From assembly GCF_016862515.1 (NCBI RefSeq), contig NZ_BONC01000008.1, positions 62,001 through 126,000 of the forward strand: a DNA stretch of 64,000 nt, given 5' to 3'. Below are positions 1 through 64,000 of this stretch, piece after piece (the stretch's first letter is position 1; every line of letters starts with the position of its first letter). Below the pieces are notes generated by a model that was given only the letters and a program-made list of their open reading frames with translations, was not told the DNA's origin and ran no database searches. The stretch comes from Asanoa iriomotensis. GTDB lineage: Bacteria > Actinomycetota > Actinomycetes > Mycobacteriales > Micromonosporaceae. A program made the position numbers and the translations under genes.

Positions 1-478
1 TCACCCGCTGGCGTTGACCGCCGGACAGCTCGCCCGGCAGCCGCGACAACAGCTCCTCGTCGAGGCGCACCCGGGCGAGGTAGGCCCGCACCCGCTCGAC
101 GGCCTCCCGGCGCGGCCGGCCCTGGATGAGCAGTGGTTCGGCGAGGGACTCCTCGACGGTCAGGTCGGGGTCGAGGCTGCGCAGTGGGTCCTGGAAGACG
201 TACTGAACGATGCCGCGTCGGCGCAGCGCCCGCCACTGCCGGGCGCGGAACGCGGTGACCTCCGCCCCCGCGACGGTGATCCGTCCGGCGGACGGGCGGA
301 CGAGTCCGACGACGGCCCGGGCGAGGGTCGACTTGCCGGAGCCGGTCTCGCCGATGACGCCGACGGTCTCACCGGGCGCGACCGACAGGCTGACCCCGCG
401 CAGGGCGTGCAGCCGGCCCTGCCGGCGGCGGTAGTGCACGTCGAGGTCGGTGACCGCCAGCACGGGCTCAGGCGACAT
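1..478 (-). CDS. Oligopeptide-type ABC transporter ATP-binding protein (DppF-like), partial
   Basis: Second ATPase of a dipeptide/oligopeptide-family importer; it powers uptake through the two permeases encoded upstream. The ATG at 478 begins a protein starting MSPEPVLAVTDLDVHY; a Walker A motif (GETGSGKS), the Q-loop (FQDP) and the ABC signature LSGGQRQRV are readable before the gene leaves the window at base 1, so the Walker B half is missing here. The start overlaps the end of the preceding ATPase gene by 11 bases, so the two are translationally coupled. Last visible gene of the leftward operon that starts near 6202. Substrate cannot be read from the ATPase. Confidence 0.93.
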   Translation of the reverse strand, partial: MSPEPVLAVTDLDVHYRRRQGRLHALRGVSLSVAPGETVGVIGETGSGKSTLARAVVGLVRPSAGRITVAGAEVTAFRARQWRALRRRGIVQYVFQDPLRSLDPDLTVEESLAEPLLIQGRPRREAVERVRAYLARVRLDEELLSRLPGELSGGQRQRV

Positions 479-1280
479 GGGCCAGCTCCCGCACCCGGTC
501 GAGCCCGTACTGCTCGTGCTCGGCGATGAGCAGCCGCGTGTACGCGTGCCGCGGTTCGTAAAGGATCCGCTCGACCGGCCCCTGCTCGACGGTCTCGCCG
601 TCGCGCAGGACCAGCACCTCGTCGCAGAGCTGCGCGACGACGGCCAGGTCGTGCGAGACGACGACGAGGGCCAGCCCGGTGCTCTCGCGCAGCTCGGCGA
701 GCAGGTCGAGGATCTCCGCCTGCACCGTGACGTCGAGCGCGGTGGTCGCCTCGTCCGCGATGAGCACCTGGGGGTCGGCGGCGATCGCGGTGGCGATCAG
801 CACCCGCTGGAGCATCCCGCCGGAGAGCTCGTGCGGATACTGCTGGTAGACCTGCGCAGGGTCGCGCAGGCGCAGCGCGTCGAGCAGTTCCACCGCCCGG
901 CGCCGGGCGTCCCGCCGGCTGAGCCCCTTCTTGACCCGCACCACCTCGGCGATCTGGCCGCCGACCTTGAGCGACGGGTTGAGATACGACGCCGGGTCCT
1001 GGAAGACGGCGCTGACGGTCGCCCCGCGCAGCGCGGTCCACTGCCTGCCGGTCAGCCCGGCCACGTCGCGGCCGTCCACCGAGATCGCCCCGCCCGACAC
1101 CGTGAAATGCGGTGGCAGGATGCCCAGCACCGCCCGGCAGGTCAGCGTCTTGCCGCTGCCCGACTCCCCCACGATGCCGACGGCCTGGCCGGCCTCCAGC
1201 GCGAACGAGACACCCTTGACGACGTCCCGGTCGCCGACGCCGTCGTGGATCCGGACGTCGTGCAGTGACAGCAGCGCCAT
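468..1280 (-). CDS. Oligopeptide-type ABC transporter ATP-binding protein (DppD-like)
   Basis: First ATPase of the importer, 270 residues, usual length for the family lacking the longer C-terminal extension. It shows Walker A GESGSGKT, Q-loop FQDPASYLNP, signature LSGGMLQR, Walker B VLIADEAT and the switch histidine in VVSHD. The start is the ATG at 1280, which overlaps the stop of the upstream permease gene (TGATG). An in-frame extension upstream of this ATG has the composition of an out-of-frame shadow of the permease and was rejected. Forms a heterodimer with the next ATPase by family analogy. Confidence 0.95.
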   Translation of the reverse strand: MALLSLHDVRIHDGVGDRDVVKGVSFALEAGQAVGIVGESGSGKTLTCRAVLGILPPHFTVSGGAISVDGRDVAGLTGRQWTALRGATVSAVFQDPASYLNPSLKVGGQIAEVVRVKKGLSRRDARRRAVELLDALRLRDPAQVYQQYPHELSGGMLQRVLIATAIAADPQVLIADEATTALDVTVQAEILDLLAELRESTGLALVVVSHDLAVVAQLCDEVLVLRDGETVEQGPVERILYEPRHAYTRLLIAEHEQYGLDRVRELAHVA

Positions 1281-2152
1281 CACGCCTCCCTTCCCGCGCC
1301 GGACAGGCCAGCGCGCACTGTGCGGGTGTTGAGCAGTGCCCGGCCGGCCTCGCCGGTGACGTCGCGGATGGCGTCGGCGAGCAGGTTGCAGGCCCAGACG
1401 GTGGCCATGATCAGGGCGGTCGGCACCAGCGGCGCCCACGGCTGGAAGCTGAGGTAGCCGAGGTCCGCCGCGAGCACGCCGCCCCAGGTCGGTGCGGGCG
1501 GCTGCACGCCGATGCCGAGGAACGTCAGGCTGGACACCACGACGAAACCGACGCCGGTGGTGTTGGCCAGCGCCACCGCGATCGGCGGCAGCACCTTGAC
1601 CCAGACGTGCCGGCGGATCACCCAGCCGACCGACGCGCCGGCGATGATCGCCGCCTCCACGTACTGCGACCGGGCGACCGACAGCGTCGCGGCCCGGGCG
1701 ACCCGGTAGAACAGCGGCGAGACCATGATGCCGACCACGAACATCGCCTGCGGGATGCCGTTGCCGAGCAGCGCGGTGACGGCGACCGCGAACACCAGGA
1801 ACGGCAGGGCGACGAGGGTGTCGGCCAGGCGCAGCGTCAGCCACTCGAACGGCCGGCCGAGATAGACCGACAGGATCCCGGGGACCACGCCCACCACCAG
1901 CGCGATCAGGGCCACCTGGACGGCACCGAGGATGCTGACCCGGGACCCGTCGAGCAGCCGGCTGAGCACGTCCCGGCCGAGATAGTCGGTGCCGAGCAGG
2001 TGCGCCCACGACGGCGACGCGAGAATGTCGGCGCCGCTCTCGAGCGGGTCGTACGGCGCGAGCACCGGCCCGAACACCGCCAGCAGCCCGACGGTCGCGA
2101 GGATGCCGAGTGCGATGCGGCCCGTGGTCAGCCGGGCGATCCGGCGGAGCAT
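1280..2152 (-). CDS. ABC transporter permease (DppC-like)
   Basis: Inner-membrane permease of about 290 residues. The N-terminal hydrophobic helix (GILATVGLLAVFGPVLAPYDP) is followed by the periplasmic DYLGRDVLSRLL segment typical of DppC/OppC proteins and by several membrane segments. The EAA-like cytoplasmic loop lies around IIAGASVGWVIRRHV, where the ATPase docks. One base separates its ATG from the stop of the DppB-like gene, and its stop overlaps the next ATPase start. Confidence 0.94.
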   Translation of the reverse strand: MLRRIARLTTGRIALGILATVGLLAVFGPVLAPYDPLESGADILASPSWAHLLGTDYLGRDVLSRLLDGSRVSILGAVQVALIALVVGVVPGILSVYLGRPFEWLTLRLADTLVALPFLVFAVAVTALLGNGIPQAMFVVGIMVSPLFYRVARAATLSVARSQYVEAAIIAGASVGWVIRRHVWVKVLPPIAVALANTTGVGFVVVSSLTFLGIGVQPPAPTWGGVLAADLGYLSFQPWAPLVPTALIMATVWACNLLADAIRDVTGEAGRALLNTRTVRAGLSGAGREA

Positions 2153-2153
2153 G

Positions 2154-3122
2154 TCACACCCCCCGCGCCGACGCCGGCGCCACCCGCGCCAGGATCAGGT
2201 TGACCAGCAGGTTGAACACCACGACGAGGACGACCGAGACGACGAGGACGCCCTGCACGGCCGGCACGTCCCCGCGTTGCGCGGAGCCGGCGGCGAACTG
2301 GCCGAACCCCGGCATCCCGAAGATGGCCTCGGTGACCACGGCGCCGCCGAGCAGGTTCGGGAACTTCAGCCCGAGCACCGCCAGGGACGGCCCGATCCCG
2401 TTGCGCAGCACGTGCCGGAAGAAGATCCGATGTGGACCGAGGCCGCGCACCACGGCGCCGGTCACGTAGTTCTCCCGGTACGCCGCCACCAGCCCGGCCC
2501 GCAGCTGCCGGGCGACGTCGGAGACGGTGTCGAAGCTCAGCGCGATCGCCGGCAGCGTGATGTGCGCCAGCCACACCCCGAACCCCCGCTCCGCCGGCGC
2601 ATAACCGGCGGAGGGGAACCAGCCCAGGCCCACCGCGAGCACGCCCACCAGTGCGATGCCGACCACGAAGGACGGCATCACCGAGATGAACGTCATGACG
2701 CCGGTGACGGCCCGGTCGACCCAGGTGGTGCGGCGCAGTGCCGCGAGGACGCCGAAGCCGAACCCGAAGACCACGCCGATGAGCAGGGCCAACCCGGCCA
2801 CCGAAAGGCTGATCACGGCGCCCTCGGCGAGCAGCCGGGAGATCTCGGCGCCGTTGTGCCAACTCGTGCCGAGGTCGCCGCGGAGCAGGTCGCCGAACCA
2901 GTCGGCGTACTGCGTCAGGAACGGCCGATCCAGTCCCCACTGGTGCTCGATCGCCGCGACGGCCTCCGGGGTGGCCGACTCGCCGAGTTGGAGGTTGGCC
3001 GGGCTGAGCCCGCTGAGCGCGCGCAGCGCGAACGTCACGAACGTCGCCACCAGGAACACCGGCACGAAGATCGCCACAGATCGGCCGAGTACGCGTGCCG
3101 TGGCCCGCAGGAACCTGGTCAC
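2154..3122 (-). CDS. ABC transporter permease (DppB-like)
   Basis: Permease of 322 residues with an N-terminal membrane helix, a long extracytoplasmic stretch containing the family-typical GLDRPFLTQYADWFGDLLRGDLGTSW segment, then five or so hydrophobic helices and the EAA loop (AYRENYVTGAVVRGLG). It pairs with the DppC-like protein to form the pore. The start is GTG at 3122, overlapping the stop of the binding-protein gene (GTGA), so expression is coupled. Confidence 0.94.
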   Translation of the reverse strand: MTRFLRATARVLGRSVAIFVPVFLVATFVTFALRALSGLSPANLQLGESATPEAVAAIEHQWGLDRPFLTQYADWFGDLLRGDLGTSWHNGAEISRLLAEGAVISLSVAGLALLIGVVFGFGFGVLAALRRTTWVDRAVTGVMTFISVMPSFVVGIALVGVLAVGLGWFPSAGYAPAERGFGVWLAHITLPAIALSFDTVSDVARQLRAGLVAAYRENYVTGAVVRGLGPHRIFFRHVLRNGIGPSLAVLGLKFPNLLGGAVVTEAIFGMPGFGQFAAGSAQRGDVPAVQGVLVVSVVLVVVFNLLVNLILARVAPASARGV

Positions 3123-4630
3123 GGCTGGACCCGCAGCCCGGTCCAGTGGATCTGGCCGGGGATCGGCGTGAGGTCGGAGACCTTCGCGGTCTTCACGAAG
3201 ATGTTCGGCTGGGAGTACGTGAACACCAACGCCCTGCTCTCCAGCCCCGCCCGGGTCGCCGCCTGCAGCTTGGCGGCGTAGTCGGGCGAGTCCAGCGGCG
3301 TGCCGCGGGCGGCGGCGACGGCGGCCTCGAAGCCGGCCGGCTGGTACGGCGTGCTCAGGTTGAGCGGCCCGTCGGGTCCGAAGTGGGCGGTCAGCGTCTG
3401 CACCGGCGACTCGCGGCCGGTCGTCCCGTACACGGAAAGGGTGAGGTCCTTGGCGAAGAACGGCTTCTCCCAGTTTGGGTCGACCTTGATGGTCACGTCG
3501 ATGCCGACGGCCTTGAGCTGGGACTGCACGATCTCGGACGCGGTCGCATAGAGGGCACCCTGGATGACCAGGTCGACCTTGATCTGGCCCGGCGCGTAGC
3601 CCGCCTCCGCCAGCAGTTGCCTGGCCTTCTCCGGGTCGAACGGGTACCGGTTGGCGGACTCTTCGTCGTAGGCGATGTAGCCCGGCGGGAACGGCTGATC
3701 GGTCGCCTTGCCCTTGCCGAAGGTGATCTTGTCGACGTACTCCTGCCGGTTCGTCGCGTACCGGACCGCGTCGACGACCTTCGGGTTGGTGAACGGTTCC
3801 TTGTTGACGTTGATGCTGATGTTCGACGCGTTGAACCCCGGCTGGTAGACGACGTCGAGCCCCGCCGCCTCGGCCGTCTTGATCTGCGCGGCGGCGAGGT
3901 TCGCGAAGTCGTACACGCCGGTCCTGAGCCCGGAGACGATGGTCGCGGCGTCGGGTGCCGGCAGCAGCTCCACCCGGTCGACATGGATGTTGGCCGCGTC
4001 CCAGTAGTCGGGGTTCTCCTTGAGGTAGACGTGCGAGCCCGGCACGTTCTCGGTGACCACGAACGGCCCGGCACCGACCGGCGACTGGTCGAGCTTCGCC
4101 GGGTCGAGCGCCGCCTTCGGGCTCGTGATCTGCGCGACCCGCTCCCCCAGCAGCAGCGGAATCTGGTAGTCGACCTGGCTCAGCGCGATCACCACGTCGA
4201 CGTCGCCCTGCGCCGTCACGGACTTGATCGAGGTGAGGTCGCCGAACAGCGCCGAGTTCTGCTGGGTCTTCGCCCGCTCGAGGTAGGCCTTGACCGCGGC
4301 CGCGTTCAACGGCTCGCCGTCGCTGAACGTCAGGCCCGGTCGCAGGTGGAAGGTGACCGCGTCGCCCTTGTCGTTGTAGTCCCAGCTCTGCGCGAGGCCG
4401 GGCACGGCCTTGCCGTTCTCGTCGATCTCGGTGAGCGAGGCGTACGCCAGGGACAGGATGCGGAACTGGGCGCCGCTGCCGCTGACCACCGGGTCCCAGT
4501 GCGCGGGCAGCGTCACCGCCCAGCGCAGGGTGGACTCGCCGGCCGCGCCACCGCTCCCGCCGTCACCGGCGCAACCGGACAGTCCCAGGGTGAGCGCGGC
4601 GAAGGCGGCGACCCATCGTCTGAGCGTCAT
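3119..4630 (-). CDS. ABC transporter substrate-binding lipoprotein (family 5)
   Basis: Extracytoplasmic solute-binding protein of 503 residues for the adjacent importer. It starts at ATG 4630 with a lipoprotein signal peptide: MTLRRWVAAFAALTLGLSGCAG, lipobox LSGC with Cys20 as the lipidated residue. The rest shows the SBP_bac_5 fold signals (LAYASLTEID, NPDYWDAANIHVDRVEL, PEKARQLLAEAGY). The ligand is unknown; because the operon begins with an organosulfur-type monooxygenase and a cysteine leader peptide, a sulfur-containing organic compound is more likely than a peptide. Two bases separate it from the monooxygenase stop. Confidence 0.93.
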   Translation of the reverse strand: MTLRRWVAAFAALTLGLSGCAGDGGSGGAAGESTLRWAVTLPAHWDPVVSGSGAQFRILSLAYASLTEIDENGKAVPGLAQSWDYNDKGDAVTFHLRPGLTFSDGEPLNAAAVKAYLERAKTQQNSALFGDLTSIKSVTAQGDVDVVIALSQVDYQIPLLLGERVAQITSPKAALDPAKLDQSPVGAGPFVVTENVPGSHVYLKENPDYWDAANIHVDRVELLPAPDAATIVSGLRTGVYDFANLAAAQIKTAEAAGLDVVYQPGFNASNISINVNKEPFTNPKVVDAVRYATNRQEYVDKITFGKGKATDQPFPPGYIAYDEESANRYPFDPEKARQLLAEAGYAPGQIKVDLVIQGALYATASEIVQSQLKAVGIDVTIKVDPNWEKPFFAKDLTLSVYGTTGRESPVQTLTAHFGPDGPLNLSTPYQPAGFEAAVAAARGTPLDSPDYAAKLQAATRAGLESRALVFTYSQPNIFVKTAKVSDLTPIPGQIHWTGLRVQP

Positions 4631-4632
4631 CG

Positions 4633-5979
4633 TCAGACCGTCCCCGAGGTCAGGAGGCGGGCGGCCGCGTGCACGTTCGCCGGTACCGGCAGGCCGAGGT
4701 TGCCGCGCAAGGTGGTGGCCTCGTATTCGCTGCGGACGACGCCGCGCTCGCGCAGGATCGGCAGGACGCCCTCGGTGAAGCGGGCGAACTCGCTCGGCGC
4801 GTTGACGGTGACGTTGACGCCGTCGAAGGCACCCGCCTCCCACCAGCGCTGGATCTCGTCGGCGACCGTGAGCGGCGAGCCCACGAACGGCGACCGGCGC
4901 GAGTCCAACTGGTGCCGCACGACCTGGCGCAGCGTGAAACCGTTGTCCGCGGCCAGCTTCTTGATCCGGTCGGCCTGGGTGCGGAAGCTGCGGTCGCCGA
5001 GATCGCCGAGTTCGGGGAACGGCGCGTCGAGGTCGTACTGCGTGAAGTCGTGCCAGCCGAACGGCCGCCCGAGCTCCCTGAGCGCGCGGTCGAAGTCCTT
5101 GCCGCCCAGCAGCGCGCGCTCCTTCTCGCGGGCCTGCGCGTCGGTGTCGGCGAGGACCAGGCTGATGCCGGGGACGATCAGGACGTTGTCGGGGTCGCGT
5201 CCCTTGGCGGCGGCCCGGGCGCGGATGTCGCGGGCGAACGCCTGACCCTGCTCGATCGTCTGGGCGTGGGTGAAGATGGCATCGGCGATGCCGGCACCGA
5301 GGTCGCGGCCCTCGTCTGAGTCGCCGGCCTGGAAGATGACCGGCTGACCCTGCGGCGACCGCTGGATGTTGAGCGGCCCGACCACCGAGAAGTGCTCGCC
5401 GACGTGGTTCAGCGCGTGCTGGCGCGACGGGTCGAAGAACACCCCACGCTCCTTGTCGCGGGGGAACGCGTCGTCCTCGTACGAGTCCCAGAGCCCTTGC
5501 ACCACGCGGACGTGTTCGAGGGCGCGGCCGTACCGGGTGGCGTAGTCGTAGTGCTCGGCGCGCCCGTAGTTGCCCGCCGTGCCGCCGTCCCCGGTGGCGA
5601 CGACGTTCCAGCCGGCCCGCCCGCCGCTGATCACGTCGAGCGAGGCCAACCGGCGCGCGACGTTGAACGGGTCGTTGTAGGAGGTGGTCAGCGTGCCGAC
5701 CAGCCCGATGTGGGTCGTGTGCACCGCCACCGCGGACAGCAGCGTGAGCGGTTCGAGCCGGTTGAGGTAGTGGTGCGGCGAGTCCGGGGTGATGAACTGG
5801 CTGTCGACGATGAAGACGTGGTCGAACTTGGCGGCTTCGGCCTGCTGTGCGCGGGCGACGTACCAGCGGATGTCGACGCTGGCGTCGCCGGGAATCTCGG
5901 GATCGAGCCAGGTGCGATGCTGGCCGGGGCCGCCGACTCCAAGGAGCACGGCGCCGAGCTTGAGCTGTCTGCGAGTCAT
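4633..5979 (-). CDS. NtaA/DszA/DmoA-family FMN-dependent monooxygenase
   Basis: Class C flavin monooxygenase (bacterial-luciferase-like TIM barrel), 448 residues, about the family length. It uses FMNH2 from a separate reductase and O2. Family motifs are visible: DPEIPGDASVDIRWYVARAQ near the N-terminus, NVARRLASLDVISGGRAGWNVVATG, YDYATRYGRALEHV and PVIFQAGDSDEGRD. Members oxidise dibenzothiophene sulfone, dimethyl sulfide, nitrilotriacetate or EDTA; specificity cannot be assigned. A ribosome binding site (AGAGG) precedes the ATG. It is the first large gene of the operon behind the leader peptide at 6122-6202, which argues for a role in releasing sulfur from an imported compound. Confidence 0.93.
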   Translation of the reverse strand: MTRRQLKLGAVLLGVGGPGQHRTWLDPEIPGDASVDIRWYVARAQQAEAAKFDHVFIVDSQFITPDSPHHYLNRLEPLTLLSAVAVHTTHIGLVGTLTTSYNDPFNVARRLASLDVISGGRAGWNVVATGDGGTAGNYGRAEHYDYATRYGRALEHVRVVQGLWDSYEDDAFPRDKERGVFFDPSRQHALNHVGEHFSVVGPLNIQRSPQGQPVIFQAGDSDEGRDLGAGIADAIFTHAQTIEQGQAFARDIRARAAAKGRDPDNVLIVPGISLVLADTDAQAREKERALLGGKDFDRALRELGRPFGWHDFTQYDLDAPFPELGDLGDRSFRTQADRIKKLAADNGFTLRQVVRHQLDSRRSPFVGSPLTVADEIQRWWEAGAFDGVNVTVNAPSEFARFTEGVLPILRERGVVRSEYEATTLRGNLGLPVPANVHAAARLLTSGTV

Positions 5980-6094
5980 TGTGTCCTCTTCGAGGGTGCG
6001 TGGAGGCGCGCGACGACGCGGCGGAACCGCGGCAGGGCGCGCGGGTACGCCGTCGGGGTCGCGACGGAAGCGAGCTGGATGCGGGGCGGGCGGC

Positions 6095-6118
6095 GGAGCT
6101 AGCGGCGGTGCCAGCTCC
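6095..6118 (-). promoter_or_regulatory. Stem-loop just after the leader peptide, candidate attenuator
   Basis: On the minus strand GGAGCT and AGCTCC form a perfect 6-bp stem around a 12-base loop, starting four bases after the stop codon of the cysteine leader peptide. Its position is where ribosome stalling on Cys codons would alter folding. There is no U-tract, so Rho-dependent or translational control is as likely as intrinsic termination. Confidence 0.4.
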
Positions 6119-6121
6119 GGG

Positions 6122-6202
6122 TCAGCAACAGAGGGCCGCCGCGCTTCGACCGTAGTCGAGCCAGCGGCGACTGGTCAGCAGCACTGCGGGTCGCCGGCTC
6201 AT
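6122..6202 (-). CDS. Cysteine-containing leader peptide (attenuator uORF)
   Basis: A 26-codon ORF in the 322-base gap between the monooxygenase and LysR genes. The peptide begins MSRRPAVLLTSRRWLDYG and ends in the double cysteine ALCC just before TGA. The LLTSRR...D...R...LC pattern is that of the short 'putative leader peptides' that precede sulfur-assimilation genes in actinobacteria, where tandem or terminal Cys codons sense cysteine supply during translation. A -10-like CATACT ends 7 bases before the ATG, which fits a leaderless start. The monooxygenase ATG is 143 bases downstream. The assignment rests on pattern recognition, not an alignment. Confidence 0.78.
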   Translation of the reverse strand: MSRRPAVLLTSRRWLDYGRSAAALCC

Positions 6203-6209
6203 GCAGCTG

Positions 6210-6240
6210 AGTATGGGTTGACGCGACGAGCGGTGTCCAA
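6210..6240 (-). promoter_or_regulatory. Candidate promoter of the leader peptide/monooxygenase operon
   Basis: Minus strand: TTGGAC (6240-6235) and CATACT (6215-6210) separated by 19 bases, with CATACT 7 bases before the leader-peptide ATG at 6202. The predicted transcript would start at or next to the A of that ATG. The long spacer makes the -35 assignment weaker than the -10. Confidence 0.45.
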
Positions 6241-6283
6241 CGACGGATTGTGATGTGGATCCATTACCCCTGCTAATCGAATT

Positions 6284-6300
6284 CCTAGTAAACTGGTAGG
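6284..6300 (+). promoter_or_regulatory. Candidate lysR promoter and interrupted palindrome
   Basis: AT-rich island in GC-rich DNA. CCTA (6284-6287) and TAGG (6297-6300) form an interrupted palindrome around a TAAACT (-10-like, 6289-6294) that ends 7 bases before the LysR ATG, so the mRNA may be leaderless. No clear -35. A LysR-type protein could bind here to control itself and the divergent leader/monooxygenase operon. Confidence 0.4.
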
Positions 6301-6301
6301 C

Positions 6302-7171
6302 ATGCGCGGGAACCTCGGCATCATTCCGCTACGCAGCTTCGTGGCCGTCGCGGACCGCGGCGGCTTCCAGCGTGCGGCGGCGTCGCTGCACCTCACCCAG
6401 GGCGCCGTGAGCCAACACGTGCGCCGCCTCGAGGAGACGCTCGGCCGCGCGCTGGTCGAGCGGCACGGCCGCGGCTCCCGCTTCACCCCCGAGGGCGAGG
6501 CGCTGCTCGGCCACGCCCGGCGGATCCTGCGCGCGCACGACGAGGCGTTGCGGGCCCTGGGCGTGGAGGCCGATCCGACGCTGGTCATCGGGTCGACGGA
6601 GCACGCCGCCGACCAACTGCTGCCGGACCTCGCGTCCGAGCTGACCGGCACGTTCGCCGACTACCGGATCCGCTTCCGGATCGACCGCGGCGCCCAACTG
6701 CGGTCCCGGCTGGCCGAGGGCTCGCTCGACCTGGCGCTGCTGATCGGCCCGGCCGACGAACCCGAGGCACAGGCGGTCGGCCAGCTCACCCTCACCTGGT
6801 ACGCCGCACCGGGCTGGCGCCGGCCCGCCCGCGACCAGCCCGTCCCGATCGCGGCCTTCGACGCGCCCTGCGCGCTGCGCACCCGCGCGCTGGAAACGCT
6901 CGCGGCCGGCGGCGTCGCGGCCGAGGTCGGCGCCGAGGCACCACACCTGGCCGGCGTGCAGGCGGCCGTCCGGGCCGGCCTCGGCATCGCCCTGATGGCT
7001 ACGCTGGGACAGTGCCCCGAAGGGCTGGTCGCCCGCGACGACCTGCCGGCCGCGCGACCACTGGTGCTGTCGCTGTCGCGCCGGCGGGGCCTGCCCGCCC
7101 GGCTCGCGGACACCACCGCCGCCTCCGTGACCCGCCTGCTCGCCGCCACACCGCTGTTGGGAGCCGCCTGA
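6302..7171 (+). CDS. LysR-family transcriptional regulator
   Basis: DNA-binding regulator of 289 residues. The N-terminal winged helix-turn-helix (about residues 8-66: SFVAVADRGGFQRAAASLHL, TQGAVSQHVRRLEETLGRAL) is followed by a periplasmic-binding-protein-like effector domain. It is transcribed divergently from the leader peptide and monooxygenase operon, the usual position of a LysR regulator relative to its target, so it probably responds to the imported compound or to a sulfur metabolite. Its TGA overlaps the ATG of the cupin gene, so the two are co-translated. Confidence 0.93.
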   Translation: MRGNLGIIPLRSFVAVADRGGFQRAAASLHLTQGAVSQHVRRLEETLGRALVERHGRGSRFTPEGEALLGHARRILRAHDEALRALGVEADPTLVIGSTEHAADQLLPDLASELTGTFADYRIRFRIDRGAQLRSRLAEGSLDLALLIGPADEPEAQAVGQLTLTWYAAPGWRRPARDQPVPIAAFDAPCALRTRALETLAAGGVAAEVGAEAPHLAGVQAAVRAGLGIALMATLGQCPEGLVARDDLPAARPLVLSLSRRRGLPARLADTTAASVTRLLAATPLLGAA

Positions 7172-7635
7172 TGTCCGTCGTCCGTACGCCCAGCGGCGTG
7201 TTGGTGCCCGCCGGCATCGACCCGTTCCACCGCCGCCTCCACCGCGTCGCACCGGCCGGCCTGGTCGACCAGACGTCGCAAACCACCGGGATGCGCCGGC
7301 GGGAGGCGATCAGCGGCAAGACCGTCGGGGCCGCGCACCTGTGGATGGGCCAGACCCACGTGCCGGCGTTGACGAACTCCGGCAACCACCACCACGGCGA
7401 CTCGGAGACCGCCATCTTCGTCCTGTCGGGCACGCCGGTGTTCGTGTTCCTCGACCTGGAGGGCGACGAGCCGGTGGAGACCCGTGTCGAAACCGGGCCC
7501 GGCGACTACGTCTTCGTGCCGCCGCACGTGCCGCACCGCGAGGAGAACCCGGACCCGGACACGGAGGCCGTGGTGGTGATCGCCCGCACGACCCAGGAGG
7601 CGATCGTCGTCAACCTCGACGGTCTCCAGTGGTGA
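7171..7635 (+). CDS. Cupin-domain protein
   Basis: Single-domain cupin of 154 residues. The metal-binding motif 1 is visible as NSGNHHHGDSETAIFVLSG and motif 2 as GPGDYVFVPPHVPHREENP, giving the usual His/Glu/His metal site. No catalytic assignment is possible; such proteins include dioxygenases, isomerases and sensors. It is coupled to the LysR gene (TGATG at 7169-7173), so it may act on the same substrate family. Its 3' end overlaps the convergent ECF41 gene by 26 bases. Confidence 0.88.
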   Translation: MSVVRTPSGVLVPAGIDPFHRRLHRVAPAGLVDQTSQTTGMRRREAISGKTVGAAHLWMGQTHVPALTNSGNHHHGDSETAIFVLSGTPVFVFLDLEGDEPVETRVETGPGDYVFVPPHVPHREENPDPDTEAVVVIARTTQEAIVVNLDGLQW

Positions 7636-8485
7636 AGCGGGTGAGCTTGTCGGGGTTGAGGACGCCGTAGATGGCGTGGATGCGGTCCGCGCGGATGTCG
7701 AACGCGACCAGTTGGCGCTGGCCGCCGATCACCGACCAGATGGCGGCGCCGCCGTTGGCCTCGACCAGGGTCGCCTGCTCCATCGGGTAGCGGGACAGCA
7801 GACCGGCCACGAAGGCCAGCACGTCGGGTCGGCCGGTGACCGGGCGCAGCGCGGCGCGGACCTTGCCGCCGCCGTCGTTGTAGGCGACCACGTCCTCGCT
7901 CAGCAGGTCGGTCAGCGCGGCCAGGTCGCCGCTGCGGGCGGCCGCCAGGAAGCGGCCGAGCAGCGCGCGGTGTGCGGTCGCCGACGGCGCGAACCGGGCG
8001 TCCCGGCCGTCGGCCAGGCGCCGCGCCGCACGGCGGTGCTGCTGCCGGCAGGTGCCGGGCGGACTGCCGAGGATCCGGGCGATCTCGTCGTACGGCAGGT
8101 CGAACGCCTCGCGGAGCACGAAGACCGCCCGCTCCGGCGGCGAGAGCCGTTCCATCAGGTGCAGGGTCGCGTACGACAGGGTGTCACGCAGTTCCGCCGA
8201 GTCGGCCGGGCCGAAGGCGTCCGCGGCGACCGGCTCGGGCAGCCACGGCCCCGGATAGGCCTCCCTGGTCACCCGCGCCGAACGCAGCTGGTCGAGGGCG
8301 AGGCGGGACACGACCGTCACCAGGAAGGCGCGGGGTTCGCGGACCTCCGACCGGTCCGCGCGCGTCCAGCGCAGGTACGCGTCCTGCACCACGTCCTCGG
8401 CGTCCCACATGCTGCCGAGCAGCCGGTAGGCGAGCCCGAGCAGCCGTGGCCGCAGCTGCTCGAACTCGGCCTCCAGGTCGTCCAC
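7610..8485 (-). CDS. ECF41-family sigma factor with SnoaL-like C-terminal domain
   Basis: 291 residues. Sigma region 2 (GLAYRLLGSMWDAEDVVQDAYLRW) and region 4 (LSPPERAVFVLREAFDLPYDEIARIL) are followed by a roughly 100-residue SnoaL-like extension ending in YGVLNPDKLTRF; the NPDKL motif is diagnostic of ECF41, where this extension replaces an anti-sigma factor. The start is GTG at 8485, one base after the stop of the epimerase gene, so the two are coupled. ECF41 sigmas normally sit beside one carboxymuconolactone decarboxylase, oxidoreductase or epimerase gene, which they activate, as here. Confidence 0.94.
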   Translation of the reverse strand: MDDLEAEFEQLRPRLLGLAYRLLGSMWDAEDVVQDAYLRWTRADRSEVREPRAFLVTVVSRLALDQLRSARVTREAYPGPWLPEPVAADAFGPADSAELRDTLSYATLHLMERLSPPERAVFVLREAFDLPYDEIARILGSPPGTCRQQHRRAARRLADGRDARFAPSATAHRALLGRFLAAARSGDLAALTDLLSEDVVAYNDGGGKVRAALRPVTGRPDVLAFVAGLLSRYPMEQATLVEANGGAAIWSVIGGQRQLVAFDIRADRIHAIYGVLNPDKLTRFTTGDRRG

Positions 8486-8486
8486 C

Positions 8487-9410
8487 TCAGGCCGCCTGCT
8501 CCGCGGTGCCGCCGAAACCGTCGGTCCACGAGGCGTACCGGGGTCGCCAGTTCAGTTGCAGCCGGGCCCGGGCGTTGCCGGCGCCGCGCAGCTCGTTCAT
8601 GAAGGCGACTCCCCACCCGCCGACGGCCAGCCGGGCCAACGCGGCCGGTGCCGGCTTCGGCGCCGGGGCGCCCAGCGTCCGCGCGTATGTGGGCAGCCAT
8701 TTCCGCAGCTCAGCGGGGTTGTCGTCGACCACGTTGAGCACGCCGCCGACCGTATCATGATCAAGTGCGGCGACCACCGCGCTCGCCGCGTCACCGGTGT
8801 GGGTGAACGAGAACACCGCATGGCCGCCACCCACCAGCGGCACCTTTCCCGCGCGGACCTGGCGGGCGAACGACCCGTCCGCGGCGTACGCCGTCCCGGG
8901 GCCGTAGAGGTGCCCGAACCGCAGCACCAACCCACCCGCCGCGGTCGTCAGCCGCTCCAACTCCACGAGGGCCGCGAGCACAGGGGCGAACTGCCTCGGC
9001 GTCCCGTCCATCCACAGTGGGTCGTCCTCGTTGGCCGGTCCGGGCGCCGGCTGGTACGCGTACGCCAGTCCCTGGCTGATGATCCGCGCACCGCCCGCGG
9101 CCTCGACGAGGTTGCGCGTGCCCTCGACGCGCAGCCGGTTGGTCAGGGCGAAGTCTTTGGCCAGCCGCCGCGGGTTCGGCGCGGCCGGGATCGCGGTCAG
9201 CATGTTCACCACCGCGTCCGGCGCGGCGGCCCGCAGCACGCGGCGCACCGCGACGGGGTCCAGCGCGTCCGCCTCGACCACCTGGACTCCGGTGCCCGCC
9301 GCCGCCCCGGCGGACCTGGCGAGCGCCACCACCTCGTGCCCCACCGCGCTCAGCAGCGGCACCAGCCGGCTCCCGATCACGCCGGTTGCTCCCGCGACCA
9401 ATACCCGCAT
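8487..9410 (-). CDS. NAD-dependent epimerase/dehydratase family protein (ECF41 partner)
   Basis: Extended short-chain dehydrogenase-like protein of 307 residues. The N-terminus carries the nucleotide-binding GATGVIG motif; further family marks are VNMLTAIP, the YGPGTAY segment and FSFTHTGDAASAVV. A canonical YxxxK pair is not evident: the active-site tyrosine may be the one in AYAYQPAP. A very strong ribosome binding site (AGGAGG) precedes the ATG at 9410. Target gene of the ECF41 sigma factor by analogy; substrate unknown. Confidence 0.9.
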   Translation of the reverse strand: MRVLVAGATGVIGSRLVPLLSAVGHEVVALARSAGAAAGTGVQVVEADALDPVAVRRVLRAAAPDAVVNMLTAIPAAPNPRRLAKDFALTNRLRVEGTRNLVEAAGGARIISQGLAYAYQPAPGPANEDDPLWMDGTPRQFAPVLAALVELERLTTAAGGLVLRFGHLYGPGTAYAADGSFARQVRAGKVPLVGGGHAVFSFTHTGDAASAVVAALDHDTVGGVLNVVDDNPAELRKWLPTYARTLGAPAPKPAPAALARLAVGGWGVAFMNELRGAGNARARLQLNWRPRYASWTDGFGGTAEQAA

Positions 9411-9426
9411 CGTTCCTCCTCGTGCC

Positions 9427-9447
9427 GTCCGACCGTGCCGGTCGGAC
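9427..9447. terminator. GC-rich hairpin between epimerase and DJ-1 genes
   Basis: GTCCGACC (9427-9434) and GGTCGGAC (9440-9447) form a perfect 8-bp stem with a 5-base loop. It lies between two leftward genes, in the 5' leader of the epimerase mRNA. It could terminate readthrough from the DJ-1 gene or act in the leader; no U-tract is seen. Confidence 0.4.
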
Positions 9448-9467
9448 CCTGCTCGATACGGGAACTG

Positions 9468-9494
9468 GACGGGCGGGCCGCGGCCCGCGTTACA
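9468..9494 (-). promoter_or_regulatory. Candidate ECF41-type promoter of the epimerase-sigma operon
   Basis: Minus strand: TGTAACG (9494-9488), exactly 16 bases, then CGTC (9471-9468). Published ECF41 promoters have TGTCACA-N16-CGTC, so 5 of 7 bases of the -35, the spacer and the whole -10 agree. It lies 57 bases upstream of the epimerase ATG, the expected place for an autoregulated COE-sigma promoter. The N16 spacer is itself part of a GC palindrome. Confidence 0.5.
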
Positions 9495-9526
9495 GGACGG
9501 CCGTGTGACCGCCGCCACGGTCGGGA

Positions 9527-10090
9527 TCAGGCCGGCGCGGCCACCCGGAGGACCTTGAGGAACTCGCGCATCCAGGCCGGGTGGTCCGGCCACGCCCGGC
9601 CCGAGACGAGAGAGCCGTCGATGTGGGCCTCGCTGTCCACCCAGGTGCCGCCCGCGGCTCGGACGTCCGGCGCGCAGGCCGGGTAGGCGCTCGTCGAACG
9701 GCCGCTCAGCACGCCGGCGGCGGCCAGCACCAGCGGGCCGTGGCACAGCGCCGCGATCGGCTTGCCGGCCTCGGCGAAGTGCCGCACGAGGCGCAGGCAG
9801 TCCTCGTCGGTGCGGATGTATTCCGGTGCCCGGCCGCCGGGGACCACCAGGGCCGCGTAACCCGCCGGGTCGACGTCCGCGAACGCCGCGTCGGCCGGCC
9901 ACGAGTGACCCGGCTTCTCCGTGTACGTGTCGAAACCCTCGACGAAGTCGTGGACCACGAACTGGAGCTTCTTCGCCGTCGGCGCGGCCAACGTGACCTC
10001 GTAGCCCTCCTCCAGCAGGCGCTGGTAGGGGTACATCACCTCGAGATCCTCGGCCGCGTCTCCGGTAATGATCAGGATCTTCGTCATCAT
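9527..10090 (-). CDS. DJ-1/PfpI family protein
   Basis: 187 residues from ATG 10090 (a second ATG follows at 10087); GGAGG stands in front. DJ-1/PfpI fold: KILIITGDAAEDLEVMYP, a conserved acidic residue, and the nucleophile elbow AALCHGPLVLAAAG with the reactive cysteine in LCHGP. Family members are amidases/deglycases or glutathione-independent glyoxalases. An operator-like palindrome shared with the propane monooxygenase region lies 61 bases upstream, so it may belong to that regulon; a role in detoxifying methylglyoxal derived from acetol would fit but is inference. Confidence 0.9.
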   Translation of the reverse strand: MMTKILIITGDAAEDLEVMYPYQRLLEEGYEVTLAAPTAKKLQFVVHDFVEGFDTYTEKPGHSWPADAAFADVDPAGYAALVVPGGRAPEYIRTDEDCLRLVRHFAEAGKPIAALCHGPLVLAAAGVLSGRSTSAYPACAPDVRAAGGTWVDSEAHIDGSLVSGRAWPDHPAWMREFLKVLRVAAPA

Positions 10091-10150
10091 GCACCTCCAC
10101 ACGAATCAAAAGTCGACTTCCCATCCTGGTCATCGACAAACCCGCCGGTG

Positions 10151-10167
10151 TGTCTCACGATGAGACA
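10151..10167. promoter_or_regulatory. Palindrome TGTCTCA-CGA-TGAGACA, candidate activator site
   Basis: Perfect 7-bp inverted repeat with a 3-base spacer, between the divergent DJ-1 gene (ATG 10090) and a small membrane-protein gene (ATG 10201). The core GTCTCA-N3-TGAGAC is repeated at 20891-20905 in front of the GAF/AAA/Fis activator gene and in degenerate form at 20606-20619 in front of the monooxygenase alpha subunit. Most likely a binding site of that activator. Confidence 0.6.
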
Positions 10168-10200
10168 GATGGTGCCGCTGACAGGCGGTGGGATGCGGAT

Positions 10201-10434
10201 ATGCAGCCGACGACGTTCGCGCAGGTGGCCGAGACGGTGGCCGGGTTCGGGGCGCTCGGTCTCCTCACCGGTGCCCTCAACCTGTTTGCCCTCCGGGTCG
10301 TCCGCATCGACGAGGTCCCCGGCTGCGTCCAGGCCCGGATCCGCTGGTGGAGCGCGCACAACCCGGCGTTCCTGGTCACCAGCGCGGGCGTCACCCTCGC
10401 TGGGCTGGTCATGATGGTGATGGCGGCGCTCTAG
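10201..10434 (+). CDS. Small membrane protein of unknown function
   Basis: 77 residues from ATG 10201. Two hydrophobic segments are visible (about residues 11-33, VAGFGALGLLTGALNLFALR, and 53-77, FLVTSAGVTLAGLVMMVMAAL), joined by a short loop with the WWSAHNP sequence. I do not recognise the family. An in-frame GTG at 10150 would extend it through the palindrome and was not chosen. Its stop overlaps the convergent NRAMP gene by four bases. Possibly under the same operator as the DJ-1 gene. Confidence 0.6.
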   Translation: MQPTTFAQVAETVAGFGALGLLTGALNLFALRVVRIDEVPGCVQARIRWWSAHNPAFLVTSAGVTLAGLVMMVMAAL

Positions 10435-11738
10435 CCGAAGAACGTGTCGTACAGCAGGAACACGTTCAGGGCGATGATCAGGCCCGCGATCGTACCCGCG
10501 GCGATGTTGGTCAGGCGGCCGTTGACGAAGGTGCCCATGATGTCCCGGCGCCGGGTCAGCAGCAGCAACGGCACCAGCGCGAACGGGATGCCGAACGAGA
10601 GCACGACCTGCGAGATCACCAGGCTGTCCGTCGCCGGCAGGCCCAGCCCGAGGACGACCAGGGCGGGCGCCATCGTCACCGCGCGGCGCAGGAACAGCGG
10701 GATCTGCCGGCGGATGAAACCCTGCATCACGACCTGACCGGCGTACGTGCCGACGCTCGACGACGACAGCCCGGACGCCAGCAGCGCCACCGCGAACGCC
10801 AGCGCGGCACCACCGCCCACCATGGACCCGAGGCCGGCGTGGGCCGCCTCGATCGAGTCGATGTCGGAGCGCCCGCCGCCGTTGAACAGCTGCGCGGCGA
10901 TCACCAGCATCGACAGGTTGATCAGGCCGGCCGCGCCGAGGCCCACCACCACGTCCAGGCGCTGGAAGCGCAGCAGTTCCCGGCGCTCGGCATCGTCGCG
11001 GCAGGCGACCCGGGACTTGGTCAGCGCCGAGTGCAGGTAGACCACGTGCGGCATGACGGTCGCGCCGATGATGCCGCAGACCAGCAGCAGGCTCTCGCCG
11101 CCGGCGAGGTGTGGCACCAGGCCCGAGGCGAAGCCGGACGGGGAGGCGCCGACGACCAGCAGGTCGTACAGGAAGCCGAGGAAGACGATCCCGAGCAGCG
11201 CGATGATCGCGAGCTCGAAGCGGCGGTAGCCGCGCTGCTCCAGGGCCAGGATGGCGAACGCGACGATCGCCGTGATGATGCCGGCCGCGAACAGCGGCAC
11301 GCCGAACAGCAGATAGAGACCGACGGCGGCGCCGACGAACTCGGCCAGGTCGGTGGCCATGGCGATGATCTCGGCCTGCACCCACAGGCCGCGGGACACC
11401 GGCTTGGGCAGGTGCTCGCGGCACAGCTCCGGCAGGTCGCGGCCGGTGGCCACGCCGGCCTTCGCGGAGAGGTACTGCACGAGCATCGCCATCAGGTTCG
11501 CGACGACGATGACCCAGACGAGCGTGTAGCCGAACTTGGCACCGGCGGTGAAGTTCGTCGCGAAGTTCCCCGGGTCGATGTACGCGACGGCCGCCACGAA
11601 CGCCGGCCCGAACAGCGCCACCGCTCCGCGCATCCGCCCCCGCGACCGCAGTTGGCGCAGCGCGGACTCGGTGTCGGCCGCAGAGGCGACCGGGGCGACG
11701 GCGGGCACTGCCACGCCGTCGCCCTTGACCGGTCCCAC
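10431..11738 (-). CDS. NRAMP-family divalent metal (Mn/Fe) transporter
   Basis: Proton-coupled metal-ion importer of the MntH/Nramp family, about 435 residues with 11 hydrophobic segments. The metal-site motif DPGNF in helix 1 (AYIDPGNFATN) and the MPH motif in helix 6 (ATVMPHVVYLHSAL) are both intact. It follows groEL by 7 bases at the end of the monooxygenase operon, so it may supply iron for the di-iron hydroxylase. The start is GTG 11738; a GTG at 11714 preceded by AAGGG is an equally good start. Confidence 0.93.
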   Translation of the reverse strand: MGPVKGDGVAVPAVAPVASAADTESALRQLRSRGRMRGAVALFGPAFVAAVAYIDPGNFATNFTAGAKFGYTLVWVIVVANLMAMLVQYLSAKAGVATGRDLPELCREHLPKPVSRGLWVQAEIIAMATDLAEFVGAAVGLYLLFGVPLFAAGIITAIVAFAILALEQRGYRRFELAIIALLGIVFLGFLYDLLVVGASPSGFASGLVPHLAGGESLLLVCGIIGATVMPHVVYLHSALTKSRVACRDDAERRELLRFQRLDVVVGLGAAGLINLSMLVIAAQLFNGGGRSDIDSIEAAHAGLGSMVGGGAALAFAVALLASGLSSSSVGTYAGQVVMQGFIRRQIPLFLRRAVTMAPALVVLGLGLPATDSLVISQVVLSFGIPFALVPLLLLTRRRDIMGTFVNGRLTNIAAGTIAGLIIALNVFLLYDTFFG

Positions 11739-11745
11739 GGCTGCG

Positions 11746-13449
<1,704 letters not shown>

Positions 13450-14475
13450 TTAAGGGACGAGAATGGCGCGGCCGCGGACCCGGCCGGCGTCGAGGTCCTG
13501 GATCGCGTCGACCGCGGCGTCCAGTGGATAGGTGCGGGTGTGCAGGGTGACCCGGCCGGCCTGGGCGAGCACCATCAGCTCGGCGAGGTCGTTGTAGGTG
13601 CCCACGATGTTGCCGACGATGTTGCGTTCGGTGGAGATGATGTCCAGGGTCGGTATCTGCACCGTGCCGCCGTACCCGATGACGAAGTAGGAACCCGCCG
13701 GCGCGGTCATCGCGAAGCCGTCCTGCTCGGCGCCCTGCTCGGCGACGAAGTCGAACACGACGTCGGCGCCGCGGCCACCGGTGAGGTCCTGCACCGCCTG
13801 CACCTGCGCGCCGTTGGCGACCACGGTCTCGTTCGCGCCGATCTGCTCGGCGAGCTTGAGCGCGTCGGGGTTGCGGTCGACCACGATGACCTTCGTGGCG
13901 GTCAGCGCCGCCAGGCACTGGATGCCGATGTGCCCGAGCCCGCCGGCGCCGATCACGACGGCCGTGGTGCCCGGGTAGAGCAACGGCACGGCCTTGCGAA
14001 CGGCGTGATATGCGGTGATGCCGGCGTCGGCCAGTGCCGCGACGTCCTGCGGCCGCGTGGCCGGGTCGAGCTTCACGCACGCCCGCTCCGAGGTCAGCAG
14101 GAACTCGGCCATCCCGCCGTCGCCGGACAGGCCGGGGAACGAGCTGTTGGCGCAGTGCATGTCGTTGCCCGCCCGGCAGGCCTGGCACAGCCCGCAGGTC
14201 GGCGTCGGGTGCAGGATCACCGTGTCGCCGACCGCGACGCTCGACACCGCCGAGCCGACGTCCTGCACCCAGCCGGCGTTCTCGTGCCCGAGCGTGTAGG
14301 GCAGCGGCGGCGCCATCGCCTGCGCCCACTGCCCTTCGACGATGTGCAGGTCGGTCCGGCACACGCCGGCGCCGCCGACCCGGACGAGCACGTCGAACGG
14401 GCCCTTCACGGTCGGTTCGGGCACGTCCTCGACCACGGGCAGCTGGTGGTACGCGTGCAGCCGGACGGCTTTCAT
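13450..14475 (-). CDS. Zinc-dependent NAD alcohol dehydrogenase
   Basis: 341-residue medium-chain dehydrogenase. Catalytic zinc ligands are seen in VCRTDLH and GHENAG, the four-Cys structural zinc lobe in TCGLCQACRAGNDMHC, and the NAD-binding glycines in VIGAGGLGHIG. In propane 2-monooxygenase operons this enzyme oxidises the product alcohol (2-propanol to acetone). ATG 14475 overlaps the stop of the DUF59 gene (ATGA). Confidence 0.93.
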   Translation of the reverse strand: MKAVRLHAYHQLPVVEDVPEPTVKGPFDVLVRVGGAGVCRTDLHIVEGQWAQAMAPPLPYTLGHENAGWVQDVGSAVSSVAVGDTVILHPTPTCGLCQACRAGNDMHCANSSFPGLSGDGGMAEFLLTSERACVKLDPATRPQDVAALADAGITAYHAVRKAVPLLYPGTTAVVIGAGGLGHIGIQCLAALTATKVIVVDRNPDALKLAEQIGANETVVANGAQVQAVQDLTGGRGADVVFDFVAEQGAEQDGFAMTAPAGSYFVIGYGGTVQIPTLDIISTERNIVGNIVGTYNDLAELMVLAQAGRVTLHTRTYPLDAAVDAIQDLDAGRVRGRAILVP

Positions 14476-15164
14476 GACTCCTCCACTCCGTAGCGGTGCC
14501 GCAGCATGCCGCGGCAGATGCCGGTGTTCGCGTCGAGGCTGGTGCGGGTCAGCCGGGCCCGCCGCAGGTGCAGCGGGACCGCCTCGTCGCCGATGGCCGC
14601 CCCTGACGCCGGGTCGACGAGCAGGGGGCTGTCGTCGTCCGCGGGCAGGCCCAGCTCCGTGCGGCGCCGGCGCAGGCGGTCGAGGGCCGGCGACGGCGGC
14701 ACCTCGCCCACCGTCAGCGCCGACAGCGCGGCCGGCGCGAACCCCGCATCGACAAGTGGCCGGCACACCAGGTCGGTGCCGGCCAGCACGGCTTTGCGGA
14801 GGAAGCTGACCCGCAGCCCGTCGAGCTCCTCGACCGCCTCCCCCGCGAAGGAGGCGACGAAGCCCGCCCGCGCGGCCACCCCCTCGTTGATCGCGTCGGC
14901 GGCGAAGTGGTCGTCGAGCACCACCTCCGTCCGGCGGACGCCGGCCACCGTGGACACCGCGTCGTACGCGTCGGCCACCATGAGGTACGCGAAGTTCGGC
15001 GCGCAGAAATAGGTCGGCAGGCGCAGGTGCACGGTCGCGTCGCCGGCCGCCGACAGCGACGCCGACGCGACGAAGCCGAGCGTCGTGATCGGCTCGTCGA
15101 GCTCGGGGTCGCGCACCCCCTCGAGCGCGTCGAGGAGGGTGCGCGACCCGACCGCTGCTGTCAT
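14472..15164 (-). CDS. DUF59/MIP18-type iron-sulfur assembly protein
   Basis: 230 residues. The N-terminal domain (residues 1-100) has DUF59 hallmarks: LEGVRDPELDEPITTLGFV and LPTYFCAPNFAYLM with one Cys. The C-terminal half is not recognised. A DUF59 protein is a regular member of propane-type di-iron monooxygenase operons and presumably helps build the metal centres of hydroxylase or reductase. Start chosen at ATG 15164; the 22 upstream in-frame codons lack a family match. Confidence 0.85.
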   Translation of the reverse strand: MTAAVGSRTLLDALEGVRDPELDEPITTLGFVASASLSAAGDATVHLRLPTYFCAPNFAYLMVADAYDAVSTVAGVRRTEVVLDDHFAADAINEGVAARAGFVASFAGEAVEELDGLRVSFLRKAVLAGTDLVCRPLVDAGFAPAALSALTVGEVPPSPALDRLRRRRTELGLPADDDSPLLVDPASGAAIGDEAVPLHLRRARLTRTSLDANTGICRGMLRHRYGVEES

Positions 15165-15188
15165 GACGGGTCCCCACTCCGTGGTGAC

Positions 15189-15205
15189 CCGCCCTGCCCG
15201 GGCGG
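15189..15205. promoter_or_regulatory. Intra-operon hairpin
   Basis: CCGCCC (15189-15194) and GGGCGG (15200-15205) form a 6-bp stem with loop TGCCC in the only sizeable gap (73 bases) inside the monooxygenase operon, between amidohydrolase and DUF59 genes. It may set the ratio between the monooxygenase genes and the downstream genes by partial termination or RNA processing. Confidence 0.3.
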
Positions 15206-15237
15206 TCTGAGCTGATGATGCCCTCGCCAAGGCTCGG

Positions 15238-16287
15238 TCATGGCGACTCGACCAGCGTGGCGTCCTCCCGGGCCGCCGGGGTGCCCTCGCCGGCGTCGAG
15301 GCGGAACTCCGCCGGCACGTCGATGCCGTAGAGCTTCGCCGCGTTGAGCCCGAGGATCTTCTTCTTGGTGGCGGTGGTGACCCGCGGGTAGTCCGAGAAC
15401 TCGTCGCTCGGGTAGTCCCAGTCGACGAACCCCTCGACCTGCCACTTGGGTTCCCAGATGCCGTAGTCGCTGCCGAAGGTCATCTTGTCCTCGCCGACCC
15501 AGAACAGCAGCTCGCCCATCACCTTCGCGAAGAACTTCGGCCTGGCGTGCATGAGGCCGCCGATGACGACCGACAGGCCCGCGTACACGTTGGGCTCCTG
15601 GGTCGCCATGAAGCAGAAGTCCTCGATCCGCGGCAGGCCGACGTGCTCGACGATGAAGTTGAGCTCCGGGAAGTCCGTCGCGGCGTGGTCGATGTCGGAC
15701 ACGTCGAACGCGTCCTTGTCGAGCGGCCAGATCGTCGGTCCCTTGTGGACGTGGATGTTGACGATCCCAAGCTCCTGGCAGGCCTCGAGGTATTTGTAGG
15801 CCTCGGGGTCGCTGAGCTTCCAGCCGCGCGAGCCCTCACGCCACTCGGCCGTGTAGAGCTTGACGCCCTTGGAACCGAAGCGATCGACGTTCTCGGCGAG
15901 CTTCTTGAGCCCTTCCTCGCCCTCGCGCGGGTCCCAGCGGGTGTTGGGGATGAACTTGCCAGGGTGCTTGGCGCCCAGGGCGGCGTTGCGCTCGGTGGTG
16001 TTGAAGCCGTCCTTGTACCACTCGGTCAGGTACGTCGGCTGGAACACCGCGACGTCCACGTAGCCCTCGTCGAAGACGTCCTTCATGAGGTCGTCTTCCG
16101 TGTACGACATGAACTTCTCGATCGGCCAGTGCGTCTCTGCCGGCGCGAGGCCCTGATACGCGTGGAAGCACTCGATCCAGCCCTTGGCGTAGTGCTCGGC
16201 ACCCGGCACCCAGGTCTCCGGACCCGCCTGCCAGTAGTGCATGTGGCTGTCGACGATGAAGTACTTCTCCCCGTCCTTCTCGTACAA
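15238..16287 (-). CDS. Amidohydrolase-family protein of the monooxygenase operon
   Basis: 349 residues, TIM-barrel metal hydrolase (amidohydrolase_2). The N-terminal HxH metal motif is SHMHYW; later ligands are NIHVHKGP, VEHVG and the aspartate in TFGSDYG. The start is TTG 16287: the protein then begins MYEKDGEKYFIVDSHMHYW, GAGG lies 8 bases upstream, and further upstream the reading frame is a shadow of the coupling-protein gene. This gene always accompanies mim/prm-type monooxygenases; its true role in alkane or ketone metabolism is unknown. Confidence 0.88.
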   Translation of the reverse strand: MYEKDGEKYFIVDSHMHYWQAGPETWVPGAEHYAKGWIECFHAYQGLAPAETHWPIEKFMSYTEDDLMKDVFDEGYVDVAVFQPTYLTEWYKDGFNTTERNAALGAKHPGKFIPNTRWDPREGEEGLKKLAENVDRFGSKGVKLYTAEWREGSRGWKLSDPEAYKYLEACQELGIVNIHVHKGPTIWPLDKDAFDVSDIDHAATDFPELNFIVEHVGLPRIEDFCFMATQEPNVYAGLSVVIGGLMHARPKFFAKVMGELLFWVGEDKMTFGSDYGIWEPKWQVEGFVDWDYPSDEFSDYPRVTTATKKKILGLNAAKLYGIDVPAEFRLDAGEGTPAAREDATLVESP

Positions 16288-16292
16288 GGCGG

Positions 16293-16667
16293 CTACCTCG
16301 ATCCGGCGGTGAGGTCGAAGCCGATGTAGTCGGCGGCGTCCTCGGGGTTGGCGAACATGATGGTGCGGTCGTCCTCGTGGATCATGCGGCCGTAGTGGGT
16401 CGACATGCTCTCCTCGAACTCGGCCGCGTCGAAGAAGCCGGGCTCCTCGCCGAGCGCCTCGGAGATCTCGTCGTAGACGACGTCCATCCGGTTGAGCGCG
16501 TCGACGCGGATCATCGACGGCAGCGGGGTCACGCGTACGTTCGGCTTGGTCTTCATGACCTCGGCCACCACGACGCCGACCTGGTTGTTCATCAGCGTGA
16601 AGCCGCACATGTTGGAGGCCGTGTTGTCGGACTTGAACGGGCTCTCCGAGAGCTTGAACTGCGTCAC
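16293..16667 (-). CDS. mimD: Monooxygenase coupling (effector) protein
   Basis: 124-residue MmoB/DmpM-family regulatory component without cofactor, which binds the hydroxylase and gates oxygen activation. Seen: NMCGFTLMNNQVGVVVAEVM and VTPLPSMIRVDALNRMDVVYDEISEALG, the conserved core of the family. Start GTG 16667 overlaps the stop of the beta-subunit gene (GTGA). Confidence 0.93.
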   Translation of the reverse strand: MTQFKLSESPFKSDNTASNMCGFTLMNNQVGVVVAEVMKTKPNVRVTPLPSMIRVDALNRMDVVYDEISEALGEEPGFFDAAEFEESMSTHYGRMIHEDDRTIMFANPEDAADYIGFDLTAGSR

Positions 16668-17833
16668 TGTGCCAGCTCCTTCGGTGTCTCGAGGCCGAGG
16701 TCGGTCACGATGCCGGCGAAGCGGCTCTTGGCGCTGTCCAGCGCGTCCTCGAAGCGCGGCGGCTTCGCGTCGGGCTGCGACCACAGTGGCTGGAGCGCCC
16801 GGGCGGCGGCGATCGAGGCCGGCACCCAGTCGGCGAGCCACGAGTGCAGGATCCGCTTGTTGTGGTCCGCGAACTCGCGGTCGGCGGTCAGCAGCTCGAA
16901 CATCGCCTTCGTGTAGCGCAGGTCGCGCTCGGAGAAGTCGTACTCCTCGGCGCCGACGATCGTCGGGGTGACGAAGTCGCCGTTGCGGGGCGCGGCGTGC
17001 TGCACGAGGTGGCTGCGGAACAGCTCACCCACGAGCGGTTCGAACACCACGTTCGCCGCGAATACCGCCTCGCACCAGTCGTCGACCGCGGTCAGGCGCT
17101 CGGCCGTCTCGCGTACACCCTGCCAGGCCGGGTCGCTGTTCCACGCGTCGAGGTGCGCCGACCCGTCGAAGCCGTCGATCTCCTCGCTGAGGGTCAGCCC
17201 GTAGAGCGCCAGGTCCTGCGCGGCCCGGATGCGGTGCATGCTGTTCACCGAGATCGCGTTGTTGTGCATGTTGGTGGGCGCCCGCCGGTTGGCGTTGGCG
17301 AACAGGTAGAGGCCCAGGCCGTGGTCGACGTGCATCCACGCGCCGACGTGCCGCTCGACGAACCGCACCCAGTTGGGGTTCCACTGCCCGAACGCCTTCG
17401 AGCGGCGGGCGGCCTCGACGTTCTGGCCGACCTGGCGCACGACGTTGGCGTTGTAGCGGTAGAGGGACAGCTCCCATTCCTCGTTGGGGTCGCGGAACTC
17501 GTGCCAGCCGTGCGCCGGCCACTCGTAGCCCTTGCCGCCGGAACCCGGACCACGGACGGGCTCGGGCCGGTCGGAGCCCCACGCCTTCAGCACGGTCCAG
17601 TCGAGCGGGTAGCCGCCGCGGCCGTCGGAGAACCCGTACAGCCAGCCCTGCGCGAGGTAGTGCCGCGGGTCGGGCTGGACCTCGACGGTCACGTCCTCGT
17701 AGTGGGTCTGCTTGCGCTTCTGCGGGACGTAGTAGTTGAACCGGCGCGCGGTCGAGTCCGGGAACTCCTTCGCGCCGGCCTCGGCGTCGGTGAAGACGGG
17801 CTTGGGAACGCTACGTTCCGTCGCGGTCGTCAT
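16664..17833 (-). CDS. mimC: Propane-type monooxygenase hydroxylase beta subunit
   Basis: 389-residue beta subunit of the di-iron hydroxylase (MmoY/PrmC type), ferritin-like fold lacking the iron ligands. Recognisable stretches are RRFNYYVPQKRKQTHYEDVTVEVQ (conserved N-terminal arm) and NNAISVNSMHRIRAAQDLALYG. It stabilises the alpha subunit in the (alpha-beta-gamma) or (alpha-beta)2 hydroxylase. ATG 17833 overlaps the reductase stop (TGATG). Confidence 0.94.
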   Translation of the reverse strand: MTTATERSVPKPVFTDAEAGAKEFPDSTARRFNYYVPQKRKQTHYEDVTVEVQPDPRHYLAQGWLYGFSDGRGGYPLDWTVLKAWGSDRPEPVRGPGSGGKGYEWPAHGWHEFRDPNEEWELSLYRYNANVVRQVGQNVEAARRSKAFGQWNPNWVRFVERHVGAWMHVDHGLGLYLFANANRRAPTNMHNNAISVNSMHRIRAAQDLALYGLTLSEEIDGFDGSAHLDAWNSDPAWQGVRETAERLTAVDDWCEAVFAANVVFEPLVGELFRSHLVQHAAPRNGDFVTPTIVGAEEYDFSERDLRYTKAMFELLTADREFADHNKRILHSWLADWVPASIAAARALQPLWSQPDAKPPRFEDALDSAKSRFAGIVTDLGLETPKELAQ

Positions 17834-18876
17834 CAGACCTCCCCACCTGTCGTCGTGAACTTGTCGAAGTAGATGTGCTTGTCGGGCACGCCGAGCAGGC
17901 CGAGCAGCGGCATGGCCGCCTCGACCATCGGGGGCGGCCCGCAGAGGTACGCGTGCGCGCGGCTCAGGTTCTGTTCGTGCCGCTTGACCACGTCGGTGAT
18001 CAGGCCGACCTCGCCCTCCCAACCCTCGTCGTCCGAGGGCTCCGACAACGCCGGCACGAAGCGGAAGTTGGGCAGCTTGTCCTCGAGCGCCTTGAGCTCG
18101 TCGACGAAGCAGAGGTCGCGGCGGCGCCGGGCGCCGTAGTAGAACACCGCCCGGCGGTCGATGCCGCGCTCGGCCATGGAGCGCAGCAGGGCCAGGATCG
18201 GCGCCAGCCCGGCGCCGCCGCCGACGAAGACGATGTCCTCGTCGTGCCCCTCGCGGAGCGTGAAGACCCCGAAGGGTCCGGTCAGGTCCAGCCGGTCCCC
18301 GACCGCCAGCCGGCCGTCGAGGAACGACGAGAACAGTCCGTCCGGGTAGACCTTGATGACGAACTCCAGCCGCCCGCCCTCACGGCTGGAGGTGTTCGCC
18401 ATCGAGAACGAGCGCGTGGCGTCGGTGCCGGGCACCGCGATGTCCACGTACTGGCCGGGGAAGAACGTCAGGTCCGCCGGCTCGATCAGCCGCAGGACGA
18501 GGTGCCGGAGGTCGTGCGTCACCGGGTCGATCGACACGACCTCCGCCACGGCGTTCTGGATGGGCAGCCCGGACCGGATCATCTCCTCGTCGAAGTTGAG
18601 GAGCTCGATCGTCACGTCCTCGTAGACGTGCGCCCGGCAGAGGAGCGTGAAGCCCTCCTCCTTCTCGTAGTCGGGCAGGGCGAAGGTGGAGTACCGGTCG
18701 AGCTCGATGTCGTCGCCGTCGAGCACGAACGACTTGCAGGCCGCGCACTGGCCCTCCTTGCAGCCGTGCATGAGCATCAGCCCCTGCTCGGACGCGGAGC
18801 GCAGCACGGTCTGCTCCTCGTCGACCTCGATCTCGATGCCGACGGGCTCGAACCGGACCCGGTGCTTCTCGCCCAT
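17833..18876 (-). CDS. mimB: Propane-type monooxygenase reductase (2Fe-2S, FAD, NADH)
   Basis: 347 residues in three domains: plant-type [2Fe-2S] ferredoxin (about 1-95; HGCKEGQCAACKSFVLDG plus the fourth Cys in LLCRAH), FAD-binding barrel (RSFSMANTS, the RxYS-like motif) and NAD-binding domain (VGGGAGLAPILALLRSMA, YYGARRRRD, YLCGPPPMVEAAM). Transfers electrons from NADH to the di-iron centre. Nine bases separate it from the alpha-subunit stop. Confidence 0.95.
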   Translation of the reverse strand: MGEKHRVRFEPVGIEIEVDEEQTVLRSASEQGLMLMHGCKEGQCAACKSFVLDGDDIELDRYSTFALPDYEKEEGFTLLCRAHVYEDVTIELLNFDEEMIRSGLPIQNAVAEVVSIDPVTHDLRHLVLRLIEPADLTFFPGQYVDIAVPGTDATRSFSMANTSSREGGRLEFVIKVYPDGLFSSFLDGRLAVGDRLDLTGPFGVFTLREGHDEDIVFVGGGAGLAPILALLRSMAERGIDRRAVFYYGARRRRDLCFVDELKALEDKLPNFRFVPALSEPSDDEGWEGEVGLITDVVKRHEQNLSRAHAYLCGPPPMVEAAMPLLGLLGVPDKHIYFDKFTTTGGEV

Positions 18877-18885
18877 GATCGGCCG

Positions 18886-20538
18886 TTACGCGTCGGTGCG
18901 AGCCGGGCGACCGGCCGGTCCACCCTGGATGTAGGCGGCGTGGAACGCGTTGCGCTCCTCGTCCGTCATCTCGTTGAGCAGCACGTTGGGGCTGAGCAAC
19001 GGGTCCATCCGGCGCAGGTGGTCGAGTGTCCACATCTTCGACGGGTCCAGGTTGAGGTGCGGCTGCGCCACGAGGGTCTTGCCGTCGTCGCGGACGAAGC
19101 CCATGTCGGAGACGACGTCGGCCCAGTTCCAGCCGTGGTAGAGCGTCTCCCACTCGCGGGACCCGATGAGCTGGCCCATGTTGGGCGTCTCGCGGCCCTG
19201 GTAGGTCGGGCGGAACGCCTCGACGTCGGTCCACCGGCAGGCTTCGTGGCAGTAGGTGCGCCACTGGCCGTTGACCTCGGCCATCACCATGTCCTCGCGG
19301 ACCAGGCACGGGACCATGCAGACCCAGCAGCGGTGCGGGTACTGGTAGTCGACGTCCTCGGCGACGATCGGGTGGTGCCCGTTAGGCGTGGACAGGCGGT
19401 TGTAGTTCTCCCACCACTTGCCGTACCGGTCGTACCAGCCCGGGTACTTGTGCTCGAACCACTCGAAGTCCTTGTCGGTCATCGGGTCGATCCGCCAGTA
19501 GTTGGCGAGCCAGCCGGTCGCGAAGAACTGGGCGACCTCGTGCACGTAGCCCTTGTTCCAGATCTGGTTCCAGGCTTCCTCGATGAGGTCGTGCGGAATG
19601 ACCAGACCATACTTTTCCAGCGGTACGAGGTACGAGCGGTAGTAGTCGTCGTAGATCCAGCGGCGCCACATCTCGGCGTACGACTCGCGGTCCTTGCGGC
19701 GGTCCTTCGTGCCGTACTCGATGAAGGTCCCGATCGCCGCGTCGACCACGCGGTGGTTGTTCCACCAGGCGTACCGCAGGTCGCGCTCGAGCAGTTGGTG
19801 GTTGCCCTCGTCGGCGAGCGCCATCAGCAGCGTCGCGTACCCGTTGCTGATGTGCCGCGACTCGTCGGACTGCACCGAGTGGAACACCGTCGGCAGCAGG
19901 TAGTCGCCGTTCGCGGCGGCCTCGGCCGGCATCGCGACGAACAGCGTGTTGGTGAACGCGGTCTCGGCGACGATCGTCAGGTAGATGCTGGCGGCCGTGA
20001 TCGCGTCGCCGGTGATGAAGCCCTCGGCGAACTGCCGGCCGATCGTGCCGCAGTAGTCGTTCTGGAAGTTGCGCAGGCTCGAGTTGAAGCCGGCCGGGTC
20101 GATGTAGTTGTTCATGTACAGGCGCTTGAGGTTCTGCTGGATCGTCGAGTGCCGGACCTCGTCGATCATCTGGATGGCTTGGCCGTTGTGCAGCTCCGGG
20201 TTCGGGACCGTGCGGAACAGCAGCGGCATCGCGCGGGCCGCGGAGATCTCCGGCAGCGGGATGATCGACAGGAACAGCTTCTGCCATTCCAGCCAGCGCT
20301 CCTGCACCTGGCGGAACATGTTGCCGCGGATCGCGCCGTCGGAGGCGCCGTACACCCGGTGGTCCTTCTCCTCCTGCATCGGGAAGTACGACCGGAGAAC
20401 CTGCTTGAGCGGGTCCTTCTTCTGCGCCTTGCGGAAGGTGTAGTCGGTTCCGTAGTGGGACACCGGCTCGTGGTACATGGGTTCCCAGGACAACTCCTGG
20501 ATCTTCTGATGAGCCCTGGCCACGCTCTGCCGACTCAT
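18886..20538 (-). CDS. mimA: Propane-type monooxygenase hydroxylase alpha subunit (di-iron)
   Basis: 550 residues. All six carboxylate/histidine di-iron ligands can be placed: Glu97, Glu127 and His130 (DEVRH), Glu192, Glu226 and His229 (DESRH). A C-terminal Cys/His cluster (CWVCMVPC, then YCHEAC, about residues 400-440) resembles a YHS-type metal site typical of this subfamily. Group 5 soluble di-iron monooxygenase: oxidises propane, and in mycobacteria also acetone and phenol, at the subterminal carbon. A strong RBS (GAGGAG) precedes ATG 20538. First gene of the operon, with a degenerate operator 67 bases upstream. Confidence 0.95.
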
Positions 20539-20580
20539 GGGTCACTCCTCACCGTTGACTGTGCGCCATGCGACGGATAA

Positions 20581-20620
20581 GACCGCACGTCGGCTCGGGG
20601 TGCGGTCTCACATTGAGTCA
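20581..20620 (-). promoter_or_regulatory. Regulatory region of the monooxygenase operon
   Basis: Two nested elements: an inverted repeat GACCGCAC (20581-20588) / GTGCGGTC (20600-20607), and an imperfect copy of the operator, GTCTCA-CAT-TGAGTC (20605-20619), one base off the palindrome found at 10151 and 20891. The site also covers the stop of the small gene upstream. The mimA ATG is at 20538. Probably where the GAF/AAA/Fis activator acts; no sigma-54 -24/-12 promoter is seen. Confidence 0.55.
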
Positions 20621-20857
20621 GGAGCCTGCCTCGTCGAACATCGCCGCCCGGATCTCGGCGAGCTGCCGTTTGACGTTCTCGCCCACCTGCCGGTCACCCT
20701 CGGCCGCGGGCTCGATGCCCAACGCCCGGAGCAACTCGGCGGCGGGCGCGCCCGGGTCGGCCCCGCCCAGGATCGGATGCAGGCCCTGCGCCGCGAGGTG
20801 GTGGAAGACCACGTTGACGACGCTCCACGGGTTGAACGACTCGCGCGTCGGCTCCAT
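20618..20857 (-). CDS. Small conserved-looking protein upstream of mimA
   Basis: 79 residues from ATG 20857 (a GTG at 20872 would add five). The sequence, starting MEPTRESFNPWSVVNVVFHH and rich in Leu/Ala helices (GADPGAPAAELLRALGIEPA, NVKRQLAEIRAAMFDEAG), has real coding character. I do not recognise a domain. It lies between the two operator copies and in the same direction as the monooxygenase genes, so it is probably the first product of the regulon. Confidence 0.65.
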   Translation of the reverse strand: MEPTRESFNPWSVVNVVFHHLAAQGLHPILGGADPGAPAAELLRALGIEPAAEGDRQVGENVKRQLAEIRAAMFDEAGS

Positions 20858-20890
20858 CGCCCGAGTCCACACCCACCGGCCGGCTCTGGG

Positions 20891-20905
20891 GTCTCAACAT
20901 GAGAC
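20891..20905. promoter_or_regulatory. Palindrome GTCTCA-ACA-TGAGAC, candidate operator
   Basis: Perfect 6-bp inverted repeat with 3-base spacer, 33 bases upstream of the small gene (ATG 20857) and 103 bases upstream of the activator (ATG 21009). Same core as 10151-10167. Just downstream on the plus strand are three GTAAC repeats (20926, 20933, 20944). Suggests autoregulation of the activator and control of the leftward genes. Confidence 0.6.
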
Positions 20906-21008
20906 GGTCGGCGTCGACACGGCGCGTAACGTGTAACCACGATGTAACAGGAGTGTGCAGCGGCGATCCCGCGCGGGCCGGCGCGGTTCGAGCGAACAAG
21001 GGGGCCCC

Positions 21009-22805
21009 ATGCTTCCGGGTTCGAAGATTCCCTACCAGATAACTGATGGCGAGCAGCTTGCCAGGACACGTGAACAGTTCCTGACCGCCGAGGACGTCGA
21101 TCCCAACCAGGTGCGCGACGCGATCCTTGCCTCGTGGTGGCGGTCCAGGCGCTTCAACGTGGCCGCCGATCATGTCGATTTGTCCTATGTGCGCGACCCG
21201 GACCTCGACACGCCGCTGACCCGCAGCGCCTTGCCGGTGTTGCGCCATCTGCGCGAGCACCTCGACGGCCAGCCGATCAGCATCATCCTCACCGACCCGC
21301 AGGGGCTCGTGCTCACCCGGATGGACGCCGGTCGTGATCTCGACGCGCACCTCGATCGGGTGAATTTGGCGCCGGGTTTCAGCTACGCCGAGGAGTACGT
21401 CGGCACGAACGGCATCGGCACGGCGCTGGAGGGCGGCCGGCCGATGCACGTGTTCGGGCACGAGCACTACGCCGAGCACCTCGAGGACCTGGCCTGCGCC
21501 GGCGTGCCGATCCACCATCCGATCTCGGGCAAGACCATCGGCGCGGTGGACCTGACCTGCTGGCGCAAGGACGCCGACCCGCTGCTGCTCACGCTGGCCA
21601 AGACGACCGCCGGGCAGATCCAGCAGGCTCTGTTGACCGAGAGCGGCATCCGCGAGCTGGAGCTGCTCCAGGAGTACCTGCGCACCTGTCGCCGTACCGC
21701 CGGGATCGTCTTCGCCCTCAACAACGACGTCGTGATGATGAACGACCACGCCCGCCAGGTGCTCGACCCCACGGAGCAGTCCGTGCTGCTCGCGCAGGCC
21801 GCCGAGACCCTGGCCAGCCGCGCGCCGACCGCGTCCGTCGTGGTCGAGCTGCCCAGCGGGGTGCGGGCCCGGCTCTACTGCCGGCCGGTGCGCGGCGAGG
21901 GCCGGCTCGCCGGCGGCGTCGTGCATGTCAAGCTCACCGAACCCGGCGCCCGGCCGCGACCGGAGACGGCTCCCCGGATGTTCCTGCCGGGGCTGGTCGG
22001 CTCGGGCGCGCTGTGGCTGCGCGGTTGCCACCAGGTGCAGTCCGGGTACGACGCCGGCGAGTGGCTGGCGGTCGAGGGCGAGCCGGGCGTCGGCAAGCTC
22101 GCGGTCGTCCGCGCCGTGCACCAGCACCGGCGACCGGGTGTCCACTTCGCGGTCCTCGACGGCGCCGCCGCCGGCCGGCGGGGCTGGCTCGCGGACGCCC
22201 GCCGTGAGCTGCTCACCGGCCCCGGCACCGTGGTGATCAGGCACGTCGACCGGCTCAGCAGCGGACGTTCCCGGGCGCTGGCACGGCTGCTGGACGAGGC
22301 CCGGGCCGCCGCGCCGGCGCCCTGGGTCGCGGTGACCCTGAGCCAGCGGCGCGACGCCGGCGAGATGGCCGGGCTGCTGCGGTTCTTCCCGCGGACGGTC
22401 GAGCTGCCGCCGCTGCGCCACCACGTCGAGGACGTGCAGGCCCTCGTGCCGTTCTTCCTGTCGCGGCTGGTCAACGGCGGCAACCTGACCTGCTCCCCCG
22501 AGGCGATGCAGCTCCTGGTGCGGTCGAGCTGGCCGGGCAACACCGAGCAGCTCTACCAGGTGCTGCGCCGGGTGGTGCAGCACCGCCGCAGCGGCGCCAT
22601 CCGGCCGGCGGACCTGCCGCCCGAGTGCCGGACGGTCAGCCGGCGGCTGCTCAGCCCGCTGGAGGCGATGGAGCGCGACGCGATCGTGCGGAGCCTGATC
22701 GACTGGGACGGCAACAAGATCAAGGCAGCCGGATCACTGGGCATGTCCAGGGCCACGATCTACCGCAAGATCCACGAGTACGGGATCGTCACGCCGGTCA
22801 CCTGA
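21009..22805 (+). CDS. mimR: GAF/AAA+/Fis-type transcriptional activator of the monooxygenase operon
   Basis: 598 residues of MimR/AcoR architecture: N-terminal GAF sensor domain (about 60-200; FSYAEEYVGTNGIGTAL and PIHHPISGKTIGAVDLTC), a degraded AAA+ central domain (Walker A GEPGVGK at 357-363) and a C-terminal Fis-like helix-turn-helix (GNKIKAAGSLGMSRATIYRKI). The sigma-54 contact motif GAFTGA is absent, as expected in actinobacteria without sigma-54. Divergent to the monooxygenase operon; senses substrate or product. Start at ATG 21009 after AAGGGGG. The 3' end overlaps the convergent DUF4386 gene by 72 bases. Confidence 0.93.
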   Translation: MLPGSKIPYQITDGEQLARTREQFLTAEDVDPNQVRDAILASWWRSRRFNVAADHVDLSYVRDPDLDTPLTRSALPVLRHLREHLDGQPISIILTDPQGLVLTRMDAGRDLDAHLDRVNLAPGFSYAEEYVGTNGIGTALEGGRPMHVFGHEHYAEHLEDLACAGVPIHHPISGKTIGAVDLTCWRKDADPLLLTLAKTTAGQIQQALLTESGIRELELLQEYLRTCRRTAGIVFALNNDVVMMNDHARQVLDPTEQSVLLAQAAETLASRAPTASVVVELPSGVRARLYCRPVRGEGRLAGGVVHVKLTEPGARPRPETAPRMFLPGLVGSGALWLRGCHQVQSGYDAGEWLAVEGEPGVGKLAVVRAVHQHRRPGVHFAVLDGAAAGRRGWLADARRELLTGPGTVVIRHVDRLSSGRSRALARLLDEARAAAPAPWVAVTLSQRRDAGEMAGLLRFFPRTVELPPLRHHVEDVQALVPFFLSRLVNGGNLTCSPEAMQLLVRSSWPGNTEQLYQVLRRVVQHRRSGAIRPADLPPECRTVSRRLLSPLEAMERDAIVRSLIDWDGNKIKAAGSLGMSRATIYRKIHEYGIVTPVT

Positions 22806-23450
22806 CCGCCGCAGCAGTCGGACCGCGAACGCGAGCAACCAGAGGCTCCACAGCACGTAGCCGACGAAGTTCGCGAGGTCGACGCCGGGTAGGTCCAGCG
22901 GCGAGAGCACGCCGACCAGGACGAGGATCGCCGAGGCGGCACCGAGCAGGTTGAACCAGGCCGGGCTCTTGAGCGCGGCCAGGACGAGCAGGGTCCAGGC
23001 GGCGGTGAGCAGGTAGCCGAGCGTCTCCCCGATGATGTTGCCGAGGACCAGGTGGGCGAGGGCGAACGAGTCCCGTCCGCCGGCCGCGACGGCCGGGTCG
23101 GCGCTGGCGGCGTCCGCGGCGAAGCCGGGGACCAGCAGGGGCCAGCGGGCCAGGCCGATCACCTGGACCACGGCCGCCGCGACGCCGACCGGCACCGCGA
23201 CGCGCATGGCCCGGCTGCTCGACAGCCGGCCGACGCCGATCGCGATGGGCGCGAACAGCGCCGCCGACAGGGCCAGCACCGTGAACCAGGTCGTCACGGC
23301 GCCCTGGTGGTCGCGGAACGCGGCGAGCACGTCGGCGACCGGCTCCTTGAGCACGTCCGGGTAGTTGAAGACGCTGCCCAGCGCGGTGAAGGCCACGTTG
23401 GTGAGCACCGCGGCAGCGATCAGCAGGGCGGCGGTGAGTTTTCGGTTCAT
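22734..23450 (-). CDS. DUF4386-like integral membrane protein
   Basis: 238 residues with about six membrane helices (LTAALLIAAAVLTNVAFTAL, VTTWFTVLALSAALFAPIAIG, VAVPVGVAAAVVQVIGLARW, and so on). The pattern FNYPDVLKEPVADVLAAF and the spacing resemble DUF4386 proteins; function unknown. AGGAGGAACG precedes ATG 23450, which overlaps the stop of the next gene upstream. Its C-terminal 24 codons run antisense into the mimR end, unusual but the reading frame stays open. Confidence 0.82.
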   Translation of the reverse strand: MNRKLTAALLIAAAVLTNVAFTALGSVFNYPDVLKEPVADVLAAFRDHQGAVTTWFTVLALSAALFAPIAIGVGRLSSSRAMRVAVPVGVAAAVVQVIGLARWPLLVPGFAADAASADPAVAAGGRDSFALAHLVLGNIIGETLGYLLTAAWTLLVLAALKSPAWFNLLGAASAILVLVGVLSPLDLPGVDLANFVGYVLWSLWLLAFAVRLLRRSGDRRDDPVLVDLAVDRGPGHAQ

Positions 23451-23758
23451 CGTTCCTCCTGGTGGTGTGCGCCCGCGATCCAGGCGACGAGGATGTTGTC
23501 GGGGTGGTCGGCGAGGTGGTCCCGGGCCAGCGCGTCCACCCGGTCCCGGTCGCCGCGCAGGTGGGCGGCGGCGATGGCGACGAGCTGCCTGTCCCGGGTG
23601 CTGGTCGCGGCGCGTTCGGCCCGGGCGAGCCAGGCGGGTTCGACGAGCGCGGCGGCGACCAGCAGCACCGGATCCGCGCTGGTCCGGGCGTGTTCGACGA
23701 GGCGGGCGGCCGCGGCGGGGTCGCCGCCGATGAGCTGCCGGATCAGCGGGTCGGTCAT
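23447..23758 (-). CDS. Small helical hypothetical protein
   Basis: 103 residues, entirely helical-looking and Ala/Asp/Arg-rich (MTDPLIRQLIGGDPAAAARL ... ADHPDNILVAWIAGAHHQEE); resembles a short TPR-like or SirB-like repeat protein but no family can be named. ATG 23758 is divergent from the SARP gene, and its stop overlaps the DUF4386 start (ATGA), so the two form an operon likely controlled by the SARP protein from the shared 67-base gap. Confidence 0.75.
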   Translation of the reverse strand: MTDPLIRQLIGGDPAAAARLVEHARTSADPVLLVAAALVEPAWLARAERAATSTRDRQLVAIAAAHLRGDRDRVDALARDHLADHPDNILVAWIAGAHHQEER

Positions 23759-23780
23759 GCCGCGAGCATCGGCCCGCGCG

Positions 23781-23818
23781 CTGACGGTGCACTGACGGGC
23801 GGCTGACGGACCTATGCT
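23781..23818 (+). promoter_or_regulatory. SARP-type direct repeats and promoter
   Basis: CTGACGG occurs three times at 23781, 23792 and 23803, exactly 11 bases apart, followed three bases later by TATGCT (23813-23818), a -10 box ending 7 bases before the ATG at 23826. SARP proteins bind heptameric direct repeats spaced one helical turn apart that overlap the -35 region, so this is a likely autoregulatory site and leaderless promoter, also reachable by the divergent pair. Confidence 0.65.
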
Positions 23819-23825
23819 CCCTGTC

Positions 23826-26753
23826 ATGGTGACCGTGGCAGTCCTCGGTCCGGTCTCGGTGCGGCGGGACGGTGTCGCGCTGCCGCTGCCCGCCGGCAAG
23901 ACGACCGAGCTGCTGGTCCGGCTCGCCCTCGACGCCGGCGAGCTCGTGCGGACCGAACGGTTGATCGAGGACCTGTGGGGCGGTGCGGCGGGCCGGAACA
24001 CGCTCCAGGTCAAGGTGTCGGCGCTGCGCAAGGCGCTCGGCGATCGTGGGTTGGTGCTAGGCGGCGCCGCCGGCTACACGCTCGCGGTCGACCGCGGCGG
24101 GGTCGACGCGTTGGACGTGCTCCGGGTCGCGTCGACGGTCGGGTCGCTGGGCGACGCGGCCGAGGTCGAGCGCGAGTGCGCGGCGGCCCTGTCCTTGTTC
24201 GGCGGCGGCGGCGAGCTGCTGAGCGGAGCCGGTGACGGCGCGTGGGTCGCACCGCACCGCGGCCGGCTGGCGGAGGCGCGGCTGCGGCTGACCGAGGAGG
24301 CGTTCGCCGCCCGGATCACCCTGGGTGAGGCCGGCTCGTTGGTCGGCGAGCTCGAGAGCCTGGTCGTGGCCCATCCGGTGCGCGAGCGGTTCTGGGGGCT
24401 GCTGATCACGGCGCTGTACCGGGCCGGGCGGCAGGCCGACGCGCTCGACGCGTACCGGCGGGTGCAGCGGCTGCTGGCCGGCGAGCTGGGTGTCCAGCCG
24501 GGGCGGGAGCTGCGGGAGCTCGAGCGGCAGGTGCTGCGGCAGGACCGCGGGTTGGACCCGCCCGTCGGCAACCTGCCCGGCGTCTCGGCGTCGCTGGTGG
24601 GCCGCGACGCGGACATCGCGGCGGTCGCCGGGCTGCTCGGCATGCGGCGGCTGGTGACGGTGGCCGGCCCGGCCGGGGTGGGCAAGACGCGGCTGGCGGT
24701 CGAGGTGGCGCGGTCGCTCTCACCGGCCTGGCTCGTCGGCCTCGACGGCGTCGCGGGCGGTCCACTGTGGCCGCACGTCGGCGAGGCGTTCGGCGTGGCC
24801 GGCGCCACCGAGGCCGTGGTCGTCGACCGGCTCCGGGGCGGCGCCCTGCTGGTGGTCGACAACTGCGAGCACCTGCTGGACGAGGTCGCGGACCTGGTCT
24901 CGCGCGTGCTGCGGGCGGCGCCCGCGGCGCGGGTGCTGGCGACCAGCCAGGTGCCCTTGGGTGTGGACGGCGAGGTCGTGCACACCCTGGAGCCCCTGTC
25001 GCTCGCCGACTCGGTCGCCCTGTTCGCGGAGCGGGCGGTGCAGCAGCGCCGGTCGTTCGTGTTCGACGGCGACGCGGTCGCCGCGGTGTGCCGGTCCCTC
25101 GACGGCTTGCCGCTGGCCATCGAACTGGCCAGCGCCCGGGTGAAGGTGCTGTCGATCGCCGAGATCGCGCGGCGCCTCGACGACCGGTTCGCGCTGCTGG
25201 CCGACCCGACCAGCCGGCGCCCGGCCCGCCGGCGGACGCTGCGCGCGGCCATCGGGTGGAGCTACGACCTGCTGTTCCCGGACGACCAGCGCGGCCTGTG
25301 GGCGCTGGCCTGTTTCCCGGGCGGTGCGCCGCTGCCCGCGTTCACCTCGGTGCTGGGCGCGCTCGACGTGCCGGCCGCCGCGGCGGTCGACGTCGTGGAC
25401 CGGCTCGTCGACCGGTCGCTGGTGCGGGCCGCCGGCGCGGACCGCTACGGGCTGCTCGACAGCGTGCGCGCGTACGCCATGGAACGGCTTCTGGATGCCG
25501 GGCTGGTCGACGTGGCCTGGGGCGCCCAGGCCGCGTGGGTCGCGGAGGCCGCCGATCGGGCCGCCGTCGGTGCCCGCGGCGCGGAGCAGGCCGTGCAGGT
25601 GGCGACGGTGCGGCGGGAGCGGGCCAACATCGACGCGGCGTTGGCGTGGACGGCCGAGCATGATCCGGCGCTGGGTCTGCGGATCGCGACCGGGTTCGGC
25701 TGGACCTGGGCGGTGCTCGGCGCCGGTCCGGACGGGGCGCGGCGAATCCGCGACGCGGCCGGCGACCTGCCTCCCGCCGCGTTGCTGCTCACCGGGTTCC
25801 TGGAGGCGTCCGGTGGCGACCTCGACCGGGCCACCGCCGACATCTCGCAGGGGATGGCCGACGACAGCGATGTCGGTCGGCTCTATCTGGCGTTCGTCCG
25901 CAGCCAGCAGGGCCGGGCGGCCGACGCGCTGGCGCTCCTGGCCGAGTGCCGGGCAGGGTTCCGGGCGCGTGGCCAGGACTGGGAGGAGGGCGTGAGCTGG
26001 CTGCTGGAGGCGTGGGCGTCGATCGCGCTCGGGGAGACGGACCGGGGCCGGGCGGCGTGCGACGAGGCGCTGCGGCTGCTGGCGCCGATCGGCGACCAGT
26101 GGGCGCTCAGCCACGCCGAGGCGCTGCTCGGCGAGTTGGCCCAGGCCGAGCAGCGGTTCGTGGACGCGGCCGCGCACCTGCGCCGGGCCGCGTCCGCGAC
26201 GCACGCGCTCGGGTTCGCCGCGGCCGAGGCGCACCACCTGGCCAACCTGGGCCGCGCGCTGCAGCAGTCCGGCGACCCGTCGGCCGCTGCGCAGACGCTG
26301 CGCCGTGCGCTCGACGTGGCACGCGGCACCGGCGACCTCCGTACGGCCGCGCTCGCCGGGGTCCGGCTGGGCTGGGTCCTGCGCGCCCTCGGCGAGCCGG
26401 CGCGCGAGCCGCTCGAGTCCGCCCACCGGTGGTACCGGGCCGCGGGCCGCGGGGACGCCGCCCTGCTCGCCGAGTATCTGCTGGCCGCCCTCGACGCCGA
26501 CGACGGTGTGGCGGGCGCCGACGATCGTCTGGTCTCCGTGTTGGCATCGGCGCGGCAGGCCGGCGACGGCGTTGTCGAGGTGCTCACGCTGGAGACACTG
26601 GCCCGGGTGCGGGCCGCCACGGGTCGGATCTCCGACGCACGGGACCTGCTCGCCGCCGCCGAGACCGCCCTCCCGGCCGTCAAACACCTGGTCACGGCCG
26701 CCGACCGTGCCGACCGGGACCACGCACGCGCCAATCTGGACTCATTGACCTGA
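23826..26753 (+). CDS. AfsR/SARP-family transcriptional regulator with NB-ARC and TPR domains
   Basis: 975 residues. Domains in order: OmpR-like winged helix (1-95, TLQVKVSALRKALG), bacterial transcriptional activator domain (about 95-245, ALDAYRRVQRLLAGELGVQP), NB-ARC ATPase (Walker A GPAGVGKT at 281-288; LLVVDNCEHLLDE; GLPLAIELA), then TPR-like helices to the end. Large SARPs act as ATP-dependent pathway or global activators, often of secondary metabolism. The start at ATG 23826 is preferred over 23814 because the promoter -10 ends at 23818. Probable targets: itself and the divergent two-gene operon. Confidence 0.93.
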   Translation: MVTVAVLGPVSVRRDGVALPLPAGKTTELLVRLALDAGELVRTERLIEDLWGGAAGRNTLQVKVSALRKALGDRGLVLGGAAGYTLAVDRGGVDALDVLRVASTVGSLGDAAEVERECAAALSLFGGGGELLSGAGDGAWVAPHRGRLAEARLRLTEEAFAARITLGEAGSLVGELESLVVAHPVRERFWGLLITALYRAGRQADALDAYRRVQRLLAGELGVQPGRELRELERQVLRQDRGLDPPVGNLPGVSASLVGRDADIAAVAGLLGMRRLVTVAGPAGVGKTRLAVEVARSLSPAWLVGLDGVAGGPLWPHVGEAFGVAGATEAVVVDRLRGGALLVVDNCEHLLDEVADLVSRVLRAAPAARVLATSQVPLGVDGEVVHTLEPLSLADSVALFAERAVQQRRSFVFDGDAVAAVCRSLDGLPLAIELASARVKVLSIAEIARRLDDRFALLADPTSRRPARRRTLRAAIGWSYDLLFPDDQRGLWALACFPGGAPLPAFTSVLGALDVPAAAAVDVVDRLVDRSLVRAAGADRYGLLDSVRAYAMERLLDAGLVDVAWGAQAAWVAEAADRAAVGARGAEQAVQVATVRRERANIDAALAWTAEHDPALGLRIATGFGWTWAVLGAGPDGARRIRDAAGDLPPAALLLTGFLEASGGDLDRATADISQGMADDSDVGRLYLAFVRSQQGRAADALALLAECRAGFRARGQDWEEGVSWLLEAWASIALGETDRGRAACDEALRLLAPIGDQWALSHAEALLGELAQAEQRFVDAAAHLRRAASATHALGFAAAEAHHLANLGRALQQSGDPSAAAQTLRRALDVARGTGDLRTAALAGVRLGWVLRALGEPAREPLESAHRWYRAAGRGDAALLAEYLLAALDADDGVAGADDRLVSVLASARQAGDGVVEVLTLETLARVRAATGRISDARDLLAAAETALPAVKHLVTAADRADRDHARANLDSLT

Positions 26754-26799
26754 TCACGGGCCCTGAACTTGGATGGCTCCCACCAGCCGAGGAGTGGCC

Positions 26800-29700
26800 A
26801 TGGGCATCCAGGTCGTCAAGGGAGACATCGGCACCGGCGCCGGCCGGGCCCAAGGCGTGCCCGGTCTGCGCGTGGACCTGTGGGAGCGCACTCCGACCGG
26901 TGACCGCCACGCCGCCACGACGCTCACCGACCATGCTGGACAGTTCACTGTGGCGGTCGACGACGCGACGGGTGCGCTGACGGCCGTGGTGACCGACCGG
27001 CACGGCACGCAAGTGCACCGGGGGCCGCTGGAGGCCGCGCGGTCGATCGGCGTCAGCCCGGAGGCGCTCGCCGCCCACCTGGCGGAACCGATCCTGATCG
27101 ACCGGGGCGCGCCGCCGCTCGATCCCGACGGCCTCGTGCACGCGCTCCGCGAGCTGATGACGGTGGCCCTGCCGCACTGGAGCCCGGCGGCGCTCGACCG
27201 GGTGTTCGTCGACCTGCGCTGCCCGATCCCCGGCACGGCCACGTTCGCGGCGCTGGGCCGGGAGGCGCAGCGGGTGCTCGACGGCGATGCGCGCGCGGGC
27301 GTCGCGTTCGCGGCCATGCTGGGTGGGAGCGCCGAACCCGCGGGCGGCGCGCCCTGCGCGGGGTGCGCGGGCACTCGTGCGTCTGTTGCAAGAGAGGACC
27401 CGGCGCCGCTGTACGACCGCGTGGAGCCGTACGTCGCGGCGGACCATTCCGTGCCGTTGATCGCCGCGGCCGCCCTCCTGGAGGCTAGCGGCAAGTTCGG
27501 CGGCGGACTCGTCCTCGGCGTCGTCGACCGGCTCTGCTCCCTCGAACGGCTCGGCCAGATCCACCTTCTCGCGCTCGAGGTGGCCGGCGACCGGGCGGCG
27601 CTCGGGAACCGCCTCGAAGGGCTGCTCGGGCCTGGCGGCCCGTTCCCGGAGTGTCCGCGCGGCCCGAAGCTCCCGGACCTGCCCGTGCCCGCGTTCTGCG
27701 AACCGCTGCGCCGCTGCGGCGACGCCGCCGGCGGTACGTTCGGCGGTGTCGCGTCCTATGTGATCAACGCGGTGTCGCCACCGGTCGCCTGCCCCGGCGA
27801 CACGGTGACGCTGTCCGGCTTCGGGTTCGGCTCCATACCGGGCACCGTGAGCTTCGGCGGCGCGACCGCGACCGCGTCGGCGTGGAGCGACACGTCGATC
27901 ACCGTCACGGCGCCCGCCGGTGCCCGCAACCCGCTGGGCCTCATCCTGCCCACCCAGAAGTACCTGATCTGCGGTCGTCTCGTGGAGGCGCGCCCGACCG
28001 GCACGGTGACCGCCGACTTCGCGATCGGCGTCCCGGTGATCGAGGCGTTCTTCGCCGGCTCGCCGTGGAACAACCCGTACTGCGTGGAGCCCGGCGCGCC
28101 GATCCCGCTCCAGTGGCGGGTCAGCGGCGCCAACCACGTCCGGGTCGAGGTGCGCGACCAGAACGGCACGGTCGTGGCCGCCAGCGACCCGGCGCCGGCG
28201 CACGGCATCTTCGCGTCGCTCACCGCGGCACAGACAAACGCGACGACGACCTGGACGGCCCGGATCACGGCGTCCGGTGTCTGCGGCGGCCCCGCGCAGG
28301 CGCAGGTCGCGATCAGGATCACCCGCGACCCGATGCTGGTGATCTCCGGGATCGAGGTGACACAGGCGATCCAGCACTTCCAGTCGTACGCGCATCTCAC
28401 CGACGCCGCAGACCGCGGTCCGGACAACAGCCTCGTCCTGGCGGCGGGCAAGGCCGCGTTCGTGCGGGTCTATCCCCAGTCGGTCCGTGATCCCGCGTTC
28501 AACCAGGGGATCCTCGGGCAGATCGACGGCAGCCTGACCGTCGAGCGGCTCGGCGCGAACGGCGTGTGGCAGCCGGTCCCGGACGTCACACCGACCGGCG
28601 CGCCCCTGTTCGTGACGACGGGCGCCCGGCCGGTCACCTTCCGGGCCAGCGACACCTACGACGACCGCCGCCGGAACCTCCCCCGCAGCCTCAACTGGAT
28701 CATCCCCGCCGGCGTCATGACCGGTCGCCTGCGGATCGGCGTGGCCGTCCGGACCGGCGAGGAGCTGTGCGGGCGGCCGCCCGTGACGGGTGCGGTCGAG
28801 GTCAGCACCATCGTCCGCCAACTGCGGATCGCCGTGGTGCGGGTCGGCTACGACGGCCCGCCGAGCGCGACCTCCCCGGCCGGCACACCGGCGATCACGG
28901 TCGCCGCGCCGCCGCTGGGCAACGTGAACGCGACGGCCGGCTACACCCTGGCCACCTACCCCGTCGACGCGCAGTTGACCGTCCGCGACGCCGGCACGGC
29001 CACCGCGACGCTGCCGCTCGACGACCCGGTCACCACTCCCGGCGGGTGCACACCGAACTGGGGATCGCTGCTCAGCCTGGTCCAGACCGCCCGCACGAAC
29101 GACGGCAACCAGCCCGGGTTCTTCTACTACGGCCTGATCGGCAGCGGCACGCCCGTCGGCATGGTGATCGGCTGCGAGGGCAGCACCGCGGCCGGCTTCG
29201 ACGGCAACGGCACCACCCTCGCCCACGAACTGGGTCACGCGCTCGGCCGCCCACACGCACCGTGCGGGAACGTCGGCGCCTTCGACGCCGGCTACCCGTT
29301 CTACGAGCCGCACGACGCCGCGCCGCCGGTGCCACCGGCGCTGCGGGCGAGCGCCTCGATCGGCGAGTACGGCCTCGACATCAGGAGCGGCACGATCATG
29401 CATCCGGCCACCAACCACGACTTCATGTCGTACTGTGGCCCGAGATGGGTGTCGATCCGCGGGCACGACCTCTCCGCGAACGCCCCGCTCCTCGGCGCCC
29501 CCGCTCCGACCGCGGTCGCCATGGAAGGAGCCGCCATGGCCGGTGACGCGGGACCGGTCGACGTGGTCAGCGTGATCGGTCAGTTCGGCGGGGACGGCCG
29601 GCTGCACATCGAGTCCGTAGCCCGGGTGACCACCCACACCGACCTGCCCGGATGGCTGACCCACGAGGCGGTCGCCGAACTGCTCGACGACGCCGGCACC

Positions 29701-30423
29701 GTGCTGTCGAGCGCCCGGGTCCGGGTGCGGAGCACCACGGCGGCCTGCGGGTGCTCCGGTGCGGCCGGCGCGGCCGGGCCGTCGGACGCCGAGCCTGGTC
29801 CGAGCGTCTTCCAGGCGTTCCTGCCGCCGGCCCCGGAGGCCGTGGTCCTCCGGGTCCGCGTGGGCGACGACCGCCACGACGAGCGGCGGGCGCGCGCGTT
29901 CCCACCGCGGGTCGCGGTCACCTCATCCACTGTGGAGCGTGACGGCGTCCGGCTCACCTGGTCGGCGGAGCTCGCCCCGGACGCGACGCCGGAGGTGTGG
30001 ATCCAGGCGGCCGAGCGCGGCCGCGACCGCTGGCGCGGTGTCACGGTCGACGCGGGTGACGGCGCGGCGACGATCCCGCTGTCCGCCCTGCCGGCCGGTC
30101 GCACCCGCCTGCGGGTGCTGCTGCACGACGGCTTCTCGACCGCGCAGGCCACCGGCCCCGTGATCGACCTGCCGGCGCGCGAGCCGACCGTGTCGATCGT
30201 CCACCCGCCGGACGGGGCCGTCGTCGACCCGGACGCGCCCGGTCTCGCGTGGGCGGCCACCCTCGACACCGCGGAGCCGGTCACCTGGCTGCTCGACGGC
30301 GCCACCATCGGCACCGGCGTCCAGCTGCCCCTGCCGGCGCTGGCACCGGGTGCCGCGCACACGCTGGAAGCGCGCGTGGCCGGGGCGTCGGCGACCGTGA
30401 CGTTCCGGGCCGGCGACCGCTGA
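26800..30423 (+). CDS. Large metzincin-like zinc metalloprotease with TIG domain, no signal peptide
   Basis: 1207 residues from ATG 26800 behind GAGGAG. Visible parts: an N-terminal transthyretin/carboxypeptidase-regulatory-like beta domain (1-85), a Cys-containing helical region (90-310), an IPT/TIG-like domain (about 320-400), a second beta domain, the zinc motif HELGHALGRPH (His809, Glu810, His813, His819) and a Met-turn FMSY with Met876, then Ig-like beta domains. This is a complete metzincin site (HExxHxxGxxH plus Met-turn). There is no signal peptide or membrane anchor although the domain style is extracellular, so export by a non-classical route, or loading as a cargo, is possible. Natural substrate unknown. 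Confidence 0.87.
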   Translation: MGIQVVKGDIGTGAGRAQGVPGLRVDLWERTPTGDRHAATTLTDHAGQFTVAVDDATGALTAVVTDRHGTQVHRGPLEAARSIGVSPEALAAHLAEPILIDRGAPPLDPDGLVHALRELMTVALPHWSPAALDRVFVDLRCPIPGTATFAALGREAQRVLDGDARAGVAFAAMLGGSAEPAGGAPCAGCAGTRASVAREDPAPLYDRVEPYVAADHSVPLIAAAALLEASGKFGGGLVLGVVDRLCSLERLGQIHLLALEVAGDRAALGNRLEGLLGPGGPFPECPRGPKLPDLPVPAFCEPLRRCGDAAGGTFGGVASYVINAVSPPVACPGDTVTLSGFGFGSIPGTVSFGGATATASAWSDTSITVTAPAGARNPLGLILPTQKYLICGRLVEARPTGTVTADFAIGVPVIEAFFAGSPWNNPYCVEPGAPIPLQWRVSGANHVRVEVRDQNGTVVAASDPAPAHGIFASLTAAQTNATTTWTARITASGVCGGPAQAQVAIRITRDPMLVISGIEVTQAIQHFQSYAHLTDAADRGPDNSLVLAAGKAAFVRVYPQSVRDPAFNQGILGQIDGSLTVERLGANGVWQPVPDVTPTGAPLFVTTGARPVTFRASDTYDDRRRNLPRSLNWIIPAGVMTGRLRIGVAVRTGEELCGRPPVTGAVEVSTIVRQLRIAVVRVGYDGPPSATSPAGTPAITVAAPPLGNVNATAGYTLATYPVDAQLTVRDAGTATATLPLDDPVTTPGGCTPNWGSLLSLVQTARTNDGNQPGFFYYGLIGSGTPVGMVIGCEGSTAAGFDGNGTTLAHELGHALGRPHAPCGNVGAFDAGYPFYEPHDAAPPVPPALRASASIGEYGLDIRSGTIMHPATNHDFMSYCGPRWVSIRGHDLSANAPLLGAPAPTAVAMEGAAMAGDAGPVDVVSVIGQFGGDGRLHIESVARVTTHTDLPGWLTHEAVAELLDDAGTVLSSARVRVRSTTAACGCSGAAGAAGPSDAEPGPSVFQAFLPPAPEAVVLRVRVGDDRHDERRARAFPPRVAVTSSTVERDGVRLTWSAELAPDATPEVWIQAAERGRDRWRGVTVDAGDGAATIPLSALPAGRTRLRVLLHDGFSTAQATGPVIDLPAREPTVSIVHPPDGAVVDPDAPGLAWAATLDTAEPVTWLLDGATIGTGVQLPLPALAPGAAHTLEARVAGASATVTFRAGDR

Positions 30424-30424
30424 C

Positions 30425-32422
30425 TCAGCCGAGCAGCTCCGGGCGCCGCCACTGTTCGCCCTTGACGTGCTGGGCCAGGAACGCGAGCACGGTCGCGTAC
30501 CAGGCCTTGGCGTTGCCGGGTTTGAGGATCCAGTGGTTCTCGTCGGGGAAGTAGAGGAACTTGTGTCGGTCGTCCCCCGACCGCGACAGCAGGTCCCACC
30601 AGAGGCGCAGGGCCTCGCCGATCGGGACGCGGTAGTCCTTGTCGCCGTGGATGACCAGCATCGGCGTCGTGATCGCGTCGACGAAGGCGTGCGGTGAGTT
30701 GGCCGCCAGGCGCTCGGCGGTGAACTCGCGCGCCCAGTAGAACGCCGCGTCCGTCGTGGTCATCATCTGGTCGAGCGCCCACAGGGACGCGTGCGTGACG
30801 ATCGCGTCGAACCGGTCGGTGTGCCCGGCGATCCAGTTGGCCATGTAGCCGCCGAACGAGCCGCCCATCGCCGCGGTCCGCGTCTCGTCGACGTCCGGGC
30901 GCGCCACGGCGGCGTCGGTGAGAGCCAGCAGGTCCGTGTACGGCGCGTCGCCCCAGCTCCCCCAGCCACGCTTGACGAACTCGTGCCCGTAGCCGGTGGA
31001 CAGCGCCGGGTCCGGCATCAGCACCGCGTAGCCGTGCGCGACCGCGATCCACGGGTTCCAGCGCCAGGTCCACCCGTTCCAGGAGCCGAGCGGACCGCCG
31101 TGGATCCAGAGCAGCAGGGGCGCGGGCCCGTCCGTGCGCGGCAGCGCGAGCCAGGCACGCAGCGGGGTGCCGTCGGCGGCGGTGGCGGTGACCTCCGCGA
31201 CGCGGCCCGGCACCTGGATGGGCTCGGCCGGTCCCGGGAGCGGCTCCACGCCCGTCGCGGCGCCCAGCGGCACCCGGACCGGGGTGGGCGGGCTGTCGAT
31301 CGCGTTGCGCAGCGCGTAGACCCAGCGCCCGTCCGGCGCGATCCGGATGTCGGTGTAGGCGCCGTCGTCCTGGGTCAGCCGGGTGACCTCGCCGGTGGTG
31401 GCGTCGACCCGCCACAGTGGCGCGCGCCCGCTGTCGTCGGCCGCCACGACCAGCGCGGCACCGTCCGGCGTCCAGCGCGTGCCGTAGGGCACCCTGTCCC
31501 ACGCCTCGGTGAGGTCGTGCGCCGGCCCGCCGTCGAGCGGCAGGACGGCCAGCCAGGCGTCGCCGGGATCGTCCGCCGAGGACCGTCGCCGGACGACGAC
31601 GGCGACGCGGGCGCCGTCGGGCGAGACCCGCGGGGTGCTGTATCCGTGGCCCGCGTCGTCGGCGAGCACGCGCCGATCGCCGGTAGCGGTGTCGATCGCC
31701 ACCAGCGTGGACCGCTCCGACCCGGCGGGCTCCGCGACCGTCCAGGTGACGACGACGGTGCGGCCGTCGGGGGCGACGTCCCATTCGCTGTCGTCGTGGA
31801 TCGCCCGCCCGACGTGGCCGGTGAGGTCACGGAATCGCAGCTCGCCGTCCCCGAGATCGGCGGCCAGCAGGCGGGACCGGTCCGGCCCGAGGTCATGGTC
31901 CCAGCGGCGGATCGGGTACTCCTCGTGGAGGATCGCCGAGACGCCCGCGTCCTTGCGCTTCTTGCGGGCCTCCTTGTCGGCCGCCGGGTCGGCGGACGCG
32001 GGCAGCAGCGGCGAGCCGGCCACGACGGTCCCGTCGGCGCTGACGAGCACGCCGTGGACGCCGCCGGGCAGCTTCGCGATGACCCGGGCGTCGCCGCCGG
32101 CGGCCGGCTGCAGCCACAGCGCCGCGCGTGCGTCGTCGTCGGGCTCGGCGTCCGGGTCCGGCCGGGCCGAGGTGAACAGCAGGTCGCCGGCGGGCGTGAA
32201 GGCGGCCGCGGCCTCGCCCTTGACGCTGCGGGTCAGGCGCCGCGCCGGCCGGTCGCCGTCGGGGTCGACCTCCCACAGGGCCGTGCTGTAGCGGGTGTTC
32301 TCGCGGTCGGGCGTCGCCACACCGACGACGAGCCGGCGACCGTCGGGCGAGAGCCACAACCCGCCAAGACGAGGCAGCCGAACGTACGCGTCGAGGTCGA
32401 GGAAAGGATCAGCGCTCTGCAC
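30425..32422 (-). CDS. S9-family prolyl oligopeptidase/acylaminoacyl peptidase
   Basis: 665 residues, cytosolic. An N-terminal beta-propeller (repeats such as WLSPDGRRLVVGVA and VSPDGARVAVVV) covers an alpha/beta-hydrolase domain with Ser522 (GGSFGGY), Asp596 (GDKDYRVP) and His630 (DENHWI) as catalytic triad. Cleaves short peptides or acyl-amino acids. Start GTG 32422 after AAAGG. Converges on the metalloprotease gene with one base between the stops. Confidence 0.94.
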   Translation of the reverse strand: MQSADPFLDLDAYVRLPRLGGLWLSPDGRRLVVGVATPDRENTRYSTALWEVDPDGDRPARRLTRSVKGEAAAAFTPAGDLLFTSARPDPDAEPDDDARAALWLQPAAGGDARVIAKLPGGVHGVLVSADGTVVAGSPLLPASADPAADKEARKKRKDAGVSAILHEEYPIRRWDHDLGPDRSRLLAADLGDGELRFRDLTGHVGRAIHDDSEWDVAPDGRTVVVTWTVAEPAGSERSTLVAIDTATGDRRVLADDAGHGYSTPRVSPDGARVAVVVRRRSSADDPGDAWLAVLPLDGGPAHDLTEAWDRVPYGTRWTPDGAALVVAADDSGRAPLWRVDATTGEVTRLTQDDGAYTDIRIAPDGRWVYALRNAIDSPPTPVRVPLGAATGVEPLPGPAEPIQVPGRVAEVTATAADGTPLRAWLALPRTDGPAPLLLWIHGGPLGSWNGWTWRWNPWIAVAHGYAVLMPDPALSTGYGHEFVKRGWGSWGDAPYTDLLALTDAAVARPDVDETRTAAMGGSFGGYMANWIAGHTDRFDAIVTHASLWALDQMMTTTDAAFYWAREFTAERLAANSPHAFVDAITTPMLVIHGDKDYRVPIGEALRLWWDLLSRSGDDRHKFLYFPDENHWILKPGNAKAWYATVLAFLAQHVKGEQWRRPELLG

Positions 32423-32462
32423 CGGGCCTTTCTACCATTGCGCGGCCCGCGATGATGGACTC

Positions 32463-33506
32463 ATGGTTGTCGAACTGGGCCCGTATCCGCTGTGCGACCG
32501 GTGCCGGCGGACCAACGGCGGGCTGGTCGCGACCCGCCACCGGCAGGTGCACGTCAGCGTGGCGGGCCAGGAGGCCTGCGTCGACCAGGGCTTGGCCGGC
32601 GTGATCGCGGCACTGTGGCCGCTGTGCAGCACGCGCGCCTGTTGCGAGGACGACGATGGGCGGGCCTACGTCGTGCCGACCGCCGACACGGCGAACGCCG
32701 CGGAGAGCGCGTTGGTCGCCCTCGGACTCGATGTCGAACGAACCGCGGACGGCACGCTCCGCTTCACGCTTCCCGCGACGCCCTCCAGGACGGTGCGGCC
32801 GGACCTGTCGGTCGACGGCGACTTCCTGGTCGCGGTGGACGTGGCTCGCCGCGCGGTCGCCGAGGCGGCCGAACAACTGGGCCGGCACACCGTGGGCATC
32901 GAACATCCGCGAGTCACGGAGGCCCGGAACCAGCTTGCCGCCGCGCAGGAATGGCTGACGGTCGCGATGGTCCGGCGGGTCAGCGTGTTCCGCGGACCGA
33001 GCGGCACCCTGCGGCCCGGTGGCATCGTCCTGCACGTCGGGCTGCTGGCTGCGGCGTGTTGGGGCGCCGCCTCCGCGGCCGGCTTCGTCGCGGGGGGATC
33101 GACGGCGTGGACGCTGGTCGGCGGCGTCGCCGGCGTGATCGCCGTCCTCGTGCCGATCATGCTGCTGACCAACTTCCTCGAAAACCGGGTCGGTCGGTGG
33201 ACGGTCGCGCGGATCCTGCGGAAACGCGGCGAAGCCGCTCATGCCGAGCCACCTTGGCCCGGCGTGTTCGTTCCGGTGGATCGCGCGCTGGTCGACATCC
33301 GGAAGTCCGTCGACGCGGTGCGGCGCGGCGTCGCGGAGATCGCCGAGCGACACATGCGCGGCCGGGGTCACCAGCCCCCGGCGGCCCCGGTGTTCCTCGC
33401 CTACCAGGCATTCGACTTCGAGACGCGCGCCACGGCCGAGGCAGACCTGGCCCTGTGCCAGGCGTCCGACGCCATCCGCATCTGGCTCGAAGCGCCACAG
33501 GGGTAA
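32463..33506 (+). CDS. Unrecognised Cys-motif membrane protein, cassette copy 1 (protein A)
   Basis: 347 residues; I do not recognise a named family. N-terminal 65 residues carry Cys11, Cys14, Cys39, Cys60 and Cys61 with His26 and His30 (LCDRC ... TRHRQVHV ... CVDQGL ... CCEDD), which looks like a zinc-ribbon or redox site. A soluble segment follows, then a membrane hairpin (about 180-240, GGIVLHVGLLAAACWGAASA and WTLVGGVAGVIAVLVPIMLL) and a helical C-terminus ending AEADLALCQASDAIRIWL. Same length as, and strongly similar in the first 100 residues to, the protein at 42184-43227. Followed after 3 bases by protein B. A -10-like TACCAT stands at 32433. Confidence 0.85.
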   Translation: MVVELGPYPLCDRCRRTNGGLVATRHRQVHVSVAGQEACVDQGLAGVIAALWPLCSTRACCEDDDGRAYVVPTADTANAAESALVALGLDVERTADGTLRFTLPATPSRTVRPDLSVDGDFLVAVDVARRAVAEAAEQLGRHTVGIEHPRVTEARNQLAAAQEWLTVAMVRRVSVFRGPSGTLRPGGIVLHVGLLAAACWGAASAAGFVAGGSTAWTLVGGVAGVIAVLVPIMLLTNFLENRVGRWTVARILRKRGEAAHAEPPWPGVFVPVDRALVDIRKSVDAVRRGVAEIAERHMRGRGHQPPAAPVFLAYQAFDFETRATAEADLALCQASDAIRIWLEAPQG

Positions 33507-33509
33507 CCG

Positions 33510-34031
33510 ATGACCACCGACCCTTACGAGATCGCGTCGCGACTGCGGAACGCAGCGGTCCGCGCACGGACGCTCAGCGGCGACTTCCAGCACACCTGGT
33601 GGTTCGGCGGCCCCAACCGTTCCACAGCCGTCGCGAACCTCGAACGTGCCGCCGCCCACCTCGACCAAGCCGCGGCGGCGCTCGCCGGGTCGGCGCCGCC
33701 GGCCAAACGCGTGATGATCGCCTCCGCGGTGAGCACCGGGACCTGGGCCGCGGTGACGGCGGCGGTGCTGCTGGTAATTCCCGACCCGGGTCTCCCCGAA
33801 GTCATCGTCGGCGCCGTCCTGGCCGGCTTCCTCGCGGCGGACATTCTCGGTCGGGTCAGGTCCAAGGTTCGCCTTCGCCGACTCACCGCCGAACCCGCCG
33901 TCCCACCGACGGTCCCGGCCGCCGAACGCTTACGCCAAATCCGGGCGGCGGTCGACGAGTTGCTCCCCGCCGCCGAGCATAACGAAGCCGCCGTCGAACA
34001 CGTGCGTGGCGCACAGGTCTGGCTCGCCTAG
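33510..34031 (+). CDS. Unrecognised small membrane protein, cassette copy 1 (protein B)
   Basis: 173 residues. An amphipathic N-terminus with a FGGP loop (HTWWFGGPNRSTAVANLERA), a membrane hairpin (about 67-115: VMIASAVSTGTWAAVTAAVL, then PEVIVGAVLAGFLAADILG), and a helical tail (ERLRQIRAAVDELLPAAEHN). It is a paralogue of the protein at 41634-42179: both share FGGP, A-NLERAA, IPDPG.PE and the tail pattern. The 3-base gap after protein A implies they work together, probably as a membrane complex. Its stop overlaps the convergent ADP-ribosylglycohydrolase gene. Confidence 0.85.
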   Translation: MTTDPYEIASRLRNAAVRARTLSGDFQHTWWFGGPNRSTAVANLERAAAHLDQAAAALAGSAPPAKRVMIASAVSTGTWAAVTAAVLLVIPDPGLPEVIVGAVLAGFLAADILGRVRSKVRLRRLTAEPAVPPTVPAAERLRQIRAAVDELLPAAEHNEAAVEHVRGAQVWLA

Positions 34032-36028
34032 GTGACGGGTTGGATCGAGACGGCCTGCGTCGCCGTGCGGCCCTGCTCGACCAGCAGGGCGACGCCGCCG
34101 CAGGACAGGGCGGTGTCGTCGAGGTCGAACAGCTCGGCGCCGTCGAGCGTGGCGGTGATGCGGGAGCCCGCGACCCGCAGCGTCAGGCGGTGGGTCTCGC
34201 CGAACTCCCACGTGTACGGCGTGGCCGCGAGCACGGTCGGCTCCGGGCCGTCGAGGTGGCGGACCAGCTCGACCCGGTCGCGGCCGGCCAGCCGCAACGC
34301 GTAGTAGCGGCGCAGGCCCTGCACCCGGGCGGCCAGGCCGACCGCCTCGGCCAGGTGCGGGGTGACGTCGGCGGTCACCGTGTAGTCCCGCCATTCCCGG
34401 TCGCCCTGGATGAGCAGGCCCGTGCCGCGGTTCTGGACGAGCCGGAACGGCTCGGGCCAGTGCTGGTCCCAGCGGTCGACGGCCTTGACCCAGGCCCGCC
34501 GCCACATGGCGTCGCCGCGTTGCCCCGTGAGCGTGACCGTGGGCGCGCCGTCCCAGGTCAGCGACTCCAGCGCCACCGGCCCGGTGGTGCGCAGGCCGAC
34601 GTAGACGACGGGCTGGCCGCCGACGTCCGGCACGGTCCAGGCGGTGTCGCCGGGCGGACCGTCGACCCAGGCCAGTGTGCCGTCATCGGCGGCGTAGTGC
34701 GCGATCGTCAGCCGGAAGCCGGATCCGCCCGAGACCCTGGCCCGTAGCGTCTGTCCGCTGTAGAGGGTCGGGCTGGCAATCAGCCCGTAGCCCGGCATGT
34801 CCAGCGCCTCCGGCGGGATGAACGTCGGCGTGGCGACGGTGCCGGCGCCGTCGATCGCCAGGCGGCCGCCGGGGTTGTGCACGGTCGCGTCGCCGGCGAG
34901 CACGGTGAAGCCCTGGACGCTGCCCGGCAGCGCGAAGTGGAACCGCGCTCCCCCGGTCAGGTCGCGGGCCGGCTGCCCGGCCCAGGCCCGCCCGTGGCCC
35001 GCCAGGGTCAGCGCCTCGCGGGCCGCGTCGGTGACCGTCGAACCGCCGTCGGTGCTCGGCAGGTACATCCGGTCGGCGACCGGGCCCCGGTAGTCCGGCC
35101 CGGCCTCGATGCCGGCCACGCCGCCGAACACGCCGCAGATCGCGCCGACGTCGCCGGCGTTGGAGTCGGTGTCCCAGCCGGAGGTGTTGACCACGGTCAT
35201 CGCCGCCGGGTACGCGCCCCGACTGCGGGCCACCGCGTGGATGACGGTCGCGTGGTTCGGCACGACGTGGCAGTTGCCGCCGTAGCGGTGGTAGCCGTAG
35301 CGCTCGTCGATCCGGTCCCGGGTCGTGGTCCACTCCGCGTCGGCGGCGGTCCACTCGCGCACGTCGTCGACCACCCGGCGGATCAGGCTGTCGGCGGGGA
35401 TCAGCCCCGTCGCGACGTCGAGCAGCTTGTCCATGTCGGTCTCGGTGAACGCGCCGGCGACCAGCGCCGCGACCACCCGGGCCGCGTGCACGGACTCGCC
35501 GTCGTGGCTGACCCGGGCGGCCCGCTCGACCAGGTCGGCGGCCGCCTCCGGGTCGCCGGGGCGGGTCATCGCGAAGCCCTCGACGAAGATCTGCGCGCCG
35601 ACCTGCTCGGCCACGACCAGCCCGTTGCGGGCGATGCTGCCGCTGTCGGGCGCCCGTACGCCATCCTTGAGGTTCAGGAATGCGGTGTGCTCGGTGGAGT
35701 TGCCGACCCCGCCCCACCACAGCACGGAGATGCCTTCGAGGATCTCGTTGAGCCACACGTCGCCGATCTGGGCGGAGGTCGGCTCGATGCCATGGTCGCG
35801 CAGTGCCCTCGGGAACACGAACGTGCCGCTGATGTCGTCGTCGGTGACGACCAGCAGGTGGTTCTTCAGCACGAGGTCGGTCCGGTGGTTGACGTAGCCG
35901 GTGATCTCGCCGAGCTCACGGGTGATCCGCTCGTGCGTCCAGCCCTCGAACGGGCGGCCGAGGTAGACCGCGATGGCCTTGCCGAGCACGCCGGCGTAGA
36001 CGCGCTCCTCGTAGTCGGTAGGGAACAT
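34028..36028 (-). CDS. ADP-ribosylglycohydrolase-family protein with C-terminal beta-sandwich domain
   Basis: 666 residues from ATG 36028. The N-terminal 350 residues form the DraG/ARH-like fold: VLGKAIAVYLGRPFEGW, TDDDISGTFVFPRAL, and the di-magnesium signature WDTDSNAGDVGAICGVFGGVAG. The remainder contains a beta-rich middle and a laminin-G/DUF1080-like C-terminal domain (about 495-666), which is not part of classic ARH enzymes and suggests binding of a glycan or other polymer. Next to ribokinase, so it may release ribose from N- or O-glycosides such as nucleosides or ADP-ribosyl groups. Seven bases follow the ribokinase stop. Confidence 0.88.
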   Translation of the reverse strand: MFPTDYEERVYAGVLGKAIAVYLGRPFEGWTHERITRELGEITGYVNHRTDLVLKNHLLVVTDDDISGTFVFPRALRDHGIEPTSAQIGDVWLNEILEGISVLWWGGVGNSTEHTAFLNLKDGVRAPDSGSIARNGLVVAEQVGAQIFVEGFAMTRPGDPEAAADLVERAARVSHDGESVHAARVVAALVAGAFTETDMDKLLDVATGLIPADSLIRRVVDDVREWTAADAEWTTTRDRIDERYGYHRYGGNCHVVPNHATVIHAVARSRGAYPAAMTVVNTSGWDTDSNAGDVGAICGVFGGVAGIEAGPDYRGPVADRMYLPSTDGGSTVTDAAREALTLAGHGRAWAGQPARDLTGGARFHFALPGSVQGFTVLAGDATVHNPGGRLAIDGAGTVATPTFIPPEALDMPGYGLIASPTLYSGQTLRARVSGGSGFRLTIAHYAADDGTLAWVDGPPGDTAWTVPDVGGQPVVYVGLRTTGPVALESLTWDGAPTVTLTGQRGDAMWRRAWVKAVDRWDQHWPEPFRLVQNRGTGLLIQGDREWRDYTVTADVTPHLAEAVGLAARVQGLRRYYALRLAGRDRVELVRHLDGPEPTVLAATPYTWEFGETHRLTLRVAGSRITATLDGAELFDLDDTALSCGGVALLVEQGRTATQAVSIQPVT

Positions 36029-36035
36029 CAGACAG

Positions 36036-36944
36036 TCACTCCCGCTGGTAGTCGGCGACGAGGAAAGAGTCGAGCTCCGCGGCCATCGGCATCGCCGACT
36101 GCGCGCCCATGCGGGTGGTGGCGAGCGCGCCGGCCGCGCACCCACGGCGCACGGCCTCGTCCAGCTCGGCGCCCTCGGCCAGGGCCGCGGCCAGTGCGCC
36201 GCAGAACGTGTCGCCCGCGCCGGTGGTGTCGACCGCGTCGACCCGGAACGGCCGGTGTGTCCGGGTGCCGGTCGCGTCGGCGCTGACCGCGCCGCGGGCG
36301 CCGAGGGTGATCACGCACGCCGCCGGGCCGCGGTGGCGCAGCGCGGTCGCGTCGCCGCCCAGCTCCGCGGCCTCGCCCTCGTTGACCACCAGCACGTCGA
36401 CCTCGCGCAACAGCTCGGCCAGCGCCGGCGCGCCGGCCGGTGGCAGGGGCGCGGCGTTGAGCAGCACCCGGGCGCCGGCCCGGCGGGCGTGGCGGGCGGC
36501 GGCCAGGCACGTGTCGAGCGGGATCTCGAGCTGGAGCACGAGCAGGTCGGCAGACCCGAGGAGGTCGGGCAGGCCGGCGAGCGCCGCGGCGTCGAGCCGG
36601 GCGTTGGCGCCGGACGAGACCACGATGGTGTTCTCGCCGTCCGCGTCGACCACGATCAGCGCGATCCCGGTCGCGCAGTCGTCATAGGTCACCACGTGGT
36701 CCGGCGGCAGGCCCTCGCCCGCCAGCGCGACGCGCAGGTCCGCGCCGAACCGGTCGCCGCCGAGCGCGGCGACCAGCACGGCGTCGGCGCCCAGCCGGCG
36801 CGCGGCAACCGCCTGGTTGGCGCCCTTGCCGCCGGGGCTGGCCACGACGTCGGAGCCCAGCACGGTCTCACCCGGCCGCGGCAGCTGCCGCACGCCGACA
36901 CCGAGGTCGAGGTTCGCGCTGCCGACCACCACGACACGGTTCAT
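36036..36944 (-). CDS. rbsK: Ribokinase (PfkB family)
   Basis: 302 residues. PfkB signatures are intact: SANLDLGVGVRQLPRPGETV, GGKGANQAVAARRLG near the N-terminus, and DTTGAGDTFCGALAAALAEG near the C-terminus with the catalytic Asp in GAGD. Phosphorylates ribose at O5; related sugar kinases cannot be excluded. ATG 36944 overlaps the LacI stop. Works with the downstream hydrolase to channel ribose. Confidence 0.93.
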   Translation of the reverse strand: MNRVVVVGSANLDLGVGVRQLPRPGETVLGSDVVASPGGKGANQAVAARRLGADAVLVAALGGDRFGADLRVALAGEGLPPDHVVTYDDCATGIALIVVDADGENTIVVSSGANARLDAAALAGLPDLLGSADLLVLQLEIPLDTCLAAARHARRAGARVLLNAAPLPPAGAPALAELLREVDVLVVNEGEAAELGGDATALRHRGPAACVITLGARGAVSADATGTRTHRPFRVDAVDTTGAGDTFCGALAAALAEGAELDEAVRRGCAAGALATTRMGAQSAMPMAAELDSFLVADYQRE

Positions 36945-37963
36945 GCCGCCGCCTCCTCGCTGATCGGGTCGCCGCCCGGCGGGTCCGGGCAACCGCAGGA
37001 GCCGCGCTTGACGAGGGTCACCGGCAGCACGTCGGTGGGGCCGGCGGGTGGGGAGAGCAGGTGCGCGACCGCGGCGGCGGCCAGCATCGCGAACGGCTGG
37101 GCCATCGTGGTCAGGGCGGGCGTCGTGTACGCGGCGCCGGGGATGCCGTCGAAGGACGCGACCGCGATGTCGTCGGGGCAGCGCAGGCCGGCTTCGGCGA
37201 TCGCGCGCAGCACGCCGACCGCCTGCTCGTCGCTGGCGACGAAGACGGCATCGGGCCGGTCGGGGCCGGCCAGCAGCTCGCGGGCGGCGCCATAGCCGCC
37301 GCGGCGGCCGAACCCGGTGTGCACGGCGGGCATCGCGATGCCGTCCTCGGCGAGCGCCGCGCGCCAGCCGTCGACCCGGTCGGCCGCCGGCATCAGGTCG
37401 CGCGGGCCGCCGACACAGGCGATCCGGCGGCGGCCGTGCGCGAGCAGGTGCCGGGTGGCCGCGTAGGCACCGCCGCGGTTGTCGACGAGGACGCCGGGCG
37501 CGGCGGCGCCGGGCACCTGGCGGTCCAGGCAGATCCACGGCGTGCGGGACCGTTCCAGGTCGCCGAGGAAGCCGGCGGGACCGTGGGCGGGCACGATGAA
37601 CAGCCCGTCCACCTGTCGGGCGAGGAAGGTCCGCACGTACGCCGTCTGCCGCTCGTCGTTCTCCGCGGCGTTGCCGATCAGCAGCGTGTAGCCCTCGGCG
37701 AAGGACTCCTCCTCGATCGCCCGGGCCAGCTCGGCGAAGTACGGGTTGGCGTTGTCGGGGATGACCAGGCCGAGCGTCATCGTGCGGCTCATCCGCAGCG
37801 AGCGGGCGATGCCGTTGGGCCGGTAGCCGAGCTGCTCGACCGCGGCAAGCACCTTTGCCCGGGTTTGTGCCGACACCGGGCGGGGACCGCCGTTGAGCAC
37901 GTAGCTCACCACCGCGGGCGAGGTCCCGGCCAGCCGGGCCACGTCCATCCGCCGCGCCGTCAC
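36941..37963 (-). CDS. LacI-family transcriptional repressor
   Basis: 340 residues from GTG 37963, with GGAGG upstream. The N-terminal helix-turn-helix and hinge (MDVARLAGTSPAVVSYVLNG ... VSAQTRAKVLAAVEQLGYRPNGIARSLR) precede a ribose-binding-protein-like sensor (LGLVIPDNANPYFAELARAI). The C-terminal tail contains SCGCPDPP, three closely placed Cys/Pro residues. Two operators lie right upstream, so it represses its own rbsK operon and probably the divergent molybdoenzyme genes. Confidence 0.94.
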   Translation of the reverse strand: MTARRMDVARLAGTSPAVVSYVLNGGPRPVSAQTRAKVLAAVEQLGYRPNGIARSLRMSRTMTLGLVIPDNANPYFAELARAIEEESFAEGYTLLIGNAAENDERQTAYVRTFLARQVDGLFIVPAHGPAGFLGDLERSRTPWICLDRQVPGAAAPGVLVDNRGGAYAATRHLLAHGRRRIACVGGPRDLMPAADRVDGWRAALAEDGIAMPAVHTGFGRRGGYGAARELLAGPDRPDAVFVASDEQAVGVLRAIAEAGLRCPDDIAVASFDGIPGAAYTTPALTTMAQPFAMLAAAAVAHLLSPPAGPTDVLPVTLVKRGSCGCPDPPGGDPISEEAAA

Positions 37964-37973
37964 CCTGGCACCT

Positions 37974-38051
37974 CCGGTCAACACGTGTTGCGTCCGACTT
38001 GCTGGAGATCATGCGCGGCACGCGTCGCATCACGCAACACGTGTTGACCGG
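37974..38051. promoter_or_regulatory. Twin LacI-type operators in a perfect 20-bp inverted repeat
   Basis: CAACACGTGTTG occurs at 37979-37990 and at 38035-38046; each is a perfect palindrome of the LacI/GalR type. The flanks match as well, so 37974-37993 and 38032-38051 are exact inverse copies 38 bases apart, centre distance 56 bases. The pair lies between the divergent LacI and molybdenum-oxidoreductase genes. It could bind two dimers, one per promoter. Confidence 0.82.
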
Positions 38052-38112
38052 CCGTTACCGGACCGCGACAAGTGATCGTCCGGCTCCGGAGAGTGGACGT
38101 ACGGTGGTGGCA

Positions 38113-38625
38113 ATGAGCGGTGACGTGGTGCTGCGGGTCAACGGCGAGGACCGGGTGCTGCACCTCGACAACCGGGTCACCCTGCTCGACGCGTTGCGGG
38201 AACACCTGCGTCTCACGGGCACCAAGAAGGGCTGCGACCACGGCCAGTGCGGCGCGTGCACGGTGCTGCTCGACGGCGAGCGGGCCAACAGCTGCCTGCT
38301 GCTCGCGGTCGCCGTCGCCGGCCGCGCGGTGACCACGGTGGAGGGTCTCGCCGACGGGGCCGAGCCGCATCCCTTGCAGCGGGCGTTCATCGCACACGAC
38401 GGGTTCCAATGTGGCTACTGCACGCCCGGGCAGATCTGCTCCGCGATCGGGATGCTCGCCGAGGCCGCGGCCGGGCTGCCGAGCGCGGTGAGCGCGGACC
38501 TGGCCGGGACGGCTGCGGTGGACCTCGACGACGAGGAGATCCGGGAGCGGATGAGCGGCAACCTCTGCCGGTGCGGGGCGTACGCCGGGATCGTCGCCGC
38601 GATCCGCGAGGTGGCCGGCGGATGA
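38113..38625 (+). CDS. Molybdenum hydroxylase [2Fe-2S] subunit (YagT/PaoA-like)
   Basis: 170 residues, xanthine oxidase family small subunit. Two [2Fe-2S] sites: the plant-type set KKGCDHGQCGACTVLLDG with Cys in RANSCLL, and the helical-domain set FQCGYCTPGQICS plus GNLCRCGAYAGI. Passes electrons from Mo to FAD. ATG 38113 chosen because the residues before it are atypical; no Tat signal is present, so the enzyme is cytosolic, unlike E. coli PaoABC. Its stop overlaps the next start (ATGA). Confidence 0.94.
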   Translation: MSGDVVLRVNGEDRVLHLDNRVTLLDALREHLRLTGTKKGCDHGQCGACTVLLDGERANSCLLLAVAVAGRAVTTVEGLADGAEPHPLQRAFIAHDGFQCGYCTPGQICSAIGMLAEAAAGLPSAVSADLAGTAAVDLDDEEIRERMSGNLCRCGAYAGIVAAIREVAGG

Positions 38626-39599
38626 GGGCCTTCCGGTACGCGCGGGCCACCGACCCCGGCGAGGCGGCCGCTCTCGTCGCGGGCGTGCCGGACGCCGTCT
38701 ACCTCGGCGGCGGCACCAACCTGGTCGACCTGATGAAGCTCGGCGTGCTCCGCCCCGGCCTGGTGGTCGACGTCAGCGGGCTGCCGTACGACACGGTCGC
38801 GCACCGCCCGGACGGCGGCGTGCTGATCGGCGGCGCGGTCCGCGGGCGCCGGCTCGGGCTGGACGAGGGCATCCGGAGCCGCTTCCCGGCGCTGACCCGC
38901 GCGCTGCTGTCCGGCGCGTCCGCGCAGATCCGCACTCAGGCCACGGTCGCCGGCAACCTGTTGCAGCGCACCCGGTGCCCCTACTTCCAGGACACCGGCA
39001 CGCCGTGCAACAGGCGGTCGCCGGGCAGCGGCTGCGCGGCGATCCCGGGCGTGCACCGGGACCTCGCGGTGATCGGCACCTCGGACGCCTGCGTGGCCAG
39101 CCACCCGTCGGACCTGGCGGTGGCGCTGGCGGCGTACGACGCGGTGGTCGAGGTGCGGCGGCCGGACGGGGAGCAACGCCTGGTGCCGATCCACGAGCTG
39201 CACCGGCTGCCGGGCGACACGCCGTGGATCGAGACGGTGCTGGAACCGGGCGACCTGATCACGGGCGTCCACCTGCCGCCGCCGGCGGCCCCGTCCGCCA
39301 CCTACCGGAAGGTGCGCGATCGTTGGTCGTACGCGTTCGCGGTCGTCTCGGTCGCGGCGGTGCTGCGGGTCGAAGCCGGGCGTGTCGGCGACGTGCGGAT
39401 CGCGCTCGGTGGCGTCGCGCCGCGCCCATGGCGGTTGTGGGCGACCGAGCGCGCGCTGGTCGGCACCGATCCCGGTGACGACGACGTGCGCGCGGCGACC
39501 CGGCTGGCGTTCGCCGACGCCCGGCCGCTGCCGGGCAACGCGTTCAAGCTCGACCTGGCCGCCGACCTCGTGGCGGCCGTGCTGCGGGAGCTGCGTTGA
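38622..39599 (+). CDS. Molybdenum hydroxylase FAD subunit with extra Fe-S motif (YagS/PaoB-like)
   Basis: 325 residues. FAD motif YLGGGTNLVDLMKLGV, then the second FAD loop with the four-Cys insertion TRCPYFQDTGTPCNRRSPGSGC typical of the YagS/PaoB branch, where it binds a [4Fe-4S] cluster, and GTSDACVASHPSDLAVAL. This insertion distinguishes the enzyme from ordinary xanthine dehydrogenases and favours an aldehyde oxidoreductase. Confidence 0.92.
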   Translation: MRAFRYARATDPGEAAALVAGVPDAVYLGGGTNLVDLMKLGVLRPGLVVDVSGLPYDTVAHRPDGGVLIGGAVRGRRLGLDEGIRSRFPALTRALLSGASAQIRTQATVAGNLLQRTRCPYFQDTGTPCNRRSPGSGCAAIPGVHRDLAVIGTSDACVASHPSDLAVALAAYDAVVEVRRPDGEQRLVPIHELHRLPGDTPWIETVLEPGDLITGVHLPPPAAPSATYRKVRDRWSYAFAVVSVAAVLRVEAGRVGDVRIALGGVAPRPWRLWATERALVGTDPGDDDVRAATRLAFADARPLPGNAFKLDLAADLVAAVLRELR

Positions 39600-41662
39600 G
39601 CGCCGGCACCGGACTGTCCCGGCTGGAGGGGCGCGACAAGGTCACCGGAGCGGCCCTCTACGCCTACGAGTACCCGGTCGAGGACCCGCTCTACGTCTGG
39701 CCGGTCGGTGCCACGGTCGCCAACGGGAGCGTCGTCGAGGTCGACCCGGCGGCAGCGCTGGCCGACCCGGAGGTGGTCGCGGTCCTCGACCACACCAACG
39801 CGCCCCGGCTCGGACAGGGTGGGATCGCCGACCAACACGTGCTGCAGTCGCCGGACGTCGCCTACCGCGGTCAGATCGTGGCCGGCGTGGTGGCCACCAC
39901 GCCGGAAGCCGCCCGGGAGGGCGCCGAGCAGATGCTGGTGCGCTATGTGGAGCGCCCGGCCAAGGTCGTGCTCGACCCGTCGGATCCCTCGTTGGAAGAG
40001 CCCACGGCGGCCTTCGGCGGCCATCCCGGCAGCGACGCCAAGGGTGACGTGGACGCGGCGCTGGCCGCCGCCGACGTGGTGGTGGACCGGGTCTACACGA
40101 CACCGACTGAGCACCACAATCCGATGGAGACGGTCGCCACGATCGCGCAGTGGTCCGGCGACCGGCTGCTGGTCTACGACTCCAACCAGGGACCGTGGAC
40201 GGCGGCGGTCGCGTTCGGCGCGCTCTGGGACATCCCGCCGGAGCGGGTCGAGGTGGTCACCGAGCACGTCGGCGGCGGCTTCGGCGCCAAGGTCCGGCCG
40301 ACTCCGGGAGCCGTGCTGGCCACCATGGCCGCGCGGGTCACGGGCCGGCCCTGCAAGCTGATGCTGACCCGGCAGCAGATGTTCACGATGTCGCCCGGCC
40401 GCTCCGCGACCCGCAGCCGCATCCGCCTCGGTGCGCGTCACGACGGGACGCTGACCGCGGTCGACCACGACGCGCTGCAGTACAGCTCGGTGATCCACGA
40501 GTACGTCGAGCACACGGGCGCCGCGACGCGGACGATGTACGCGACCGACAACCTGCGGATCACGCACCGCCTGGCCCGGCTCAACCTGCCCACGCCGCGG
40601 GTGATGCGGGCGCCCGGTCACGCGCCGGGCATGTTCGCGCTGGAGTCGGCGATGGACGAGCTCGCGTACGCGCTGGACCTCGATCCGCTGGCCCTGCGGC
40701 TGGCCAACGAGCCGGCGGTCGAACCGGCCGGCGGCCTGCCGTTCGCGGGCCGGCACCTCGTCGAGTGCCTGACGGTCGGCGCGGAACGCTTCGGCTGGGC
40801 GACCCGCGACCCGACGCCCGGTATGCGCCGGCACGGGCGGTGGCTGTTCGGCACGGGGCTCGCGGCGTCCACGTACCCGGCCCTCCAGCGGGCCGCGACG
40901 GCGACCGCCCGGGCCGAGCCGGACGGCGGCTTCCACGTCTGGGTCGGCGCGGTCGACCTGGGCACGGGCGCCCGCACGGCGCTGTGGCAGCTGGCCGTGG
41001 AAGCGCTCGACGCGCCGCCGTCCCGGGTCTCGATCCACATCGGACACTCATCCCACGGACAGGCGCCGTTGGCCGGCGGGTCGAGCGGGACGGCGTCGTG
41101 GGGCGGCGCCGTCCGCGCGGCGTGCACGGCGCTGCGCGAACGGCTGGCCGAGCACGGCGGCGTGGTGCCGGCCGACGGCCTGGCGGTCACCGGGTCCACC
41201 GAGCCGCCGCCGCCGGACCGTTCGCGGCACTCGTACGGCGCACACTTCTGCGCGGTCCGGGTGGACGCCGACACGGGCCAGGTGCGGGTCGACCGCCTGC
41301 TCGGCGTGTTCGCACACGGCCGCCCGCTCAACGCCCGCACGGCCCACTCACAACTGCTCGGCGGCATGGTGATGGGCGTGTCGATGGCGCTGCACGAACA
41401 GACGGTGGTCGACCCGCGGCTGGGCATGTTCGTCAACCACGACCTCGCGCAGTACCACGTGGCCACCAACGCCGACATCCGCGGCCTGGAGGCGCACTCG
41501 CTGGAACGCGCGGACGACGACGTCACCCTGGCGGGCGGCAAGGGCGTCGGCGAACTCGGCATCGTCGGCGCCGCCGCCGCGATCGCCAACGCGGTCCACC
41601 ACGCCACCGGCGTACGCGTCCGCGACCTCCCCATCACTCTCGAACGCGTACGCGGTCAATAG
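39596..41662 (+). CDS. Molybdopterin-binding catalytic subunit (YagR/PaoC-like)
   Basis: 688 residues, shorter than xanthine dehydrogenase large subunits but right for PaoC/YagR. Motifs: SRLEGRDKVTGAALYAYEYP at the N-terminus, HVGGGFGAKVRPTPG, MRAPGHAPGMFALESAMDEL, and the catalytic glutamate in GGKGVGELGIVGAAAAIANA. Hydroxylates aldehydes or N-heterocycles. The start is TTG 39596, overlapping the stop of the FAD subunit (TTGA). The 3' end overlaps convergent protein B' by 29 bases. Confidence 0.92.
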   Translation: MSAGTGLSRLEGRDKVTGAALYAYEYPVEDPLYVWPVGATVANGSVVEVDPAAALADPEVVAVLDHTNAPRLGQGGIADQHVLQSPDVAYRGQIVAGVVATTPEAAREGAEQMLVRYVERPAKVVLDPSDPSLEEPTAAFGGHPGSDAKGDVDAALAAADVVVDRVYTTPTEHHNPMETVATIAQWSGDRLLVYDSNQGPWTAAVAFGALWDIPPERVEVVTEHVGGGFGAKVRPTPGAVLATMAARVTGRPCKLMLTRQQMFTMSPGRSATRSRIRLGARHDGTLTAVDHDALQYSSVIHEYVEHTGAATRTMYATDNLRITHRLARLNLPTPRVMRAPGHAPGMFALESAMDELAYALDLDPLALRLANEPAVEPAGGLPFAGRHLVECLTVGAERFGWATRDPTPGMRRHGRWLFGTGLAASTYPALQRAATATARAEPDGGFHVWVGAVDLGTGARTALWQLAVEALDAPPSRVSIHIGHSSHGQAPLAGGSSGTASWGGAVRAACTALRERLAEHGGVVPADGLAVTGSTEPPPPDRSRHSYGAHFCAVRVDADTGQVRVDRLLGVFAHGRPLNARTAHSQLLGGMVMGVSMALHEQTVVDPRLGMFVNHDLAQYHVATNADIRGLEAHSLERADDDVTLAGGKGVGELGIVGAAAAIANAVHHATGVRVRDLPITLERVRGQ

Positions 41663-42179
41663 TCAGCCGGCGCAGCGCGTCGCGAACGCTCACGGCGACG
41701 TCCGGTTGGTCCTCGACCGCCGGCAGCATCCCGTCGACGTCCGCGCAGATCTCTCGGATCCGCTCCTCGAAGGGGATCGCCGACGTGGCGGCAGCCTTGG
41801 CGACCAGCCGGCGGCGCCGCACCGCCTGGTAGATCCGGCCGACGATCTCGCCGACCACCGAGCCGCCCAGGACCGCGGCGACGATGATCTCGGGTCGGCC
41901 CGGGTCGGGAACCGCCAGCAGCGCGGCCGCGACGACCACGCCCGCCGTCCCGCTCGTCAGCGCCGAACGGATCATCGCGGAACTGCTGGGCAACTCCTCC
42001 TCGCCGGCCAGCTTTTCGGCGGCCTCGGCCAAGCAGACGGCCGCGCGTTCGAGATTCGCGATCTCCCGCGTCGCGGGCGGCCCGCCGAACCAAGACCCGT
42101 GCTGAAGCTCGGCTCTGAGCGTCCGCGTGCGGACCGCCGACTCGCGCAGCCGCGGGGCGAGCGCAGCCGAGGGTCTCAT
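41634..42179 (-). CDS. Unrecognised small membrane protein, cassette copy 2 (protein B')
   Basis: 181 residues, paralogue of the protein at 33510-34031. Shared landmarks: the aromatic FGGP loop (HGSWFGGPPATREIANLERA), the membrane hairpin with AVPDPGRPEIIVAAVLGG, and the tail FEERIREICADVDGMLPAVE. Four bases follow protein A', the same arrangement as copy 1 (three bases). Function unknown. Confidence 0.83.
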   Translation of the reverse strand: MRPSAALAPRLRESAVRTRTLRAELQHGSWFGGPPATREIANLERAAVCLAEAAEKLAGEEELPSSSAMIRSALTSGTAGVVVAAALLAVPDPGRPEIIVAAVLGGSVVGEIVGRIYQAVRRRRLVAKAAATSAIPFEERIREICADVDGMLPAVEDQPDVAVSVRDALRRLTIDRVRVRE

Positions 42180-42183
42180 CCGC

Positions 42184-43227
42184 TCACCCCCGCCGCGCTT
42201 GCAGCCACGCGACGAGCGCGTCGGATGCCAGGCACAGCGCCAGGTCAGCCTCGGCAGCGGCGCGCAGGCGGAAGTCGAACTCCTGGTGCGTGAAGAACGC
42301 CGCGGCCGCCAGTGGCCCGTGACGCGCGGCGCGCATGCGCCGGCCGTGCAGAGTCGCCATCGCGCGGCGGACCGAGTCGATCGTCATCACGACGTCAGCC
42401 AGCGCGTCCTGAATCGGAGTGAGGACGGTCGACTCAGCGGGACCCGCCGCCGGGGTCTCGGCCCGCCGGCTGAGGATCCATGCGACCGCCAGCCGACCGA
42501 GCCGTCTGTCGACCACGTCGAGCACCCGGGCGGTCGGCGACACCATGGCGAAGAGGCCGGCGATGCCGCCGACCACCGTCCACGCTGTGGATCCACCGGA
42601 GACGAGGTGAGCCCCCCACGCGCCGAGCCAGCAGGCGGTCGCTGACAGCACACCGCGGACGGCAAGACCCGCCGGGCGCAGGTAGCCGTCCGGCCGCTCG
42701 ATCAGGCTCACCTGGCGGATCGTTCCCCGTGCCGTCCACCGCCGTGCCTCGGCCAGCGCCGCCCGCGCCTCCCGGATGTCCGGGTGCTCCACACCCACGG
42801 TGTGCCGCCCGAGCCGCCGCGCCACCTCGCACAGAGCGCGGTCGGCGGCGTTCAGCCCGACCACGAAGTCGCCGTCGACCGGAACCTCCGCAGGCACGGC
42901 TTCAGCGGGCCGCGCGGGAAGTGCGAAGCGGAGCGCGCCGTCGGCCGTCCGCTCGATGCGAAGCCCGAGCCCCGTCAGCGCTCTCTCGGCGGCATCAGCC
43001 GTTTCGGGGGTCGGCACGACAGCGGCACGCCCACCGTCGTCCTCACAACAGCTCACGGTGTCGGCCACGGTCCAGAGCGTCGCGACGACGCCGACCAGCC
43101 CCTGGTCCACACAGGACTCCTTGCCGGCGACGCCGACGTGCACCTGCCGGTGCCGGGTCGCCACCAACCCACCGTTGGTTTCCTGGCAACGGTCACACAG
43201 CGGAAACGGACCCAGTTCGACAGTCAT
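42184..43227 (-). CDS. Unrecognised Cys-motif membrane protein, cassette copy 2 (protein A')
   Basis: 347 residues, identical length to the paralogue at 32463-33506. Cys11, Cys14, Cys39, Cys60, Cys61, His26 and His30 sit at the same positions (PLCDRC, ATRHRQVHV, CVDQGL, CCEDD), and about three quarters of the first 100 residues match by eye; the rest is much more diverged except GGSTAWT and the AEADLALC...SDA tail. The pattern implies a constrained N-terminal metal or redox site and a membrane part that evolves faster. Divergent from the phosphodiesterase-fold gene. Confidence 0.85.
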   Translation of the reverse strand: MTVELGPFPLCDRCQETNGGLVATRHRQVHVGVAGKESCVDQGLVGVVATLWTVADTVSCCEDDGGRAAVVPTPETADAAERALTGLGLRIERTADGALRFALPARPAEAVPAEVPVDGDFVVGLNAADRALCEVARRLGRHTVGVEHPDIREARAALAEARRWTARGTIRQVSLIERPDGYLRPAGLAVRGVLSATACWLGAWGAHLVSGGSTAWTVVGGIAGLFAMVSPTARVLDVVDRRLGRLAVAWILSRRAETPAAGPAESTVLTPIQDALADVVMTIDSVRRAMATLHGRRMRAARHGPLAAAAFFTHQEFDFRLRAAAEADLALCLASDALVAWLQARRG

Positions 43228-43288
43228 CGTGCCACCATCGTCGCAACCGGTGTAAAGGAGATGGTTCTCGCCGGCGCCCGATCTTTCC

Positions 43289-43294
43289 TACACT
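43289..43294 (+). promoter_or_regulatory. -10 box of a leaderless promoter
   Basis: TACACT ends 7 bases before ATG 43302, so transcription should start at the start codon. No convincing -35 box. Confidence 0.4.
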
Positions 43295-43301
43295 GTTCGC
43301 G

Positions 43302-44108
43302 ATGGTGTCCCGGCGGTCGTTCGTGCTCGTCGCCCTGCTGCTGGCGGTCGCGGCGATTCTCGGTGGTTCGGTGGCGCCGCCCGTCCGCGCCGTGCGGCTG
43401 TTGCAGCTCAACCTGTGCGCCAGCGGGCAGGCCGCCTGCTACACCGGCCGGTCGATCGACGAGGCGGCCCGGGTCATCCGGGAGACCCGACCGGACGTGG
43501 TCACCCTCAACGAGATCTGCGAAGGCGACGTCGACACGCTCGGGGCGGTGCTCGCGGCCGTGCACGGCGAGCCGGTCGCGTCCGGGTTCCGGGCCGCGCC
43601 CGACCGGCCCTCCGGCGGGCCGACGCGATGCGGGCGCAACGGGCAGGCGTACGGGATCGGGCTGGTCGCCCGCCGCCCGACCACCGCGCACGAGGTCGTC
43701 GGCGGCGTCTACCCGGTGCAGGACCCCGTCGACCCGGAGGAGCGGGCCTGGCTCTGCCTGCTCGCCGCCGTCGACGTCTGCACCACCCATCTGGCCGGTT
43801 TCGACGCCGAGGCGGCCCTCCACCAGTGCCAGCACCTGTTCGGCGTCACCCTGCCCGCGCTGCACCGGCGGTCCGGCTACCGCCCGACGATCGTGGCCGG
43901 CGACCTCAACCTCCGATACGACCCGCCCAACGGGCCTGACCTGCGGGACTGCATCCCGGCCGGCTACCGCTGGCTCGGCGACGGCGCCTTGCAGCACGTG
44001 CTGGCCACCCGTGACCTCGCCCAGCCGACCATGCGGACGGTCGATCTGGCCCGCAGCACCGACCACCCGGGCCTGCTGGTCACCGTGGGGCTGACCGCCA
44101 CAGCCTGA
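43302..44108 (+). CDS. Secreted endonuclease/exonuclease/phosphatase-fold protein
   Basis: 268 residues. An N-terminal signal peptide (RRSFVLVALLLAVAAILGGS, cleavage likely after VRA) precedes an EEP domain: LQLNLCASG, VVTLNEICEGD with the metal-binding Glu, IVAGDLNLRYD and STDHPGLLV with the catalytic Asp-His. It contains several Cys, consistent with disulfides outside the cell. Could be a phosphodiesterase, nuclease or sphingomyelinase-like enzyme; substrate not readable. Confidence 0.87.
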   Translation: MVSRRSFVLVALLLAVAAILGGSVAPPVRAVRLLQLNLCASGQAACYTGRSIDEAARVIRETRPDVVTLNEICEGDVDTLGAVLAAVHGEPVASGFRAAPDRPSGGPTRCGRNGQAYGIGLVARRPTTAHEVVGGVYPVQDPVDPEERAWLCLLAAVDVCTTHLAGFDAEAALHQCQHLFGVTLPALHRRSGYRPTIVAGDLNLRYDPPNGPDLRDCIPAGYRWLGDGALQHVLATRDLAQPTMRTVDLARSTDHPGLLVTVGLTATA

Positions 44109-44136
44109 GCCCAGACGCCGGGCGTACGATCCGGCA

Positions 44137-44769
44137 ATGGCGCTGCTGCACCGGGCGACTGTGACGCCCACGAAGCTCGAGTTGATCGCCGGCTGGCTGC
44201 CACGCCAGCGCTGGCACCAGGGTGCCGCCGGTGACCTCGAGCGGGTCGCGGCGTTCCGGTTCGACGACCCCGCGGGGTCGGTCGGCATCGAGACCATGCT
44301 CGTCCGTTACGGCTCGGGCCCGGTCCACCACGTGCCGCTCACGTATCGTGACGCGCCGCTGCCCGGCTGCGACGCCTGGCTGATCGGCACGGCCGAGCAC
44401 TCCGTGCTCGGCAAGCGCTGGGTGTACGACGCCGCCGGCGACCCGGTCTACCTCGCCGCCCTGGCCGGCGCGATCATCGCCGGCACCGGCGAGGCCGAGG
44501 AGTTCGTCGACGTCGACGGCGCCGGCACCCTGGAACGACGGGCACCGGCCATGACCGCCCGCGGCACCGGCGTGGCCGGCGGCACCCCGCCGACGGTCGC
44601 GGAGATCCGGCGGATCGAGGACCACGGCGACCACACGGTGGTCCACGTGGGGCAACTACGCATCGTCATCCTCCGCCGGTTTACGGACGGTGACCTTCCA
44701 CCCGCCGCGCTCTCCGGCCGCTGGGACGACCAACCGGAAGTTATCTTGGCGTTTCTCTCGAACGGTTGA
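44137..44769 (+). CDS. Stand-alone maltokinase N-terminal cap-like protein
   Basis: 210 residues. The opening LLHRATVTPTKLELIAGWLPRQRWHQG followed by FDDPAGSVGIETMLVR matches the cap subdomain that precedes the kinase domain in actinobacterial maltokinase (CG0192-type proteins), but the kinase catalytic domain is absent. A role in trehalose/glycogen metabolism is only suggested by the fold; it might bind maltose phosphate or a partner. Its stop overlaps the -35 box of the next gene. Confidence 0.8.
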   Translation: MALLHRATVTPTKLELIAGWLPRQRWHQGAAGDLERVAAFRFDDPAGSVGIETMLVRYGSGPVHHVPLTYRDAPLPGCDAWLIGTAEHSVLGKRWVYDAAGDPVYLAALAGAIIAGTGEAEEFVDVDGAGTLERRAPAMTARGTGVAGGTPPTVAEIRRIEDHGDHTVVHVGQLRIVILRRFTDGDLPPAALSGRWDDQPEVILAFLSNG

Positions 44770-44794
44770 CATCGCTCGATCTGTGGACTGATGT
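44766..44794 (+). promoter_or_regulatory. Promoter of the M14 carboxypeptidase gene
   Basis: Consensus TTGACA (44766-44771), 17 bases, then TGATGT (44789-44794). The AGGAGG ribosome binding site at 44821 is followed by ATG 44831, leaving a 30-base leader. Confidence 0.5.
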
Positions 44795-44830
44795 AGGACC
44801 CAACGTCCTTCGATGTCCGCAGGAGGTTTC

Positions 44831-46972
44831 ATGTCAACCAGACGGATCCGGGTGGCCGCTCCCACTCGCCGGATCTGGGTGGCCAGTGCCACCGCAGCCG
44901 TCCTGACCCTCGGGCTGCTCGCCCCGTCCGGATCGAGCACCGCCGCCCCGCCCGACACCGCGGCACCCGCCGCCGGGCCCAGCGTCAAGCTCGCCGCCGG
45001 CGAAACCGCACTCGTCCGCTTCCGCCTACCCGACGAAGCGATGCTGCGCGACCTGGTCGCCGGCGGCGCCGACGTGGCCGCCCGGCCGCGCACCACCCTC
45101 GGCCAGGTCCAGGTCGACCTGGTCGTCACCGACCAGGAACTGGCCGCGCTGACCGCCCGCGGCGCCGTGGCCACCCAGCTCATCCAGACGGCGACCGAGG
45201 GCTCCGCAAGGGTCGCGGCCAGCAGGCAGGCCGCCCGCACGCTCGCCGTGAACACCGACACCCTGCAGTTCCTCCAGTCCTACTGGTGGACCGCCGACGG
45301 CCAGAGCTTCCTCGCCGTCCAGGTCGCCACCACGGCGACCGACGACCCCGACGTCGAGATCACCGTGACCTGGAAGACCGCCGACGGCACCACCGGATCG
45401 TTCCCCCTCTCCCGCTTCGAGGACTCGGGCGAGTACCAGTACCACGTCGCCCTCCCCCAGCCCGTGCCCGCGCAGCCGGTGACCGTCACCGCCAGCTCCA
45501 GCCTCGGCGGCACCACCCGGGCCATCCGGCCGACCGCCTGGCCGGGCGCGACCCCGCCGCCGCTGCCCGCCGGCTACCAGAAGGACTTCATCGCCGCCTA
45601 CCTGACGCCGACCGACATCCAGGCGCGGATCAAGCGGCTCAAGCGGCAGTACCCGGCGCTCGTCGACGTCATCGACCTGCCCGACAAGACCCAGGGCTAC
45701 CGCCGCACCGCCGCCGCGTACCTGGGTAACACCGCCGACGCAGCGGTCGTCGTGGAGTCGGTCAAGTTCGGCGACCAGAAGATGAACGGCGTCCAGGTCA
45801 AGTCGGTGAACCCCGGCAAGAAGAACAAGCCGCTCAACGCCACGTACAAGGACCGGGTGTTGACCGTCTCGCTGGCGACGGACGCTGCCGGCACGGCGAT
45901 CAGCACCACCGACGACGTCGCCGCGTTCGTCAAGGCCCGCTACCCGCAGGAGTTCAACGCGTTCGTCGAGGACGGCTCGGCCGGCAAGCTCATGCCGGTG
46001 GCCGGCCCGGCCCGGCTCGACGACGGCCTCGACGGCACCGAGGTGTCGAAGAAGCCGTGGACCGTGCAGGCCATGCGGCTCGGCTCGGTCCGCGACGGCT
46101 CGAAGATCGGCGTGCTGGCGTACTCGCAGGAGCACGCCCGTGAGTGGGCCACCCCGCTGGTCACGATGGAGTTCGCGGAGCGGCTGCTGGCCAACTACGC
46201 GACCGACGCCGAGACGCGCAGCCTGCTGGACAACGTGGACGTGTTCGTGCTGCCGGTGGTCAACCCTGACGGCGCGAACTACGCGTTCAACGACTACAAC
46301 TTCCAGCGCAAGAACCTGGTCAACCACTGCACGGGCGCGTCCCGCGACCCGGCACGGGCCAACTCGTGGGGCGTCGACGTCAACCGCAACTACACGGTCG
46401 GTTCCTACTTCGACGGGTACGTGGGCGGCAGCGCGAACTGCCTGTCGGGCACCTACTCCGGCACGTCGGAGCTGTCCGAGGCGGAGAGCCGCAACGTCAT
46501 CGCGCTCGCCGAGTCGCACCCGAACATCAAGTTCGCCATGAACGTGCACAGCTACGGTGGCTACTTCATGTGGCCGCCCGGCTCCTACAAGGCCGACGGC
46601 CGGATCACCCTGCCGCGTCCGTCCATCGAGGAGTCCGCGTACTTCATGGAGAGCGCGAAGCGCATCATCGGCGCGATCCGCAGCTCGCGTGGCACGGTCA
46701 CCTGGCCGTCCTACACGGGCCCGGTGGCCGACGTGCTCTACTCGGCGGCGGGCAACTCCGCCGACCAGCTCTACTACGAGCTGGGCATCCTGGCCTGGGA
46801 CTTCGAGGTCGGCAACGACCTGTGGAACGCGGAGACCCAGGAATGGGAGGGCGTCGGCTTCCAGCCGCCGTACGACGAGGCACACGCCGAGTCACAGGAG
46901 TACGCGTCGGGCCTGGTCGAACTGGTCCGCGTCGCCCGCGACCTGGCCGCGGAAGGCGCCGTCCAGCCCTAG
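44831..46972 (+). CDS. Secreted M14 zinc carboxypeptidase
   Basis: 713 residues. Signal peptide (about 1-41, ATAAVLTLGLLAPSGSSTAA), a long propeptide-like region, and an M14 catalytic domain from about residue 250: zinc ligands His435 and Glu438 (EHAREW), His573 (NVHSYGG) and catalytic Glu650 (YYEL), with the substrate-binding NRNY sequence. Removes C-terminal residues from extracellular peptides. AGGAGG lies four bases before ATG 44831. Confidence 0.93.
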   Translation: MSTRRIRVAAPTRRIWVASATAAVLTLGLLAPSGSSTAAPPDTAAPAAGPSVKLAAGETALVRFRLPDEAMLRDLVAGGADVAARPRTTLGQVQVDLVVTDQELAALTARGAVATQLIQTATEGSARVAASRQAARTLAVNTDTLQFLQSYWWTADGQSFLAVQVATTATDDPDVEITVTWKTADGTTGSFPLSRFEDSGEYQYHVALPQPVPAQPVTVTASSSLGGTTRAIRPTAWPGATPPPLPAGYQKDFIAAYLTPTDIQARIKRLKRQYPALVDVIDLPDKTQGYRRTAAAYLGNTADAAVVVESVKFGDQKMNGVQVKSVNPGKKNKPLNATYKDRVLTVSLATDAAGTAISTTDDVAAFVKARYPQEFNAFVEDGSAGKLMPVAGPARLDDGLDGTEVSKKPWTVQAMRLGSVRDGSKIGVLAYSQEHAREWATPLVTMEFAERLLANYATDAETRSLLDNVDVFVLPVVNPDGANYAFNDYNFQRKNLVNHCTGASRDPARANSWGVDVNRNYTVGSYFDGYVGGSANCLSGTYSGTSELSEAESRNVIALAESHPNIKFAMNVHSYGGYFMWPPGSYKADGRITLPRPSIEESAYFMESAKRIIGAIRSSRGTVTWPSYTGPVADVLYSAAGNSADQLYYELGILAWDFEVGNDLWNAETQEWEGVGFQPPYDEAHAESQEYASGLVELVRVARDLAAEGAVQP

Positions 46973-46985
46973 CACTTCCATTGCC

Positions 46986-47024
46986 TGAAAGGAACGGTCC
47001 GTTGACGACGGACCGTTCCTTTCA
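46986..47024. terminator. Bidirectional terminator
   Basis: A perfect 17-bp stem (46986-47002 with 47008-47024) with loop TGACG, 14 bases after the M14 stop, and also covering the stop codon of the convergent M20 gene. AAA/TTT flank at the stem base serves both strands. Confidence 0.85.
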
Positions 47025-48206
47025 CGGCCGGGCGAAGGCCGTAATGATTCCCGAGATCAGCGCGGCCCGGTCGACGGTGGCGTCGACGTCGATGTGCTCG
47101 TCGCGGGCGTGCGCCCCGGCGCCGACGGCGCCGAGGCCGTCGAGCAGCGGCACGCCGAGCGCCGCCAGGAAGTTGGCGTCGCTGCCGCCGCCGACGGCGC
47201 GCTCCGCGAGGTCGTCGCCCAGGTTGGCCGCGACGGTGCGGGCCAGGTCGACCATCGCCGCGATGCCGGGTGTACGCGGCATCGGCGGCCGGTTCCAGCC
47301 GCCGTGGACGACGAGCCGCAGGCGCGGGTCGCTCGGGCGCAGGGCGGCCAGCGCCGCGTCGATCCGGGCCGCCTCGGCCGGGTCGCTCACCCGCACGTCG
47401 ACCGTGGCCGAGGCGTGGCCCGCGATCACGTTGGGCCGCGTGCCGCCCTCGATCGTGCCGATGTTGACGCTCGTGCCGCGGTCGAGGTCGGCCAGTGCGC
47501 GCAGCGCGAGGATGACCCGCGCCAGCTCGTCGATCGCGCTCACGCCCTTGTCGGGGTCGAGGCCGGCGTGCGCCTCGACGCCGGTGACCTCGATCCGCAG
47601 CAGGCCGAGCCCCTTGCGGGCGGTCTTCAGCGCGCCGTCGATGCCCGGCTCCAGCACCAGCGCCGCGGTGACGCCCTCGGCCGCGGCCTCCAGCGTCGGG
47701 CGCGAGGTGATGCTGCCGACCTCCTCGTCGCCGTTGAGCACGACGCGCAGCGGCGGTCGCGCCCGGCCGGCGGCGTCCAGCGCGCGGACCGCCCAGAGCG
47801 CCTGCACCAGCCCGGCCTTCATGTCGAAGACGCCCGGGCCGCGAGCGACGCGACCCTCCACTGTGAACGGCCAATCGGCGAGCGTGCCGGCCGGCCAGAC
47901 CGTGTCGTAGTGGCAGAGCACGAGCAGCCGCCGGGGCCCCACGCCGGCGAAGTCGGCGACCAGGGTGTCGCCGTGCGTCGCGGAGCGACGCCGGTGAATC
48001 GCCGTTGGCTCTCCCAGCGCACCCGTCAGGCGGGCGGTGACCCAGTCGAGCCCGCGGTCGAGGTGCGGTTTGCTGTCGCTCGGGGTCTCGACGCTGACGT
48101 AGTCGGCGATCTCGGCGAGCACGTCGGCCCGGCGGTCACGCAGCCACTGCCGCAGCGGCGCCGCGTCGACATCGGCCCGCGTCGGCAGGTCTGGTGCGCT
48201 GGTCAC
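47022..48206 (-). CDS. M20-family metallopeptidase (carboxypeptidase G2-like)
   Basis: 394 residues. Di-zinc motifs are intact: LVLCHYDTVWP (His, Asp), GPGVFDMKAG (bridging Asp), NGDEEVGS (catalytic and ligand Glu), VLEPGIDG and the C-terminal ligand in GAGAHARDEHI. Dimerisation domain in the middle. Hydrolyses N-acyl or peptide bonds of amino acids. GTG 48206 is the only possible start; it follows the S4 stop by 14 bases, so it may be in the iron-controlled transcript of the S4 gene. Its stop lies in the terminator stem. Confidence 0.92.
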   Translation of the reverse strand: MTSAPDLPTRADVDAAPLRQWLRDRRADVLAEIADYVSVETPSDSKPHLDRGLDWVTARLTGALGEPTAIHRRRSATHGDTLVADFAGVGPRRLLVLCHYDTVWPAGTLADWPFTVEGRVARGPGVFDMKAGLVQALWAVRALDAAGRARPPLRVVLNGDEEVGSITSRPTLEAAAEGVTAALVLEPGIDGALKTARKGLGLLRIEVTGVEAHAGLDPDKGVSAIDELARVILALRALADLDRGTSVNIGTIEGGTRPNVIAGHASATVDVRVSDPAEAARIDAALAALRPSDPRLRLVVHGGWNRPPMPRTPGIAAMVDLARTVAANLGDDLAERAVGGGSDANFLAALGVPLLDGLGAVGAGAHARDEHIDVDATVDRAALISGIITAFARP

Positions 48207-48220
48207 GGCACATCATCTCA

Positions 48221-48829
48221 TCAGCGGCTGTAGAACTCGACCACGAGCTGTTCGTCGCAGAGCACCGGGATCTCGGCCCGCTCGGGCAACCGGACCAACG
48301 TCGTACGCAGGTCCGCGATCGCCGTCGACAGGTAGGGAGCCGTCCGCGCGCCGACGTGCGCGCCCGCCGAGGCGATCTGGAAGGGTGGCTTGGCACGGCT
48401 CTTCTCGCGCACCTCGACGGTCTGGAAAGGCTGGACGCGATAGGAGGGCCGGTCCACCTTGCGCCCGTCGACCGCGATGTGGCCGTGCGCCACGGCCTGG
48501 CGCGCCTGGTAGATCGTGCGCGCGAAGCCGGCGCGCAGCACCAGCGCGTCGAGCCGGCACTCCAGGCTCACGACCAGCCGCTCGCCGGTCTTGCCGGTGC
48601 CGCGGTGCGCCTCCGCGAAGGCGCGCCGGAGCTGCGCCTCGCTGACGTTGTACTGGTGCCGCAGGCGCTGCTTCTCCAGCAGCCGGACCTTGTAGTCGGT
48701 CTCCTTGCGGCGGGCGCGGCCGTGCACTCCCGGCGGGTACGGCCGGCGCTCGAAGTACTTGACGCACTTCTGCGTCAGCGGGATGCCGAGCGCCCGGGAG
48801 AGCTTCGCCTTCGGCCGCGACTGGTTCAA
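48221..48829 (-). CDS. rpsD: Ribosomal protein S4, Cys-free form
   Basis: 202 residues, complete: N-terminal domain ([40 protein letters not shown]) and S4 RNA-binding domain ([20 protein letters not shown] ... [16 protein letters not shown]). It lacks the N-terminal zinc-binding cysteine set, the C-minus form that does not need zinc. TTG start with GGAGG in front. It is not in a ribosomal protein operon and is preceded by an iron box, so it may be an alternative copy used under metal limitation; whether another rpsD exists cannot be seen here. Confidence 0.94.
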
Positions 48830-48856
48830 CGGTGCCTCCAGTGGTTGGAATTGTCG

Positions 48857-48875
48857 AGAGGTTAGCCTAACCTAA
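48857..48875. promoter_or_regulatory. IdeR/DtxR/DmdR-type iron box
   Basis: Read on the minus strand the 19-bp site is TTAGGTTAGGCTAACCTCT, matching 17 of 19 bases of the actinobacterial iron-box palindrome TTAGGTTAGGCTAACCTAA. It lies midway between the divergent S4 gene (start 48829) and the small gene at 48904. Expected to repress both when iron is plentiful. Confidence 0.75.
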
Positions 48876-48903
48876 CCACAACGCGCACCCCGGGAGGCCA
48901 GTC

Positions 48904-49359
48904 ATGACGCAGTCAACCGACCTCGTCGCGCTCGTCCGCACCCTCGCCTCCGGGCACGTGCCGGCCACGATCCAGGTGAGCCGGCGGGCGTCCGGGGCCG
49001 GCGGCCCGCACCCGGTCCGGCACGCCCTCGACCGCGCGGGATCGCCGCTGCTGCTCACCGCCGTGGACTCGCCGGCCGACCGGGCGCTGACCGGCTCGGA
49101 CGACTACGACGTGGCGACGGTCCTGGCGGTGCCCGCGCCCGACGGCGGCCAGCTCTGGATCTCCGGCTGGTCGACCCGGTTGCGCGACCCGCTCTCCCGC
49201 GCGGCCGTGCTCGAGTTCGCGGCCCGGCATCCGCTCGCGGACCTGCTCGACGTCGGCGTCGGCCACGTCCTGCATCGCATGGACGTGGCCGAGGTCCACC
49301 TGGAACTCCCGGACGGCCGCTGGATCGAGATCGACCCCGAGGAGTACGCGGCGGCCTGA
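48904..49359 (+). CDS. Hypothetical protein, probably iron-regulated (DUF2470-like?)
   Basis: 151 residues from ATG 48904 behind GGGAGG. The stretch DYDVATVLAVPAPDGGQLWISGWS and the acidic C-terminus (EVHLELPDGRWIEIDPEEYA) recall the DUF2470/pyridoxamine-oxidase-related proteins found with siderophore and heme genes, but the match is weak. The iron box 29 bases upstream suggests expression when iron is scarce. Could be an iron-sparing or heme-handling protein. Confidence 0.75.
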   Translation: MTQSTDLVALVRTLASGHVPATIQVSRRASGAGGPHPVRHALDRAGSPLLLTAVDSPADRALTGSDDYDVATVLAVPAPDGGQLWISGWSTRLRDPLSRAAVLEFAARHPLADLLDVGVGHVLHRMDVAEVHLELPDGRWIEIDPEEYAAA

Positions 49360-49367
49360 CGCGGGGC

Positions 49368-50531
49368 TCAGCCGACCGGTCGAGGTGGCCAGGTCGCCGG
49401 GTCGTCCGGGTCGCCGGCCGGCGTGATCGCCGTCAGGACGGCGCTCGCCTCGGCCGCGTCGCCGACCGCGTAGTTGATCGAGACCCGCAGGCCGGGAAGA
49501 GTCCGCGCGATGCTCGCCAGCTTGACGTCGGACCGCACGGGACCACCCGTGGGCGTCGCGAACGGCGAGGTTGGCGCGGCGTCCGGTGTGCCCGAGAAGT
49601 CCGACGGGTCCGGCGTGTGCGGCGGAGACATGGTCGCCTCGGGTATCGGCGACGTGTACTCGACCGTGAGCGGGCGCGTCTCCGTCGCGATCCGCAGGAT
49701 GCCGTACCGGTGCCGCTGGTTCGGCCCGGTCATGTCGACGGAGCCGGAGCAGCCGCGCAGCGGCTCACCCTCGGGGATCCGCAGCGGCGCCGTGCAGGCG
49801 GTCGTGGTGTCGAGCCGCACGGCGTCCGCGAACGCCATGAGATCCGCGACGTCCACGACCGAGGACAGCTCCGGCGGCGCGGTGACGCCCTCCTCGCCGA
49901 CGGTCAGCAGACCCGACGCGACGAGCCCGACCTCCGCGGTCAGGCCGGGCGCCGGGTGCCAGGTCACCCACCGGTTCGGTCCCCAGTCGAACCGCTCCTC
50001 CGTCAGCACCGCGGGCTGCCCGTCGACGGTCACCGACGACGTCCGGTCGGGCACGTCCGCATTGCCCAGCCCGCTGTCCCCCTCTCCACGCCGCAACTCC
50101 ACGTTGCCGCTGATCTGGCTGTTTCCGGACGACATCTGGATGCTGATCCGTTCGACGTCGGCCTCGGCGGACCAGATGACGGACTGCACGGGGAACGGCG
50201 TCCACGGCACACCGAACCGAAGCACCGTCGGGTCCGTGCCGACGAGGTCCGGGCGTGCCGCCGCGCCGTCCGCACCCGCCACCGCCGGGAGGGCGGGCAT
50301 GGTGTCCCAGCCGACGGGCGGGTTGTCCGCCAGCGGGGCCGGGCCGCCGTTGAACACGAGCGTGGCGGCGACCACGCCGGCCACCCCGGCGCTGGACAGG
50401 GCGTAGGCGCCGTGCCGGCGGCGGGTCCGGGCCCGGCCGGCGGCGAGCGTGGCGGCGAGCAGGGCGTCGGCGTCCACGGGCCGATCGGCGCGCGCGCTCA
50501 ACAGCGCGGTGAGCTCGTTCTCGATGGTCAT
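49368..50531 (-). CDS. Membrane-anchored putative anti-sigma factor
   Basis: 387 residues: short cytoplasmic N-terminus (MTIENELTALLSARADRPVD), one membrane helix (about 45-62, AYALSSAGVAGVVAATLVF) and a large extracytoplasmic domain rich in Asp/Pro/Thr. The start overlaps the sigma-factor stop (ATGA), the standard arrangement of ECF sigma and cognate anti-sigma. No zinc-binding anti-sigma motif is evident, so assignment depends on position and topology. Confidence 0.75.
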   Translation of the reverse strand: MTIENELTALLSARADRPVDADALLAATLAAGRARTRRRHGAYALSSAGVAGVVAATLVFNGGPAPLADNPPVGWDTMPALPAVAGADGAAARPDLVGTDPTVLRFGVPWTPFPVQSVIWSAEADVERISIQMSSGNSQISGNVELRRGEGDSGLGNADVPDRTSSVTVDGQPAVLTEERFDWGPNRWVTWHPAPGLTAEVGLVASGLLTVGEEGVTAPPELSSVVDVADLMAFADAVRLDTTTACTAPLRIPEGEPLRGCSGSVDMTGPNQRHRYGILRIATETRPLTVEYTSPIPEATMSPPHTPDPSDFSGTPDAAPTSPFATPTGGPVRSDVKLASIARTLPGLRVSINYAVGDAAEASAVLTAITPAGDPDDPATWPPRPVG

Positions 50532-51043
50532 CGCCGACTCCTCGTCTGGTTGGCGGAGGTCAGGGGGAAGCCGGCCGCGGGGAGGTTCGCGCGCAGCGCG
50601 GCGATCCCCCGCATCACGTGCGTCCGGACGGTGACGGCCGAACAGCCGAGGATCTCCGCGATCGCCGGGTCGTCGAGGTCCTCGTAGTAGCGCAGGACCA
50701 GCGCGGCCCGCTGCCGCGGCGGCAGGGCGGCGACCAGGTGCCACAGGGCCTGCCGGTCGGCGCCGTCCAGGCCGCTCTCGGCGGCGGGTTCGGGCACGAC
50801 GGCGGCCACCGGCACCTCGTGCCGCCGGACGGCCCGCCGCCACCACGAGTTGCGGGCGTTGACCAGCATCCGGCGCACGTACCGGTCAGGGTCGTCGGCG
50901 CCGACGATCCGGGACCAGCGCGGGTACGCCTTGGCCAGGACGTCCTGCACCAGGTCCTCGGCACGGTGCTCGTCGTCGACCAGCAACCGCGCCAGCCGGA
51001 CGAGCGCCGGCCCGCGAGTGAGCACGTACTCCTCGAACGTCAC
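50528..51043 (-). CDS. SigE-family (SigE70-like) ECF sigma factor
   Basis: 171 residues from GTG 51043. Region 2 (ALVRLARLLVDDEHRAEDLVQDVLAKAYPRW, RYVRRMLVNARNSWWRR) and region 4 (ALPPRQRAALVLRYYEDLDD ... LGCSAVTVRTHVMRGIAALR) are complete. The opening MTFEEYVLTRGPALVRLARL is that of actinobacterial SigE70-type factors. A TTG at 51049 is an alternative start. Controlled by the co-encoded membrane protein. Confidence 0.93.
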   Translation of the reverse strand: MTFEEYVLTRGPALVRLARLLVDDEHRAEDLVQDVLAKAYPRWSRIVGADDPDRYVRRMLVNARNSWWRRAVRRHEVPVAAVVPEPAAESGLDGADRQALWHLVAALPPRQRAALVLRYYEDLDDPAIAEILGCSAVTVRTHVMRGIAALRANLPAAGFPLTSANQTRSRR

Positions 51044-51046
51044 ACC

Positions 51047-51076
51047 CAACAGACGCCACCGCGCCCCGGTCTGTTG
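51047..51076. repeat. Inverted repeat upstream of the ECF sigma gene
   Basis: CAACAGAC (51047-51054) and GTCTGTTG (51069-51076) flank a 14-base GC-rich spacer just in front of the sigma gene start at 51043. Could be an operator or a 5' hairpin that limits translation. Confidence 0.5.
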
Positions 51077-51088
51077 ACACGCCCGACG

Positions 51089-51473
51089 CTAATCGCGCAC
51101 CCACGGCCCGACCGGGTCCGCCACGACGCGAAACCCCGCCGCCGTCGCGGCCGCGGCGGCCGCCCGGAACCGGCGCGCCAGCGCCTCCGGGTGGTGCGCG
51201 TCGCTGCCGAACGTGACCGCCCGCCCGCCGGCATCCCGCCACCAGCCGAGCAGCACGAGGTGGACCGGACCGGCGCTGGCCGCGTCCTCGGCTCCGTCCA
51301 TTCGCGACGGTTCGGCGGCGGCCGGTTCGTCGACGTGAGTGATGCGTATGCTCGGTGAACGCGATCGCGGGCAGGCCCAGCTCGACCGCCCGCGCACACG
51401 TGCGGATCAGGTCGCCGCCGGGCGCGTCCCACAAGAACTGGGTGTGCACGTGCCCGTCGGCTGGAAGCGTCAC
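51089..51473 (-). pseudogene. PHP-domain (histidinol-phosphatase-like) phosphatase remnant
   Basis: The N-terminal piece starting at GTG 51473 (MTLPADGHVHTQFLWDAPGG ... GLPAIAFTEHT) and a C-terminal piece ending at 51089 (GGRAVTFGSDAHHPEALARRF) are recognisable PHP-family ends, but they lie in different frames and only about 130 residues remain of a usual 270-330. The central metal-binding region is missing, so an internal deletion with frame change around 51330-51365 has destroyed the gene. Confidence 0.72.
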
Positions 51474-51526
51474 GGCGCAAACCCTATGCCCAGTTTGGCG
51501 TCCTCGATGCGGGGAAGGTGGCGGGC

Positions 51527-52009
51527 ATGGACCTGCGGATGCTGTCCGGCGTGACCGCCGGCGCCGCGGCGGGGGCGGCTGGGTGCGCGGCCCTCGACGC
51601 GACGACCTACCTTGACATGGCCGTGCGTGGCCGGCCCACGAGCGACGCTCCGGCGGAGACCGTCGAGGCGTTGATCAAACACCTGCCCGTCGACGTGCCG
51701 GGCACCAACTCGCGCCGCCACAACCGTCTGGAGGGGCTCGGCGGTCTCTCCGGCTCGCTCACGGGCATCTCGGTCGGCGCGGCGTTCGGTCTGCTGTACG
51801 CGTCCGGCTGGCGGCCGCCGTTGCCCGTCGGCGCGGTCGTCGCCGGCCTCACCGCGCAGGCGCTGTCCGACGGATCCCTGGCGGGCACGCGCGTGTCCGA
51901 CCCGCGCACGTGGTCGCTCACCGACTGGCTCAGCGACATCATCCCCCACCTCGTGTACGGCGCGGTCACCTACGCCACGCTGGACGCCCTGGAGCGCGGC
52001 GGCCGTTGA
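51527..52009 (+). CDS. Hypothetical membrane protein
   Basis: 160 residues from ATG 51527 with AAGG eight bases upstream. Hydrophobic segments occur at the N-terminus (LSGVTAGAAAGAAGCAALDA), in the middle (SGSLTGISVGAAFGLLYASG) and after it (PVGAVVAGLTAQAL), with a conserved-looking soluble loop (AETVEALIKHLPVDVPGTNS). This type of glycine/alanine-rich helical protein is common in actinomycetes; function unknown. Confidence 0.82.
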   Translation: MDLRMLSGVTAGAAAGAAGCAALDATTYLDMAVRGRPTSDAPAETVEALIKHLPVDVPGTNSRRHNRLEGLGGLSGSLTGISVGAAFGLLYASGWRPPLPVGAVVAGLTAQALSDGSLAGTRVSDPRTWSLTDWLSDIIPHLVYGAVTYATLDALERGGR

Positions 52010-52346
52010 TTCGGGTGGCGGTCATCCGGCCGCCCGCGTAGGGTGGCCGTCAGGATCGAGACGTTCCGATCAATCGATGGGGGGTCCGGAACTTCACATC
52101 GCTGTGCGAGATCCTCGCCGCTGGCCGGCGCGCGGGGCCCCATGGCAAGGGCCCCGAACAATGTGTGCCGCAAAGTGCGACCGTCTCGCCGTGCTCGACA
52201 CCTCGTCGGCCTCTGGCACGAGCCGGCGAACGCCTGGTCACCCGTGACCGGCCGTGCGTCCGGCGTCCAATCGTGTCGGCGACGAACGACGCGTGACGCT
52301 GCCCCGGTCCGGGTGCCTCTGTTCACCCAGACACAGGAGGCGTCAG
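52010..52346. other. 337-base intergenic region upstream of the PQQ-type dehydrogenase
   Basis: No gene seen. It holds a perfect 8-bp hairpin (CGGGGCCC 52133-52140 / GGGCCCCG 52149-52156) and a palindrome GGTCAC-CC-GTGACC (52236-52249), which could be an operator. I looked for ydaO-type and other riboswitch cores and could not support one. AGGAGG at 52335-52340 serves the next gene. Confidence 0.5.
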
Positions 52347-54425
52347 TTGCGCAAGAAGCTTGCCCTGGCCGTCGCACCGCTGCTCGCGGTAGCCGGCGGC
52401 GCCATCTCGTGGTCGCCGGCCACGGCCGCGCCACCCGGCGGCCCGCCCGCCGACAGCAACTTCCAGAAGGTCACCCTCAACGACTTTCCCGGCGAGCCGA
52501 TGAGCCTCGCCGTCCTCCCGGACAACCGCGTGCTGCACACGGCCCGCACCGGCGAGGTGCGCATCCACGACCCGAAGTCGGGCCTCAACATCCTCGCCGC
52601 CGACGTGCCCGTCTACGAGCACGACGAAGAGGGTCTGCAGGGCGTCGCGATCGACCCCGACTTCGCCCGCAACAAGTGGGTCTACCTCTACTACTCCCCC
52701 GTGCTGAACACGCCGACCGACGACCCGGCGACGCCGGACGTCAACGAGGGCGACGCGCCGACCACGGGCACCGCGGCCGACTTCGCGCCGTTCAAGGGCC
52801 ACCTCCAGCTTTCCCGGTTCAAGCTGGAAGGCAACAGGCTCAACCTCGGCACCGAGCAGAAGATCATCCAGGTCGCCACCGACCGCGGCATCTGCTGCCA
52901 CGTCGGCGGTCAGATCGACTTCGACAGCAAGGGCAACCTCTATCTGTCCACAGGGGATGACACCAACCCGTTCGAGTCCGACGGGTACGTGCCGATCGAC
53001 GAGCGGGCCGACCGCAACCCCGCCTTCGACGCCCAGCGGACGTCGGCCAACACCAACGACCTGCGCGGCAAGGTGCTGCGGATCAAGGTGAAGTCGACCG
53101 GCGGCTATACGATCCCGTCCGGCAACCTGTTCAAGCCGGGCACGGCTGAGACGCGTCCCGAGATCTACGCGATGGGCCTGCGCAACGCGTTCCGGTTCGC
53201 GGTCGACAAGCGCACCGACGACGTCTACGTGGGCGACTACTCGCCGGACGCGGGCGAGGCCGACCCGGCGCGCGGCCCGGCCGGCCAGGGTCGCTGGATG
53301 CGCATCGACAAGCCGGCGAACTACGGCTGGCCGTACTGCGCGACACCGGACCTGCCCTATGTGGACTACGACTTCGCCACGGGCGCGTCCGGCGCGCCGT
53401 TCAACTGCAAGCGGCCCGTCAACGAGTCGCCGCACAACACGGGGCTGACCCAGCTGCCCGCTGTCGAGAAGCCCGAGGTGGCCTACTCGTACGGCCCGTC
53501 GGCCGCGTTCCCCGGCCTGGGCGAGGGTGGCATCGGCCCGATGGGCGGTCCGGCGTACGAGTACGACAAGCGCAGCAAGTCGCGGGTCAAGTGGCCCGAG
53601 TACTACGACGGCGTGCCGCTGTTCTACGAGTGGACCCGTGACTACATCAAGGAGTTCCGCCTCGACAAGCGCGGCAACGTCGCCGACATCCGGCCGGTGC
53701 TGCCGTCGTTCGCGGTGGACAACCCGATGGACATGGAGTTCGGCCCCGACGGCGCGCTCTACGTCCTGGAATACGGCGACGGCTTCTTCTCGGAGAACCC
53801 CGACGCCCAGCTGGCCCGGTTCGACTTCGTGCGCGGCAACCGCACGCCGATCCCGGTGATCAGCGCCGACCCGCTGGCTGGCGACGCACCGCTGACCGTG
53901 CAGTTCTCCAGCGCCGGCACCGTCGACCCCGACGGCGACGCGCTGCGGTACGCGTGGGACTTCGACGCCGACGGCACGGTCGACTCGCGGGCGGCGAACC
54001 CGACCTACACGTACACCGCGAACGGCGTCTACCGCCCGACGCTGAACGTCACCGACAGCACCGGCCGCTCCGCGTCCGCGGAGATCCCGTCGTTCGTCGT
54101 CGGGCCGCGGGCACCCTCGATCGAGCTGACCCAGCCCGTCGCGGGCCAGCCGTTCGCGTTCGGCGACACCGTCTCCTTCCAGGTGAACGTCGTCGACAAC
54201 GACCCCGTCGACTGCTCGCAGGTGACCGTCAACTACATCCTCGGTCACGACGAGCACGGCCACCCGATCACCGCGGCGACGGGTTGCAGCGGCACGATCA
54301 CGACCTCGGCGCCCGGTCACGGCTCGGGCGACAACCTGAGCGGCGTGTTCGTGGCCACCTACACCGACCCCGACGGCCTGACCGCCACCGACCAGGTCGT
54401 CCTGACCCCCAGCACAACCCCGTAA
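52347..54425 (+). CDS. Secreted PQQ-type sugar dehydrogenase with PKD domain
   Basis: 692 residues. TTG 52347 is the likely start: AGGAGG is seven bases upstream and a signal peptide then follows (MRKKLALAVAPLLAVAGGAI, cleavage near ATAA). The six-bladed propeller of soluble glucose/sorbosone dehydrogenases spans about 35-480 (YEHDEEGLQGVAIDPDFARN, CCHVGGQIDFDSKGNLYLST, ETRPEIYAMGLRNAFRF). A PKD domain (DGDALRYAWDFDADGTVDSR) and a beta-sandwich follow. Oxidises an extracellular sugar if PQQ is supplied; some homologues lack a cofactor. Confidence 0.9.
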   Translation: MRKKLALAVAPLLAVAGGAISWSPATAAPPGGPPADSNFQKVTLNDFPGEPMSLAVLPDNRVLHTARTGEVRIHDPKSGLNILAADVPVYEHDEEGLQGVAIDPDFARNKWVYLYYSPVLNTPTDDPATPDVNEGDAPTTGTAADFAPFKGHLQLSRFKLEGNRLNLGTEQKIIQVATDRGICCHVGGQIDFDSKGNLYLSTGDDTNPFESDGYVPIDERADRNPAFDAQRTSANTNDLRGKVLRIKVKSTGGYTIPSGNLFKPGTAETRPEIYAMGLRNAFRFAVDKRTDDVYVGDYSPDAGEADPARGPAGQGRWMRIDKPANYGWPYCATPDLPYVDYDFATGASGAPFNCKRPVNESPHNTGLTQLPAVEKPEVAYSYGPSAAFPGLGEGGIGPMGGPAYEYDKRSKSRVKWPEYYDGVPLFYEWTRDYIKEFRLDKRGNVADIRPVLPSFAVDNPMDMEFGPDGALYVLEYGDGFFSENPDAQLARFDFVRGNRTPIPVISADPLAGDAPLTVQFSSAGTVDPDGDALRYAWDFDADGTVDSRAANPTYTYTANGVYRPTLNVTDSTGRSASAEIPSFVVGPRAPSIELTQPVAGQPFAFGDTVSFQVNVVDNDPVDCSQVTVNYILGHDEHGHPITAATGCSGTITTSAPGHGSGDNLSGVFVATYTDPDGLTATDQVVLTPSTTP

Positions 54426-54467
54426 CGGGCATGGGCCGGGTGGTCCGGATAGGGCACACTGCGTTTC

Positions 54468-56111
54468 GTGGAACAGCCCTTCCGGACCACCCTGGCCCAG
54501 CTCCTCAAGGCCCGGTTCCCCATCGTGGCGATCGAGTCCCACGAGGAGCTGCGGGTGCTCTTCGAGGTGCGCGCGGTCGCCGGCGACGCCGACCTCGTGC
54601 GCACGCCGCGGCCGGTGTGGACCTGGTCGCTGACCGACGGGCTGCGCCGCGACGACGGCGAGGAGCAGGGCCGCACCAAGGACCCGGCCGACGCGCTCGA
54701 CGCCCTGCTGCGGTTGCAGCAGCCGGTGGTCGCGGTCTTCCGTGACCTCCATCCGTCGCTCGGTGGCGCGGGCCAGCCCGGCGACGCGGCGGTCATCCGC
54801 CGGCTCCGCGACGTGGCGACCGCGTTCCGCTCCGGCGCCGTCCCCCGCAGCCTCGTCCTGGTCTCACCCGTCAGCCGGGTGCCGGTCGAGCTGGAGAAGG
54901 ACATCACCGTCATCGACTTCCCGCTGCCGGCCGAGTTCGAGATCCGCGGGGTCCTCGAGGGCATGCTGCGCGCCAACGCCGCCTCGCCCCGGCTGCGGAT
55001 CGACCTCGACGACGACGGGCGCGAACGGTTCGCCAAGGCCGCGCTCGGCCTGACCCTGCACGAGGCGGAGAACGCGTTCGCCCGCGCGATGGTCAACGAC
55101 GGCGTCCTCGACCTCGCCGACCTGCCCGTCATCCTGGAGGAGAAGCGGCAGACCGTACGCAAGGCCGGGTTGCTCGAGTTCATCGAGACCGGCCCCCGCC
55201 TGTCCGACATCGGCGGTCTGGAAAACCTGAAGCGCTGGCTCGGCCGCCGCGAGGGAGCCTGGCTGGCCGACGCCGCCGACTACGGGCTGCCCGCGCCGCG
55301 CGGCGTGCTGATCACCGGCGTCCCCGGCTGCGGCAAGTCGCTGACCGCCAAGGCCGTCGCCGCCGCGTGGGGCATCCCGCTGCTGCGCCTCGACATCGGC
55401 CGGGTGTTCGCCGGCCTCGTCGGGTCCAGCGAGCACAACATGCGCGCCGCGATCCGCACCGCCGAGGCCGTCGCGCCGTGCGTGCTCTGGATCGACGAGA
55501 TCGAGAAGGGCTTCGCCGCCACGGGCGCCAACGACTCCGGCACCTCGTCGCGCGTGTTCGGCTCGTTCCTGACCTGGCTGCAGGAGAAGAGCCGGCCGGT
55601 GTTCGTCATCGCCACCGCCAACGAGATCGAGAGCCTGCCGCCGGAGCTGCTCCGCAAGGGCCGCTTCGACGAGGTGTTCTTCGTCGACCTGCCGACCCGG
55701 GCGGAGCGGGGCGCGATCTGGTCGGTGCACCTGGGGCGCTGGCTGCGCCATCCGCGGGTCGGCGGCGCTCTCACGGCCGACCACGCGGTGCTGACCGAGC
55801 TGACCACGCTGAGCGAGGGTTACTCGGGTGCGGAGATCGAGCATGCGCTGATCGCCGGGGTCTACGACGCGTTCGCCGAGCGCCGGCCGCTGCGCCATGA
55901 CGACGTGGTGCGGGCCCTGGTCAACATGGTGCCGTTGAGCGTCACCCAGGCCGAGCGGATCGCGGCCGTACGCGCCTGGGCCGACGCCCGCGCGGTCGCC
56001 GCGACCGCCGCCGAGGACTGGGATCTCGGCACGCCGGTGGCCCCCACGCAGCCTCGGCCGGACGGCGGAGGCCCGCACCGGCCACACGGCGGACGCCCCG
56101 TTGAGTTCTAA
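54468..56111 (+). CDS. Ycf46-like AAA+ ATPase
   Basis: 547 residues. An N-terminal domain of about 230 residues ([20 protein letters not shown] ... [20 protein letters not shown]) and a C-terminal AAA+ domain: Walker A GVPGCGKS (284-291), Walker [10 protein letters not shown] (Asp343-Glu344), sensor-1 region [12 protein letters not shown] and arginine-finger region [14 protein letters not shown]. This order is that of Ycf46 proteins of plastids and cyanobacteria. Start GTG 54468 with a -10-like CACACT 7 bases before it. First gene of a five-gene operon; remodelling activity likely, target unknown. Confidence 0.87.
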
Positions 56112-56138
56112 TGTGGGCATCGACGGCGGGAGGATCCG

Positions 56139-56594
56139 ATGAGCGTTTCCCTCCTTCTGGTCCCGGTGGCGCTGGCCGCCGCCGCGGCCATCCAGGCGCG
56201 CGCGTCCGGCGGTGAGGCCAAGGGCACCATCTGCACCGTGTCGACCCGGATGCGCGACAGCGCCCTGCTCGCCACCGCGCTGCGGGAGACCGGTGCCGTG
56301 GTCACCGCCGCCACCGACGTGGTCGACGCGGCCTGGCAGGGCGTCGAGGGGCGGTTCACCCGCGGCGCCGACGGCGTCTGGACCGCGCATTTCCGCGGCG
56401 ACGTCGACGAGACGCGGGCGGTGGAGATCGTCCAGCGGCTCGACGCCGCCTACGGCCGGCAGGTGCAGGCCGCGGTGCTCGACCGGCTGCGTGACCGGGC
56501 GCCGGCGGCCGGGCTGCGCCTCGAGTCCGAGACGGTGACCGACGACGCCGCCGTCCGGCTGGTCTTCGCGGTCGAGCGGCAGGAGCGGGCATGA
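56139..56594 (+). CDS. Ycf35-like (DUF1257) protein
   Basis: 151 residues. After a hydrophobic start (SVSLLLVPVALAAAAAIQAR) the protein shows STRMRDSALLATALRETGAV, a WTAHFRGD strand pair and AYGRQVQAAVLDRLRDRAPA with a closing DAAVRLVF. This resembles the DUF1257 layout (sTRMrD...L...L...G, YarqkV...l...Gf...IrLV). Assignment by pattern only. GGGAGG precedes ATG 56139; stop overlaps the next start. Confidence 0.68.
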   Translation: MSVSLLLVPVALAAAAAIQARASGGEAKGTICTVSTRMRDSALLATALRETGAVVTAATDVVDAAWQGVEGRFTRGADGVWTAHFRGDVDETRAVEIVQRLDAAYGRQVQAAVLDRLRDRAPAAGLRLESETVTDDAAVRLVFAVERQERA

Positions 56595-56803
56595 GCGCAC
56601 AGATCACGGTGGTGGTGGCCGCCGACGGCACGGTCCACGCCGAGACGCACGGGTTGCCCGGCCCGGCCTGCCTCGACTACATCGCGGTGCTCGAGGACCT
56701 GCTCGACGCGACCACCGTGTCCAGCGCCTACACGGCCGACTTCCACCACGCGCGCAGCACGGTCGAGGCGGCAGAAGTGGTGCGCGATGTCGACCGGCGC
56801 TGA
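56591..56803 (+). CDS. DUF2997-like small protein
   Basis: 70 residues: ITVVVAADGTVHAETHGLPG, then PACLDYIAVLEDLLDATTV and AYTADFHHA. This is the DUF2997 pattern (strand, DG.v..Et.G..G..C......le..lG......t.ef), a family usually encoded beside Ycf46 and DUF1257 proteins. One conserved Cys. Its start overlaps the Ycf35-like stop and its end overlaps the next gene by 17 bases. Confidence 0.72.
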   Translation: MSAQITVVVAADGTVHAETHGLPGPACLDYIAVLEDLLDATTVSSAYTADFHHARSTVEAAEVVRDVDRR

Positions 56804-57449
56804 CCCGGCACACGGCTTCTGGTGGCGGATCACCCACAGTCTCTGGCTGCTGTTCCCGATCCTCGGGTTCGGCTGCGGCGGGGCGGGCGCGCTCATCTTC
56901 TTCGGCTTCCTGCTGCACCGCCGGTCGACCTGGATCAGCGGGATCGTCTACCTGGCCCTGTCGATACCCGCGTTCGTCGTCGTGGGCGAGTCACCGACGG
57001 AAAGCACGTCGAGTGATTGGGCCGTCAGCGTGCTGATGGCGGTCTGGGTCGTCACCATCGTGCACGCCTTCACCGTCAACATCGCGTGGCTGCGCCGGCA
57101 GCGGGGGTACGACGCACCCTGGCCGTCCGCACCGGCGGCGCCGCTGGTGCCCCCGCCCGGCTACGCCGCCGCACCCACCGGCCCGGTCGACGTCAACTCG
57201 GCCGGCGCAGAGGATCTCGCCGCGCTGCCACACTTCGGCCACGCGCGGGCGGTGCGGGCCATCGCCGAGCGGGACCGCCTCGGCGGCTTCGCCGACGTGT
57301 TCGAGTTCAGCAACACGCTGGAGCTGCAGCCGCACGAGTTCGTGCGGATCTTCCCGCTGGTCGTCGCGAACCCGATCGCGCCGCCGGCCCCGGCCCCGCA
57401 GCCGCCGCCAGGCCCGGTCGGGCAGCCCGGCCGCATCGTCGATGTCTGA
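56787..57449 (+). CDS. Membrane protein with helix-hairpin-helix domain
   Basis: 220 residues. Three to four membrane helices (about 18-44, 50-67, 78-102), a Pro-rich linker, a helix-hairpin-helix-like domain (about 134-190: PVDVNSAGAEDLAALPHFGH, ARAVRAIAERDRLGGFADVF) as in ComEA-type proteins, and a Pro-rich tail. HhH domains bind DNA non-specifically or act as protein adaptors. Its position makes it the membrane anchor of the putative complex. Confidence 0.8.
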   Translation: MSTGADPAHGFWWRITHSLWLLFPILGFGCGGAGALIFFGFLLHRRSTWISGIVYLALSIPAFVVVGESPTESTSSDWAVSVLMAVWVVTIVHAFTVNIAWLRRQRGYDAPWPSAPAAPLVPPPGYAAAPTGPVDVNSAGAEDLAALPHFGHARAVRAIAERDRLGGFADVFEFSNTLELQPHEFVRIFPLVVANPIAPPAPAPQPPPGPVGQPGRIVDV

Positions 57450-58074
57450 GCCGGCCGTCACCGTCGCCCGCTACCTGGCGACCACGACGGCCGAAGGCCC
57501 CGGCACGCGCACCGCGGTCTGGGTGCAGGGCTGCACGATCCGCTGCGCGGGTTGTTTCAACCCCGACCTGTTCCCCACCGAGGGCGGCACCCGCTGGTCA
57601 TCCGCGGAGTTGGCCGCGCGCGTGCTGACCGAGCCCGCCACGGGCCTCACGCTGCTCGGCGGCGAGCCGTTCGACCAGGCCGACGGGCTGGCCGAGGTGG
57701 CCCGCCGGGTCCGTGCCGGCGGGCGCTCGGTGCTCACCTTCTCGGGTTACACCCACGCCGCCCTGCGCCGCGCCGCGGCGGCGGGCCGCCCGGGCGTCGC
57801 CGACCTGCTCGCCGCGACCGACCTGCTGATCGCGGGCCCGTTCCTGCGCGACCGGGTCGACCACGACCGCCCGTGGGCCGGCTCGACCAACCAGGAGTTC
57901 GTCCTGCTCAGCGACCGCTTCCCGGACCTGGTCGACTGGCGGCGCGGCGCCGTCGACCGGATCCAGATCGACGTCGACCGGTCCGGCACCGTCGCCGTGA
58001 ACGGCTGGCTCGACACCGACCGCCTCGACGCGCTGCTTGCTGATCTCCAAAGAATTAACTCTGGACTTATATAA
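57442..58074 (+). CDS. Radical-SAM activase-like [4Fe-4S] protein
   Basis: 210 residues. Cys31, Cys35 and Cys38 form the CX3CX2C cluster motif (GCTIRCAGC); GGEPF (residues about 73-77) and [11 protein letters not shown] follow as in NrdG/PflA-type activating enzymes. The partial barrel matches NrdG length. No glycyl-radical enzyme gene is present in the window, so its target could be one of the operon proteins or a protein elsewhere. Overlaps the previous gene by 8 bases; the last codons are unusually AT-rich. Confidence 0.88.
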
Positions 58075-58144
58075 GCGGCTACTGCCAGACTGTTGGCGGC
58101 ACCAGGCGGGCGCCCGCTCGCCGCCGACGGAAGGGACGAGCCGC

Positions 58145-58768
58145 ATGTTCGACATCGCCAACCACCTCAAGGCGATCCACCGTGAGGTCGGGACCGGCCC
58201 GGCCGAGGGCGGTGGCGAGGAGGTCCGCGTGGTGCTCCGCCGGACCTACGCGGCCCCGGTCGCCGACGTCTGGGACGCCATCACCGACCCGGACCGGGTC
58301 AAGCGCTGGTTCTTCCCGCTCACCGGCGACCTCAAGCCCGGCGGCACGTTCCAGCTCGAGGGCAACGCCGGCGGCGAGATCCGCCGCTGCGAGCCGCCGC
58401 GGCGCCTCACGATCACCTTCGGCGGCCCGACCAGCGTCGTCGACCTGCACCTCTCCCCCGGCTCCGCCGACGACACCGAGCTCGAGTTCACCCACACGGT
58501 GCCGATCGAGATGGCCGGCAGCGGCGCCGGCGCGCTGTTCGTCGGCCCGGGCTGGGACGGCGCGCTGCTCGGCCTGGCGCTGTTCCTGGCCGGCGAACAG
58601 ATCGGCGACCCGATGGCGGCGGCCAACTCCCCGGAGGTCCGGGAGTTCTCCCGAGGCTCGATCGACGAGTGGGTGGCCGTGGTCGAGGCGTCGGGCACCG
58701 CCACCGCCGAGGAGACCGACCAGGGCAGGCAGATGGCGCTCGCGCAGTTCGCGCCCGGCGAGTCATAA
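58145..58768 (+). CDS. SRPBCC-family protein (AHA1-like)
   Basis: 207 residues. START/AHA1-type helix-grip fold: [45 protein letters not shown] and [20 protein letters not shown]. Binds hydrophobic ligands or acts as a stress-type protein; specific role unknown. ATG 58145 chosen at the family start. The gap before it (58075-58144) begins in an AT-rich stretch (TTATATAAG at 58067) that may serve as a promoter. Confidence 0.88.
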
Positions 58769-58805
58769 CGTCCGATTCGCACCCATCAGGGGTTACGGTC
58801 GGCGG

Positions 58806-59264
58806 GTGACCGACCGACCACCACTGCCGCCGTTCGACCGGCCGTCCGCGCTGGCGAAGGTGCAGGCCGCCGAGGATGCGTGGAACACCTGCGATCCGGA
58901 GCGCGTCGCACTGGCGTACACGATGGACTCGGTGTGGCGGAACCGTGACCAGTTCTTCGTCGGGCGTCCCGCGATCGTCGAGTTCCTGCAGGACAAGTGG
59001 TCCCGCGAGATGGACTACGCGCTGCGCAAGAACCTGTGGGCGTTCACCGACGACCGGATCGCGGTCCGCTTCCAGTACGAGTCGCACGACGGCACCGGCC
59101 AGTGGTGGCGCAGCTACGGCAACGAGCTGTGGGAGTTCGACGAACACGGCCTGATGCGCCGCCGGGAGGCGAGCATCAACGACGTCCGCATCGACGAATC
59201 GCAGCGCCGCATCTTCGGCCCGCGCCCGAAGGACGCGACCGAACCGGACCTGCCGAGCTTCTGA
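58806..59264 (+). CDS. NTF2-like protein (DUF1348)
   Basis: 152 residues. Cone-shaped SnoaL/NTF2 fold: [53 protein letters not shown] and [20 protein letters not shown] are classic DUF1348. Start GTG 58806, six bases after a TACGGT -10-like box. Function unknown. Confidence 0.9.
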
Positions 59265-59267
59265 CCG

Positions 59268-59298
59268 TTGACCTCAAGCCGGGTTGAGGTCGCAGACT
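59268..59298 (+). promoter_or_regulatory. SoxR/MerR-type promoter
   Basis: TTGACC (59268-59273) and CAGACT (59293-59298) are separated by 19 bases, the stretched spacer of MerR-family promoters. The spacer region holds the inverted repeat GACCTCAA (59270-59277) / TTGAGGTC (59284-59291), the half-site of SoxR boxes. Transcription would start at the ATG at 59306. Confidence 0.72.
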
Positions 59299-59305
59299 GG
59301 CGCCC

Positions 59306-60205
59306 ATGCGTGCAGCGGCGTTCACGTCACCCGGTGGTCCCGACGTCCTCCACCTCATGGAGGTGCCCGACCCGGTTCCGGCGGACGGTCAGGTGCTGAT
59401 CCGGGTACGCGCGGCCGGTGTGCAGCCCTACGACTGCGCGGTCCGGGCGGGCTGGCTGCCGGCCGGTGTCCCGCCGACGTTCCCGCGCGTCCCGGGCAAC
59501 GAGTTCGCCGGCGTCGTGACGGGGGACGCCGGCGGCCTCGCTGACGGCACCGAGGTGCTCGGCTTCGGCCAGCTCGGCGCGTACGCGGAACTGCTCGCGG
59601 TCCCGGCCGACCACGTCGTCCCGAAGCCGGCCGGGATGCCCTGGGCGGTCGCCGGCGGCTTCTCGGCCGGCGCGCAGACGGCGCACATCGCGCTCGGGGA
59701 GCTCGCGCCGGCACCGGGCGAGACGCTGCTCGTGCACGGCGCCGCGGGCGCGGTCGGCACGGTCGCGGTGCAGCTCGCGGCGGCAGCCGGTGCGACGGTG
59801 ATCGCCACCGCCCGCCCGGAGAACCACCCCTACCTGCGCGAGCTCGGCGCGATCCCGGTCGCCTACGGCCCGGGCCTGGCCGACCGGGTGCGCGCGGCCG
59901 CACCCGGCGGCGTCGACGCGGCCCTCGACGGCGCGGGCGGCGACGCCCTCGACGTCTCCCTGGACCTGGTCGAGGACCGCGACCGGATCCTGACCCTGGT
60001 CGACCACGCCCGCGCCGCCGACCTGGGCGTCCGGGTCACGCCGAACGCACGCTCGGCCGCCCGCCTGGCCACGCTGGTCGACCGCTACGACCACGGCGAC
60101 CTGCGGATCCACGTCCGGCGGACCTACCCGCTGGCCGAGGCCGCGGGCGCACACCGCGAGGTCGGGACGGGCCACGGGCGGGGCAAGGTCGTGATTACCG
60201 TCTAG
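59306..60205 (+). CDS. NADPH-dependent quinone oxidoreductase (zeta-crystallin type)
   Basis: 299 residues, medium-chain dehydrogenase without zinc ligands. N-terminal GroES-like domain (VRAAGVQPYDCAVRAGWLPA, FPRVPGNEFAGVV) and NADPH fold (LLVHGAAGAVGTVAVQLAAA). Reduces quinones, giving protection against redox-active compounds. SoxR-type promoter immediately upstream; no soxR gene in this window. Confidence 0.92.
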   Translation: MRAAAFTSPGGPDVLHLMEVPDPVPADGQVLIRVRAAGVQPYDCAVRAGWLPAGVPPTFPRVPGNEFAGVVTGDAGGLADGTEVLGFGQLGAYAELLAVPADHVVPKPAGMPWAVAGGFSAGAQTAHIALGELAPAPGETLLVHGAAGAVGTVAVQLAAAAGATVIATARPENHPYLRELGAIPVAYGPGLADRVRAAAPGGVDAALDGAGGDALDVSLDLVEDRDRILTLVDHARAADLGVRVTPNARSAARLATLVDRYDHGDLRIHVRRTYPLAEAAGAHREVGTGHGRGKVVITV

Positions 60206-60209
60206 AGCC

Positions 60210-60590
60210 ATGATTGGACGTCTGCACCACACGATCCTCGACTGCCCTGATCCGGCCGCTCTCGCCCGGTTCTACAGCGTGCTGCTCGGGCTGCCGATCA
60301 CGTACCGTGACGACGACTTCGTGGTCGTCTCCACCACCGACCGCGCCTCCGGCCTCGCGTTCCAGCGGGCGCCGGACCACCGCCCGCCGACCTGGCCGGA
60401 TCCGGCCGTGCCACAGCAGATCCATTTCGACGTGATGGTCGACGACCCGGTCGCCGCCGGAGCCGCGGTGCTGGCGCTCGGCGCTCGCAAGCTCGCGGGG
60501 GACGGCGTCTACGCCGACCCGGCCGGGCACCCGTTCTGCCTGATCCCACTCCCGAGCTGGGCCGACCCGGTCCGTGCTGAAATGGGATGA
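60210..60590 (+). CDS. VOC-family (glyoxalase/bleomycin-resistance) protein
   Basis: 126 residues, one VOC module pair: LHHTILDCPDPAALARFYSV, LPITYRDDDFVVVSTTDRAS, IHFDVMVDDPVAAGAAVLAL and AGHPFCLIPLP. Metal ligands would be the His in LHHTILD, a middle His and the Glu/His near PAGHPFC. Four bases follow the oxidoreductase stop, so it may share the SoxR-type control. Its stop overlaps the AraC start. Confidence 0.9.
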   Translation: MIGRLHHTILDCPDPAALARFYSVLLGLPITYRDDDFVVVSTTDRASGLAFQRAPDHRPPTWPDPAVPQQIHFDVMVDDPVAAGAAVLALGARKLAGDGVYADPAGHPFCLIPLPSWADPVRAEMG

Positions 60591-61462
60591 TGCGTTTGGA
60601 CGAGCTACGGGCCCTGCTCGCGCGGCACGCGCGGCCGGACATGACGACGGACGTCGACGGTGTGCTGATCTCGAAGGTCGACCGGGAGCTGCCCCCGTCG
60701 CCCTCGATGTCCGGCACCGTGCTCGCGCTGATCGCACAGGGCGCCAAACGCCTCTCCCTGGGCGACCGGGTCTACGAGTACCGCGCCGGGCAATACCTCG
60801 TGGCCTCCGTCGACCTGCCGGTGACCGGGCATTTCGTCGACGCCAGCGTGGACCGGCCCGCGCTCGGGTTCGGGCTCGTGCTGCGCCCCGACGACATCGC
60901 CGAGCTGCTGCTGGGCGCCGGGCCCGCCGAGGTGCCCGCGGCCGCGCCGCCCGGGATCGCGGTCAGCGACGCGCCGGACGAGCTGCTCGACGCCGTCGTC
61001 CGCCTGCTCCGGCTGCTCGACCGGCCGCGCGACCGGGCCGTACTGGCACCGCTGGTGATCCGCGAGATCCTCTGGCGGCTCGTCACCGGCGAGCAGGGCG
61101 GGCTGGTGCGCCAACTCGGCCTGCCCGACAGCGGGCTGCGGCACGTCGCGCGGGCGGTGCGCTGGATCCGCGACAACTACGCGGAGCCGTTCCGGGTCGA
61201 GGACCTGGCCCGGCTCGCGGGGATGAGCGTCTCCGCGTTCCACCGCAACTTCCAGACGACCACGGCGATGAGCCCGATCCAGTTCCAGAAGCGGATCCGG
61301 CTGCAGCAGGCGCGGCTGCTCCTGGCCGCCAACCCGGGTGACGTCGCCCGGGTCGGCCACGAGGTCGGGTACGACAGCCCGTCGCAGTTCAGCCGCGAGT
61401 ACCGGCGCGAGTTCGGCGCGCCGCCCAGCCGGGACGCCGCCCTCGCCCTCGCGCTCCCGTAG
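60587..61462 (+). CDS. AraC-family transcriptional regulator
   Basis: 291 residues. N-terminal AraC_N cupin-like domain (ISKVDRELPPSPSMSGTVLA ... RAGQYLVASVDLPVTGHFVD) and C-terminal double helix-turn-helix (YAEPFRVEDLARLAGMSVSA, FHRNFQTTTAMSPIQFQKRI, RLQQARLLL, VGYDSPSQFSREYRREFG). ATG 60587 (a second ATG follows). Genes of this type commonly activate a neighbouring oxidoreductase, here probably the aldo/keto reductase after an 89-base gap. Confidence 0.92.
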   Translation: MMRLDELRALLARHARPDMTTDVDGVLISKVDRELPPSPSMSGTVLALIAQGAKRLSLGDRVYEYRAGQYLVASVDLPVTGHFVDASVDRPALGFGLVLRPDDIAELLLGAGPAEVPAAAPPGIAVSDAPDELLDAVVRLLRLLDRPRDRAVLAPLVIREILWRLVTGEQGGLVRQLGLPDSGLRHVARAVRWIRDNYAEPFRVEDLARLAGMSVSAFHRNFQTTTAMSPIQFQKRIRLQQARLLLAANPGDVARVGHEVGYDSPSQFSREYRREFGAPPSRDAALALALP

Positions 61463-61551
61463 CCGGGCAGGCTGAGCCGCTGGAGAGGATCAGGCAATAG
61501 CCCGCGCGGATCGGTCTACCAGCGGCGGCGGCACGCGCGTTCGATGAAGAC

Positions 61552-62634
61552 ATGGCACTCGACCACTACGTCACCCTCGGCCGGTCCGGACTCCGGGTCA
61601 GCCCGTTCGCACTCGGCGCGATGACCTTCGGCACCGACCCCGGCGGGGCCGGCTGCGACGTCGCGGAGTCCGAGAAGATCCTGGCGACCTACCTGGAGCG
61701 CGGCGGCAACTTCGTCGACACCGCCAACTTCTACACCAACGGTCACTCGGAGAAGATCCTCGGCGACTACCTCGCCGCCCGACCGGGGCTGCGCGACCGC
61801 GTCGTCCTCGCGTCGAAGTTCTTCTTCAACATGTTCCCCGGCGACCCCAACGGCGGCGGCGCCGGCCGCGGCTCGATCATCGCGCAGCTCGACGAGTCGC
61901 TGCGCCGGCTACAGACCGACCACCTCGACCTCTACTGGATGCACAACTGGGACCGGCACACGCCGATCGAGGAGACCATGCGGGCCCTGGACGACCTGGT
62001 CCGGGCGGGCAAGATCCGCTACATCGGCTTCTCGAACACCCCCGCCTGGGTCACCGCGCAGGCACACACGACGGCCGTCCTCAAGGGATGGACGCCGCTG
62101 ATCGCGCTGCAGGTGGAATACTCGCTGCTCGCCCGCACCGTCGAGGGCGAGTTGGCGCCGTTCGCCCGCGACCAGGGCGTGGCGCTGACGCCGTGGAGCC
62201 CGCTGAAGAACGGCTTCCTGTCGGGCAAGTACCGCCGCGGCGCGCAGGTCACGGACTCGGCCCGCAGCGCGTACGTCGGCGGTCCGACGGAGGCCGACTA
62301 CGACGTCATCGAGGCGGTCGCCGCGGTCGCCGACGACCTGGGCACGACTCCGGCGGCGGTGTCGCTGGCCTGGCTGCGCGCCCGCGAGGGCACGGTGGTG
62401 CCGATCATCGGCGCCCGCCGCGTCACGCACCTGGAGTCCAACCTGGCCGGTCTGGAGATCACGCTGACGGACGCGCACCGCCGCGCGCTCGACGAGGCAT
62501 CCGCACCGGACCTGAACTACCCGGCCCCGATGCACGGCGCACAGCAGGCGATGCTCCAGTTCGCGGGCACCACGGTGGACGGCGTGTCGTCCGAGGTCTA
62601 CCCACCGCTGTTGGCGAGCAACGTCCGTTACTAG
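61552..62634 (+). CDS. Aldo/keto reductase
   Basis: 360 residues, NADPH-dependent TIM-barrel. Catalytic tetrad is visible: Asp and Tyr in FVDTANFYTNG, Lys in VVLASKFFF, His in LYWMHNW; NADP-binding VVPIIGARRVTHLESNL. Reduces aldehydes/ketones. ATG 61552. Its stop overlaps the convergent response-regulator gene by four bases. Confidence 0.93.
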   Translation: MALDHYVTLGRSGLRVSPFALGAMTFGTDPGGAGCDVAESEKILATYLERGGNFVDTANFYTNGHSEKILGDYLAARPGLRDRVVLASKFFFNMFPGDPNGGGAGRGSIIAQLDESLRRLQTDHLDLYWMHNWDRHTPIEETMRALDDLVRAGKIRYIGFSNTPAWVTAQAHTTAVLKGWTPLIALQVEYSLLARTVEGELAPFARDQGVALTPWSPLKNGFLSGKYRRGAQVTDSARSAYVGGPTEADYDVIEAVAAVADDLGTTPAAVSLAWLRAREGTVVPIIGARRVTHLESNLAGLEITLTDAHRRALDEASAPDLNYPAPMHGAQQAMLQFAGTTVDGVSSEVYPPLLASNVRY

Positions 62635-63296
62635 CCTCGGCCGCGGGCGACCACGCCGGTCTCGTACGCGAAGACCACCACCTGCACCCGGTCGCGCAGG
62701 TCCAGCTTGGTGAGGATCCGGCCGACGTGGGTCTTCACGGTCGCTTCGGCGAGCCGCAGCCGGGCCGCGATCTCCGCGTTGGAGCGGCCCTGCGCGACCT
62801 CCAGCAGCACCTCCCGTTCCCGCTCGGTGAGCCGGTCGAGCCGGCCGCCGGCGGGTGCGGCGGGGTCGGGCAGGTAGCCGGCGAACGCGTCGATCAGCCG
62901 GCGGGTGACCGGAGGTGCGACGACCGCGTCGCCGGCCGCCACGGCGCGGATCGCCGCGAGCAGGTCGGCCGGTGGCGCGTCCTTGAGCAGGAAGCCGCTC
63001 GCACCGGCCCGCAGCGCCGCGTACACGTACTCGTCGAGGTCGAAGGTCGTCAGCACGATCACCCGGGCCGGCAGGCCGGCGGCGACGATCCGGCCGGTGG
63101 CGACGATGCCGTCCTCGACCGGCATCCGCACGTCCATCACGACCACGTCGGGGCGCAGCGCGCCGGCCATCGCCACCGCCTGCGCCCCGTTGCCGGCCTC
63201 GCCGACCACCGACAGGTCGGGCTGGCTCTCGAGCACCATCCGGAAGCCGGTGCGCACCAGCGCCTGGTCGTCGGCGAGCAGCACCCGGACGGTCAC
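62631..63296 (-). CDS. LuxR/NarL-family response regulator
   Basis: 221 residues. Receiver domain with phospho-acceptor Asp in VVVMDVRMPVEDG, acidic pair LLADDQALVR and Lys in GFLLKDAPP; C-terminal LuxR helix-turn-helix (LTEREREVLLEVAQGRSNAE ... AEATVKTHVGRILTKLDLRD). Partner of the histidine kinase, whose stop overlaps its GTG start. Confidence 0.95.
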   Translation of the reverse strand: MTVRVLLADDQALVRTGFRMVLESQPDLSVVGEAGNGAQAVAMAGALRPDVVVMDVRMPVEDGIVATGRIVAAGLPARVIVLTTFDLDEYVYAALRAGASGFLLKDAPPADLLAAIRAVAAGDAVVAPPVTRRLIDAFAGYLPDPAAPAGGRLDRLTEREREVLLEVAQGRSNAEIAARLRLAEATVKTHVGRILTKLDLRDRVQVVVFAYETGVVARGRG

Positions 63297-64000
63297 GCGG
63301 CCACTCCCGGTCCGAAGTGGAGCGTCGCGCGGACCCGCCAGCCGGCACCGGATCGCGGGCCGGCGTCCACCGTCCCCTGGTAGGGAGCGGTCCGCTCGGC
63401 CATTCCCGCGAGGCCGTGCCGGCCGGCGGGGGTGGGCGGCCGGGCCGGGCGGCCGGCGCCGTCGTCGAGCACCTCGATCTCGACGTCGTCGGTGCCGTAG
63501 CGCACCCGCAGGTCGGCATGCGCGCCAGGACCGGCGTGCTTGATCACGTTGGTCAACGCCTCCTGCGCGATCCGGTAGACGGCGAGCCCGGCGCCGGGAC
63601 CCCAGTCGCCGGGCCGGCCGTCGGCGTGCAGTGTGACGTCGACGCCGGCCGCCCGCACCTGGCCGACCAGGTCGTCGAGGTCCGCCAGGCCCGGTTGCGG
63701 CACCCGCTCTCCGGGTCCACCGGCGCGCAGCAGCCCGACCAGGCGGCGCATCTCGTCGAGGGCCTGCCGGCCGGTCGCCGACACCTGTCGCATCGCCGAG
63801 CCGACCCGCTCCGACTCGGCGGCATAGCTGGCGCCGTCGGCCAGCGCGACCATGACGGCCAGGTTGTGCGCCACGATGTCGTGCATCTCCCGGGCGATCC
63901 GCGCCCGTTCGTCGGCGACCGCGAGCCGCGCCTCCCGGTCGCGGTCGCGCTCCAACCGCGCGGCCCGCTCCACCACCGCCGACAGGTACGCCTGGCGGGT
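63293..64000 (-). CDS. Sensor histidine kinase (NarL-type), partial
   Basis: C-terminal part of a HisKA_3-type kinase; the gene extends beyond base 64000. Visible: phospho-acceptor helix with His in ADERARIAREMHDIVAHNLA, then HATPase_c (VYRIAQEALTNVIKHAG, EVLDDGAGRP, HGLAGMAER). The membrane sensor region is outside the window. Signal unknown. Confidence 0.93.
   Translation of the reverse strand, partial: TRQAYLSAVVERAARLERDRDREARLAVADERARIAREMHDIVAHNLAVMVALADGASYAAESERVGSAMRQVSATGRQALDEMRRLVGLLRAGGPGERVPQPGLADLDDLVGQVRAAGVDVTLHADGRPGDWGPGAGLAVYRIAQEALTNVIKHAGPGAHADLRVRYGTDDVEIEVLDDGAGRPARPPTPAGRHGLAGMAERTAPYQGTVDAGPRSGAGWRVRATLHFGPGVAA

Follow-up and report, generated by a model that had tools for sequence, protein, structure and literature searches.

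The window analysed here is a 64,000-nucleotide stretch of the genome of the soil actinobacterium Asanoa iriomotensis (contig NZ_BONC01000008.1, positions 62,001 to 126,000), and an operon of five genes lies on its plus strand, to which all features below belong. The genes encode an AAA+ ATPase, a DUF1257-like protein (protein 2), a DUF2997 protein, a membrane helix-hairpin-helix (HhH) protein and an NrdG-like radical-SAM protein. An earlier note made from the sequence had placed five open reading frames on this strand at 54468-58074, which we confirmed, and had described the genes as overlapping; this is true of the last three junctions (4, 17 and 8 bp), but the ATPase and protein 2 genes are 27 bp apart.

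The ATPase (54468..56111, 547 aa) matches PF00004 (E 5.8e-31), and phrog_8638, listed as ‘unknown function’, covers most of it (residues 2-516, E 3.3e-134). The active C-terminal AAA domain (55188..55991; Pfam, motifs and conserved columns) contains the Walker A motif GVPGCGKS and the Walker B motif LWIDE. The N-terminal half (54468..55166) is predicted to be a degenerate first AAA-like domain from structural alignment with double-AAA proteins and from a motif scan, which found no G-x4-GK[ST] in residues 1-240, so that the protein has a single Walker A instead of two active ATP sites. Its AF2 model, of middling confidence (pLDDT 73, pTM 0.52), has a p97/Cdc48-like two-domain architecture and aligns over its length with p97, Cdc48 and NVL (Foldseek; TM 0.4–0.6 by query), and these long alignments indicate two AAA modules. 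Residues 158-216 are mostly below pLDDT 50, and residues 514-547, the C-terminal tail included, are below 50 in this monomer model. Solved structures found by sequence also belong to the p97/Cdc48 group. Judged from the model, the ATPase resembles p97/Cdc48, and shares two AAA modules and a disordered C-terminal tail with p97/Cdc48, NVL and Pex1/Pex6, whereas its first module differs from theirs in lacking Walker A. The anti-phage ATPase IetA/IteA was rejected as an identity (69 bits against a cut-off of 510), and PADLOC matches to IetA fall on the AAA part. The cyanobacterial relatives of the ATPase that we saw are plasmid-borne only, and Ycf46 is likened to it by name only; inactivation of Ycf46 (slr0374) in Synechocystis lowers EcaB carbonic anhydrase activity (Jiang 2015, as cited in PMC7496141).

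Protein 2 (56139..56594, 151 aa) has a hydrophobic N-terminus by hydropathy (56139-56207). Its assignment to DUF1257 (Ycf35) in the earlier note failed by Pfam, as PF06868 had no match in protein 2 alone, in 26 aligned family members (L033, L061, L066 and L082 left out) or in the whole genome (0), but it stood in profile–profile comparison, where hhalign aligned most of protein 2 with DUF1257 proteins at E 8.2e-5 and a probability of 61%, and the DUF2997 control gave nothing. Iterated profiles of protein 2 and DUF1257 also reach each other's loci. Because hhalign and the reciprocal profiles were positive and Pfam was negative, we take protein 2 to be a distant, divergent relative of DUF1257 and not a Pfam member. 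Its fold says little, because the model (pLDDT 77) had no PDB match at E <= 0.001 and one nameless BFVD match at 8e-4. The DUF2997 protein (56591..56803, 70 aa) was assigned correctly, with a PF11211 match at E 2.2e-13 (50.3 bits against a cut-off of 24.1). The search of solved structures by sequence returned none for protein 2 and one meaningless match (E 0.94) for DUF2997. In the cyanobacterial DUF2997-ycf35(DUF1257)-fed7 cluster, DUF2997 and DUF1257 likewise adjoin a [4Fe-4S] protein (PMC4284462). That protein is a ferredoxin, in place of which the Asanoa operon has the NrdG-like radical-SAM protein, and the cluster as described there is without an ATPase or HhH gene, unlike the operon (PMC4284462); protein 2 also differs in its hydrophobic N-terminus and in falling below Pfam detection.

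The HhH protein (56787..57449, 220 aa) is composed of three hydrophobic segments, a variable Pro-rich linker, an HHH_3 domain (PF12836, E 2.1e-7) and a second linker, as seen by hydropathy and in alignments, in keeping with its earlier description as membrane-anchored. The radical-SAM protein (57442..58074, 210 aa) matches PF13353 (Fer4_12) at E 1.1e-28, and its CX3CX2C motif (57532-57555) and the GGEP that follows, which contain the CX3CX2C and GGE expected of NrdG, are invariant in 26 aligned members (L061 left out). NrdG (TIGR02491, E 7e-24) is its best NCBIfam match, at 84.5 bits below the cut-off of 126.1, and the solved structure found by sequence is PFL activase. The earlier note's ‘CX3CX2C activase’ is thus right as to the motif, but an ordinary activase role is unlikely, because two glycyl-radical-enzyme families, PF01228 and PF13597, which include the NrdD partner expected of NrdG, each had matches in 0/6 genus genomes and both matched in control genomes. 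This bears out the remark that no glycyl-radical enzyme is encoded, and rules out the activase role for these two families in the six genomes.

The earlier note had made co-occurrence in relatives the test of its grouping, and all nine close relatives (9/9) have the five genes together; the operon is one real unit. The full set is present in 24 of the 51 loci retrieved with an HhH alignment, and contig ends interrupt 3 more. It recurs across Micromonosporaceae, on a Rhodococcus plasmid and on a viral contig (L129), and in Microbacterium (L072-L074) the five genes are together in shuffled order. For unannotated loci, genes come from our own ORF picking and not from gene-finder calls, and L159 and L161 have no ATPase call. 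The system is not special to actinobacteria, since the ATPase has plasmid-borne relatives in Cyanobacteriota, Bacillota, Spirochaetota and Pseudomonadota and others on many viral contigs. DUF2997 matched in 3 of the 396 genomes sampled from the phylum, A. iriomotensis among them, and DUF1257 in 8 of the 300 genomes of the family, A. iriomotensis not among them. The radical-SAM protein has a match in 22/121 relatives, 10 of these (A. iriomotensis included) at an identity of at least 56%. Among 105 ATPase loci, which are best matches and not a random sample, with some stretches incomplete, 27 have a radical-SAM gene against 60 with DUF2997 in the retrieved stretches, and of all parts of the operon the radical-SAM gene is retained least consistently. 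The co-occurrence supports a dedicated machine that has an AAA+ remodeller at its centre and DUF1257-like and DUF2997 proteins as partners. The FtsH ternary conflict systems also have an AAA+ protein with an inactive N-terminal AAA domain, and a subset has a radical-SAM effector domain, as far as described in PMC7159879. They are built round MoxR and vWA (PMC7159879), whereas the two genes flanking the operon, the only neighbours considered, are GSDH/PKD and AHSA1, neither MoxR nor vWA; DUF2997 and helix-hairpin-helix were not found in the text of that paper on FtsH ternary systems.

The new point is that the ATPase and the HhH protein have a common C-terminal tail, (G)R-x-(V/I/L/F)-(D/E)-hydrophobic-COOH, which is GRPVEF and stop in the ATPase (56091..56111), where it is predicted to be disordered, and GRIVDV and stop in the HhH protein (57429..57449). 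The tail fits 29/30 ATPases and 28/31 HhH proteins, and its G and R are invariant among 28 aligned ATPases (L030, which is without the tail, and L061 left out); L030 keeps the HhH tail, and in three HhH proteins (L028, L062 and L101) the Gly is replaced by D or A. Across the 8.57-Mb genome, the DNA pattern of the tail runs into a true stop only twice, each time within the operon, a rarity that holds for the spellings searched (Arg as CGN, V or L third from the end, and F, L, I, M or V last). Outside the operon, other genomes of the genus have five true-stop places of the same pattern, three of them in genome G002; three of the five, one from G002 among them, were examined, and the base use of their frames is not coding-like. 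In many loci the start codon of the radical-SAM gene overlaps the closing D-V of the HhH tail, though not in Microbacterium or Rhodococcus. A search for covariation of the paired tails within the operon type was negative: the ATPase and HhH tails of one locus resemble each other no more than those taken from different loci (z 0.7 over 31 pairs and -0.4 over 11 clades; L030, L067, L076 and L082 left out). In Catenuloplanes (L101) both tails are kept and the genome has no DUF2997 match, which speaks against DUF2997 as the sole reader of the tail; its one partial radical-SAM match is located elsewhere (E 4.5e-13).

Divergent ATPases are paired with unrelated proteins that carry a like tail, namely HhH, DUF3150, YpsA-like, DUF6744 and uncharacterised ones. 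For tests, the 105 ATPase loci, which come from plasmids, phages and genomes, were reduced to 54 clusters, and the ATPase tail resembles a neighbour's tail above chance (0/20,000 permutations; shuffled-tail control 0/200). Without the Asanoa operon type, 50 clusters gave 1/20,000 permutations and 1/200 shuffled tails; among these, the 33 with DUF2997 gave 8/20,000 and 3/200, and the 17 without DUF2997 gave 1,025/20,000 and 41/200. Control segments at -20 to -12 (z 2.1–2.8) and the N-terminus of the neighbour (z 3.0) were also above chance, so that composition explains part of the wide tail signal, and segments at -30 to -22 gave z 0.1–0.4. Only 7 of the 54 clusters individually reach p 0.05, and many have no visible partner. 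Among 13 tail-sharing records searched whole, the tails persist without a DUF2997 match on 4, and none (0/13) has a radical-SAM match; as these records, some of them fragments, were chosen for lacking a radical-SAM gene nearby and had no positive control, all that they show is that tails may be shared in its absence. Hence the ‘modification or maturation machine’ of the earlier note is supported as a dedicated machine, for which modification is only a possible role. PHROGs searches on 19 proteins taken as tail-sharing gave mostly no match or ‘unknown function’, and the literature searched contained no mention of DUF3150.

The explanation that we favour, with a little less than even confidence, is that the five genes specify a form, recruited to the membrane, of a p97-like unfoldase set of bacteria and phages (an AAA+ protein with an inactive first domain, DUF1257 and DUF2997), in which the shared tail would dock the ATPase and the HhH protein on a common partner. 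Both proteins carry the same private tail on flexible linkers, and we propose that both tails would therefore fit the same pocket of this partner, most likely the DUF1257-like/DUF2997 pair. The HhH protein, together with the cargo of its HhH domain (DNA or protein), would thus be brought to the ATPase at the membrane. Because it ends in the tail of the ATPase, it is likely to be the dedicated adaptor or client of the ATPase. The radical-SAM protein may be an accessory enzyme or a [4Fe-4S] redox component, in either case without a known glycyl-radical enzyme to serve. By analogy with Mpa and Bpa, which have only the motif GQYL in common and use one pocket of the 20S proteasome (PMC10415612), we propose that the tail may serve for docking and so gather the ATPase and its partner on a single platform. 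The likeness lies in two unrelated proteins with one C-terminal docking motif, and the motif in the Asanoa operon is another one.

It is unlikely, but would explain why tails persist in the Catenuloplanes genome and on the 4 whole records mentioned above, that the ATPase itself docks the tails, its degenerate first domain reading the HhH tag and its own tail serving as a built-in inhibitory pseudo-substrate. The ATPase is the sole part present in every tail-sharing locus, although by construction of the search; the tail is undocked in the monomer model, and among the 17 clusters lacking DUF2997, where power is low, the sharing does not reach significance. Still less probable is that the radical-SAM protein has the tails as its substrates and would modify the ATPase and the HhH protein close to their C-terminal ends. 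R-x-V-(D/E)-(F/Y) has some likeness to RVxGY, the radical-site context of glycyl-radical enzymes, and the enzyme is NrdG-like with an intact CX3CX2C in a genus where six genomes have no known glycyl-radical enzyme. Several tail-sharing loci have a radical-SAM gene (the Asanoa type, L116, L117, L119, L123 and L131), whereas the whole records without a match and the three HhH proteins with D or A in place of the tail Gly argue against such a modification.

We consider it improbable that the tails are alike only because of composition, gene overlap or chance in an ordinary uncharacterised AAA+ cluster. The partly compositional wide signal, the overlap with the next start codon, which fixes part of many HhH tails, and the lack of covariation would be consistent with it, whereas the genome-wide rarity, the conservation, the cases without overlap and the permutation and shuffle controls speak against it. 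Docking of the tail onto the actinobacterial 20S proteasome, as a GQYL-like motif, would follow the same two-protein, one-motif logic as Mpa and Bpa (PMC10415612), and we hold it to be very improbable. The penultimate residue of the tail is D/E and not Tyr, and Bacillota and phages, which are not known to have such a proteasome, contain tail-sharing relatives. Given the six genus genomes without PF01228 and PF13597, it is hardly credible that a distant glycyl-radical enzyme is activated by the radical-SAM protein and reloaded by the ATPase, even though NrdG is the nearest family of the radical-SAM protein.

The literature searched contains no paper that joins Ycf46 with radical SAM and AAA, and few papers in it name DUF2997 or DUF1257, though red-algal plastids keep Ycf46 and Ycf35 (PMC5940233). 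How this uncharacterised machine chooses its partners is hinted at by the sharing of tails among relatives on plasmids and in phages. Possibly, a p97-like machine of bacteria, plasmids and phages (and, by name, plastids) selects partners by a C-terminal tail code, in which the ATPase and its dedicated partner would have the same tail and unrelated partners (membrane HhH, DUF3150, SLOG and repeat proteins) would join by gaining the tail of the local ATPase; this wider reading is more tentative than that of the Asanoa operon. If it is true, bacteria and phages own a p97-like unfoldase whose recruitment code can be read. The shared tail is a concrete handle, as in each genome it points to a probable partner, and peptides of six residues can be used to test it.

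All five ORFs claimed by the earlier note were found at their positions on the forward strand, encoding an AAA+ ATPase (54468-56111), protein 2 (56139-56594), a DUF2997 protein (56591-56803), a membrane helix-hairpin-helix (HhH) protein (56787-57449) and an NrdG-like radical-SAM protein (57442-58074). The genes had been described as overlapping, which holds at three junctions, while the remaining one, between the ATPase and protein 2, is a 27-bp gap. Pfam supports AAA, HHH_3, Fer4_12 and, as had been predicted, DUF2997 in this operon. The proposed DUF1257 identity of protein 2 found no Pfam match but is supported by hhalign, in which the protein 2 family aligned with DUF1257 proteins over most of its length (E 8e-5, probability 61%); a control alignment of DUF2997 with DUF1257 gave nothing, and iterated profiles of the protein 2 and DUF1257 families find each other's loci. 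We call protein 2 a distant DUF1257 relative with a hydrophobic N-terminus. The ATPase has a single Walker A, is matched by phrog_8638 over residues 2-516, and ends in 34 residues of predicted disorder. Its structural model (pLDDT 73, pTM 0.52, residues 158-216 poorly resolved) resembles p97, Cdc48 and NVL, which align along its whole length, and we interpret the ATPase as an AAA+ protein of two modules, the first of them inactive. Directly upstream on the same strand (52254-54425) lies a glucose/sorbosone dehydrogenase-like protein with a PKD domain, by family unrelated to the operon.

Co-occurrence of the five genes in relatives, which the earlier note had left to be checked, was borne out. 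Among 121 genomes (the source genome and 120 relatives) the radical-SAM protein was matched in 22, ten of them, the source genome included, at ≥56% identity, and all five genes are present in 9/9 of the other genomes at this level. An HhH alignment search of named genomes returned 51 loci, with all five families in 24 (seven coinciding with loci from an earlier search) and an HhH profile match and nothing else of the set in 22; the remainder includes three loci cut by contig ends, two being halves from one genome. Gene order is altered in Microbacterium (L072-L074) with all five families retained, and a Catenuloplanes locus (L101) keeps the ATPase and an HhH protein, the other families being gone from the locus. 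The full set, HHH_3 included, is present on a Rhodococcus plasmid; Paenarthrobacter and Arthrobacter plasmids carry the ATPase, DUF1257-like, DUF2997 and radical-SAM genes and, at the HhH position, a tail-bearing gene that is, by position and tail, a candidate HhH counterpart. Viral contig L129 encodes two HHH_3 proteins with the other four. The last of the 51 loci is a decayed copy in Micromonospora sp. CPCC 205371 (L082), where one 156-aa frame partly matches the DUF1257-like, DUF2997 and HhH profiles.

Within this five-gene operon type, the ATPase and the HhH protein end in the same tail, R-x-(V/I/L/F)-(D/E)-hydrophobic (here GRPVEF and GRIVDV), which is fitted by the ATPase in 29/30 loci and by the HhH protein in 28/31. 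Of the three HhH misses, two genes are truncated at contig ends and the third is a remnant; the single ATPase miss is L030, where the frame ends without the tail and the HhH tail is present, through either a fault in the assembly or a genuine loss. The HhH tail's D-V overlaps the start codon of the following gene in many Micromonosporaceae; in Microbacterium the HhH gene is last in order, yet ends FGRRVDY (partner GGRTVDY). The Rhodococcus pair is GRRLEF and GRTFEF. Searched as a DNA pattern on both strands of the 8.57-Mb genome, the tail occurs at five places, and a stop follows at two, the ATPase and HhH genes. Five other genomes of the genus hold five true-stop places outside the operon, and the three that were examined all fall in reading frames whose base use does not look like that of coding sequence.

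Outside this operon type, the neighbour's tail changes along with that of the ATPase: NYRRISH with SRVIHF and KRVIRL in Paenibacillus polymyxa, FGTDLEF with FSDIEF in P. urinalis, FEDLDL with YADLEL in P. rhizovicinus, RRAVLLG with GRRILL in Komagataeibacter, and TRKVLV with NRKIKI in a streptococcal satellite phage. For 105 ATPase loci collapsed to 54 clusters, the mean best tail score was 15.80, compared with 13.72 for tails taken from other loci (0/20,000 permutations) and 14.34 when each locus's own tail was shuffled (0/200). With this operon type removed (50 clusters) it was 15.32, compared with 13.66 (1/20,000) and 14.40 (1/200), respectively; the 33 of these with DUF2997 gave 8/20,000 and 3/200, and the 17 without gave 1,025/20,000 and 41/200. 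Control segments -30 to -22 gave no signal (z 0.1-0.4). Composition contributes to the likeness, because a weaker signal (z 2.1-3.0) also comes from the N-termini of neighbours and from segments -20 to -12. A fixed motif was found in 19/606 neighbours where the ATPase has the motif versus 7/1,259 otherwise. By eye, a clear partner is absent in 5/17 annotated plasmid and phage loci (L113, L118, L120, L122, L126) and doubtful in L127. Family searches place the partners in HhH (two), DUF3150 (three), YpsA-like (one) and DUF6744 (one), the rest being unknown. Literature searches, none aimed at exactly this question and covering a minority of subscription-journal papers, returned no paper on a tail common to this ATPase and a partner.

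Where a single operon gives two unrelated proteins a common private tail, docking of both in one pocket would be the simplest explanation. This resembles Mpa and Bpa, reported to have only GQYL in common and both to use one pocket of the proteasome (PMC10415612). The reader is probably the DUF1257-like/DUF2997 pair, because tail sharing is clear only in clusters with DUF2997, and DUF2997 is on 9/13 tail-sharing records searched whole. The main rival is that the ATPase itself reads the tail. Several observations speak against our reading: inside this operon type the ATPase tail does not covary with its own HhH tail, 47/54 clusters taken singly are not significant, and Catenuloplanes keeps both tails in a genome without a DUF2997 match. 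The radical-SAM protein was found on 0/13 of the tail-sharing records, which were chosen for having none nearby, include some fragments and were searched without a positive control, and this shows only that tail sharing can occur without it.

The earlier note saw no glycyl-radical enzyme encoded with the operon; for the two known families searched, none was found in 6/6 genomes of the genus, and the radical-SAM protein has no enzyme of these families to serve there. In cyanobacteria, the DUF2997-ycf35 pair likewise adjoins a [4Fe-4S] protein, the ferredoxin fed7, which is described as binding a DnaJ-like protein and protecting against oxidative and metal stress (PMC4284462). Hsp70 and GrpE genes adjoining the ATPase/DUF set on a cyanobacterial plasmid fit a chaperone-like role; both observations are hints, not proof.

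ATPase relatives with annotated DUF1257 and DUF2997 genes as neighbours occur on cyanobacterial, Bacillus, Paenibacillus and Rhizobium plasmids. Of 565 candidate stretches in viral contigs, 482 encode a relative at tblastn E ≤ 1e-3, a count in which other AAA proteins may be present, and the 80 best were carried forward. In the stretches fetched for the 105 loci, DUF2997 was found in 60, DUF1257 in 51 and the radical-SAM protein in 27, and none of the three in 42; hence the radical-SAM protein is optional and the DUF1257/DUF2997 pair is the commoner partner. On a Treponema succinifaciens plasmid (L113), a radical-SAM gene and an ATPase of the operon kind are embedded in a gene cluster with annotated components of a contractile injection system; neither DUF2997 nor DUF1257 turned up in the fetched stretch. 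In L169 and L188, phrog_11021, of unknown function, is directly downstream of an ATPase ending TRTLDL or PRELDI, and searching the whole records for DUF2997 gave no match. The relatives in L112 and L039 adjoin an Hsp70-like gene (in L112 also GrpE) and large proteins, repeat-like by eye, with FDIDIED/FDIEIS-like stretches at their end. Different radical-SAM neighbourhoods in the family are those of further NrdG-like genes (L040, L045, L049), which lie near genes labelled by eye as ClpB-like AAA or kinase-like, FHA-like and CHAT-like.
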